DNA of 35,015 nt, taken from assembly GCA_013387205.1 (NCBI GenBank), contig WARV01000003.1, positions 1-35,015 on the forward strand, given 5' to 3'. Each line of letters starts with the position of its first letter. Position 1 is the stretch's first letter. Shown here one piece after another: positions 1-35,015 of this stretch. The notes beneath the pieces were generated by a model, which saw only the letters and a list, made by a program, of their open reading frames with translations, ran no database searches and was not told the DNA's origin. Made by a program: the position numbers and the translations under genes. This DNA comes from Patescibacteria group bacterium (GTDB taxonomy: Bacteria; Patescibacteriota; Doudnabacteria; UBA920).

Positions 1-105
1 GAGATTAGACGGGTAGAGTATGCCTTAAACACCAGGCCACGTAAACGCTTGGGCTGGAAGACACCGCTTGAAGTATTACAAAGGGGTGGTGCACTTACTT
101 GTTGA
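1..105 (+). CDS. IS30-family transposase, C-terminal fragment
   Basis: The window opens inside a reading frame that ends at TGA 103-105. The 34 visible residues include YALNTRPRKRLGWKTPLEVL, which matches the conserved C-terminal end of IS30-type DDE transposases (N-x-RPRK-x-LG-[WY]-KTP-x-E-V). The DDE catalytic core lies upstream of the window and cannot be judged, so I cannot say whether the element is intact. In IS30 members the right inverted repeat lies just after the stop; I see no obvious partner for it here because the left end is not visible. Its position next to a non-core small gene suggests that this edge of the segment has been open to insertion. Confidence 0.85.
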   Translation, partial: EIRRVEYALNTRPRKRLGWKTPLEVLQRGGALTC

Positions 106-193
106 ACCTAGTTATTTATCTTAAAGTTCCTTATACTATCTAAGCAGCAGTTCAGTTTCGGTCATTACATACAGAAAGAGGATAAAAAGGATT

Positions 194-487
194 ATGTCGA
201 GCGTTCTGGAAATGAGTAAAGAGCCGGGCAAGCGCCCAGCAAACTACTTCTCCCAAGTTGATGATGAACTTATGGAGACCGTGGTAGGCTTAATCGGACT
301 ATCCCAAATCCTAAGGCATCTAGCTGAAGGAAAAACCCAACAGGACGAGCCCGGAAAAAAAATCGCAACCACCTGGCTAACCAAGCTTGCTGAGTCCAAA
401 AGCGAAGACATGGCAGCTTTGGTAAAGCTGTCCCTGGAAAGCAAAGAAATCCTTAACAAGATGCTTCTGGAAAAGCCCGCTTCCTAA
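194..487 (+). CDS. Small helical protein of unknown function (97 aa)
   Basis: I do not recognise this protein. It is 97 aa, charged, with no signal peptide or membrane segment, and is predicted by eye to be mostly helical (residues 22-45 and 55-92). The ATG at 194 is preceded by purine-rich sequence (AGAGGATAAAAAGG); an in-frame ATG at 212 is an alternative start. It is one of the few plus-strand genes here. It sits just after an IS30 tail and ends 16 bp before a strong intrinsic terminator, so it appears to be a single-gene transcription unit. Its richness in Lys, Glu and Ala resembles the proteins of the 9-13 kb island, but no direct similarity can be claimed. That the gene is real rests on the start region, the terminator and the composition. 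Confidence 0.7.
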   Translation: MSSVLEMSKEPGKRPANYFSQVDDELMETVVGLIGLSQILRHLAEGKTQQDEPGKKIATTWLTKLAESKSEDMAALVKLSLESKEILNKMLLEKPAS

Positions 488-503
488 GCACACCAACGCA
501 ATC

Positions 504-546
504 ACCGCCAGCAATGTCTTTTAGACCTCTTGCTGGCGGTTTTTTA
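504..546 (+). terminator. Rho-independent terminator of the 97-aa gene
   Basis: An 11-bp perfect stem (504-514 with 530-540, ACCGCCAGCAA/TTGCTGGCGGT) with a 15-nt loop is followed directly by a run of seven T. It lies 16 bp after the stop codon at 487. Confidence 0.9.
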
Positions 547-564
547 TTATTCTGCAGGTAAAAC

Positions 565-610
565 ATCAATTCTTCCTAACTTGACGGCCGTCAAGTTAGG
601 AAGAATTGAT
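565..610. repeat. 46-bp perfect palindrome centred on ACGGCCGT
   Basis: Every base from 565 to 610 pairs with its mirror position around 587.5, with no loop. The centre reads TTGACGGCCGTCAA. The same eight central bases form the core of both palindromes around the PaaX/Cas2-like gene (20993-21020 and 21569-21612), although the outer arms differ. It lies between convergent genes and has no T-run, so it is not a simple terminator. It could be a protein-binding site or a remnant of the same palindrome-type element. Confidence 0.9.
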
Positions 611-634
611 TTAACAACCTATTTTAACAACCTT

Positions 635-668
635 TTTTAAAGGGCCAACCGCGGTTGGCCCTTTAAAA
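635..668. terminator. 34-bp perfect palindrome at the end of the DedA gene
   Basis: A loopless perfect palindrome centred on CCGCGG, with arms TTTTAAAGGGCCAACC and its complement. It begins 2 bp after the DedA stop codon. The arms end in A/T on both sides, so it may act as a weak bidirectional terminator between the convergent 97-aa and DedA genes. The T-run expected after a canonical terminator is short on both strands. Confidence 0.6.
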
Positions 669-669
669 C

Positions 670-1305
670 CTAAATTCCTGCTTCTAAATTCTTACTTCTG
701 TTTCTAAAATGCCGGTAAATCCACAAAGCCGCTAAAAGCACAATAAACACGACAATGGCGACATCAAAACCTTTGAACTTTTCCCGCAAGGTTGCCCAAT
801 TCTCGCCAAGCTTCATCCCCAAATACCCAAGCAGCAAGCTCCAAAACAACGAGCCGAAAAACACGTAGGCTAAAAACTTTTTAAAATTGACTCTTGATAT
901 CCCGGCAGGAAAGGAAATAAAACTCCTAAACACCGGCAGCATCATGCCAATGAATGTCGCCTTGGCCCCATGCTTTTGTAAAAACCTGTCTGCCATTTCC
1001 AAATCATGGGCAGAAATTAAAATATATTTGCCGTATTTTTGGACCAAAGGCCGGCCGCCTTTATAACCTATATAATATGCGATACTGGCTCCAATACAAC
1101 TACCCAAAGCTCCGGCCAAGCTGACTCCCAAAAGCGTAAACCGGCCGGCCGCCACCAACGATCCGGCAAAAGGAATTATCACTTCGCTCGGCATGGGAAT
1201 GGCGATGGTTTGGATAGCCATTAAAAGAGCAATCCCGGGATAGCCAAGAGTCGAGATGACTTGGATGATAAAGGAGGTAATGGTTGTGAGAATGGATGAT
1301 ATCAT
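670..1305 (-). CDS. DedA-family membrane protein
   Basis: A 211-aa polytopic inner-membrane protein of the DedA/VTT (SNARE-associated) family; members act in lipid scrambling or membrane homeostasis. Visible features are a hydrophobic N-terminus, the IPMPSEVIIPFAG segment (residues about 36-48) typical of the re-entrant loop, a glycine-rich second hydrophobic stretch, and the family's R-x3-FPAGISR-like region near residues 126-138. A final helix is followed by a basic tail (RHFRNRSKN). Length is normal for the family. The ATG at 1303-1305 is accepted; no clear Shine-Dalgarno precedes it. It is the last gene of the minus-strand run in this part, downstream of smc, separated from it by an AT-rich inverted-repeat spacer. 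Substrate cannot be inferred. Confidence 0.9.
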   Translation of the reverse strand: MISSILTTITSFIIQVISTLGYPGIALLMAIQTIAIPMPSEVIIPFAGSLVAAGRFTLLGVSLAGALGSCIGASIAYYIGYKGGRPLVQKYGKYILISAHDLEMADRFLQKHGAKATFIGMMLPVFRSFISFPAGISRVNFKKFLAYVFFGSLFWSLLLGYLGMKLGENWATLREKFKGFDVAIVVFIVLLAALWIYRHFRNRSKNLEAGI

Positions 1306-1309
1306 AAAA

Positions 1310-1455
1310 AATTATTCTAATTGCTCTAATTAGTCTAATTATTCCTAAATAATGCCCAATTTCCCAATTACCCAATTTCTGATATTTTAAACATTAGTCA
1401 TTGGGAGTTGTTTAGTATAATTAGAAATTAGGTCAATTAGGTTAATTTTTAATCA
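1310..1455. repeat. AT-rich imperfect inverted-repeat spacer (AATTAGGTTAATT type)
   Basis: The spacer upstream of DedA consists of iterated words (CTAATT, CCCAATT) on the left, mirrored by AATTAGAAATTAGG and CAATTAGGTTAATT on the right. It can fold as one long imperfect hairpin. Similar spacers occur at 18285-18507, 19815-19963 and 29772-30008. Confidence 0.6.
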
Positions 1456-1467
1456 ACAGAAGGTTGA

Positions 1468-4092
1468 TTATTTAGCATACTGCTTAGCTTGATCCAACTT
1501 CACGCTTAACAGCTTGGACACACCGTCGTCGCCCATGGTTACGCCGTAAAGGATATTGGCCTGGGCCATGGTTTCGCGGTTATGGGTAATGGTCAAAAAT
1601 TGCGTTTGGTGGGATAGTCTGCCCAAAATCTGCCCGAACCTGATGGTGTTGGCATCATCAAGCGCGGCATCAACTTCGTCCAAAACCACAAACGGCGAAG
1701 GGAAACAAGTCAAAAGGCTGCACAACAAAGCAATGGAAGTCAAAGACCGCTCTCCCCCAGAAAGCGCCTGTATATTGGCCAGCTTTTTTCCGGGCGGCGT
1801 GGCTTTCATGTCCACGCCAGTGATATTACTAGCCCCTTTTTCATACTTTTGCATTATTTTTTCTTCTGGACGCAAATGCTCTTGTTCCATATCTTCCTGT
1901 CCGCCTTCTTCGGCCTCCTCCGCTTCTTCCTGTGCTTTATCTTCCGCCTTAACCAGGCTTAAGTAAGCCCGGCCCCCGTTGAACAAGACGCGAAAATACT
2001 CCTCGAATTTTTCATTTATCTTGTGGAAAGCCTCGCTGAACTTTACTTTAATATGACCGTCCAGCTCATCCATAATATTGCGCAAGTCAGCCATGCCGCG
2101 CTTTAAATCTTCCACCTGGGAGGATAAATTGGTAAAACGCGCTTCGGTTTCCTGGTATTCTTTCAAAGTCAGCTCGTCCATACCGCCAATGGTATCCAGC
2201 TGATTTTTCAATTTCAAGATTTTTTCTTCAAGGCCATCTGTGGCGCTTTCCACTTTTTTCTCTTTGATGCTGGACAGCACACCGTCGCCCAAAATTCTGG
2301 TAATTTCTTCCACCAAAACTTCCATTTGGGTATCGAACTTGGCTTTTTCTATATTGATTTGTGCTTCCTGATCCTTAGTCTTAGATAAGCTATCCTGGAT
2401 GTCGCGGTATTGCCCTTCTATTTCCCGAATCTGCTTTTGCCTTTTGTCTTCCTGGTCGTAAAACTGCTTTAATGAGCCTTCCATTTCCGAAACCTGCTTG
2501 GCTAACCCTTCCACTTCCTGCTTTATCCTTTGCTCTTCTTTAAGCAAATCTTGCCAGAATTCGTCATGCGATGAGCTTTGCGCTTTTTTTAATTCCAAAT
2601 CCCAGTGCAGTTTTTCTTGGGCTACAGCGGATAATTCCTTTTCCAAAAATTCCACTGACAGTTTGGACTTAGACAAACTCAGCTGCAAAGCATTAACCTG
2701 GCTGCTTAAATCTTCTTTTTGCCTTTGTAATTGTTCAAGCTGGGTCTTAAGGGCTGCCTGGCTGGATTGCGGGTCTATTAAAGCTTTTTGCGCCACGTCT
2801 TTGAATTTGGAAAAACCCTGCTTGACGCTTCCGGCAAGCCGCTTGGTTTCTTCAAGATCCGCGCTTTGCTGCACGCTAGCAAAAAAATCATCCAAAGTTT
2901 TTTCCAGCGCTTTCAGCTCCAGCTCCACCAGTTTCCAATCTATAGAAACCGGGCTGTTCAAATTTTGGTACAACTGGCTGAGCTGCTTGTTCGCTTCGTC
3001 CAAAGCCTTGAACTGTTTGACGAAATCCTGCTCAATTACTGTTTTCTCATTGTTTATCTGGGAAATTTTTTCCTTAATTTCGGCGATTTTTCTCTCCCTG
3101 GCATGGACTTCTACCTGGATGGTTTTAGCGTCGCCAAGGCTTGATGTCCTCTGGCTCTGCATTTTGCCGCGCACCAAGCTTAAATCTTCAAGCAGCTTGT
3201 TTTTCTGGTTTTGCAAGCGCGCCAAATGGTCCTGCACTTCTTTAAATTGCCCATTGCCCGTAACGCTTCCGGATTCAAGCTGTTCGGCCTGCGCCCGCTT
3301 GGCGCTTAGTTCGATTTCCATTGCGCGTTTTTTGGCGCCGGTTTCGCTTAGCCTTCCCAAAAACGCATCAATCGCTTCTTTCAGGCTCCAGTAAGTCTTG
3401 CCGAAAAATTCCCTCTGGTAAACTTTAAGCTCGGTTTCAATTTCCGCCCGGGCTTCCATTTTTTTCGCCTGGCGCCTCAAGCTTTTCAGCCTCGGTTCTA
3501 TTTCCGCAATTAAGTCCTCAGCGCGCATCAAATTATTAGCAGTCTGCTCCAGCCTGCGCAAAGTTTTTTCGCGCTTGATATAATAAGTTTTCACGCCACT
3601 GGCTTCATCAATTAAATTTTTCACTTCCGACGGGCCGGCCAATATCATCTGGTCAATTGTCCCCTGCCCGATAACCGTGTAGCGGGAAGTGCCGATATTG
3701 CTCTTTAACACCAAGTCCACAATGTCCATGAGCCTGGTCTTGTTGCCGTTTATCAGATATTCGCTTTCCCCGCTGCGGTCAACGCGTCGGCCAATACTGA
3801 CTTCTGCCGCATCCAGCGGAATTCTCCTGTCACGGTTATCGAAAGTGGCAATAACCTCGGCAAAGCCAAGGCGGGTCTTTTTATCGGATCCGGCAAAAAT
3901 CACGTCTTCGCTTTTTTTGCCGCGCATCAGCTTGGGCGACTGTTCTCCCAAAACCCACCTTAAAGAATCGGCCACATTGCTTTTGCCGCTGCCGTTCGGG
4001 CCGACCACGGCAATAACTCCTTGGGAAAATTCCAAAGTTGTTTTTTGGGCGAATGACTTAAACCCGTGGATCTCCAGTCTTTTTAAGTACAT
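1468..4092 (-). CDS. smc: Chromosome segregation SMC-like ATPase, short form
   Basis: SMC ATPase, 874 aa; bacterial SMC normally has about 1150-1190 residues. Visible motifs are Walker A GPNGSGKS (31-38), Q-loop Gln143, ABC signature LSGGERS (777-783), Walker B FVVLDEVDA (about 801-809) and the H-loop THN near residues 836-838. These are the two halves of an SMC head. Long Glu/Lys/Gln-rich coiled coils fill the middle. The glycine-rich hinge of about 150 residues is not recognisable; only a roughly 65-residue segment bounded by proline breaks (about 380-445) could form the turn. A very acidic insertion (about 716-745) lies before the signature motif. SMC dimers normally organise the nucleoid with ScpA and ScpB; neither is in the window. 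The ATG at 4092 gives the usual start MYLKRLEIHGFKSF. Confidence 0.92.
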   Translation of the reverse strand: MYLKRLEIHGFKSFAQKTTLEFSQGVIAVVGPNGSGKSNVADSLRWVLGEQSPKLMRGKKSEDVIFAGSDKKTRLGFAEVIATFDNRDRRIPLDAAEVSIGRRVDRSGESEYLINGNKTRLMDIVDLVLKSNIGTSRYTVIGQGTIDQMILAGPSEVKNLIDEASGVKTYYIKREKTLRRLEQTANNLMRAEDLIAEIEPRLKSLRRQAKKMEARAEIETELKVYQREFFGKTYWSLKEAIDAFLGRLSETGAKKRAMEIELSAKRAQAEQLESGSVTGNGQFKEVQDHLARLQNQKNKLLEDLSLVRGKMQSQRTSSLGDAKTIQVEVHARERKIAEIKEKISQINNEKTVIEQDFVKQFKALDEANKQLSQLYQNLNSPVSIDWKLVELELKALEKTLDDFFASVQQSADLEETKRLAGSVKQGFSKFKDVAQKALIDPQSSQAALKTQLEQLQRQKEDLSSQVNALQLSLSKSKLSVEFLEKELSAVAQEKLHWDLELKKAQSSSHDEFWQDLLKEEQRIKQEVEGLAKQVSEMEGSLKQFYDQEDKRQKQIREIEGQYRDIQDSLSKTKDQEAQINIEKAKFDTQMEVLVEEITRILGDGVLSSIKEKKVESATDGLEEKILKLKNQLDTIGGMDELTLKEYQETEARFTNLSSQVEDLKRGMADLRNIMDELDGHIKVKFSEAFHKINEKFEEYFRVLFNGGRAYLSLVKAEDKAQEEAEEAEEGGQEDMEQEHLRPEEKIMQKYEKGASNITGVDMKATPPGKKLANIQALSGGERSLTSIALLCSLLTCFPSPFVVLDEVDAALDDANTIRFGQILGRLSHQTQFLTITHNRETMAQANILYGVTMGDDGVSKLLSVKLDQAKQYAK

Positions 4093-4213
4093 TTATACTT
4101 TGTTATCCGTTAATTCTTTTTAAAGATTTTGTTTCTTATAATGACGAATTAAGAAGTATGAATTATGAATCAAGTAATTTAAAACCCTTAATTCATGATT
4201 CCTAATTCAAAAT

Positions 4214-4906
4214 TTAAAAACTGTTGTTCTTCAGCGCATTCTCGGCTGCCGAAAGTTCCGCTTCCTGCTTTGACGGGCCGGTGCCGCGGCCGACTTCGGT
4301 CGAGCCTACAAAAGCCCCCACTACGAACAGTTTATTATGGTCCGGGCCAGTCTCGCTAACCACGCCGTAAGTCGGAGTAATACCACGTTTTTCCTGGACC
4401 ATTTCCTGAAGTTTGCTCTTTGGATCCAAATAAGATCCGCCTTCTATAATTTTCGGCAATTCCACTAAAATTTCTTTCTCGATGAAATTCTTTGAAACTT
4501 CATAACCTGCGTCCAAATACATAGCGCCGATTACCGCTTCAATGCAGTTGGCCAAAATCACCTGGCGGGCGCGGCCGGTGTCTTTAGCTTCGCCTTTGGA
4601 CATGAACAAAAACTTTTCAAAACCAAGACGCCTGGCAATATCAGAAAGCATCTTGTAGTTAACAAGCGCGCTTCTAAAGTTGGTCAGCTCGCCTTCCGGA
4701 TGGTCATAATTTGTATATAAATATTCGGTAGATGCCAATTCCAAAACCGCATCACCCAAAAACTCCAGGCGTTCGTTATGGGGCAAATGAAAAGACCGGT
4801 TCTCGTTCAAATAAGACCGGTGTGTAAATGCGGACAAATATAAATCGGGATTATTGATTTTAACCCCTAATATGTTTTCTAGCTCTTTTTGGTCCAGAGA
4901 TGGCAC
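4214..4906 (-). CDS. rnc: Ribonuclease III
   Basis: Double-strand-specific endoribonuclease, 230 aa, normal length. The signature NERLEFLGDAVL is at 44-55, carrying the metal-binding Glu48 and Asp52. Glu123 lies in ANCIEAVIGAMYLD; the residue matching the second acidic position (E. coli Asp114) is Asn120, a conservative variant. Residues about 160-230 form the double-stranded-RNA-binding domain, ending in KQEAELSAAENAL. The start is GTG at 4904-4906, chosen because it gives the expected N-terminal length; no Shine-Dalgarno is evident. The gene lies upstream of smc in the same direction with a 120-bp AT-rich spacer; an rnc-smc order is common in bacteria. It processes rRNA precursors and structured mRNAs in the cytoplasm. 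Confidence 0.95.
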   Translation of the reverse strand: MPSLDQKELENILGVKINNPDLYLSAFTHRSYLNENRSFHLPHNERLEFLGDAVLELASTEYLYTNYDHPEGELTNFRSALVNYKMLSDIARRLGFEKFLFMSKGEAKDTGRARQVILANCIEAVIGAMYLDAGYEVSKNFIEKEILVELPKIIEGGSYLDPKSKLQEMVQEKRGITPTYGVVSETGPDHNKLFVVGAFVGSTEVGRGTGPSKQEAELSAAENALKNNSF

Positions 4907-4911
4907 GGGAC

Positions 4912-5011
4912 TTAGAAATTTCTAAATCCTAATTTCTAATTTCTAAACAAGGCCCAAATCCCAAAGTTCAAATTCCAAAAAGTTTAGGATTTAGGGTTTA
5001 GAGTTTAGGAT
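4912..5011. repeat. Low-complexity inverted-repeat spacer upstream of rnc
   Basis: The words AAATCCTAATTTCTAATTTC on the left are mirrored by AGGATTTAGGGTTTAGAG and TTTAGGATTT on the right, giving an imperfect hairpin. The following 5012-5137 contains no gene I can support; it has a short palindrome ATGGCAGTGCCAT at 5100-5112. Confidence 0.5.
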
Positions 5012-5137
5012 TTTTAATGATCGAATTTGCTACTCAGCCCTATAGTACCAGTCGCTTCGTTCCGGTACAGGACACTCACCACCCCCTTCGCCTGAATTCA
5101 TGGCAGTGCCATAAACCCGAACGAAGTGAGTGGTTCG

Positions 5138-5213
5138 TGGTGGGCGATACAGGAATCGAACCTGTGACCTACTCTACGTCAAAGAGTCGCTCTACCAACT
5201 GAGCTAACCGCCC
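5138..5213 (-). tRNA. tRNA-Val (GAC)
   Basis: The minus strand reads GGGCGGTTAGCTCAGTTGGT at the 5' end, with a 7-bp acceptor stem (one G-T pair) closing on ATCGCCC. The anticodon stem ACTCT/AGAGT encloses TTGACGT, giving anticodon GAC. The T-arm GGTTCGATTCC is standard. Discriminator A is followed by a genomically encoded CCA (5138-5140). Confidence 0.96.
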
Positions 5214-5284
5214 AAAAATAACACAAATAACAAATGCTAATATATTATAATAAATTCTTTGGAATTTGAAAAGGGGCAAAAATT

Positions 5285-5380
5285 AAATGACAAAAATGAG
5301 CAAAAATTAAAAAAATGACGAAAATGGACTGCGGTTAAAATTTTTGTCATTTATGTCATTTCCGTCGTTTTTGTCATTTT
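5285..5380. repeat. Intergenic ATGACAAAAA/TTTTTGTCAT repeat, copy 1
   Basis: The left part is rich in ATGACAAAAATG words and the right part in their complements, so the whole can fold back on itself. The 33 bp at 5346-5378 recur exactly at 6371-6403, on the other side of the membrane-protein gene. Confidence 0.75.
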
Positions 5381-5383
5381 TCT

Positions 5384-6316
5384 TTATGCTGACGCGGCTG
5401 GGGAAATCAATATTTTTTTCTCCTCTTCCTCATCGGATTTTACCTGGGTAGTCAGCTGGAAAAACAAAAGCAGGAGGGCGGTATTAAAAAACACGTTTAA
5501 ACCTGCAAACAGCACCCAGACCAAAACCGCGGAGATTGACTGGCTCAAAGAAATTATGGAAGGAGTGGCCATGGCCCCGGCCTGATTTAAGGTTTCCAAA
5601 GTAAACTGCACTGCCAATTTAACCAGATAAATTATGGCAATGCCGGAAATAAAGCTGACGCTGTAAATAACCATAAGCACCACGCTTATGCCTAAAATTT
5701 TGCTCCAGTTAACAATAAAAAAATCCGTGCCCAAATTCAAAGCCTTACCCACGCCCTGCTTGAACACAATGACAAAAAATGACGTAAAAATATTTATACA
5801 GGAAATGGTAAAGGCCATAGGTATAAAAACAACCAATCCCACAGTCCACAAGGTTGACTGGTACACGACGTTCGCAATCCACCAAAACGGAGCGAGTAAA
5901 AAACCGATGCCGGCAATAATCGTAATTGCCGAAGTGATAAGGCTTACTTTTATTACCGGCCAAAGCGGCTGGCGGCTGCTTTTAATCTGTTTAACCAATT
6001 CAGTGCTCTTGGTTTCCAAGATCGACTGTACTGCCAAAACCAGCATTACCCTGGACCAGTTAGTTATAAGCAAAACCCCTGCCGCAAACAGCAGAAAAAC
6101 CACAATTAACCCAATTAAAGTTCCTGGGTGGCTGCCCAAATAATTTACCACATCCCCCAGCGTGGCTTGGTTTTGGAACCGCTTTAGGGAAAAATCGTAG
6201 AAATTCAAAAAAATAAAACTAAAGCCGCCGAACAGGAACAATCCAAAAAACCACAATACCGGATTTTTGACAGTAATATTATAAGCGTCTTTTAAAATTT
6301 TTGTATAGGAAAACAT
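5384..6316 (-). CDS. Polytopic membrane protein of unknown function (310 aa)
   Basis: An integral membrane protein with about six hydrophobic helices, an amphipathic N-terminal segment (YTKILKDAYNITVKNPVLW) and a short acidic tail (SDEEEEKK). This layout resembles an uncharacterised class of multi-helix membrane proteins common in Parcubacteria genomes; no catalytic motif is visible. I start at ATG 6314-6316. A TTG 15 bp further upstream is also open, but those codons belong to the flanking repeat, which argues against it. The gene is bounded on both sides by copies of the same 33-bp intergenic repeat, so it may have its own transcript or have been moved as a unit. Function cannot be assigned. 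Confidence 0.85.
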   Translation of the reverse strand: MFSYTKILKDAYNITVKNPVLWFFGLFLFGGFSFIFLNFYDFSLKRFQNQATLGDVVNYLGSHPGTLIGLIVVFLLFAAGVLLITNWSRVMLVLAVQSILETKSTELVKQIKSSRQPLWPVIKVSLITSAITIIAGIGFLLAPFWWIANVVYQSTLWTVGLVVFIPMAFTISCINIFTSFFVIVFKQGVGKALNLGTDFFIVNWSKILGISVVLMVIYSVSFISGIAIIYLVKLAVQFTLETLNQAGAMATPSIISLSQSISAVLVWVLFAGLNVFFNTALLLLFFQLTTQVKSDEEEEKKILISPAASA

Positions 6317-6327
6317 AAAGGGAAATG

Positions 6328-6405
6328 ACAAAAATTAAAAAATTGAACAAAAATGACAAAAATAATTTTGGTCATTTATGTCATTTCCGTCGTTTTTGTC
6401 ATTCT
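6328..6405. repeat. Intergenic ATGACAAAAA/TTTTTGTCAT repeat, copy 2
   Basis: Same architecture and orientation as 5285-5380. The exact shared segment is 6371-6403. It lies between the ftsH stop codon and the 310-aa membrane-protein gene. Confidence 0.75.
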
Positions 6406-6407
6406 AA

Positions 6408-8291
6408 TTACGCTAATTCTTCAGTTGGAACACTGGGAACTTCCTGGAATTCCGGAACTTTTTTCTTCTCGGCCGGAATAATATCTTTGACAATCTCGTC
6501 AAACTGCTCCTGCTCCAAAGTCTCTTCCTTAATCAGGCGGCCGGCAATAGTATCCAGGTATTTTTTGTACTTAACCAAAATATCAGTAGCGGTCTTAAGC
6601 CCATTGTTCATAATCCTGCTGACTTCGTCGTCAATCTTCTTGGCCACTTCTTCGCTGTAATTTTTCTGCTCCGAAATTTCCCTACCCAAAAATACCATTT
6701 CATGATGGTCGCCAAGCGAAACCGGCCCGAGTTCATCGCTCATACCATAGCTCATAACCAGCCGCCTGGCCATGTTGGTGGCCACTTTCAAATCGTTTGA
6801 TGCGCCAGTGGTAAGTTCCTTAAACACCAGCTTTTCAGCGGCATATCCGGCAAGCAGCGCGGCAATTTCATCCAAAAAGCTCTGCTTGGTGTGCAAATGC
6901 TTGTCTTCCACCGGCAGCTTCATGGTGTAACCGGCAGCGCGGCCGCGGGAAATTATGGAAACTTTGTGGACCGGATCGGAAAACGGCAGGACACTGCCCA
7001 CAAGCGCATGCCCGCCTTCGTGGTAAGCGGTAATTTCTTTTTCTTTTACAGACAAGATATGGCTCTTTCTTTGCGGGCCAAGCATGACTTTTTCAATAGA
7101 TTCGCGCAATTCCTCGTTGCCGATTTCCTTGCGGTTCTGCCTGGCAGCCAAAATTGCCGCCTCGTTTATAAGGTTTGCCAAATCAGCACCGGAAAAACCA
7201 GGAGTCCTTTCGGCAATTTTCCTCATATTGACGTCTCCGGCCAAAGGCTTGTTCTTGGCATGGACCTTTAAAATTTCCTGCCTGTCTTTAATATCCGGCA
7301 AATCCAAAATCACCTGGCGGTCAAAGCGCCCTGGCCTAAGCAGTGCAGGGTCTAACACGTCCGGCCTGTTGGTTGCTGCCATGACAATCACGTTAGTGTC
7401 AGTTTCAAAACCGTCCATTTCCACCAAAATTTGGTTTAAAGTCTGTTCGCGTTCGTCGTGTCCGCCCCCAAGACCTGCTCCTCTTTGGCGGCCGACCGCG
7501 TCAATTTCGTCAATAAAGATAATGCACGGCGCGTTCTTTTTTGCCTTTTTGAACAAGTCGCGTACGCGGGCCGCGCCGACACCAACGAACATTTCTACGA
7601 ATTCCGAGCCGCTAATATGGAAGAACGGCACATTGGCTTCCCCTGCCACGGCGCGGCTTAATAAAGTCTTGCCGACTCCGGGACTGCCGAGCAACAGCAC
7701 GCCTTTGGGAATTTTGGCCCCGAGGGACAAAAACTTTTGCGGGAACCTTAAAAATTCCACAATCTCTTTTAATTCTTCCTTGGCTTCCTTGGCGCCGGCC
7801 ACGTCAGCAAACTTAACCCGGTTTTTCCTCTCGTCATTAAGCCTAACCGAACTCTGGCCGAAAGACAAAGCGCGGTTGTTCGTGCCCTGGACCTGCCTCA
7901 TAAGGAAGTAAATGAACAGTGAGATTAAAATGAACGGGATTAAAAACGGCAAAACCGCACCGGCTAAAGAAGCCGCCACGCTGCCGGATTTGTTTTCAAT
8001 ATTCACCGCGCGGATTTTATCCGCAGATATGCCGCTGTCTTTTAAAACCTGACGGATGTTTTCTGTCGAAGCCAATTTGGCCTGTTCTTTTACGTCGCTA
8101 TCTTTGAGTTTGGCAACCACGGTATCGCCGGATACGGTAATACTGTCAATTTTTCCCTGGTCAACCAAGTTGACTATTTCCGAGCTGGAAACGTCTTTGA
8201 CTTTATTGTCGCTGGAAAAAGCCGCGAAGATTCCGGTGATAAACAGGAATCCGATTAAAATTAAAATAATATTTTTTACTATCTTGCCCAT
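6408..8291 (-). CDS. ftsH: ATP-dependent zinc metalloprotease FtsH
   Basis: Membrane-bound AAA+ protease, 627 aa, normal length. There are two transmembrane helices (about 7-25 and 108-131) around a roughly 80-residue extracytoplasmic domain. The AAA module has Walker A GSPGVGKT (202-209), Walker B IIFIDEID (257-264) and the second region of homology ATNRPD...RPGRFDR (about 306-325). The zinc site HEGGH is at 424-428, with the third ligand expected in ASNDLKVAT. The C-terminal tail is rich in Pro and Glu. FtsH hexamers extract and degrade damaged membrane proteins and selected cytosolic proteins. The ATG at 8291 is preceded by AGGA at a suitable distance and by a recognisable promoter, so it appears to start its own transcript. 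Confidence 0.97.
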
Positions 8292-8330
8292 TGTGTTATC
8301 CTAAAAAATTAAGTGTTAACAAGCCTATTA

Positions 8331-8359
8331 ATTATACAAAATATTAGACGGCAAAACAA
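8331..8359 (-). promoter_or_regulatory. Sigma70-type promoter of ftsH
   Basis: On the minus strand TTGTTT (8354-8359) and TATAAT (8331-8336) are separated by 17 nt and lie about 40 nt upstream of the ftsH start. The word ATATTAGAC occurs twice across it (8341-8349 and 8360-8368), which could form a direct-repeat operator. Confidence 0.6.
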
Positions 8360-8473
8360 TATTAGACTGTTGTTTTTCCCCGGATTTTTCCGGTTAAATT
8401 AAACGAGTTTAAAATTATCTTTTTTGATGATTTTGAATTTTAAAATTTTGTACTTTTGGTGCCGAAGGTAGGA

Positions 8474-8515
8474 CCCCAGTAGCAGTTTCTCGGATGTACT
8501 CGAAACGCTACGGGG
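8474..8515. other. Strong imperfect hairpin downstream of tRNA-Leu
   Basis: Arms CCCCaGTAGCaGTTTC and GAAACgCTACgGGGG pair with single-base interruptions. It lies 54 nt beyond the 3' end of tRNA-Leu on the same strand. No T-run follows, so a processing signal or unrelated repeat is as likely as a terminator. Confidence 0.5.
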
Positions 8516-8568
8516 CAAGTTTGAACCCACCCAAATCTGCCAAAACAAAACGAAAAATTCGATCTTAG

Positions 8569-8655
8569 TGGTGCCGGGGACAGGACTTGAACCTGCATGC
8601 CATTGCTGGCGTCAGCTCCTAAAGCTGATGCGTCTGCCAGTTTCGCCACCCCGGC
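8569..8655 (-). tRNA. tRNA-Leu (TAG)
   Basis: A class II tRNA of 87 nt. The acceptor stem GCCGGGG/CCCCGGC is perfect. The anticodon stem TCAGC/GCTGA encloses TTTAGGA (anticodon TAG), followed by a long variable arm. The T-arm GGTTCAAGTCC is present and CCA is encoded (8569-8571). Confidence 0.95.
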
Positions 8656-8700
8656 AAAAATTGATAATTTTACACCTTATTATAACAGTATTTTATCCTA

Positions 8701-8729
8701 TTGACAAGTATCTATTTATGTGCTATAAT
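8701..8729 (+). promoter_or_regulatory. Perfect consensus sigma70 promoter of the accessory operon
   Basis: TTGACA (8701-8706) and TATAAT (8724-8729) are separated by exactly 17 nt. Initiation is expected near 8736, about 335 nt before the first gene of the plus-strand operon. It is the only promoter in the window that matches both hexamers exactly. Confidence 0.85.
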
Positions 8730-8735
8730 ATTAGG

Positions 8736-9058
8736 CTAATTTACCCAAGCACCTTTTTATAAAAAATCATAGGCTACTTAGGTAAATATTGCTAATAAAA
8801 AATTCCCGGCTGATTTTTCTTGAAGAAATGCAAAAGGTGCCTGGGATTAATATTTTGATTTTTGCTTGTGGTGGGCAAAACCTTGTAAACCCTAATTTTA
8901 CGCCCCCAAAACCATTTGGGGGTTTAAAATTCACCACTTGGTTTTACAAGGTTTTCCTCTCCGCAAGAAAGTTTATGCCGTTGTATGGCAGAACTTAAAG
9001 CGACAGAGGTCCCCTTGAAGGTTAACTTACCGCTTGGGAAGACACTTTAAAAATTTGC
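8736..9058 (+). promoter_or_regulatory. Structured 5' leader or small RNA of the accessory operon
   Basis: No convincing gene lies between the promoter and the start at 9071. The expected transcript contains GCACCTTTT (near 8747), which pairs with AAAAGGTGC (near 8831); inside that, AAAAATCA pairs with TGATTTTT. A second nested stem-loop spans about 8876-8957: AAAACCTTGTAAA pairs with TTTTACAAGGTTTT, and inside it ATTTTA..CCCCCAAA pairs with TTTGGGGG.TTAAAAT. A third weaker hairpin (TATGCC/GGCAGA) follows at about 8972-8995. The first domain ends in the T-rich ATATTTTGATTTTT, so it could be an attenuated leader or a separate small RNA. It matches no riboswitch family that I recognise. Confidence 0.55.
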
Positions 9059-9070
9059 AGGAGGCAACTA

Positions 9071-9796
9071 ATGATGAATTGGTTGCGAGGTATTGGTAAC
9101 TGGTTCCGGCAGATGTTTGCCCAAGATCCTGTCGCCAAAGCCGAAGCTAAAGCTATTAATGTTCGAGCCAAGGCCGAGGCGTACGCCACTCGCTTAGATG
9201 CCGAAAACCGGCACACCGAAGCCTTGGCGCAAGCCAAGGCCCGGAGCGGTTTTATGGTCTACATCTGGCGATGGCTGGACAAACTGCATGAGATTTCCAA
9301 ATCTCGAGCCGAAGCAAAAACTGCGCGAATCGAAGTAAAAGCAAAAGCTTTTGCCGAAAAGTACGAACGCAAAAAACTCGCCGACGCCCAAGCGGCTGCA
9401 ATTGTACAGGAAGCCAAAGCCGCCAAGTGGCACGAGATAGGCAAAGCCGCATCGCGAATTATCAGAAGGAGAAGACTGCGCGCGCGGTTTAGGCTGATCT
9501 GGAGGCGGACAAAGCGCAAGCTAAAATCCGGCTCAGGCTGGTTTAAGAATTTCTTTTCCGGACTCACCTGGAAAGTTTCTTTCCTGCTGACATCCGGATT
9601 CTTCGCCTTGACCGTTTACGGCGCTACCAGAAATCACCAGTGGCTTGTGGCTTTGGGACCTCTAGGCTTTACTTGGTCCTTAGCCGGCCGCGTGATATTC
9701 AAAAAAGGTTACTATGCGCGTTTAAGCCAGGCACTGCTGGTTATTCCCACAATTGTGTGGGTTACCAGTTTTGCGGTTATCTGGCTGAAAGGCTAA
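9071..9796 (+). CDS. Basic coiled-coil membrane protein, first gene of accessory operon
   Basis: I do not recognise this 241-aa protein. Residues about 18-60 and 75-125 are Ala/Lys/Glu-rich repeats (AKAEAKA, AEAKTARIEVKAKAFAEK) that should form long helices or coiled coils. They are followed by an intensely basic stretch (RIIRRRRLRARFRLIWRRTKRK, about 133-154). Three hydrophobic helices fill residues about 168-240. The Lys/Arg belt just before the membrane suggests an N-terminus in the cytoplasm, possibly contacting nucleic acid or phospholipid; this is inference. GGAGG lies 6-7 nt before the ATG pair at 9071/9074. The gene is followed after 1 nt by the cold-shock-domain gene, so the two are probably co-translated. 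Confidence 0.85.
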   Translation: MMNWLRGIGNWFRQMFAQDPVAKAEAKAINVRAKAEAYATRLDAENRHTEALAQAKARSGFMVYIWRWLDKLHEISKSRAEAKTARIEVKAKAFAEKYERKKLADAQAAAIVQEAKAAKWHEIGKAASRIIRRRRLRARFRLIWRRTKRKLKSGSGWFKNFFSGLTWKVSFLLTSGFFALTVYGATRNHQWLVALGPLGFTWSLAGRVIFKKGYYARLSQALLVIPTIVWVTSFAVIWLKG

Positions 9797-9797
9797 T

Positions 9798-10724
9798 ATG
9801 ACAGGACGAGTAAAAAACCTTAAAGCCGACCGGAAATTCGGGTTTATCGAACAGGGCCAACCAGGACTTCCTGACGTCTTCTTTTTGTTTGGAGATTATC
9901 CGCAAGGACAATTTCCCGCAATTGGAGACGAGGTTAGTTTTGATACTGTCCAAGAACCGGGGAAAAAAGGGCCGAAAGCCCAAAACATCACCATTACCAC
10001 CAAAGCCCAGACTACTGCTTCTACTGCAACACGGCAAGGAGCATCGACTGCGGCTAGTGCCAGACCTTCTCAAGACAAACAGCACTCCGCCAAACCTATC
10101 GTTCGTTCTCCTGAAAACGCGATCATGGCCGATATCACCTTCAAATTCCAAGAGCCGATACTGCTCATAACAGTCAAGGTAAATTGGGGTGGGGTCGATA
10201 TTGTCCTGTTGCTGGACGGAGATGAAAGACATAGGGCAATGACGAATTCCGACGGTATCGCGGAGTATTTGTGCGAGGTGCCTGCGGACAAAAACTTCTA
10301 CCTAGTGGAAGTTTTCGTTGAGGATTTAAAAAATCCTTTTAGCGCAAACTGGTTCCGCCATAATTTGGAAATAAAAAAAGGCGGGACTACACCTACAGCT
10401 CCATCACCGACCATGACCCCAACCGAACTGACGATCAAGCAAGGCAGTCGAATCGTTGACAACAAGTTTATGGTCACGTTTATGGCCAAAGCCGACGGCA
10501 AGCCATGCAAGACCAAAGTTCGAATTGTTGTCAGCGAGTATTTCACAAAGCTGATAAACCTTATCGATTCTTCGGAATCCGCCACATCTCCTGTCGTATG
10601 GGAGACTAACGACCAAGGAGAACTGCCAATTAGAATTTTGACCAGGGAATGCCACCACAAAATCAAAGGCATCCTGATTAGCGACGCAACCAAAACCGCC
10701 GAATGCAAAGTATACGATGCTTAA
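9798..10724 (+). CDS. Cold-shock domain fused to probable beta-sandwich domains
   Basis: 308 aa. Residues 1-65 form a cold-shock-type OB fold: GRVKNLKADRKFGFIEQ contains the RNP1-like motif KFGFI (13-17) and DVFFLF (26-31) matches RNP2, ending in a GPKAQNITI-like strand. A Thr/Ala/Ser-rich linker (about 66-105) leads to two beta-rich regions (about 110-195 and 210-308) with strand patterns like carboxypeptidase-regulatory or Ig-like folds (NSDGIAEYLCEVPADKNFYLVEVFV; NKFMVTFMAKADGKPCKTKVRIVV). Cold-shock domains bind single-stranded RNA or DNA, and they are rarely joined to such modules. No signal peptide is present, so the protein should be cytoplasmic. It starts 1 nt after the previous stop. 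The fold calls beyond residue 65 are inference. Confidence 0.85.
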   Translation: MTGRVKNLKADRKFGFIEQGQPGLPDVFFLFGDYPQGQFPAIGDEVSFDTVQEPGKKGPKAQNITITTKAQTTASTATRQGASTAASARPSQDKQHSAKPIVRSPENAIMADITFKFQEPILLITVKVNWGGVDIVLLLDGDERHRAMTNSDGIAEYLCEVPADKNFYLVEVFVEDLKNPFSANWFRHNLEIKKGGTTPTAPSPTMTPTELTIKQGSRIVDNKFMVTFMAKADGKPCKTKVRIVVSEYFTKLINLIDSSESATSPVVWETNDQGELPIRILTRECHHKIKGILISDATKTAECKVYDA

Positions 10725-10740
10725 GACTTAAGGAGAAATT

Positions 10741-11394
10741 ATGGACGTTCCGGAAACAGTACGGGATGCTGCCGCGGGAGCGGCCGAAGGTCTTCGCAAG
10801 GGAGCCAAAAGAGGCGCGCTCCATGTGGTTGAGGAAATCGCCGAACTGGCGGCTTTTACGACCGGGGGTGCAGCCTACTCCTTGTGGCAAAAACACCAGG
10901 AACTCAAAAAGACCAAGGAACACGTGAATGCGCTGCATGCCGAAGGCAAGCACGAAGAAGCAGCCAACGCTTTGGAAATCGCGCTGTGCAAATTCACGCT
11001 TTCCGACGAAGCAGCGGCTTTCAAAGTCTTGCCCCGCGCGGTCAAGCATTTTAACCAGCCTGGTGATACTGCAAAAGCCGACCAACTGCTAGATACGTTC
11101 GTCAAATTAGACGAAACCGGCCTGCACCGCTTCCGCGAAATTTTACTGCGGATCGGCGACGAGGACGCGCAGTTTGTCAAACTAGTGGAATGGGGCGAAG
11201 CCACTCCCGAACAGCGGGAGAAAATGATCAAGATCGCCCAAGTGGAACTACTGCCAGAACAACAGACCGGCCACGTATTTGCAACCGAATTACGCCGCGT
11301 GGCTATCGGCCAGCGCGACAAATCCAATGCGCATGTGGAAGAAATTAAAAACCGTATTCGCACCAAGCGAATGCGGCCTGCGGCCCGGCCCTAG
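10741..11394 (+). CDS. Helical soluble protein of unknown function, third gene of accessory operon
   Basis: 217 aa, not recognised. It is almost entirely helical by composition. An amphipathic Ala/Gly-rich N-terminus (about 1-45) is followed by HVNALHAEGKHEEAANALEIALCKF (about 61-85), whose spacing resembles a TPR-like helical hairpin, then further helical pairs and a basic end (RIRTKRMRPAARP). No transmembrane segment is certain; AAFTTGGAAYSLW (about 37-49) is only weakly hydrophobic. A strong Shine-Dalgarno (AAGGAG) precedes the ATG at 10741, 16 bp after the previous gene. The first 60 bases contain 38 G or C, far above the core genes nearby, which supports a different origin. A scaffold role is a guess from the TPR-like look. 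Confidence 0.82.
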   Translation: MDVPETVRDAAAGAAEGLRKGAKRGALHVVEEIAELAAFTTGGAAYSLWQKHQELKKTKEHVNALHAEGKHEEAANALEIALCKFTLSDEAAAFKVLPRAVKHFNQPGDTAKADQLLDTFVKLDETGLHRFREILLRIGDEDAQFVKLVEWGEATPEQREKMIKIAQVELLPEQQTGHVFATELRRVAIGQRDKSNAHVEEIKNRIRTKRMRPAARP

Positions 11395-11459
11395 CGGCGG
11401 GTTGTAACTATAATCAGAAACACTGAACGAAAGAATACAGACGAAAGGAAAGAAAAGAA

Positions 11460-12647
11460 ATGACAGCAGCAATTCGCAACTTCTTCCAAATGGCGGAAGC
11501 CGTCTTGGACATCCTCCGGCATACGGTCTTCGACCCCGTGCGGGCGCGGACCGAGTTGTTCTTGGAAGACTTGGACAACTGGCTAAATAGACACAACTTG
11601 ACACTGCCGCAGTTAACTGGCTACATTTTTGCCACCATGGGCGCTGCCATAGTTCTCGCGATGGTTTTTTTCATTGTCGGCGCCGGCATTGGCAGCTGGT
11701 TCGACACTGAAACCGGATACGCCGTAGCCAGGGGGATCATCCTCTTTGGCGCGATAATCGGCTTTCTGGGATTCTTGCCGCTCCTAATTATCTTTAGCGT
11801 CGCCCACAGTTTGTTCAACCTACTTGTCGAGGGCGGCGAAGCGGCAATGAAAATCCTGGACTCCGAGGAACACAACCAAATCCCGGAGAGGATCCGCCAA
11901 CAACTCGAAACGATGAGAAATCAGCGCAACTTGACCAACCTCCTGCGTGCGTTATACGCAGGTTACGCCGCTGCCGTAATAGCGATGTTATGGCAACCCA
12001 ACTTCCACGGCTTGTATCTTATGGCTGTTGGAGTGTTTGCGGTTTCCGGCATTGTCTGCCTGCGCCTGATTAACCGCGTAAGGGGACACGGGATCGTCAA
12101 GTTAATGCTGGCTGGCACGTATGGATTCATGGGCGGCGCAATCGTCTATGTAATCCTAAGTCATATCGCCAAACCAATGTTTTTTGCGGGCTGGCCGGAT
12201 ATGATCTCCAACCAGACCGCAAACCGGTTTGTCATAATCGGTACCGCGCTGGCTGCAGCCATCACTTTCCTGGCCCAGCTCCGCATGCGGCTTGGCGGAG
12301 AAGAGGATGAAATCAGGAAAGGCGATGTGCCTGTTAATTCATATAAAGTCAAGGTTTCAGGAATCGATGCAACTACAGGCAAGCCAACAGCTTACCAACT
12401 GGATGTTCCGGCTAACAACTGGAAAAAATACGGCGTTGTTGCTGCGATAATCGCCGCGTTATCAATACTCGGCCTGGTTATCTTCAAAACAACGCCATCG
12501 GCAGCCTCAGGCGGTTTTTTGAACAATGTGTCATCAAGCGAGATTGCAGGAATTATCATGCTAACTGCGCTAGCTGGCATATTTGTTTTGGGTTTCATAT
12601 TTTCATCGCCGCGCGACAAGAGCGCGTCCGGCCATTCAGGCCACTAG
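11460..12647 (+). CDS. Eight-helix membrane protein of unknown function, fourth gene of accessory operon
   Basis: 395 aa, not recognised. It has an N-terminal amphipathic cytoplasmic segment (about 1-48), then hydrophobic helices at about 50-74, 88-116, 160-180, 184-205, 213-236 and 250-273. A soluble segment (about 278-322) includes the beta-rich VNSYKVKVSGIDATTGKPTAYQLDV, and two more helices follow (about 325-345 and 362-385) with a His/Ser-rich tail. No transport, protease or glycosyltransferase motif stands out. It lies 65 bp downstream of the preceding gene, with AAAGGAAAG before the ATG. As the most hydrophobic member of the operon it probably forms the membrane core of whatever complex these genes encode. 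A pore or assembly-platform role is possible but unproven. Confidence 0.85.
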   Translation: MTAAIRNFFQMAEAVLDILRHTVFDPVRARTELFLEDLDNWLNRHNLTLPQLTGYIFATMGAAIVLAMVFFIVGAGIGSWFDTETGYAVARGIILFGAIIGFLGFLPLLIIFSVAHSLFNLLVEGGEAAMKILDSEEHNQIPERIRQQLETMRNQRNLTNLLRALYAGYAAAVIAMLWQPNFHGLYLMAVGVFAVSGIVCLRLINRVRGHGIVKLMLAGTYGFMGGAIVYVILSHIAKPMFFAGWPDMISNQTANRFVIIGTALAAAITFLAQLRMRLGGEEDEIRKGDVPVNSYKVKVSGIDATTGKPTAYQLDVPANNWKKYGVVAAIIAALSILGLVIFKTTPSAASGGFLNNVSSSEIAGIIMLTALAGIFVLGFIFSSPRDKSASGHSGH

Positions 12648-12658
12648 GAGAAAATTAA

Positions 12659-13354
12659 ATGAGCACGACTGCGCCTACCAGTACTACTCCAGCAACCACA
12701 ACAACCGCCGGCACACAACAGCAGGCGGCAACCAGAAAAGCAATCAACACTAGACAGCTTGTCTGGTGCGCGTTACTGTTTTTCCTGCTTGCGTCTGTTC
12801 TCTGGAAAGTAGTAGTCATTGACAGGTTCATGCAGCTAGTACCATCGCGAAAGGCGGAGGATATCAAGTTCTCCGAAGTCGCCAGTGGGCTGCGGGAAAA
12901 CTACGAAAACAACACCAATGACGCCAAACAGCGGGTAAAGCAAGACCCTAACCGGGGCCTAGCCAAGTTCGCTGTAGAGACATCGGTCTACCGCGACCAG
13001 CAAAACGCGCTGCAGGACATTAGGAACGGGAAAATTCCGAACGAACTGTTCTGCCACGACGAGCGGCAAAGGGACGGCAATACCCTGACCGTCCATATTC
13101 CGAAAGCCTGCGACCCAGGGGACGGATTTCACATCGTCAAATCGCAAACACCGGTATTGGTAAAAATTTCGGTAACCACCAAAGACGGCGTGCCGATTAC
13201 CGGCGAACCAAAACTGAAACTTCGCAAAGACGGAGGATTTAGCTACGCCAGACACATCAAAGACAATATTTGGGAGTGCCGTGGCTACGTCCAATTCTTG
13301 ATCCAATACAAAACGGACCAAACCATAACCGTAGTCGACAAAGGGCCAGTATAA
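12659..13354 (+). CDS. Single-pass Thr-rich membrane protein with extracytoplasmic domain, fifth gene
   Basis: 231 aa, not recognised. The first 25 residues are nearly all Thr, Ala, Pro and Gln, followed by RKAINTRQ and one transmembrane helix (about 33-54). A charged helical region (about 62-125) leads to a C-terminal beta-rich domain (about 150-231) containing TPVLVKISVTTKDGVPITG, similar in pattern to bacterial Ig-like repeats. Two Cys (about 133 and 149) flank DERQRDGNTLTVHIPKA and could form a disulfide if the domain is outside. The ATG at 12659 has AGGAG 9 nt upstream and begins 11 bp after the previous stop. The Thr-rich N-terminus on the short side of a lone helix is unusual. Confidence 0.83.
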   Translation: MSTTAPTSTTPATTTTAGTQQQAATRKAINTRQLVWCALLFFLLASVLWKVVVIDRFMQLVPSRKAEDIKFSEVASGLRENYENNTNDAKQRVKQDPNRGLAKFAVETSVYRDQQNALQDIRNGKIPNELFCHDERQRDGNTLTVHIPKACDPGDGFHIVKSQTPVLVKISVTTKDGVPITGEPKLKLRKDGGFSYARHIKDNIWECRGYVQFLIQYKTDQTITVVDKGPV

Positions 13355-13373
13355 AAACAAAAGGAGGAAAGTT

Positions 13374-13439
13374 ATGTATTCACCCAACGCGAGGGCGCCT
13401 AGTAAGGACTTTCGCTGCAGGGCTCCGGACGACGAGTGA
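13374..13439 (+). CDS. 21-residue peptide ending the accessory operon
   Basis: A short frame begins at ATG 13374, preceded by AAAGGAGGAAAG, the best Shine-Dalgarno in the operon, 19 nt after the preceding stop. It encodes 21 residues (MYSPNARAPSKDF..., ending CRAPDDE) and stops at TGA 13437-13439, 26 bp before the terminator stem. The peptide is hydrophilic with one Cys. The strong ribosome-binding site just ahead of an ATG is the main evidence that it is translated. It could be a secreted or regulatory peptide, or the remnant of a larger gene. Confidence 0.5.
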   Translation: MYSPNARAPSKDFRCRAPDDE

Positions 13440-13465
13440 GAGGTTTTACCCCTCCACTCGCCGTC

Positions 13466-13505
13466 AATTTAAAAACCCCAACCAAATGGTTGGGGTTTTT
13501 AAATT
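13466..13505. terminator. Bidirectional terminator between accessory operon and pilin cluster
   Basis: A 19-bp stem (13466-13484 with 13487-13505) has core CCCCAACCA/TGGTTGGGG, flanked by A5 on the left and T5 on the right. It therefore terminates both the plus-strand operon ending at 13439 and the minus-strand gene ending at 13515. Confidence 0.92.
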
Positions 13506-13514
13506 TTAAATTTA

Positions 13515-13973
13515 CTAGCCGGTTTTTCCGTTTGCTACCAGATTTACCACAACGTTTATCAGAGCATAAGCCATTATCACTACAACCACGCCAATTGTCG
13601 CGTTGAGCAAAGTTTTTCTCCCCTTCTCCGCCTGTTCGTCATTACCTCCCGCAGTTATATACTGGTATCCACCAATCACCAGCCAGACAACCGCTAAAGC
13701 GCCGGCCAAAGTCAGCATAATTTTTAGCACTTTTGTTATAAGTTCAAAAATCGTGCCGGTATTGGCAATTGAATCTTTGGAAAACTGGGAATTTAATACA
13801 CACAATCCGTTTACGTAAGTAAAACCGGTTCCACAGCTTCCATTTTGATTCACAGTTCCAGTGGCGTTTTGGGCAAAAACCGGATTAAAAAAGTATCCGC
13901 TGAAAGTAAATAACAACAAAGCAGCCAACACTGCACCAAAAATCATTTTTATTTTTAACAAATTCAGGCTCAT
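13515..13973 (-). CDS. T4SS-pilin-like two-helix protein, paralog 6 (152 aa)
   Basis: It has an N-terminal signal sequence (about 10-34, cleavage near VFA-Q) and a short Cys-containing extracytoplasmic segment (GSCGTGFTYVNGLC). The shared module follows: a hydrophobic helix ending GGYQYITAGGN, the polar loop DEQAEKGRKTLLNA, and a second hydrophobic helix (IGVVVVIMAYALINVVVNLV). This module resembles the VirB2/TrbC-like pilins (Pfam-type T4SS pilin) abundant in Patescibacteria. The two Cys before the module could form a disulfide. It is the last gene of a six-paralog minus-strand cluster and ends at the bidirectional terminator. Whether it polymerises into a pilus or stays in the membrane cannot be told. 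Confidence 0.85.
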   Translation of the reverse strand: MSLNLLKIKMIFGAVLAALLLFTFSGYFFNPVFAQNATGTVNQNGSCGTGFTYVNGLCVLNSQFSKDSIANTGTIFELITKVLKIMLTLAGALAVVWLVIGGYQYITAGGNDEQAEKGRKTLLNATIGVVVVIMAYALINVVVNLVANGKTG

Positions 13974-13988
13974 AGTATTATTGAAAAA

Positions 13989-14381
13989 TTATGCCCGGTT
14001 AAAAGCAACCAAATTAACAACAACGTTAATTATCACATAAGATAAGATTATTATCACAATTCCGATTATAGCGTTTACCAAAGTCGTTTTGCCTTTTTCC
14101 GCCTGTTCCGCATTGCCGGCAGAGGTTAAATACTGGAATCCGCCGAAAATTACGAATAATACGGCAATGGCTCCGGCTATCAACAACAACATCCTAATGA
14201 TATTAGTAATCAATCCTGCAGAACCGGTCAAGGTAGTGGAGCCGGCGATCCCAAAAGAAGGAAAAGGAGATTTTATACTCATCATCCCTTGGTTAATTTC
14301 ACTTTGGGCATGGGCAAAAAAAGGAAACACGGCCAACATAACCGCAATTAAGGATGGTAGATATAATAATATTTTTTTCAT
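13989..14381 (-). CDS. T4SS-pilin-like two-helix protein, paralog 5 (130 aa)
   Basis: The most compact member of the cluster. It has a signal peptide (about 1-25, AHA-Q), a 30-residue mature N-terminus, and the shared module: helix to GGFQYLTSAGN, loop AEQAEKGKTTLVNA, and helix IIGIVIIILSYVIINVVVNLV. Its length and layout are close to classical VirB2-type pilins, so of the six it is the best candidate for a major subunit. It lies 15 bp upstream of paralog 6 and is probably co-transcribed with it. The ATG at 14381 lacks a clear Shine-Dalgarno. Confidence 0.87.
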   Translation of the reverse strand: MKKILLYLPSLIAVMLAVFPFFAHAQSEINQGMMSIKSPFPSFGIAGSTTLTGSAGLITNIIRMLLLIAGAIAVLFVIFGGFQYLTSAGNAEQAEKGKTTLVNAIIGIVIIILSYVIINVVVNLVAFNRA

Positions 14382-14438
14382 TTTTATTTAATTTAATTTC
14401 CAAACTTTAAAACAAAAAATTTTCATCCTAAAGACTGG

Positions 14439-14463
14439 CCCCGTCCCGTTTATCGGGACGGGG
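14439..14463 (-). terminator. Possible terminator after pilin-like paralog 4
   Basis: A 10-bp stem CCCCGTCCCG/CGGGACGGGG (14439-14448 with 14454-14463) with a 5-nt loop lies 12 bp after the stop at 14475. The T-run on the minus strand begins only some 16 nt later, so it may be weak. Confidence 0.5.
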
Positions 14464-14474
14464 ACAAATATTTT

Positions 14475-14867
14475 TTATGCTCCGCTTGTGCCGCTCCTGC
14501 CGACAAAATTGGATACAACGTTCACTATCACGTAAGACAAAATAATAATCACAATACCAATAATGGCATTAATGGCGGTATTTTTGCCTTTTTCCGCGGT
14601 TTCTTCATTGCCAGCGGAAGTGATATACCAGAATCCGCCGATAATCAAGAACAACACGGCAATACCGAAGGCAATGGCCAACATCCAGTTAATTACAGTA
14701 GTGATTAAACCATTAACACTGGTTTCATCCCTTCTTAAGCCTGGCGTGTTGCCGATGTTGGGCTGTAATTGTGCGTAAACCTGCACAACAGGCATAAGCA
14801 TTAAGGCAAAAACTGCCACAACCTGCGCCACTTTCAGCCAATTTATCTTTTTTAAAGTTTGTTTCAA
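14475..14867 (-). CDS. T4SS-pilin-like two-helix protein, paralog 4
   Basis: It shows the shared module (helix to GGFWYITSAGN, loop EETAEKGKNTAINA, helix IIGIVIIILSYVIVNVVSNFV) behind a signal peptide ending near VYA-Q. The frame is open upstream to an ATG at 14939, but the first 24 codons lie in a TGTCATTCTGG...CAGGATGACA inverted repeat. I therefore prefer TTG at about 14865-14867, which has GAGGGGG 8-9 nt upstream and gives a normal signal peptide beginning KQTLKKINWLKVAQ. GTG at about 14876 is another option, but it overlaps that Shine-Dalgarno. The product is about 130 aa, the same size as paralog 5. Confidence 0.83.
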   Translation of the reverse strand: MKQTLKKINWLKVAQVVAVFALMLMPVVQVYAQLQPNIGNTPGLRRDETSVNGLITTVINWMLAIAFGIAVLFLIIGGFWYITSAGNEETAEKGKNTAINAIIGIVIIILSYVIVNVVSNFVGRSGTSGA

Positions 14868-15011
14868 GATGTTCACCCCCTCTCGCATGTCATCCTGAGC
14901 TCTGGCGCCTAAATTAGGAACCAAGGTCCAGAATGACATAATTTATGTCTATTAATATGATACACTAAAACTGCTATTTTTTAAACAAGGATTTTTTGTA
15001 TGGGTTCAAAC

Positions 15012-16250
15012 TTACTGCTGGTTTAATTTGTAACCGCAAAGGAAAACATTTACCCTGTTGGAGTCATAATCCGTTACCGGTATTTTACTTTCAACTGCCG
15101 TTGATGCACCGCTGGAATTTAAACTACTGGCCGGATATGAATGTTCTACGGAACTATCGCTGTTATTTTTATACAACTGGATTTTTACCTGAGGCGAAGA
15201 TTCTTTTGCACATAATGTAGTTACGCTTTGCTTGCTTGCGCTGACAAAAACAGAAAAGTTTCCATCTGAAGTCATTAAGCTAAATGAGGAATTACTAATA
15301 GCTTGTTGAAGCAATGCGCTATCTTGTTCTCCTCTTGGATTGACAGATGCCGCTGTAACCGTAATCTGACCCCTTGTTAATTCCGTATTATTAACCCCAA
15401 CAACTACGGACAATGTTCCGGCACTGTCAAATCCGCTAATGGGAACAGTGGCAACGAACTGGGAATCAATATTACTCTTTGAAAATACTGCCTGGTTTTG
15501 CGGAACTCCGTTTATTTCCACTTTAAAAGGACATTGGGTTAAGGCCACTCCGTCACAAAGCTGCATGGCTGCTTCTACAGTTGACTGGCTGGTGGCATTC
15601 ACCCTGGCTTCCACATTAAAATCTTGGCCTGCCACAACCGTGTCAGGAATATATACCTTGAAAGCGGCTTTGGCATCGGCATCGCTATATTTATTCGTCG
15701 TTTGGGTTGTCGTATTGCTTGTTGTCTTCGTGCTGCTACCGCCCGAATTATTTTCTGCTGGCTTGGCAATGGTATTAACCACTATGGCGATTATGGCAGA
15801 AGACATTATTATTACCACAAGTCCAATTATGGAATTGGTTAAAACCTTCCTGCCTTTCTCTGCTTGTTCGTCATTGCCCGCTGCAGTTATATACAAATAT
15901 CCGCCAAAGACAATGAACAATACCGCAACTCCGCCGGCAAACATTAAACCCATATTAACACCTCGGAGCATTAACTGCTGGGCGCTGCAAATAACCGGAA
16001 GTTTGTCGACAAAATTATAGCCTGCTTGTATTTCGCTTTCGCGATTCTTGGCAATTTCCATATTCGGTGCGCTGAAGATGGAGTAAAAACTTTTACAGCG
16101 ATTGCACTCTTTTTCACTTACCCCTTGTGGCGGATTTGAACAATTAAGGTCGCTAACAGTCTGAGCAGAAGCAAAAAAGGGAATTGCCGAAAACAACAAG
16201 GCGAATGCCAAAAAAAATATTTTTAAATTTTGTTTTTTAAAAAAGGACAT
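15012..16250 (-). CDS. Pilin-like module with C-terminal extracellular Ig-like region, paralog 3 (412 aa)
   Basis: It has a signal peptide (about 1-29, ASA-Q) and a Cys-rich segment (CSNPP, CNRC, VICSA). The two-helix module follows at about 98-165 (GGYLYITAAGN, DEQAEKGRKVLTNS, IIGLVVIIMSSAIIAIVVN). A Ser/Thr/Asn linker (about 170-190) leads to roughly 220 residues of beta-rich sequence, probably two Ig-like domains. In the neighbouring 519-aa protein the large region precedes the module, so the order is reversed here. The start ATG overlaps the stop of that gene (TAATG), evidence of translational coupling. A role as a tip or minor surface component of a pilus-like structure is inference. Confidence 0.85.
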   Translation of the reverse strand: MSFFKKQNLKIFFLAFALLFSAIPFFASAQTVSDLNCSNPPQGVSEKECNRCKSFYSIFSAPNMEIAKNRESEIQAGYNFVDKLPVICSAQQLMLRGVNMGLMFAGGVAVLFIVFGGYLYITAAGNDEQAEKGRKVLTNSIIGLVVIIMSSAIIAIVVNTIAKPAENNSGGSSTKTTSNTTTQTTNKYSDADAKAAFKVYIPDTVVAGQDFNVEARVNATSQSTVEAAMQLCDGVALTQCPFKVEINGVPQNQAVFSKSNIDSQFVATVPISGFDSAGTLSVVVGVNNTELTRGQITVTAASVNPRGEQDSALLQQAISNSSFSLMTSDGNFSVFVSASKQSVTTLCAKESSPQVKIQLYKNNSDSSVEHSYPASSLNSSGASTAVESKIPVTDYDSNRVNVFLCGYKLNQQ

Positions 16251-17809
16251 TATTGTGTGATTTTCGGAGCTTCTTGTATATCTGCCCCGATTAAGTTTTG
16301 AACAATGGCAATTATACTAAATGATAATGCCGCCACAATTACGCCAAGAATTGCCCAGGTTATTGTTTTTTTCGCCTGACCGTAAGCTTCTTCGTTCCCT
16401 TGCGCCATTACCATCCTAAACCCTCCAACAATTATAAAGATAACCCCCCATATGGCAATAATCCCTAAGAATCCCCTGGCAAGCCACAAGAACATGGTAG
16501 TTAAATCCCCGGTCGGCAAAGGATTGTACAAGCAGTCTTTGGAATTCGAATCCTTCCCATCGCATTTTGACCCCGTTACCCCCGCGCCAGGCGTGGTTGC
16601 ACCAGTTCCAGGACCACCGCTTCCTATTGTAACCTTAAAAGAAGTAGTTGGTAAATCTATTTGGTTATTATCTTTATCTGTCACATCAAAAGACAGCACC
16701 GTAGCTCCTTTAACATCAAATCCTTGATCAGCAGAAACCGTAAAAGTTCTAGTATAATTCGGGGCGCTTAATGTATAATCTTTATCTCCTACAGAAACTG
16801 TAAAATCTGCCCCTTGGGGAAAGTTTTTTCCTGTAATTATTATCGTATCACCCACACTATATCCATTTGTTTTTATTGGAGTAATTTCAACATAAGGAGA
16901 TGACTGGGAAGCTAAACTTACTTGGATATTCCCCGTGCCTCTTGCATAAACATTATAAGGAGATGCGGCATCTTGAATGTCCACCCGGATTTCATTGGAA
17001 CCATTTGTAAAAGGACCATTGGCATTCACGGTCACGGTTTGATAGGTCTGTTTATTTTTTAGATTACTCTTGTAAATTCCGTTATTGTTACTTCCATAAT
17101 TATTCCCCACCTGTTTGCCATTAATATAAGTTAACATGGCAACTGTTGTTGGTAAACTGCTTAAATCGCTGTCCTTAACAGTAGCATAAACTTTAAAACT
17201 ATCCCCTTGTGATACAAAATTTTTATCCACGTCAACAGCAACGTCGTACAAATTATCATTGCCCGAACCTCCTGTTGACCCCGATACGTTTAATGTTTTC
17301 ACCCAACTAACGGTATTCACCTCTTCAACACCACCAACACCATAGTTTTCTGGGACTACAGACATGGCATACTCAAAAACTTTTTTGTCTGACAAACTAT
17401 CCCAATCAGAAAATAGGCCCAAATTGTAAGTCCATTTAGCATCCTGAAAGCCATCTATATTAACTGTATTTGTATTCGCAAAACTAACTTTTTGGTCTAT
17501 TAAATATCCACCAATCGTACCACCGGTATAATTTCCATTAACTCTCTTTGGTACAAAAAACTTAAACCTCATATCATTAACTTTTGAACAAACCGTTCCC
17601 AAACCATCTCTTCTAACAGTAGCTTGGAATTTTATGATGGTTGTCCTGGTGACACTATCCGGCTGAGCCCACATTTTATCAATATAATAAGTACAATCGG
17701 CTGCTTTTGTATTTACTGCTCCAAACCCAAAAAACTCGCTAAGGAGGAAGATTAAGAGGAGCGAGGTTCTTAAAAGCAGGAGGCCTTTATTGAACAATTT
17801 ATTTGGCAT
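16250..17809 (-). CDS. Large surface protein with C-terminal pilin-like module, paralog 2 (519 aa)
   Basis: It has a signal peptide (about 1-36, TKA-A) and then about 380 extracellular residues rich in Thr, Asn, Gly and Val. These include an Ig-like stretch (about 185-300) and GDTIIITGKNFPQGADFTVSVG (about 320-342), an IPT/TIG-like pattern. A Gly/Thr-rich linker (GSGGPGTGATTPGAG) precedes a Cys pair (SKCDGKDSNSKDC) and the C-terminal two-helix module (IFIIVGGFRMVMAQGNEEAYGQAKKTITWAILGVIVAAL). The module is more divergent than in the small paralogs. The stop overlaps the start of paralog 3, and the start lies 18 bp after paralog 1. It is probably a membrane-anchored adhesin-like partner of the pilins. 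Confidence 0.85.
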   Translation of the reverse strand: MPNKLFNKGLLLLRTSLLLIFLLSEFFGFGAVNTKAADCTYYIDKMWAQPDSVTRTTIIKFQATVRRDGLGTVCSKVNDMRFKFFVPKRVNGNYTGGTIGGYLIDQKVSFANTNTVNIDGFQDAKWTYNLGLFSDWDSLSDKKVFEYAMSVVPENYGVGGVEEVNTVSWVKTLNVSGSTGGSGNDNLYDVAVDVDKNFVSQGDSFKVYATVKDSDLSSLPTTVAMLTYINGKQVGNNYGSNNNGIYKSNLKNKQTYQTVTVNANGPFTNGSNEIRVDIQDAASPYNVYARGTGNIQVSLASQSSPYVEITPIKTNGYSVGDTIIITGKNFPQGADFTVSVGDKDYTLSAPNYTRTFTVSADQGFDVKGATVLSFDVTDKDNNQIDLPTTSFKVTIGSGGPGTGATTPGAGVTGSKCDGKDSNSKDCLYNPLPTGDLTTMFLWLARGFLGIIAIWGVIFIIVGGFRMVMAQGNEEAYGQAKKTITWAILGVIVAALSFSIIAIVQNLIGADIQEAPKITQ

Positions 17810-17827
17810 TTTGTTTTATTAACTGTT

Positions 17828-18253
17828 TTATTGGCAGGTGTTGTAATCGGTAATCGTCAGGTAGGTCAAAGGGTTGGTCAAGTCAATTTTACATTTGGAA
17901 TGGAGCAGGAAATTAACAACCGTATTAACGAACAAGAATGCCATCATCACCAACATCATGCCAACTACCGCGCTAGACAAGGCTTTTTTATTTTTTGCTA
18001 TCGCTTCTTCATTACCCATTGTCGTGATGAAATTAAAACCGGTCTGGATAATTTTAAAAACTGCATAAAGTCCGGCAATGGCAATAAGATAATTGGTCAC
18101 GCGGGCAACCATGTAAAAGATATCTTTAAAAGTACAAGCCGCTTCCCCTTCGTTGCCGCACGGCACTAATCCTGCCGCTTTTGCAAAAACAGGGACTAGT
18201 AAAATAGCCCCTAATAAAATAAATTTGATAATTGTTCTGTTTTGTTTCTTCAT
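17828..18253 (-). CDS. T4SS-pilin-like two-helix protein, paralog 1 (141 aa)
   Basis: First gene of the cluster. A signal peptide begins MKKQNRTIIKF and ends near AKA-A; a short Cys-containing segment (VPCGNEGEAACTF) is followed by helix ...IIQTGFNFITTMGN, loop EEAIAKNKKALSSA and helix VVGMMLVMMAFLFVNTVVNFLL, with a C-terminal Cys-containing tail (HSKCKIDL, DYNTCQ). ATG 18251-18253 is preferred over one 30 bp upstream because TATAGT/TATATT -10-like sequences occupy that region. This member keeps the module but has lost the A-E-K-G loop consensus, suggesting a specialised subunit. It leads the operon running down to 13515. Confidence 0.83.
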   Translation of the reverse strand: MKKQNRTIIKFILLGAILLVPVFAKAAGLVPCGNEGEAACTFKDIFYMVARVTNYLIAIAGLYAVFKIIQTGFNFITTMGNEEAIAKNKKALSSAVVGMMLVMMAFLFVNTVVNFLLHSKCKIDLTNPLTYLTITDYNTCQ

Positions 18254-18284
18254 GGCAAGTTTTGTAATATAACTATACCACAAT

Positions 18285-18507
18285 TTAAAAATTATTCCTA
18301 ATTAACCTAATTCTTGCCAGCTGGCAGACTAATCATCCCAACTACCCAGAACTCATCCTGTCATGCTCTTTAGAAAAGAGAAGGGACATACTAAGAAAGA
18401 TTTGTAAATGATTAACAGCTAATCTAGCTTAGCATGTACCCCCTCTTTGTCTAAAGAGGGAGACAGAGGGAGTTGGTATTAGTAATTAAAAATTTGAAAT
18501 TCATCCA
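18285..18507. repeat. Composite intergenic repeat, copy 1
   Basis: The left part (AATTATTCCTAATTAACCTAATT, then GCCAGCTGGC at 18316-18325) is shared with 29772-29825 in the same orientation. The core 18350-18482 is an inverted copy of 29851-29966. It carries two small hairpins (CTCTTT.GAAAAGAG and CCCTCTTTGTCTAAAGAGGG). No gene is present. Confidence 0.75.
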
Positions 18508-19812
18508 TCACTCTCTAGTGATAGTTGAAGCCTGCTGCTCGGCTTGGGAAAGCGCTTCTTCTTCAGTCAGACCGTTTAAAATGACATTGTCTATCATTTT
18601 CCCGAAAATCGTATCCATCTTAGCCTGGTCTGGCCTGTAAAACGGCTTAGCCGTTAAATTAGCATTGGCAAACACTCCAATTTCCGGATCCTGGACCTGA
18701 AGCTCTATCAAATCCTTGCGGGAAGACGGCTGTTTATGCTTGGCGTAATACTTATCCAAAGTTTCCTTGCTGGTCATAAATTTAAGGAAGTCCCAGGCTA
18801 CGTCTGAATTTTTGCTTTGTTTACTGACCACTTCTCCCCAATAATTGGAAAAGTTCACGGAAGGGTCGTCCAAATTTGTCTGGGGAACCGGAGCGACATC
18901 AAAATTCAAATTCGGCGACTTGCTTAAAATTGTTTGCCTGGTATAAGAATAGCTGTATAAAAACGCTAGGCGGCCATTGGCAAAAGCATCAATGGAATAA
19001 TCGCTTCTGGCGTTCCAGTTGTAATTCGCGCTGGCAGGAGAAGCAAAAGACGTATAATAATCCAATGCTTCCAGCCCTGGATTATAATAATTACCGTCTT
19101 TTTCCGCGGATTGCCCGAAAGTCGGGTTTAGCCCGTCGCTGGAAAACGGCACTGCTCCCTTTTGCAGCATCAGCAAATACAAAATATCAACGCTGCGGTT
19201 AATGTTGCCGTTCGTACCCATTGCCACGCCGCTTCTGTTAAAATAACCTTTGCCGTCCGAACGCTTTATCTTTTGTACATCCTGTTCCAACTCGGCCCAG
19301 GTTTTCGGCGGGGTAGCAATGGAAGCCGTTCCCAAAATATCTTTGTTATAGTAAAGCCCCAGCGAATCAACTGCCATGGCCGTGCCATAAACCTTGTTGT
19401 CTTTGGTAAAATCCCTGACAACCGTATCTACAAAAGTATCCTTATAATCCTTGAAGGTAAAAACTTTGTCCGGAGCCGGAGCGATTTTATCCAAATATTC
19501 CGGCAGCCAGGCATTGTTGATGGAAAAAATATCAGGGCCGCTGCCCGAAGCCAAAGCGTTTAACAAATCATCCTGGTAATTTTCAATATTTTTTTTGGTG
19601 TATACAATTTGGACATTGGGATGCAAAGTTTGGTAATCAGATAAAATCTCCTGCATATTTTCGCTGTCTTCAAAGGTTTTCCAAACATTTAATGTCACGC
19701 TCTGCTGCGTCGCTTTGCTGCCAGTGCCGCAACCGGAGGATAGTAAAGATATTCCGGCCAAAATTGAAAATATTTTGAATATGTTCCTGATTTTGTTTTG
19801 TTTTGTTTTCAT
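18508..19812 (-). CDS. Extracellular solute-binding lipoprotein (ABC sugar-type)
   Basis: 434 aa. The lipoprotein signal peptide ends LLSSGC, with Cys28 as the lipidation site. The mature protein has the family 1 solute-binding pattern: VTLNVWKTFEDSENMQEILSDYQ at the N-terminus, NALASGSGPDIFSINNAWLPEYL (substrate-cleft loop), VDSLGLYYNKDIL near residue 160, a domain-2 stretch with FANGRLAFLYSYSY, and the C-terminal DFLKFMTSKE. Such proteins deliver sugars, polyols or oligosaccharides to ABC permeases. No permease or ATPase gene lies in the window, so it is an orphan here. The substrate is not predictable. Start ATG 19812 is standard. It lies downstream of galU and upstream of the pilin cluster. 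Confidence 0.93.
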   Translation of the reverse strand: MKTKQNKIRNIFKIFSILAGISLLSSGCGTGSKATQQSVTLNVWKTFEDSENMQEILSDYQTLHPNVQIVYTKKNIENYQDDLLNALASGSGPDIFSINNAWLPEYLDKIAPAPDKVFTFKDYKDTFVDTVVRDFTKDNKVYGTAMAVDSLGLYYNKDILGTASIATPPKTWAELEQDVQKIKRSDGKGYFNRSGVAMGTNGNINRSVDILYLLMLQKGAVPFSSDGLNPTFGQSAEKDGNYYNPGLEALDYYTSFASPASANYNWNARSDYSIDAFANGRLAFLYSYSYTRQTILSKSPNLNFDVAPVPQTNLDDPSVNFSNYWGEVVSKQSKNSDVAWDFLKFMTSKETLDKYYAKHKQPSSRKDLIELQVQDPEIGVFANANLTAKPFYRPDQAKMDTIFGKMIDNVILNGLTEEEALSQAEQQASTITRE

Positions 19813-19814
19813 GA

Positions 19815-19963
19815 TATGAAAATTATTCTATTTATTCTAATTGCTCTAATTGACCCCGGGTCAAGCCCGGGGCAGGCTCTAAATAATGTCTAATTTCCAA
19901 TTTCTAAAATTAGGCATTGGGATTTATTTAGAAATTAGGTAAATTAAGTTAATTAGAAATTGT
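19815..19963. repeat. AT-rich inverted-repeat spacer with GC hairpin
   Basis: Left words (ATTCTAATTGCTCTAATTGA) are mirrored by AGAAATTAGGTAAATTAAGTTAATT on the right. Near the left side, CCCCGGGTCAAGCCCGGGG (19854-19872) forms a compact 7-bp hairpin. It belongs to the spacer type seen at 1310-1455. Confidence 0.6.
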
Positions 19964-19965
19964 TT

Positions 19966-20865
19966 TTATATCTTTATATTTTTTAGATATTGAGAAAATT
20001 CTTCCTTCAAATCCTCATGTTTGAGCCCAAATTCCACCACGGTCTTCAAATATTCCAACTTATTGCCGCAATCGTAATACCTGCCACCTTGAATTTCCAC
20101 GGCATGACAGGCTTTGCCTTGTTCAAGCAGCACATTAACAGCGTCAACATAAACCAGTTCGCGCGGAGTATTGTCTAATTCCAGCCTGCGCATTGCTTCT
20201 TCAATAGCATCAAACATTTCGGGTCCATATACCGATCCGGAGATGACCGCGTAATCAGAATCAACCCGGCCCACGCCTGGTTTTTCAATAATTTGATTAA
20301 CCTTAATAATTCCTTTTTCCACTTCATCACCAGCGGCATAAGCATATCTTTTATAATCTTCCGGTTTGTTCAAGCGCAAGCTTCCCAACACCGCACTGCC
20401 GTTAAGTTTGGTAAAAGCATCCACCAATTGCTGGGACCTGCTGGGCTTAGCTTCAATAAAATCATCTCCCCATAAAACCAAAAACGGTTCGTTGCCAATT
20501 ATATCTTTGGCGTTCCAAATCGGGGTAGCATTGCCCAAAGGCCCTTTCTGCCTGACGTAATAAAAATTAGCCAGGTTGGCAATCCGCCTAATTTCCTCTA
20601 AGGCCTCGTACTTGCCGGATTCTTCCAAGCGCTTTTCCAGTTCAAAAGGATAATCAAAATGGTCCTCAATGGTGCGCTTTGACCAACCGGTGACAATTAT
20701 TATGTCTTCTATCCCGGCACTAACTGCATCTTCCACGACATATTGGATAATCGGCTTGTCCACCACTGGCAGCATTTCCTTGGGCTGCGCTTTTGTAGCC
20801 GGCAAAAAACGGGTTCCATAACCCGCTGCCGGAATAATCGCTTTGCGAATTTTTTTAGTGTTCAT
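19966..20865 (-). CDS. galU: UTP-glucose-1-phosphate uridylyltransferase
   Basis: 299 aa, normal length. It makes UDP-glucose from UTP and glucose-1-phosphate for glycan and lipid glycosylation. The nucleotidyltransferase signature runs through AAGYGTRFLPATKAQPKEML (residues about 13-32), with VDKPIIQYVVEDAV following. VLWGDDFI (about 131-138) is the metal-binding motif region, IIEKPGVG (about 193-200) is a typical family segment, and GRYYDCGNKLEYLK lies near the C-terminus. The ATG at 20865 is preceded by an extended -10 promoter with a very short leader. UDP-glucose could feed the glycosyltransferase at 33366-34454, but the two genes are not linked. Assignment is firm; gtaB is the synonym used in Firmicutes. 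Confidence 0.96.
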   Translation of the reverse strand: MNTKKIRKAIIPAAGYGTRFLPATKAQPKEMLPVVDKPIIQYVVEDAVSAGIEDIIIVTGWSKRTIEDHFDYPFELEKRLEESGKYEALEEIRRIANLANFYYVRQKGPLGNATPIWNAKDIIGNEPFLVLWGDDFIEAKPSRSQQLVDAFTKLNGSAVLGSLRLNKPEDYKRYAYAAGDEVEKGIIKVNQIIEKPGVGRVDSDYAVISGSVYGPEMFDAIEEAMRRLELDNTPRELVYVDAVNVLLEQGKACHAVEIQGGRYYDCGNKLEYLKTVVEFGLKHEDLKEEFSQYLKNIKI

Positions 20866-20875
20866 AAGTATTTAT

Positions 20876-20884
20876 ATTATACCA
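20876..20884 (-). promoter_or_regulatory. Extended -10 promoter element of galU
   Basis: The minus strand reads TGGTATAAT (20884-20876), a TGn extended -10, about 11 nt before the start codon. No good -35 is seen at 17 nt (TTTCAT). The leader would be only a few nucleotides long, close to leaderless. Confidence 0.55.
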
Positions 20885-20992
20885 CTTTTAATTAGGCAAT
20901 GAAATCTCCGATATATTAAACAAAATTCTAAGGCTGTTCTTACATAAGAACATTAATCACTGCCTAAAATTCTCAAAAACAAACATTATCTA

Positions 20993-21020
20993 ATACTGCA
21001 CTTTTTCACGGCCGTGAAAA
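20993..21020. repeat. Palindrome-family repeat, downstream copy
   Basis: These 28 bp are identical to 21572-21599. The inner 18 bp (21003-21020, TTTTCACGGCCGTGAAAA) form a perfect palindrome; the right outer arm of the longer copy is missing. It ends 1 bp before the stop codon of the PaaX/Cas2-like gene. Confidence 0.9.
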
Positions 21021-21021
21021 T

Positions 21022-21546
21022 TCATAGTTTAAACTTTTTCCTCAAGTCGCGGTCGTCATCCATTTCCTCTACCTTAGCAAACCTGATGTAACTAACCAAA
21101 CCAGTTTCTTTCAAGTAAGCTATCGCTCGCCGATTCAAAGGATAAGGGTTGATAAAAACGCTGGCTTGAAGTTTAATATAACCATATTGTTTTAACAACC
21201 TGCGCAATTTATCTCTTTCGTTCCTGCATCCTTCCGGTATATCAAAAAGGGCTAAGCGCCACTTACCATCCCATTTCTGATTAACTTTAGACAATTTAGA
21301 TTTTTGCATTAAAATTTCCAGTTTTCCTTTGGGTGTTAATTTATAATATCTTTTTCCATCTTTTGTAACTACCCTGGCAAACCCTTCTTTTTCCAAACGA
21401 TAAAGGCTATCGTAAACATACTTACGATTTTTTAGCTGTTTTCTTATCCATCCGTAAGAACCTTCCGGCGGCCAAGAAAAAAACCCGGTCGCTTCGCCTA
21501 TTGCAGACAAAAGATCGCTTGTAAAAGAACCGTATTTATTGGACAT
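21022..21546 (-). CDS. PaaX-like winged-helix protein with Cas2-like domain
   Basis: 174 aa from ATG 21544-21546, which has AAAGGAGA at good spacing. The frame is open further upstream, but those codons are the palindrome. Residues about 10-80 form a winged helix (NRKYVYDSLYRLEKEGFARVV, then a wing KDGKRYYKLTPKG). Residues about 94-165 match the PaaX C-terminal/Cas2 ferredoxin-like fold: KWRLALFDIPEGCRNERDKLR, QYGYIKLQASVFINPYPL and VSYIRFAKVEEMDDDRDLRK. Asp102 sits where Cas2 has its first-strand aspartate. Genes like this are often labelled Cas2 in this group, but no CRISPR array or other cas gene is in the window. It is bracketed by copies of one palindrome, so it may be an autoregulator or a nuclease tied to those repeats. 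Confidence 0.85.
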   Translation of the reverse strand: MSNKYGSFTSDLLSAIGEATGFFSWPPEGSYGWIRKQLKNRKYVYDSLYRLEKEGFARVVTKDGKRYYKLTPKGKLEILMQKSKLSKVNQKWDGKWRLALFDIPEGCRNERDKLRRLLKQYGYIKLQASVFINPYPLNRRAIAYLKETGLVSYIRFAKVEEMDDDRDLRKKFKL

Positions 21547-21568
21547 ATTTTGTCTCCTTTCCAAACCC

Positions 21569-21612
21569 TGTATACTGCACTTTTTCACGGCCGTGAAAAA
21601 GTGCAGTATACA
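21569..21612. repeat. 44-bp perfect palindrome upstream of the PaaX/Cas2-like gene
   Basis: A loopless perfect palindrome centred at 21590.5 on CACGGCCGTG, with arms TGTATACTGCACTTTTT and their complement. On the minus strand a TATAAT (-10) occupies 21612-21617 and touches its edge, so the palindrome would span the transcription start and leader. The gene's Shine-Dalgarno follows 8 bp later. An operator or leader hairpin for autoregulation is likely; a terminal sequence of a mobile unit is the alternative. Confidence 0.92.
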
Positions 21613-21625
21613 TTATATTTTTATT

Positions 21626-23129
21626 TTATTCTGTTTTCGGGCGGTAATTTATCGCTTCCGCCAAATGGGACATTTCGATACCTTCTTTTTGCGCCAAATC
21701 GGCAATAGTCCTGGCAACTTTTAAAATCCGATGCATGCTGCGCCCGGAAAAATTATACTTCTTCATAGCCTGTTTCAGTAATTCTTCTTCTTTTTCTTTA
21801 AGTTTGCAGAATTCTTTCAATTCCACTAAAGTCATTTCGCTGTTGGTTTTGGAATCTTTAAAGCGTTCCCTTTGCATTTGTCTGGCCGCTTCCACGCGCT
21901 TTTTAATTCCCAAAGAATTTTCCGAAATCGATACGGCTGCCATTTTTTCATAAGGCAAACGCGGCACTTCCACGTGCAAATCTATCCTGTCCAAAAGCGG
22001 GCCAGAAACTTTTTTTTGGTATTTAAAAATTTGGCCCGGACTGCATAAGCATTGTTTGGATTTGTCGCCCATGTAACCGCAAGGGCAGGGATTCTGCGCG
22101 GCAACCAGGGTAAATTTGGCCGGAAAAGTAAAACTACCGCTGGCTCTGGCCACAGTCACCACTCCATCTTCCAAAGGCTGCCGCAAAGCCTCCAAAACGT
22201 TCCTGGGAAATTCCGGAAACTCATCCAAAAACAATATTCCGCGGTGCGACAAAGTTATTTCTCCAGGTTTAGGATTGGTTCCCCCGCCTACCAAAGCGAC
22301 ATTAGACGTCGTATGATGCGGGCTCCTGACTGGCCTACTGGTAATAAAATTTTCCTGCAGCTTTCCGGCAATGCTGTAAATTTTCGTCAGCTCCAAAGCT
22401 TCGACTAAAGATAAATCTGGGAGTATCCCGACCATAGCTCTGGCAAGCAAAGTTTTTCCCGACCCCGGGACCGGACAACAGGATATTATGACTTCCTGCC
22501 GCGGCAATTTCCAATGCTCTCTTGGCCAATTCTTGTCCGGAAATATCTTTCATGTCCAAGCTTGGCGCGAAATTTTTTAAAACCTGCTCGGAATCAACAG
22601 GTTCTTCCTCAGGCAATAACGTAACTTTAAGCAAGTGGGCCAATAATTCCTGCAAACTGGAAACAGGATAAATATTCAGGCCCTTAACCAAAGCAGCTTC
22701 TTTTGCATTGGCTTTTGGCACATAAAGTTCATTTAATCCCAATGTTTTTGCTTTGATGGCAACAGCCAAAACTCCGGGCACTGGCCGCAGCTTTCCATCC
22801 AACGATAGTTCCCCTAAAAATAACCTGCCTTTTGTTTCAAAACTTGCTTGTCCTGAAGCCAATAACACAGACAAGGCAATGGGCAAATCAAATTGGGTTC
22901 CAAGTTTGGGCACGTCTGCCGGCGCCAAATTTACGCTAACCCGCGTTTGCGGATACTGGCAGCCGGAATTTTTTATCGCCGTCTTGACCCGTTCCCTGCT
23001 CTCCTGCACGGCAGTATCAGGCAAGCCGACAATAATCGTACTGGGCAAACCATTACTAACATCGGCTTCCACTTCAATCAATTCGGCCTCAAGCCCAATG
23101 ACAGCCGCGGAGAATATTTTTGAAATCAT
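21626..23129 (-). pseudogene. comM: ComM/YifB-family Mg-chelatase-like ATPase, frameshifted
   Basis: Two overlapping frames together make one ComM-type protein of about 500 aa. The first (from ATG 23129) carries the N-terminal Lon-substrate-like domain (IGLEAELIEVEADVSNGLPSTIIVGLPD...) and reads into the Walker A as LLSGPGVGKNFA, then goes out of frame. The second (to TAA 21626) carries PGSGKTLLARAM, GILFLDEFPEF (Walker B), NPCPCGYMGD and the C-terminal domain. Comparison with the expected GPPGSGKT shows a 2-base deletion or 1-base insertion in the C/G run near 22470. ComM is a helicase aiding branch migration in natural transformation. Either the gene is broken, or the run is a sequencing/assembly error; everything else looks conserved. 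Confidence 0.88.
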
Positions 23130-23152
23130 AAACTTTAAAGTTTTAAGTTCTC

Positions 23153-23318
23153 TAGAGCTGGTCTCAAAACCTGGCTTTCAGGCGAAATTGTCAGAATTAC
23201 GTGCAGATTGGCACAAATAATTTTTGAGGTTTAGCCAGAGCTAAGCCGATAAAATTTTTGTGTCAAGGTGCCGTAATTCTGCAATTGCAGCCAAAATGGG
23301 GTTTTGAGACCAGCTCTA
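23153..23318. mobile_element. 166-bp MITE-like element with 19-bp terminal inverted repeats
   Basis: The ends AGAGCTGGTCTCAAAACC (23154-23171) and its exact complement (23300-23317) are inverted, each with one further paired base (T/A). Further in, CAGAATTACG and CGTAATTCTG also pair, as do GGCACAAATAATTTTT and AAAATTTTTGTGTC with a few mismatches. The whole can fold into a cruciform. Both ends start with TA, consistent with a TA target duplication as made by Tc1/mariner/IS630-type transposases. It contains no gene. Its right end supplies the last bases of the lspA stop codon. Confidence 0.75.
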
Positions 23319-23825
23319 ATATTTTTCATTTGATAATTTTGCCTGCTGCGCCAGTAAAATCACGACGCCTAAAATAATGTAAAAATCCGCTAAATTGAAT
23401 ATTCCGGTGAAAATATAGATAAAATCCCTGACATAACCTAATATAGACCGCTCTATTACATTTGACAAGGCGCCGGCAATAATTAATACCCAAGCGATCC
23501 AGCTGGCGTGATTGATATTTTTAAAATTGCTTATCAGGTATCGTCCAATTAAAATCAGGATGAATAAATAAATTGCATACATCAACACTGTCGGCACCGG
23601 AAGACTAAAAGCAAAATAATAATTTTTAAACGCCTGAACGCCTAGGTAAGAATGAAATAGATTAATTTTACTGGTTGAATTATTAACAAAGACCAAATGT
23701 TTTGTAATCTGATCCAATCCAACCGCCAATGCAAAAATAAAAATGTACAAAAAAACAAAAGCGCCATTAAAAGCGCTTGTGTTTCGTTGTCCTGGTTTTT
23801 TTTTGTCTATTTCAATATTAGACAT
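23316..23825 (-). CDS. lspA: Lipoprotein signal peptidase (signal peptidase II)
   Basis: 169 aa with four hydrophobic helices. This aspartyl protease of the inner membrane removes signal peptides from lipidated prolipoproteins such as the 18508-19812 binding protein. The catalytic pair is visible as Asp134 in GYVRDFI and Asp147 in FNLAD. The usual N-x-x-D-R motif before them reads NVIER here (Asn122, Glu125), a conservative change at a highly conserved position. The normally well-conserved N-x-G-A-x-F segment is replaced by NYYFAFSLP. The N-terminus has an extra charged extension (IDKKKPGQRN). The stop codon TAG lies in the terminal inverted repeat of the adjacent MITE-like element, so insertion may have set or replaced the C-terminal end. 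Confidence 0.9.
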   Translation of the reverse strand: MSNIEIDKKKPGQRNTSAFNGAFVFLYIFIFALAVGLDQITKHLVFVNNSTSKINLFHSYLGVQAFKNYYFAFSLPVPTVLMYAIYLFILILIGRYLISNFKNINHASWIAWVLIIAGALSNVIERSILGYVRDFIYIFTGIFNLADFYIILGVVILLAQQAKLSNEKY

Positions 23826-23866
23826 TTATAACAAATGCGTATAATTGATCATGCTTTTTCCAAATC

Positions 23867-23897
23867 CCGCCTTTTCGGCGGGCCGCCGAAAAGGCGG
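23867..23897. terminator. GC-rich hairpin after the DksA/TraR-like gene
   Basis: A 14-bp perfect stem CCGCCTTTTCGGCG/CGCCGAAAAGGCGG with a 3-nt loop abuts the stop codon at 23899. No T-run follows, so the terminator function is uncertain. Confidence 0.5.
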
Positions 23898-23898
23898 C

Positions 23899-24204
23899 TT
23901 ATATGGCTTTATCGGCCCAAGGCAGCACCCTCAATCTTTCTTTGGAAATTTCCTTTCCTTCATCATCTACGCCATAAGTGCCGTTTTCAATTTTGACCAA
24001 GGCCGCATCAATTTTTTCCAAATCTGTTTTTATCCTTGCAATCAAATCCTGGTTGACTTCGTCAACTTCAATTTCTTCGGCGTTTTCATCCTGGCCGTCG
24101 CCAATTTCAGTATGGGGAGCCAGTCCTTTTAAGTCTTCTTGGAGTTTAGCCTTAGCCTCCAGTAACCTTGTTTTCATCTCATCAATGAATTGTTGGGAAT
24201 GCAT
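23899..24204 (-). CDS. DksA/TraR-like protein lacking the zinc-finger cysteines
   Basis: 101 aa. A helical N-terminal half (MKTRLLEAKAKLQEDLKGL) is followed by EIEVDEVNQDLIARIKTDLEKIDAALVKIENGTYGVDDEGKEISKERLRVLPWADKAI. This is the DksA/TraR coiled coil plus the start of the zinc-finger region (normally GTYG-x-C-x2-C-G-x2-I-x2-ERL). All four zinc-binding Cys are absent: the first pair reads D-D-E-G, and the chain ends after the position where the second pair would lie. DksA-type proteins enter the secondary channel of RNA polymerase. A Cys-free version may keep that fold by other contacts or may have a different job. The start ATG 24204 is plausible; no Shine-Dalgarno is clear. Confidence 0.83.
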   Translation of the reverse strand: MHSQQFIDEMKTRLLEAKAKLQEDLKGLAPHTEIGDGQDENAEEIEVDEVNQDLIARIKTDLEKIDAALVKIENGTYGVDDEGKEISKERLRVLPWADKAI

Positions 24205-24840
24205 ATGTTGTTTGGTTAAAACTCTTTTTATTATTATACCTGAGTATTTAAAAATATTAAAGCGTCTGGAAAATTAAAAATGCCTTTAATAAGGCAAAAA
24301 ATCCACATAATGAATAAAGCGCCCTTACGGCGCCCTCGAATAAATTACGTGGCGGTAAAGGGCGCTTGATGCCCAAACTCGATCGGCTATTCATCGCCGA
24401 AGATGCAGGGCTTAAACTGTTTAAGCCCTAAACCTTCGGCAACGGATAACACTCTGTCGATTTCAGGCCTTCCCTCCGCTTTGCGCGGGTGGGAGAAAGC
24501 GTCTGAATTCCAATCTAATGTCAAACTGCACTTTAAACTTCTCTTATGGTGATTTAACACCTCAAACATTTAAAATATTTTTGTTTTTTGTTTTTTATAT
24601 TTTTGTTTTCCGTCTTAAGCTTTTTGTTTAAGAGGATGTTATTTGTTGGGGAACAAACAACCTTCATTTTTTGTTTTTGTTTTTCAGACAGCCTAGATTG
24701 GATAGGCTATGACGAAAAGTTTAAAGGAAAGCTATGTTCAACTCGGGTCAAACACAGGTTTCCTTCAGCGAGTTTGATATTTTTTAGGTTTTTAAAGAAC
24801 TTTTTGTTTCAGAACTTGTCCACATACTTACTGTATATTA
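24205..24840 (-). ncRNA. Possible non-coding transcript or long leader of unknown function
   Basis: No convincing gene occupies this stretch. A near-consensus minus-strand promoter (24841-24869) would start RNA near 24834. The transcript first crosses T/A-rich sequence, then about 250 nt of denser sequence with two clear structures. One is a nested hairpin at 24396-24440 (GCCGAAG/CTTCGGC outside, GGGCTTAAAC/GTTTAAGCCC inside). The other is a long stem at 24317-24367 (AAGCGCCCTT.../...AAGGGCGCTT) that could end transcription. I looked for RNase P, tmRNA and SRP RNA signatures and saw none. A 60-codon frame at 24387-24569 lacks a ribosome-binding site. If not a separate RNA, it is an unusually long leader for the DksA/TraR-like gene. 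Confidence 0.4.
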
Positions 24841-24869
24841 ATCATATCAGGCGTATTTGCTTTTGTCAA
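24841..24869 (-). promoter_or_regulatory. Near-consensus sigma70 promoter with no adjacent gene
   Basis: On the minus strand TTGACA (24864-24869) and TATGAT (24841-24846) are exactly 17 nt apart. The nearest minus-strand gene start downstream is 24204, about 630 nt away. Confidence 0.7.
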
Positions 24870-24986
24870 CCTTTAGGAGTTTTTGCAAAAAATTATCTCT
24901 TATTTATAAGAATTTTGGGGACTATTAGTGATAAATTTTGCTAAAAACAGTAAAAAAATAAAATTGCATAACCTGTGGATAACCTG

Positions 24987-27392
24987 TTAAATATCCATAA
25001 TCATCCCCATCTCCTCAAATTCCGGCTCTATAACTGATACGCCTTGGATGTGAAGTAAATAATCTTTAAAATATTTGGCGTATTCCTTGGAAAGCTTAGG
25101 GTCAATTACGTAGATTTTTTCCAGCTCAGGGGTTAAAAAGAACTTAATCAGGCAATGGAAGTTGTAAATTGCCTTAGGCAGGCTAAACTCGTCAAACCCA
25201 TTTTCGAATTTCTGGGAAACCGCCTGGAGGTAAGGATGAGTGTACTGTTCAAAGGGCAAGCGGCCGATTACCAAGGTTTTAACCGGCAGTTTTTCCACTG
25301 GATTGGAATTGCCCGATCCCGACGTGTTCCTTAGGATAAATTTGTCAGTAGCCAACAACAGGCTGTTTTTGTTTATAGAAAAATTCCTGAAAATTTTATT
25401 GCTTCCACCGGTTGAAGACTGCACCAACAAAGAAGCCGACTGTTTTAAAGACAAGTAATTCTGGTCGTAGAACGCCTTAAGCTGCATAATTGAGCCAAAA
25501 AGTACGGCTGCCGGCAAAGCATTTTTTTCTGCCAAAACTTTCATAACACTCTCGGCTTCCAACGCTTTAGGCACATAAAAACATTTTATACCATTGGACT
25601 TTTCTAATTCTTCATTTTGCCTGGCTGTTTCACGGAATAAATCCCCCTGCTTCATTTTGCCAGGCTTTAATTTTGGCTGGGACAACGGAAGGTTGACTAT
25701 CTTAAATTTTTGCAGACCCAGCCTGGTAATAAAATATTTCAGGACCTTTTCCGTTCCCAAGGAATCAAAAAATAAAATCTTCTTGTAATTGGCAAGTACC
25801 GATGACACCAGCTGGGTAATGTCAATCGGGCTGCTAAAGAACACACACCTGTTTTCCGCCAGCTCTATCCACCTGACGCGGTTATCCTGGGCGGCAAAAA
25901 AATTCTGCAAATTTTCCGCCATCCTGGCCAAGTCTTCAGATTTTATTTTTTTATTGCATTCTAAAAGCTTGTCGCAATAATTTTTTGCCGCCTGGCTGAT
26001 TTTTTGGAAATTCTGCGAATACTCCAGACCAGCAGTAACCGTGACATACTGGAAACCGTCGCGGCCTTCCTGCAGCAAAGCGTGGACAAGGCCGAAAAAC
26101 AAGTCGCTTGCGGCCAGGCAGTCAGTTATCTGGCTTTTTAGGGAAATATTGCCGGAGGCAAGTTCGGGATTATAAATGGATTTCAGCAAATATGAAGCAT
26201 AACTCCAGCTTACTTTAGTGCTTATGTTTGCGCCAGTCTGCTGTTCAAAACTGTTCAAGTCGAAAATTACAATCTCCCTGTCTTTGTAAAAGGCAGCCCT
26301 GGATACGGCAAAAAATGTTTCCATATCCACGCAAACGATCTTTTCTTCATTATTCTCCTTTAAAACATCGCCGCTGATTAATTGCCTGAATTGGCCGCCA
26401 AAAAACGACAGATTCAAGTCTATGGTGGATTTTGTCTGCCAATTGGTGTATTTCCAAACTAAAATTTTCAGTAAAAATTTAATTTCATCAATGGATTTAT
26501 CCTTCTTTTTGCAAAACGCGGAAAACTTTTTTTCGTTAAACAATAAATCGGGAGGAAACTGTGCACCCGCCATTCCCTGTTTCCAAAGCGTTAAAACATG
26601 CTGGATTTTTGGCACTACCAGCAAATATTTTTCTTTTCTTTTTGCAGACGACAGATATCCAACCAGGTTCTCCGGCAAATTTGCGCCTAAGGCCAAGTTA
26701 AAAACAGTTCCGGCTTTTAAATCTATTCCAGCAAATAAATTCTCGTTATATTTTTCGGTCTGTTTCTCTTCTTCGCGTAGCGAAAGCGGGCTTAAAACCG
26801 GATCTAAAAATTCCGCCCACAGCAATCCGCTATCTTTGGCAATATCCCTGACTTGGCCAACCAACTCCTTGGGGTAGCTGTTAAACAAGCGCAGTAATTT
26901 TTCCAGCACCACCAAGACCGCCTTGCTGTCGGCCAAAGCGCGGTGGGCGTCCTTATGGGAAACCTGGAACGTGTGCATCAAGTTTTCCAAATTGTAGCTA
27001 TGATGGGTCGGCAAAAAAACCTGGACCAAATCCAAGGTATCAATAATTTTGCCGGAAAACTTTATGCCGTAATGTTCCAAAAAGGTGGTATCAAAAACGA
27101 TGTTATGTCCGACAATCACTGCCGGTCCTAATTTTTCCTGCAAGAATTCCTTAAATTCTTTAAAATCAGGGGCTTCATCTAATTCTTTTTGGGTAATCCC
27201 GGTCAAACCCAGAATGTTCGCGGGAACAGGCTTTGTCGGCTTAAAGACCTGCGTCCATTCTTCCAAAATCTCAACTCCGTTTTTTCCCACAGAAAAAAAC
27301 GCGAATCCTACTTCCAAAACTTCGCATGTCAGCGGGTCAAATCCGCTGGTTTCAATATCAAGGCTACAGAATATTGGTTTTTCTTTTGACAT
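24987..27392 (-). CDS. DnaQ-type exonuclease fused to a degenerate DinG-type helicase
   Basis: 801 aa. Residues 1-170 are a DEDDh 3'-5' exonuclease with all catalytic residues: Asp12 and Glu14 (LDIETSGFDP), HNIVFD with Asp101, and His150/Asp155 (HRALADSKAV). The rest has the length and layout of the DinG superfamily 2 helicase found in DnaQ-DinG fusions. The Walker A position reads LKAGTVFNLALGANLP with no G-x-G-K-T, and no DEAH box is seen. The C-terminal part still resembles DinG (LLLATDKFI, KTLVIGRLPFEQYTHPYL, FSLPKAIYNF, IYVIDPKLSKEYAKYFKDYL), but the usual Q-G-x-G-R motif VI is missing. ATP-driven unwinding is therefore unlikely. It is probably a repair or proofreading-related exonuclease with a DNA-binding remnant. 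It lies downstream of recA. Confidence 0.85.
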   Translation of the reverse strand: MSKEKPIFCSLDIETSGFDPLTCEVLEVGFAFFSVGKNGVEILEEWTQVFKPTKPVPANILGLTGITQKELDEAPDFKEFKEFLQEKLGPAVIVGHNIVFDTTFLEHYGIKFSGKIIDTLDLVQVFLPTHHSYNLENLMHTFQVSHKDAHRALADSKAVLVVLEKLLRLFNSYPKELVGQVRDIAKDSGLLWAEFLDPVLSPLSLREEEKQTEKYNENLFAGIDLKAGTVFNLALGANLPENLVGYLSSAKRKEKYLLVVPKIQHVLTLWKQGMAGAQFPPDLLFNEKKFSAFCKKKDKSIDEIKFLLKILVWKYTNWQTKSTIDLNLSFFGGQFRQLISGDVLKENNEEKIVCVDMETFFAVSRAAFYKDREIVIFDLNSFEQQTGANISTKVSWSYASYLLKSIYNPELASGNISLKSQITDCLAASDLFFGLVHALLQEGRDGFQYVTVTAGLEYSQNFQKISQAAKNYCDKLLECNKKIKSEDLARMAENLQNFFAAQDNRVRWIELAENRCVFFSSPIDITQLVSSVLANYKKILFFDSLGTEKVLKYFITRLGLQKFKIVNLPLSQPKLKPGKMKQGDLFRETARQNEELEKSNGIKCFYVPKALEAESVMKVLAEKNALPAAVLFGSIMQLKAFYDQNYLSLKQSASLLVQSSTGGSNKIFRNFSINKNSLLLATDKFILRNTSGSGNSNPVEKLPVKTLVIGRLPFEQYTHPYLQAVSQKFENGFDEFSLPKAIYNFHCLIKFFLTPELEKIYVIDPKLSKEYAKYFKDYLLHIQGVSVIEPEFEEMGMIMDI

Positions 27393-27592
27393 TATATTTT
27401 TTATATAATCCTAATAACCCGAATTATTATCCTAATTCCCCAAATACAAACTGCGGCCCATTCAGGTCATTTGGATTGCAGTATTTGGAGCATTCAGATT
27501 ATATTTAATCGGATCGCTATTATAATTTTAACACGTAATTGCTGTTTTTTCAGGGGGTTTGCAGTGGATAAAAAAATTTTTTTAAACACAAC

Positions 27593-27624
27593 AAAAAACT
27601 CCCCAAACGTTTGGGGAGTTTTTT
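27593..27624 (-). terminator. Terminator of recA
   Basis: A 32-bp perfect palindrome (core CTCCCCAAACGTTTGGGGAG) flanked by A6 and T6 lies 6 bp after the recA stop codon. It would work in both directions. Confidence 0.92.
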
Positions 27625-27630
27625 ATAATA

Positions 27631-28692
27631 TTATTCTTCCGATTCTTGTTTGTCCTTGGCTGGGACGGCAACTTCGCCTTTGGCAACCAGTTCGCGCGTG
27701 GCTTTATCCACGCTCTTAAACACTTGGCTGTTTTCTTTTAAGAAATTTTTGGCGTTTTCCCTGCCAACACCGAGTTTCACGTCGCCAAACGAAAAAGTGT
27801 TGCCGCTTTTTTCAATAACCCCCAAAGCCGTGCCTGTATCCAGCAAATCCCCTGCTGCAGAGATTCCTTCGTTATACATAATGTCGAATTCCGCGGTTTT
27901 AAAGGGCGGAGCAACTTTATTCTTTACTATTTTAACTTTAACCCTATTCCCAATAACTTTGTCCCCATTTTTAATCTGTGCGGTTCTCCTGACTTCTACT
28001 CTTACCGAAGAATAAAACTTCAAGGCGTTGCCTCCGGTAGTGGTTTCAGGATTGCCGAACATCACGCCAATCTTCATGCGGATTTGGTTAATGAACACGA
28101 CAGTCGTTGCAGTCTTACTGATTATTCCGGTCAGCTTCCTTAAAGCCTGGCTCATTAAACGTGCTTGCAAACCCATGTGGGATTCGCCCATCTCGCCTTC
28201 AATTTCATTCCTGGGAGTTAATGCGGCTACGGAATCGATAACAATTAAATCCAAACCGTTGCTGCGGACCAAAGTTTCGGCAATATCCAAAGCCTGCTCG
28301 CCATTGTCAGGCTGGGAAATAAGCAAATCTTCCAGCTTAACCCCGATTTTTTTGGCATAGTCCGGGTCGAGCGCGTGCTCGGCGTCTATAAACGCAGCCA
28401 ATCCTCCTCGCTTCTGCACCTCGGCAATCATGTGGAGGGTTAAAGTTGTTTTTCCGGAACTTTCCGGCCCATAAACTTCAATAACTCTGCCTTTTGGAAT
28501 TCCACCCACACCCAATGCCAAATCCAAAGAGATGGATCCGGTCGGGATAGACTCGATGCTTAAGGTCTTGGTATCGGATAATTTCATAATGCTGCCATCG
28601 CCGAATTTGTCCCTGATTTGCTCTAAAGCACTGGAAACCGCTTTCCATTTTCCTGTGTCTGCCGGTGTTGTTTTGGTTGCTTGTTTTGGCAT
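27631..28692 (-). CDS. recA: RecA recombinase
   Basis: 353 aa from ATG 28690-28692; a TTG two codons upstream is also open. RecA coats single-stranded DNA and drives homologous pairing and the SOS response. Visible features are the N-terminal helix [17 protein letters not shown], Walker [19 protein letters not shown], Walker [11 protein letters not shown], loop L1 near [24 protein letters not shown], loop L2 [21 protein letters not shown], and the C-terminal domain with an acidic end (DKQESEE). The core is complete and of standard length. It lies downstream of the RodZ-like gene and upstream of the DnaQ-type exonuclease. The 100-bp spacer before it folds into an imperfect hairpin, and I see no LexA-type operator there. 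Confidence 0.98.
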
Positions 28693-28707
28693 ATACAAAT
28701 ATTATTA

Positions 28708-28808
28708 ACCAATCAACTAATGTAACGAATATTACTAATGACAACTAATTCCCACTTAGTACGCATTAGTTGCCATTAGTGATTATTAGTATGAATTCGT
28801 AGATTGGT
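28708..28808. repeat. Imperfect 100-bp inverted repeat upstream of recA
   Basis: ACCAATCAACTAATG on the left is mirrored by GAATTCGTAGATTGGT at the right, and inside ACTAATGACAACTAAT is mirrored by ATTAGTTGCCATTAGTG. It starts 16 bp before the recA start and ends 15 bp after the RodZ-like stop. Confidence 0.7.
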
Positions 28809-28823
28809 ATACTTAATTAATCT

Positions 28824-29771
28824 TTACTTAATATTACCACTTTCCGCGAAAAAAGGAATATTAACCAGCTTTTCGCCAGGCCGGCCCAGCAAACCCAAAA
28901 CCTGGCCGTTTAAGGTGGCTTTTGTCGCGCCCGCATCAGAAGTGGAAATTACAATCTTATCATGTCCGGTTAAAAGCTTGGTGTCGCTATTATGGAAAGT
29001 CACGGACTGGGAAGGCGTATCATCTATTGAATATTCCAATGTCACATCCGCGGAAAACTCCAGCTTTAGCTGCAACCTATTGTCCTGGTTTGAATTTGAA
29101 ATTTTATTATCTCCGGTAACTGACAGGGTTTTTGATATTGACTTATCGAACTTATTTCTCGCGGTGATAACCAATTCCTTAGTGCCAGATGTAAGGCCTA
29201 ATTGGGTTTTAAAATCCCCGTTGCTTTCGACAAAAATATTTTGGTCATTGACGGAGACCAGCATGCCCGGATCTGTCCGGCCACGGACATTCACTACTGA
29301 ACCTTGAATTACCTGACGATCCTGTGGTTCGAAAATGTCCAAAGACGGAGTCCTGTTTATTGATGACACCTGCCAAATTATATACATGATGGAAACCAGG
29401 ACAAAACTTGCTCCGGCAAAAATGCTTAAAAACTTCGGGGTGATAACCAGCTTCTTTATAATCCTGCTTTTCCAATTTTTCCCGATTTTTTCCTGCCTGG
29501 CCAACTGTTCCTGGATGCTTTTTTCCTTTTTATACTGGCTGATTAAAATTTCCGGCTCGACCGAATATAGCGTCCCGAGCTGCTTTAAAAAACCAGCCAC
29601 GTAAACATCCGGCGGCAAAGGCAAAAATTCCCCGCTTTCCAAAAGTTCTAAAAATTTGGGTTTTATGGAAGTTTTTTTACCAACCTCATCCAGGGATAAT
29701 TTTAAATTACCTCTGACTTCCCTTAAATACTCGCTCAGTGTTTCAATTTGTATCTTCTTCTTTTCAAACAT
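28824..29771 (-). CDS. RodZ-like helix-turn-helix membrane protein
   Basis: 315 aa. Residues about 10-80 form the RodZ-type cytoplasmic helix-turn-helix (TLSEYLREVRGNLKLSLDEVGKKTSI, LESGEFLPLPPDVYVAGFLKQLG). A basic juxtamembrane stretch and one transmembrane helix (about 113-135) follow. Outside lie an Ig-like segment (SLDIFEPQDRQVIQGSVVNVRGRTDPGMLVSVNDQ, as in glucodextranase-B-like domains) and a C-terminal DUF4115-like beta domain. RodZ links MreB to the elongasome in rod-shaped cells, but no mreB is in the window. In small-genome bacteria such proteins may simply anchor cytoskeletal or envelope factors. It sits between ftsK and recA. I leave the symbol blank because only the architecture is shared. 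Confidence 0.85.
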   Translation of the reverse strand: MFEKKKIQIETLSEYLREVRGNLKLSLDEVGKKTSIKPKFLELLESGEFLPLPPDVYVAGFLKQLGTLYSVEPEILISQYKKEKSIQEQLARQEKIGKNWKSRIIKKLVITPKFLSIFAGASFVLVSIMYIIWQVSSINRTPSLDIFEPQDRQVIQGSVVNVRGRTDPGMLVSVNDQNIFVESNGDFKTQLGLTSGTKELVITARNKFDKSISKTLSVTGDNKISNSNQDNRLQLKLEFSADVTLEYSIDDTPSQSVTFHNSDTKLLTGHDKIVISTSDAGATKATLNGQVLGLLGRPGEKLVNIPFFAESGNIK

Positions 29772-30008
29772 AACAGAAAATTATTCCTAATTAACCTAAT
29801 TTCTAATTTCCGCCAGCTGGCGGACTAAACAATTCCCAATTTCTAATTCCTAATACTAACTCCCCCTGTCTCCCTCTTATGATAAAGAGGGAGTACATAC
29901 TAAGCTAGATTATAGCCTTGCTAAGCTGGTTCCTTCTCTTTGCTAAAGAGAAGGACAGGATGAGTTAATAATAATTTAGAGCAATTAGAATAATTAGGTT
30001 AATTTAAA
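29772..30008. repeat. Composite intergenic repeat, copy 2
   Basis: It carries the same left block as 18285-18325, including GCCAGCTGGC at 29812-29821. The core 29851-29966 is inverted relative to 18350-18482 and has hairpins CTCCCTCTTATGATAAAGAGGGAG and CCTTCTCTTTGCTAAAGAGAAGG. The right end AGAATAATTAGGTTAATT mirrors the left end. Confidence 0.75.
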
Positions 30009-30011
30009 ATT

Positions 30012-32234
30012 TTACTCTGTAAAATTTTCCCCTTCTATTCCGTATTCCGCTTTTTCGTCCGAAGGTACTACTCCATAAACTTCCCGAGGCTTAGCTCCTT
30101 CGCCCGGTCCAATAATTCCCTTTTGTTCCAAAATGTCCAAAAGCCTGGCTGCCCTGGCATACCCCACTCTCAGCCTTCTTTGCAGCAAAGACGCCGAAGC
30201 CTTGCCGGATCTTTTTACTTCAGCAATCGCTTCTTCAGTCAGCGGATCGTCATCGCCGCCATCATCTTCCATTCCGGGAATTCCTAAGGCCCTTTTTGGT
30301 TTTTCCAAAATTTCTTCGTTATAAATTACCGCGCCGGCCTGCTGCTTGAAGAAGTCTACGACTTTCTTCACTTCCTTCTCGCCAATATAGGCGCCCTGGA
30401 TGCGTTTTGGCTTGTTGAATTCGGAAGAAACGAAAAGCATGTCGCCGTTGCCCAAAAGTTTTTCCGCGCCGGACGAATCCAAAATCGTGCGGCTGTCTAT
30501 CTGGCTGGCCACGGCAAAGGCAATGCGCGAAGTAATATTAGCCTTAATCAAACCAGTGATAATTTCTACGCTGGGGCGCTGGGTCGCCAAAACCAAATGT
30601 ATACCCACGGCTCTGGCCATTTGCGACAGCCTGACAATAGCCGCTTCCACGTCGGCCTGGGCAACAGCCATCAAATCCGCCAACTCATCCACAATTATAA
30701 CTATATAGTGCATGGGCAGGCCGGAAGATTCATTGTATTCCAAAATATTGCGCTTGCCGACTTCGGCTAAAAGCTTGTATCTCCTGTCCATTTCCGCCAC
30801 CGCCCACTTAAGCGAATTAACAGCCTTGTCGTGGTCAGTAATAACCGGAGTTAATAAGTGCGGTATGCCGTTATACAAGCTCAACTCCACCCTCTTTGGG
30901 TCGATGATAATAAATTTCACATCCTGGGGAGTATTCCTAAACAGCAACGATATAAGCAAGCTGTTAATCCCTACGCTCTTTCCTGTTCCCGTGGCGCCGG
31001 CAATGAGCAAGTGCGGCATTTTTGCCAGGTCAGTGATCATCGGGTACCCGGCCACGTCGCGGCCCAAAGCAATCGCCAGCTTGCTCTTGTGGTCAACAAA
31101 ATTCTTGGTCTGCATGACTTCCCTCACGCGCACGATGGCAGTGGCCTTGTTTGGTAATTCAATCCCGACCAAAGGCTTGCCCGGAATCGGTAATTCCATG
31201 CGGATAGAATGTGCGGACAAAGCCAAGGCTAAATCGTTCTGCAGCGCGGCAATCTGCGAGAGCTTCACGCCGGTTGCCGGCCTTAAGGTATACTGGGTCA
31301 CGGTCGGCCCGACGTTCACTTCGCCCATTTCCACGTCAATGCCAAAATCACCCAAAGTTTTTTTAACGATGGCCATGTTCACTTCAATATTGCCGCTGTC
31401 CACTTCGGTTTTATTATCATCAAGCAAATCAAACGACGGCAGTTTCCAGTCCTTCCTGTTTTCAATTGATATAGACTCCAGTTGAATACCCTGCTGGCTT
31501 GGCTTATGGATAACCGGCTCTTTCGGCTGGGGCGGCACCGGTTCCTCATCTTCCTCGTCCACCACGACTTCTTTCAGCTTTTTGTTCTTATCCAAAACTT
31601 TGTCATTGGAAAAACCCTGGCTGGCCATGTTGTTGATTTTTATGGCTTCGGGTTTTTTCTGCCCGGCTTTATCTTCCTGCTCTTCGTCACCTTTAGGCCA
31701 CAATGCGTGGATGGAAATATTAAACGCTACCATGGCGCCAATGGCCATCAAAGCGAACAGGAGAATGCTGCCGCCCAAAAAATCCAAAAGCTTGAAACTA
31801 GGCATTGCGAACAACGCGCCTAAAAACCCGCCGCCTTTACCCTGCATAGCCACGTCAAAGGCAGCTAAGCCACTCTTCAAATAAAAAATATGGATAAGTC
31901 CGGCCACGCTGCCAGTCATCAAAACCGTGCCAAAATAAGTTCGGAAATAAAAACTGTGCTCTTTTTCGTCGTCCAAGTCCTGCTTGAATAAAGAAATCGC
32001 CACCAGCAAGAATATCAAAGGAACAAGATAAGCAATATAACCGAAGCTTGCAGTCAGAAATTTATAGATAAAAGCGCCGAGCTGGCCGCCAATATTGGCC
32101 AAGCTAAGTACCGAAAGCAGGGCCAGTGCGGCAAAAATCACCACCGCAATGCCTCGTTTGGTTTCTTTGGATAAATTTAGTCTTGGTCTTCTGAACTTTT
32201 CCGCATTTTCCTGGTCTTTTTTGTGTCTGCCCAT
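30012..32234 (-). CDS. ftsK: FtsK/SpoIIIE-family DNA translocase
   Basis: 740 aa from ATG 32232-32234 (MGRHKKDQ); a TTG 45 bp upstream is open but less likely. It pumps chromosomal DNA through the closing septum. Four transmembrane helices (within about 28-180 from this start) are followed by a charged linker, then the alpha/beta motor with Walker A AGATGTGKSVGINSL, Walker B IIIDPKRVEL, VDELADLM and VLATQRPSVEIITGLIKANI. The C-terminal gamma winged helix is present (SGKASASLLQRRLRVGYARAARLLDILEQKGIIGP), which in other bacteria reads KOPS-type polarity sequences. Length is near that of SpoIIIE. The gene is followed by the composite repeat, then the RodZ-like gene. Confidence 0.96.
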   Translation of the reverse strand: MGRHKKDQENAEKFRRPRLNLSKETKRGIAVVIFAALALLSVLSLANIGGQLGAFIYKFLTASFGYIAYLVPLIFLLVAISLFKQDLDDEKEHSFYFRTYFGTVLMTGSVAGLIHIFYLKSGLAAFDVAMQGKGGGFLGALFAMPSFKLLDFLGGSILLFALMAIGAMVAFNISIHALWPKGDEEQEDKAGQKKPEAIKINNMASQGFSNDKVLDKNKKLKEVVVDEEDEEPVPPQPKEPVIHKPSQQGIQLESISIENRKDWKLPSFDLLDDNKTEVDSGNIEVNMAIVKKTLGDFGIDVEMGEVNVGPTVTQYTLRPATGVKLSQIAALQNDLALALSAHSIRMELPIPGKPLVGIELPNKATAIVRVREVMQTKNFVDHKSKLAIALGRDVAGYPMITDLAKMPHLLIAGATGTGKSVGINSLLISLLFRNTPQDVKFIIIDPKRVELSLYNGIPHLLTPVITDHDKAVNSLKWAVAEMDRRYKLLAEVGKRNILEYNESSGLPMHYIVIIVDELADLMAVAQADVEAAIVRLSQMARAVGIHLVLATQRPSVEIITGLIKANITSRIAFAVASQIDSRTILDSSGAEKLLGNGDMLFVSSEFNKPKRIQGAYIGEKEVKKVVDFFKQQAGAVIYNEEILEKPKRALGIPGMEDDGGDDDPLTEEAIAEVKRSGKASASLLQRRLRVGYARAARLLDILEQKGIIGPGEGAKPREVYGVVPSDEKAEYGIEGENFTE

Positions 32235-32341
32235 GGTAGATTTAAGGTTTATGTTTTTTAAATTTATGATAATATCCAAAGGCTGTTTTAGCGGCCAAGA
32301 TATTAATTTCAGATATATTCTAACATTTTTCTTGAATAAAT

Positions 32342-32374
32342 AAAAATCCCCGCTCTTTTTGAACGGGGATTTTT
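32342..32374. terminator. Bidirectional terminator between hsp20 and ftsK
   Basis: An 11-bp stem AAAAATCCCCG/CGGGGATTTTT (32342-32352 with 32364-32374) has A and T runs on either side. It lies about 78 bp after the hsp20 stop. A GCCAGCTGGC palindrome (32439-32448) lies between them. Confidence 0.85.
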
Positions 32375-32451
32375 TAGTGTCTTATCAGCCACAAAGTGAC
32401 CCCTTTGGGGCGTAGCTATCCGCGTTTAGCCCGCGTCTGCCAGCTGGCGGA

Positions 32452-33030
32452 TTACATGCCTTTCACTTTCACCTTTTTTGTCTTGGCTTTGGCGGCTTTC
32501 GGGATAATGACTGTCAAAATTCCGTCTTTAAGGTCCGCTTCAATGTTTTCGCTGTCTATGTCTACCGGAATAATCACGCTGCGAGAAAAGTTTCCCCAAT
32601 AGCATTCCTGGTAAAAATAATCATCCTGGTTGATATTCTCTTCTTTCTTGCGGGAGCCTTTTATTGTCACCATGTCATTAGCCACAGTGATATCAATGTC
32701 TTCAGGGCGCACGCCGGCAATAGTCGACTTGATAATAACATTATCTTTCGTCTGGTACATGTCAATGTTCAGCTGGCCTTCAAAATCACTCAACCAATCT
32801 TCGTTGCCGCTTTCTTTTTCTTTGGCCGGCTTTTTCGGCACTTCGGCAACCGGTTGTTCTTCCACTTCAATTTCTTCTTCGTTGACTATATCGACTTCGT
32901 CAGGCGCCAATTCTTCCGCTTCCATATCCTGAACTTCTTCCTGCGCAGTTTCTTCTTGCTCAGGCACTTCGTCCGTAACATTCCCCCCCATTATTTTCCC
33001 AAAAAACGATGCTTTTTCTTTCTTTGCCAT
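32452..33030 (-). CDS. Hsp20/alpha-crystallin family small heat-shock protein
   Basis: 192 aa from ATG 33028-33030 (MAKKEKASFF), with AGGA just upstream; an earlier TTG is open but gives an unlikely extension. The C-terminal half is an alpha-crystallin domain: LNIDMYQTKDNVIIKSTIAGVRPEDIDITVANDMVTIKG, YFYQECYWGNFSRSVIIPVDIDSENIEADLKDGILTVIIPK. It lacks a clear I-x-I/V tail beyond VKVKGM. The N-terminal part is unusually long and acidic (VPEQEETAQEEVQDMEAEELAPDEVDIVNEEEIEVEEQ), suggesting a disordered, solubilising extension. Small heat-shock proteins hold unfolding proteins in solution until ATP-dependent chaperones act. It probably has its own promoter (33225-33253); no CIRCE element is seen. 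Confidence 0.92.
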   Translation of the reverse strand: MAKKEKASFFGKIMGGNVTDEVPEQEETAQEEVQDMEAEELAPDEVDIVNEEEIEVEEQPVAEVPKKPAKEKESGNEDWLSDFEGQLNIDMYQTKDNVIIKSTIAGVRPEDIDITVANDMVTIKGSRKKEENINQDDYFYQECYWGNFSRSVIIPVDIDSENIEADLKDGILTVIIPKAAKAKTKKVKVKGM

Positions 33031-33224
33031 ATCCTGTAGAATTTCTTTGAGTTTGCCCCCGCTTTGGCGGCCTCGCAAAATCAATTCTTAATTATTATGT
33101 CTTAATTTCACAATATGAAACACTTGGATTTTGAATGGTTTTGCCGGATATTACTCGAGCCAAGCTCCAAAAATAGCGATGTTTCGGCTTTTTTATGGAA
33201 TGAAACTATTCAAACTACATCTAA

Positions 33225-33253
33225 ATATTAAAGCAAAATTGCTGTTACGTCAA
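33225..33253 (-). promoter_or_regulatory. Probable sigma70 promoter of hsp20
   Basis: The minus strand has TTGACG (33248-33253) and TAATAT (33225-33230) at 17-nt spacing, about 195 nt before the hsp20 start. The rest of the 33031-33365 spacer shows no gene or strong repeat. Confidence 0.5.
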
Positions 33254-33365
33254 ACTCTTTAAAACTGCCAAAAACCCCAATATCCAGCTGTGATTATTAA
33301 GCTTTCCGGCATTGCCAAAGCCTGTGCAACATGCTCCTTTTTTTGACCAATGCCTAATTTTTCTC

Positions 33366-34454
33366 TTACTTTTCATTTAAGACGGAAGATATGGCTTTAA
33401 CAACTTTGCCCCCTTGCGGGATGCAAAGGGCGAAAGGGTTTCTTAGCAAGCTGTTCTTGAACCGTCCAGTCAAAGCTTCATTTTCAACCGCTTCAACCAT
33501 ATTTTCGGGAATAGGAATCACAATTTTTCTTTCCGTTAAGTACGTATAATTCAACTCTTCCTGTCCGGGGAGCATACTGCTGACAATTAAAGGCAAATTC
33601 CACTGCAAGCTTTCGGTTGTCGAAAGGCCGCCGGGCTTGGATACAAACACGTCAGCCACGGCATACAAATCATCCATGGGCTTGTAAAATCCCAAAACCG
33701 AAACATTGTCTTTGTTTTTAAACGTTTCCGATAGCAAGTTATACCAATAAACATTTTTCCCGCAAACGATAAGAATTTTAAGATTTTCATTCCGGCTGAG
33801 TTTAATTAGCATCTCCCGGTTCAGGCCAATCCCTAAGGATCCGGCCGCGGCTAGCACCACTTTTTGCCCAGGTTTAATGTTTAAATCCATTTTCACTTTT
33901 TCCGTATCAACTACTGGCTTATCTTTTAGCGTCATACCGCAAACAAATATTTTATTTTCCGGAATTCCCATTTTCACCATTTCAGTTTTTTGTTCTTCTA
34001 TATTTGCCAGATAAAAGTCCGCCTCATTGTAAAGCCAGTAGCGGTGCAAATGGAAATCGCTAAAGCCAATGCCAAATAAATTTTTATATATACCTTTCTT
34101 TTTCAAATACGCAACTACTGCCGATGCAGAAGTTTGCACGCTAATAACCAGGTCAGGTTGGAATTGCTCAATCAAAATTTTCGTCTCTTTGCTGTTGAAA
34201 CCCGCAATAAAAATGCGGAAAGGCAAAATAACATAATGCCCCCATTTGTATAAAAAGCTCCAAACAAAAGGCAGGTGATTATTGATATACTGATGGACAG
34301 TGACAATGCCTTTAGTAAAACCGCTTTCCTGAACTTTGCCAATGTCTGCTAGTTTTACTGAGTAGCCGGCCTTTTCCAGTTGCCAGCCTATATTTTCGGC
34401 CATGGATTTATGCCCTAGCCCCACTGAAGTATGAAATATGAGTATTTTTTTCAT
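33366..34454 (-). CDS. Glycosyltransferase of the MurG/MGDG-synthase type (GT28-like)
   Basis: 362 aa. The N-terminal half is like the MGDG-synthase domain: ILIFHTSVGLGHKSMAENI (residues about 4-22) is the glycine-rich acceptor loop, and LIEQFQPDLVISVQTSASAVVAYLKKKG is a typical segment. The C-terminal half has VVLAAAGSLGIGLN, VLGFYKPMDDLYAVADVFVSKPGGLSTTESL (donor-binding, P-G-G-x-[ST]) and LPGQEELNYTYL, as in UDP-sugar transferases acting on diacylglycerol or on lipid-linked precursors. Known relatives use UDP-glucose, UDP-galactose or UDP-GlcNAc; the substrate cannot be fixed from sequence. It is a likely peripheral membrane enzyme of glycolipid synthesis. ATG 34454 is accepted. It is separated from its neighbours by terminators or promoters. 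Confidence 0.9.
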   Translation of the reverse strand: MKKILIFHTSVGLGHKSMAENIGWQLEKAGYSVKLADIGKVQESGFTKGIVTVHQYINNHLPFVWSFLYKWGHYVILPFRIFIAGFNSKETKILIEQFQPDLVISVQTSASAVVAYLKKKGIYKNLFGIGFSDFHLHRYWLYNEADFYLANIEEQKTEMVKMGIPENKIFVCGMTLKDKPVVDTEKVKMDLNIKPGQKVVLAAAGSLGIGLNREMLIKLSRNENLKILIVCGKNVYWYNLLSETFKNKDNVSVLGFYKPMDDLYAVADVFVSKPGGLSTTESLQWNLPLIVSSMLPGQEELNYTYLTERKIVIPIPENMVEAVENEALTGRFKNSLLRNPFALCIPQGGKVVKAISSVLNEK

Positions 34455-34492
34455 AAGAGTATGATTTTATATATAATATCACATGTTAATTA

Positions 34493-34527
34493 AAAGGGCA
34501 TCCTTGCTCAGAGCAAGGATGCCCTTT
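34493..34527 (-). terminator. Terminator of the surface-protein gene
   Basis: A 16-bp perfect stem AAAGGGCATCCTTGCT/AGCAAGGATGCCCTTT with a 3-nt loop, followed on the minus strand by TTAATTAA. It lies 13 bp after the stop at 34540. Confidence 0.85.
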
Positions 34528-34539
34528 GTGGTTATTTGA

Positions 34540-35015
34540 TTATTGTGAGGACGAAACTACCAACTGACCTGTCGTAGACGTACTCGTCGAATCTGGGGTT
34601 GTAGAAGAATCGGCTGGTATTATTGTTTCAACTGTTGTTGATGCGGTAGTGGTGGAGCTATTTATTTGGTCATTGGGATTTGGGATTTGATTGGAAATTG
34701 GAGCCAGGGTGTTTGATGATACTTGGGGCACTACCAAAATTACATCTTCGATTGCACCATCACTGACTGTCAGTTTAGCCCCATCTGACGCAAAAGCATG
34801 CCAGTCAAAAGTAACATCAGAATCCAGCGGCATATCAATCACAATTGTAAAACCGCTGATGTCTTTTTGTTCGGTCCAAAAATGGCCCAAGAATTTACTG
34901 CTCGCAGTCACCGTCACCACCGGCTGGTACTCGTAAGGCGTGGTAAAGGTGATGCGGACAGAGGTGGAATTGGCCTTAATCTTAGCTTCTCCCACCGAGT
35001 CTGAAGACAAGAACA
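34540..35015 (-). CDS. Surface-exposed protein, C-terminal part (cut by window edge)
   Basis: The frame is open to the window end, so the N-terminal part is missing. The visible C-terminal roughly 158 residues begin with a beta-rich segment (VGEAKIKANSTSVRITFTTPYEYQPVVTVTASSKFLGHFWTEQKDISGFTIVIDMP). It is followed by a low-complexity tail of Ser, Thr, Pro, Asn and Asp (NSSTTTASTTVETII, STTPDSTSTSTTG). Such beta-domain plus Ser/Thr-rich ends are typical of large secreted or tail-fibre-like surface proteins in Parcubacteria. The exact family cannot be named from this fragment. Confidence 0.75.
   Translation of the reverse strand, partial: FLSSDSVGEAKIKANSTSVRITFTTPYEYQPVVTVTASSKFLGHFWTEQKDISGFTIVIDMPLDSDVTFDWHAFASDGAKLTVSDGAIEDVILVVPQVSSNTLAPISNQIPNPNDQINSSTTTASTTVETIIPADSSTTPDSTSTSTTGQLVVSSSQ

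Follow-up and report, generated by a model that had tools for sequence, protein, structure and literature searches.

Gene layout and genomic setting

The window, i.e. the whole stretch of 35,015 nucleotides that was analysed, is contig C18 of a Candidatus Doudnabacteria genome (1.30 Mb, 98% complete). It contains an operon of five plus-strand open reading frames coding for proteins of 241, 308, 217, 395 and 231 aa, which are separated by gaps of 1, 16, 65 and 11 bp and are preceded by a promoter with a folded leader and followed by a trailer hairpin and a terminator (Table 1). The original prediction had listed six genes at this place, with a perfect promoter, strong Shine-Dalgarno sequences and a bidirectional terminator. 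The promoter is indeed a 12/12 match to the consensus, both here and in four relatives (G016, G014, G019 and G001), and the terminator was recovered as a hairpin shared with the convergent pilin gene. Flanking genes had been said to mostly lack Shine-Dalgarno sequences, and this holds as well, with a mean duplex energy between Shine-Dalgarno and anti-Shine-Dalgarno sequence of -7.9 kcal/mol in the operon (21-aa ORF included) against -0.7 kcal/mol for 17 flanking minus-strand genes. Five of the six genes could be retained as plus-strand, Shine-Dalgarno-led ORFs. The sixth, in contrast, is probably not a gene since no counterpart of the 21-aa ORF was found in the relatives' loci and the ORF overlaps the trailer hairpin.

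Upstream, the -35 element of the operon promoter overlaps that of the divergent tRNA-Leu promoter, so that the two promoters would be mutually exclusive; the same overlap is present in G001, G016 and G014. Downstream, a trailer hairpin ahead of the terminator occurs in seven genomes, its helix being individually stable and its covariation on the alignment only suggestive. A helix between leader and trailer, as in rRNA operons, was also considered and discarded, as the pairing scores were no better than those of shuffles.

Table 1 Features of the operon and its surroundings (positions refer to the window)
Feature	Position	Strand	Remarks
Divergent tRNA-Leu promoter, TTGTCA-17-TATAAT	8679..8707	-	-35 overlaps operon -35
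Operon promoter, TTGACA-17-TATAAT	8701..8729	+	12/12 match; TG before -10
Conserved leader hairpin (RNA model R1)	8865..8967	+	104 bits; covariation across nine genomes
Loop CACCAC, complement of 5' arm GUGGUG	8932..8937	+	in 9/9 leaders; predicted alternative pairing in cut transcript
Degenerate boxA-like site CACTTTAAAA	9043..9052	+	7/9, p 0.86 alone; position homologous to relatives' boxA
P0001, basic coiled-coil protein, C-terminal TM	9071..9796	+	241 aa; one strong C-terminal hydrophobic segment
P0002 (gene A), N-terminal cold-shock domain and tandem Ig/FnIII-like domains	9798..10724	+	PF00313; structure model and Foldseek
P0003 (gene B), alpha-helical, lineage-specific	10741..11394	+	profile homologues in class; structure model
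P0004 (gene C), polytopic, short Gly/His tail	11460..12647	+	homologue in G018; about 7 TM
P0005 (gene D), N-terminus rich in Thr, single TM, C-terminal domain	12659..13354	+	bitopic
21-aa ORF	13374..13439	+	strong Shine-Dalgarno; probably not a gene
Trailer hairpin, followed by terminator	13428..13465	+	z -5.8; equivalents in six relatives
Bidirectional terminator hairpin	13466..13505	.	18 pairs, terminator-like; common to convergent pilin gene

The class comparison comprised 49 Doudnabacteria genomes, about 20 of which carry operons of the same type at the same place. This place is defined by FtsH (often together with tRNA-Leu) on one side and an array of type IV secretion pilins on the other, and the gene-neighbourhood survey that had been proposed as a check, performed around FtsH, revealed the locus so anchored in several families of Doudnabacteria. 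In the window, T4SS_pilin (PF18895) genes are the direct convergent neighbour, while the operons of relatives adjoin small pilin-like membrane genes. The operon is absent in at least nine genomes, where FtsH is directly followed by pilin-like genes. Hence, the class can do without it.

Conservation of the operon within Doudnabacteria

Relatedness between loci was traced via individual genes as well as via the leader. P0004 has a homologue in G018 (26% identity, E 1.3e-19), and the respective contig holds four matching genes in the same order along with leader hairpin and trailer motif. Searching with the leader DNA retrieved the motif in further genomes of the family, always with such an operon downstream, and the RNA model of the leader added a ninth genome, G001. 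Other families of the order are reached by the gene B profile (E 8.6e-21 and 4.3e-18), and the loci found there keep the gene order A-B-C-D. Further links are provided by the gene A profile, which matches G042 (E 1.2e-20), and by gene C, common to G001 and G041 (E 2e-15), while gene D is linked between families by position and topology only. The more distant loci L070, L072, L074, L076, L081, L082 and L083 owe their assignment to a combination of place, promoter, type of domain and topology, and not to significant matches of all their genes. Outside Doudnabacteria, nothing convincing was obtained for gene B among 380 genomes of the phylum, the short matches having E values of 1e-4 or worse; as far as tested, the locus is restricted to this one class. 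Support for this architecture is good, and the locus proves to be conserved and class-specific, with a previously undescribed leader RNA. The proteins of relatives are only about 14-30% identical to those of the window; the protein set is unrecognised and rapidly diverging, and the leader RNA is far better conserved than the proteins.

Proteins encoded by the operon

As originally predicted, the operon products have no strong matches to known families other than the cold-shock domain. This domain comprises residues 1-65 of P0002, which match PF00313 with an E value of 5.2e-9 and 36.3 bits, above the curated cut-off of 27. P0002 resembles CspA/CspB in this part, yet differs from them in that its cold-shock domain is fused to Ig-like domains and encoded in a membrane-protein operon. 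For the remainder of the protein, the structure model shows beta-sandwiches of the Ig/FnIII type in tandem, and Foldseek matched Ig and FnIII domains to it, so that the proposed cold-shock/beta-sandwich fusion is borne out, although the model is confident only in residues 210-308 (block pLDDT 72-90) and low in overall confidence (53.7). In contrast to bacterial Ig-like and FnIII domains, which these C-terminal domains otherwise resemble, the region has no Pfam match, and no signal peptide is apparent in P0002. Weak Big_1 matches were obtained in two relatives. The head of gene A varies between genomes: a cold-shock domain is found in G030 (E 6.4e-5) and G035 (E 1.8e-5), in both cases below the Pfam curated cut-off, and is marginal in G023 and G040; elsewhere, including most close relatives, an RG-rich tail is often present instead.

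Three products had been regarded as membrane proteins, one of them with eight helices. One C-terminal hydrophobic segment in P0001 and one in P0005 agree with this, while P0004 has about seven such segments and not clearly eight. Gene C of several genomes terminates in a tail of Gly and His, for instance GGHNDHH. P0001 has no homologue in the relatives' loci compared and is unique to the window genome among them. P0003 was modelled as all-alpha, and its description as TPR-like could not be upheld, the Pfam match to TPR_14 (E 0.055) being below cut-off and the model without a fold match in the PDB. No set of anti-phage defence genes was recognised by PADLOC, its sole match being the CSD_V profile, which stems from the cold-shock domain.

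The leader RNA

The leader (8735-9075) had been predicted to be structured, and it does fold at -99.7 kcal/mol (z -3.9), a value reached by none of 100 shuffles. Its conserved part is a hairpin consisting of a 5' arm (8865-8889), an inner GC hairpin (8903-8922) and a 3' arm (8943-8967). All nine genomes with this hairpin have a 25-nt 5' arm starting with CUUGUGGUG, then a loop that varies between them, and finally a 3' arm pairing back to the first. Within the nine distinct sequences, 97% of the alignment cells are standard pairs, as compared to 42-60% once the partner arm is shifted. In four of the pairs both positions have changed, and the covariation score is above that of every one of 500 shuffles. 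The leader is thus a new, conserved structured RNA, with structure and covariation beyond the controls. In Rfam searches, only tRNAs reached the gathering score and no family matched the leader, sub-threshold matches looking like chance, and no match to the leader motif was found in viral contigs. Additional matches of the model in G001:C4, G009:C3 and G040:C1 are weak and have no operon downstream, and were taken as chance. Two hits in the collection, to Desulfobacterales and Bacteroidales, do not rise above chance.

Conservation of the 5' arm, which is near-invariant, exceeds what pairing requires. Also considered was a leader peptide of the pattern (M)LVVGKT[LWSP], which has a conserved in-frame stop. 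It shows neither synonymous changes nor a Shine-Dalgarno sequence, however, and was rejected as the pattern LVVGKT[LWSP] is explained by the stem. The loop contains CACCAC, the exact complement of GUGGUG in the 5' arm, in 9/9 leaders, including the minimal version of G001 with a loop of little beyond this motif, and in most leaders a T-rich stretch comes after a GC hairpin within the loop. When transcripts are cut after CACCAC, a GUGGUG:CACCAC helix appears in the predicted minimum fold of the window, G006 and G013, and in G016 it does so with later copies of the motif; the full leader transcript is predicted to fold into the long hairpin instead. The short helix wins in the cut transcripts of some leaders only. 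The exchange between both structures is a candidate co-transcriptional switch suggested by predicted folding energies.

boxA elements in the leaders

Leaders of other families lack the R1 hairpin but have another element in common, a boxA as known from rRNA operons. Scored as NTCTTTRACA in 22 leaders of the class, boxA reaches at least 8/9 in 15 of them, with 1.6 expected from shuffles, and it is 8.6-fold denser in leaders (2.48/kb) than in the remainder of these loci (0.29/kb). Since the pattern had been noticed in the class leaders before scoring, independent support comes from its identity with the boxA of rRNA operons, present as CAGTTCTTTAACAGC in the rrn leader of the window genome. NusB is also encoded in the window genome (E 2.3e-37). 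The window's own site is degenerate, and for this genome the boxA assignment is based on homologous position only.

The leaders resemble those of rRNA operons (boxB/boxA, NusB-S10) in having a consensus-like promoter and a hairpin followed by boxA 'TCTTTRACA' ahead of the operon body. They differ in that they drive protein genes, that the boxA of the window is degenerate and that no leader-trailer pairing was found. boxA outside of rRNA operons is known and can prevent termination or repress (PMC5725501). A similar case is suhB, a protein gene that has a boxA in its 5' UTR (PMC5725501). The product of suhB is a Nus factor and its expression is repressed; the genes of the present operon are unrelated to it, and a boxA may act on them in either direction. 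In most of the f1 relatives, boxA is located 26-59 nt from the start codon and hence close enough to affect translation.

Proposed role and alternatives

We regard it as somewhat probable that the locus is a Doudnabacteria-specific operon for a rapidly diverging envelope complex, expressed via an RNA-controlled and probably Nus-type leader. The bitopic D and the polytopic C would sit in the membrane with B as helical adaptor, and A would pair a nucleic-acid-binding head (cold-shock domain in the window, RG-rich tail in most close relatives) with its tandem Ig-like domains. That the proteins form one complex which binds nucleic acid appears the simplest reading; the membrane complex with a nucleic-acid-binding arm suggested in the original prediction fits and is strengthened by the retained A-B-C-D order and the recurrence of cold-shock or RG-rich heads in gene A. 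Transcription would proceed from the consensus promoter into the folded leader, where the long hairpin would form, probably after GUGGUG has first paired with CACCAC, and where boxA as NusB/S10 site would follow in most relatives. The leader may thereby confer responsiveness on RNA polymerase or on the first ribosome binding site, by Nus-type antitermination or suhB-like repression, and the complex would then be made strongly but conditionally. On this reading, boxA and switch would be functional, and the window genome would still use Nus factors here. A far bolder version, which we deem a long shot, is a new RNA switch class, with the GUGGUG arm trading CACCAC for the long hairpin, that together with an rRNA-type boxA would place a Nus-modified polymerase on a membrane operon, the products of which would be a membrane-anchored nucleic-acid-capturing complex of a new kind in an uncultured, probably host-dependent lineage.

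Among the alternatives, the most serious one, tenable though rather doubtful, concerns only the leader, which could be an attenuator, a riboswitch-like or a protein-sensing element unrelated to Nus, with gene A possibly binding its own leader and regulating the operon. Such an element would account for the near-invariance of the 5' arm beyond pairing need and for the alternative helix, and the GC hairpin with T-rich stretch in most loops as well as the RNA-binding modules of gene A (cold-shock domain or RG-rich) are in line with it. However, G019 has the leader without gene A, the boxA enrichment extends to families whose leaders have no R1 hairpin, and Rfam offers no match. An unlikely alternative assigns the operon genes to the adjacent type IV secretion/pilus system as accessory components; the pilin or pilin-like genes next to the operon in the window and its relatives speak for this, while the pilin array is retained in many genomes that lack the operon, and no VirB/Trb match was found among the operon products in Pfam or NCBIfam.

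On our preferred reading of a Nus-type leader heading an envelope-complex operon, the locus would add a conserved, non-ribosomal boxA-controlled operon, far from Proteobacteria, to a short list. The genomes of Patescibacteria are small, yet many of their genes are unexplained, and the locus is a concrete candidate for an apparatus specific to the lineage that would act at the surface or in the handling of nucleic acids. The leader itself is an RNA family fit for deposition and for in vitro study without culturing the organism. A possible parallel is the OLE ribonucleoprotein, in which a structured RNA is likewise encoded along with proteins of the membrane and proteins that bind RNA. The OLE RNA is long and highly conserved and its partner families are known; the operon leader has no Rfam match.

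Base composition and codon usage

The operon differs from the core genes in GC (0.513 vs 0.436) and GC3 (0.572 vs 0.482), as had been predicted, and its codon usage is likewise not uniform with theirs. An accessory operon, probably of horizontal origin, had been suggested, which was not supported. GC of the operon lies above that of the flanks in 13/13 relatives measured, with a mean excess of 7 points, and the composition is therefore no sign of recent foreign origin; a recently acquired mobile island finds no support as the position is fixed in relatives across families and the odd composition is not confined to the window. A genomic island acquired or exchanged at an FtsH/tRNA-Leu hotspot, consistent with higher GC, divergent codon usage, the adjoining tRNA, patchy presence and the very divergent proteins, is quite improbable given that no integrase or phage genes were seen, that tblastn gave no phage match for C and no plasmid match for A, that the leader motif has no viral match, and that gene order, GC excess and leader are conserved, in the case of four leaders together with the divergent promoter and its overlap. 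Due to the patchy presence, with at least nine genomes lacking the operon, an ancient gain, loss or exchange within Doudnabacteria is possible. Adaptation to ribosomal genes is lower for the operon (CAI 0.541 vs 0.597, p 0.001), which argues against very high protein output. The high GC3 was also considered as ribosomal-style codon adaptation and dismissed: GC3 is ribosomal-like, yet the CAI is below that of the genome's other genes.

Promoter, leader and trailer

The operon promoter and the divergent promoter of tRNA-Leu(UAG) together span 8679-8729, and their -35 elements overlap (TTGACAA), a layout that is also found in three related genomes (G001, G016 and G014). Because of this overlap, the two promoters may exclude each other. 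Further downstream, the 5' arm of the leader hairpin (8865-8889) and its counterparts in relatives can be read as a tiny ORF, xLVVGKTx followed by a stop; this stop is kept in nine genomes, although no Shine-Dalgarno sequence is visible for the ORF. At the other end of the operon, the trailers of three relatives' loci (L026, L027 and L004) carry, further upstream, a second strand, TCGTCATCAAGG, that is able to pair with CCTTGATGACGA, the trailer hairpin's 5' arm, so that two mutually exclusive helices can be predicted ahead of the terminator.

Codon composition and gene neighbourhood

GC3 of the operon genes (9071-13354) is on a level with that of ribosomal genes and, despite this high value, their codon adaptation to ribosomal genes lies below that of other genes. 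In the pilin-like array of the window, two members are clear T4SS_pilin (PF18895), and others match the Mbov_0395 pilin-like family. Given the PP2C and kinase neighbours in G030 and the kinase in G040, phospho-regulation of the putative complex encoded by the operon is possible. In genome group f4, gene D is followed by a secreted protein whose own layout is similar across loci. Judged by eye, the N-terminal portion of this protein looks like a secretin/TonB short domain; the only domain match was FecR_C, in one protein (E 0.014).

Genes neighbouring the operon in the window and at loci (L) of related genomes (G)
Feature	Location	Strand	Remark
SMC/RecN-like ATPase	window 1468-4092	minus	PF02463, 6.2e-64
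Pilin-like gene array	window 13515-17809	minus	at least five genes; converges on operon
PP2C, VWA protein, zinc-ribbon protein, Ser/Thr kinase	L075 2892-7650 (G030)		immediately upstream of gene A
VWA and kinase	L070 5138-8991 (G040)		ahead of gene A
Secreted protein	L066 7491-8450		3' of gene D
Secreted protein	L065 7883-8875		3' of gene D
Secreted protein	L071 4805-5803		3' of gene D
Secreted protein	L083 6960-8045		3' of gene D
Secreted protein	L082 5572-6789		3' of gene D
Secreted protein	L074 4541-5506		3' of gene D
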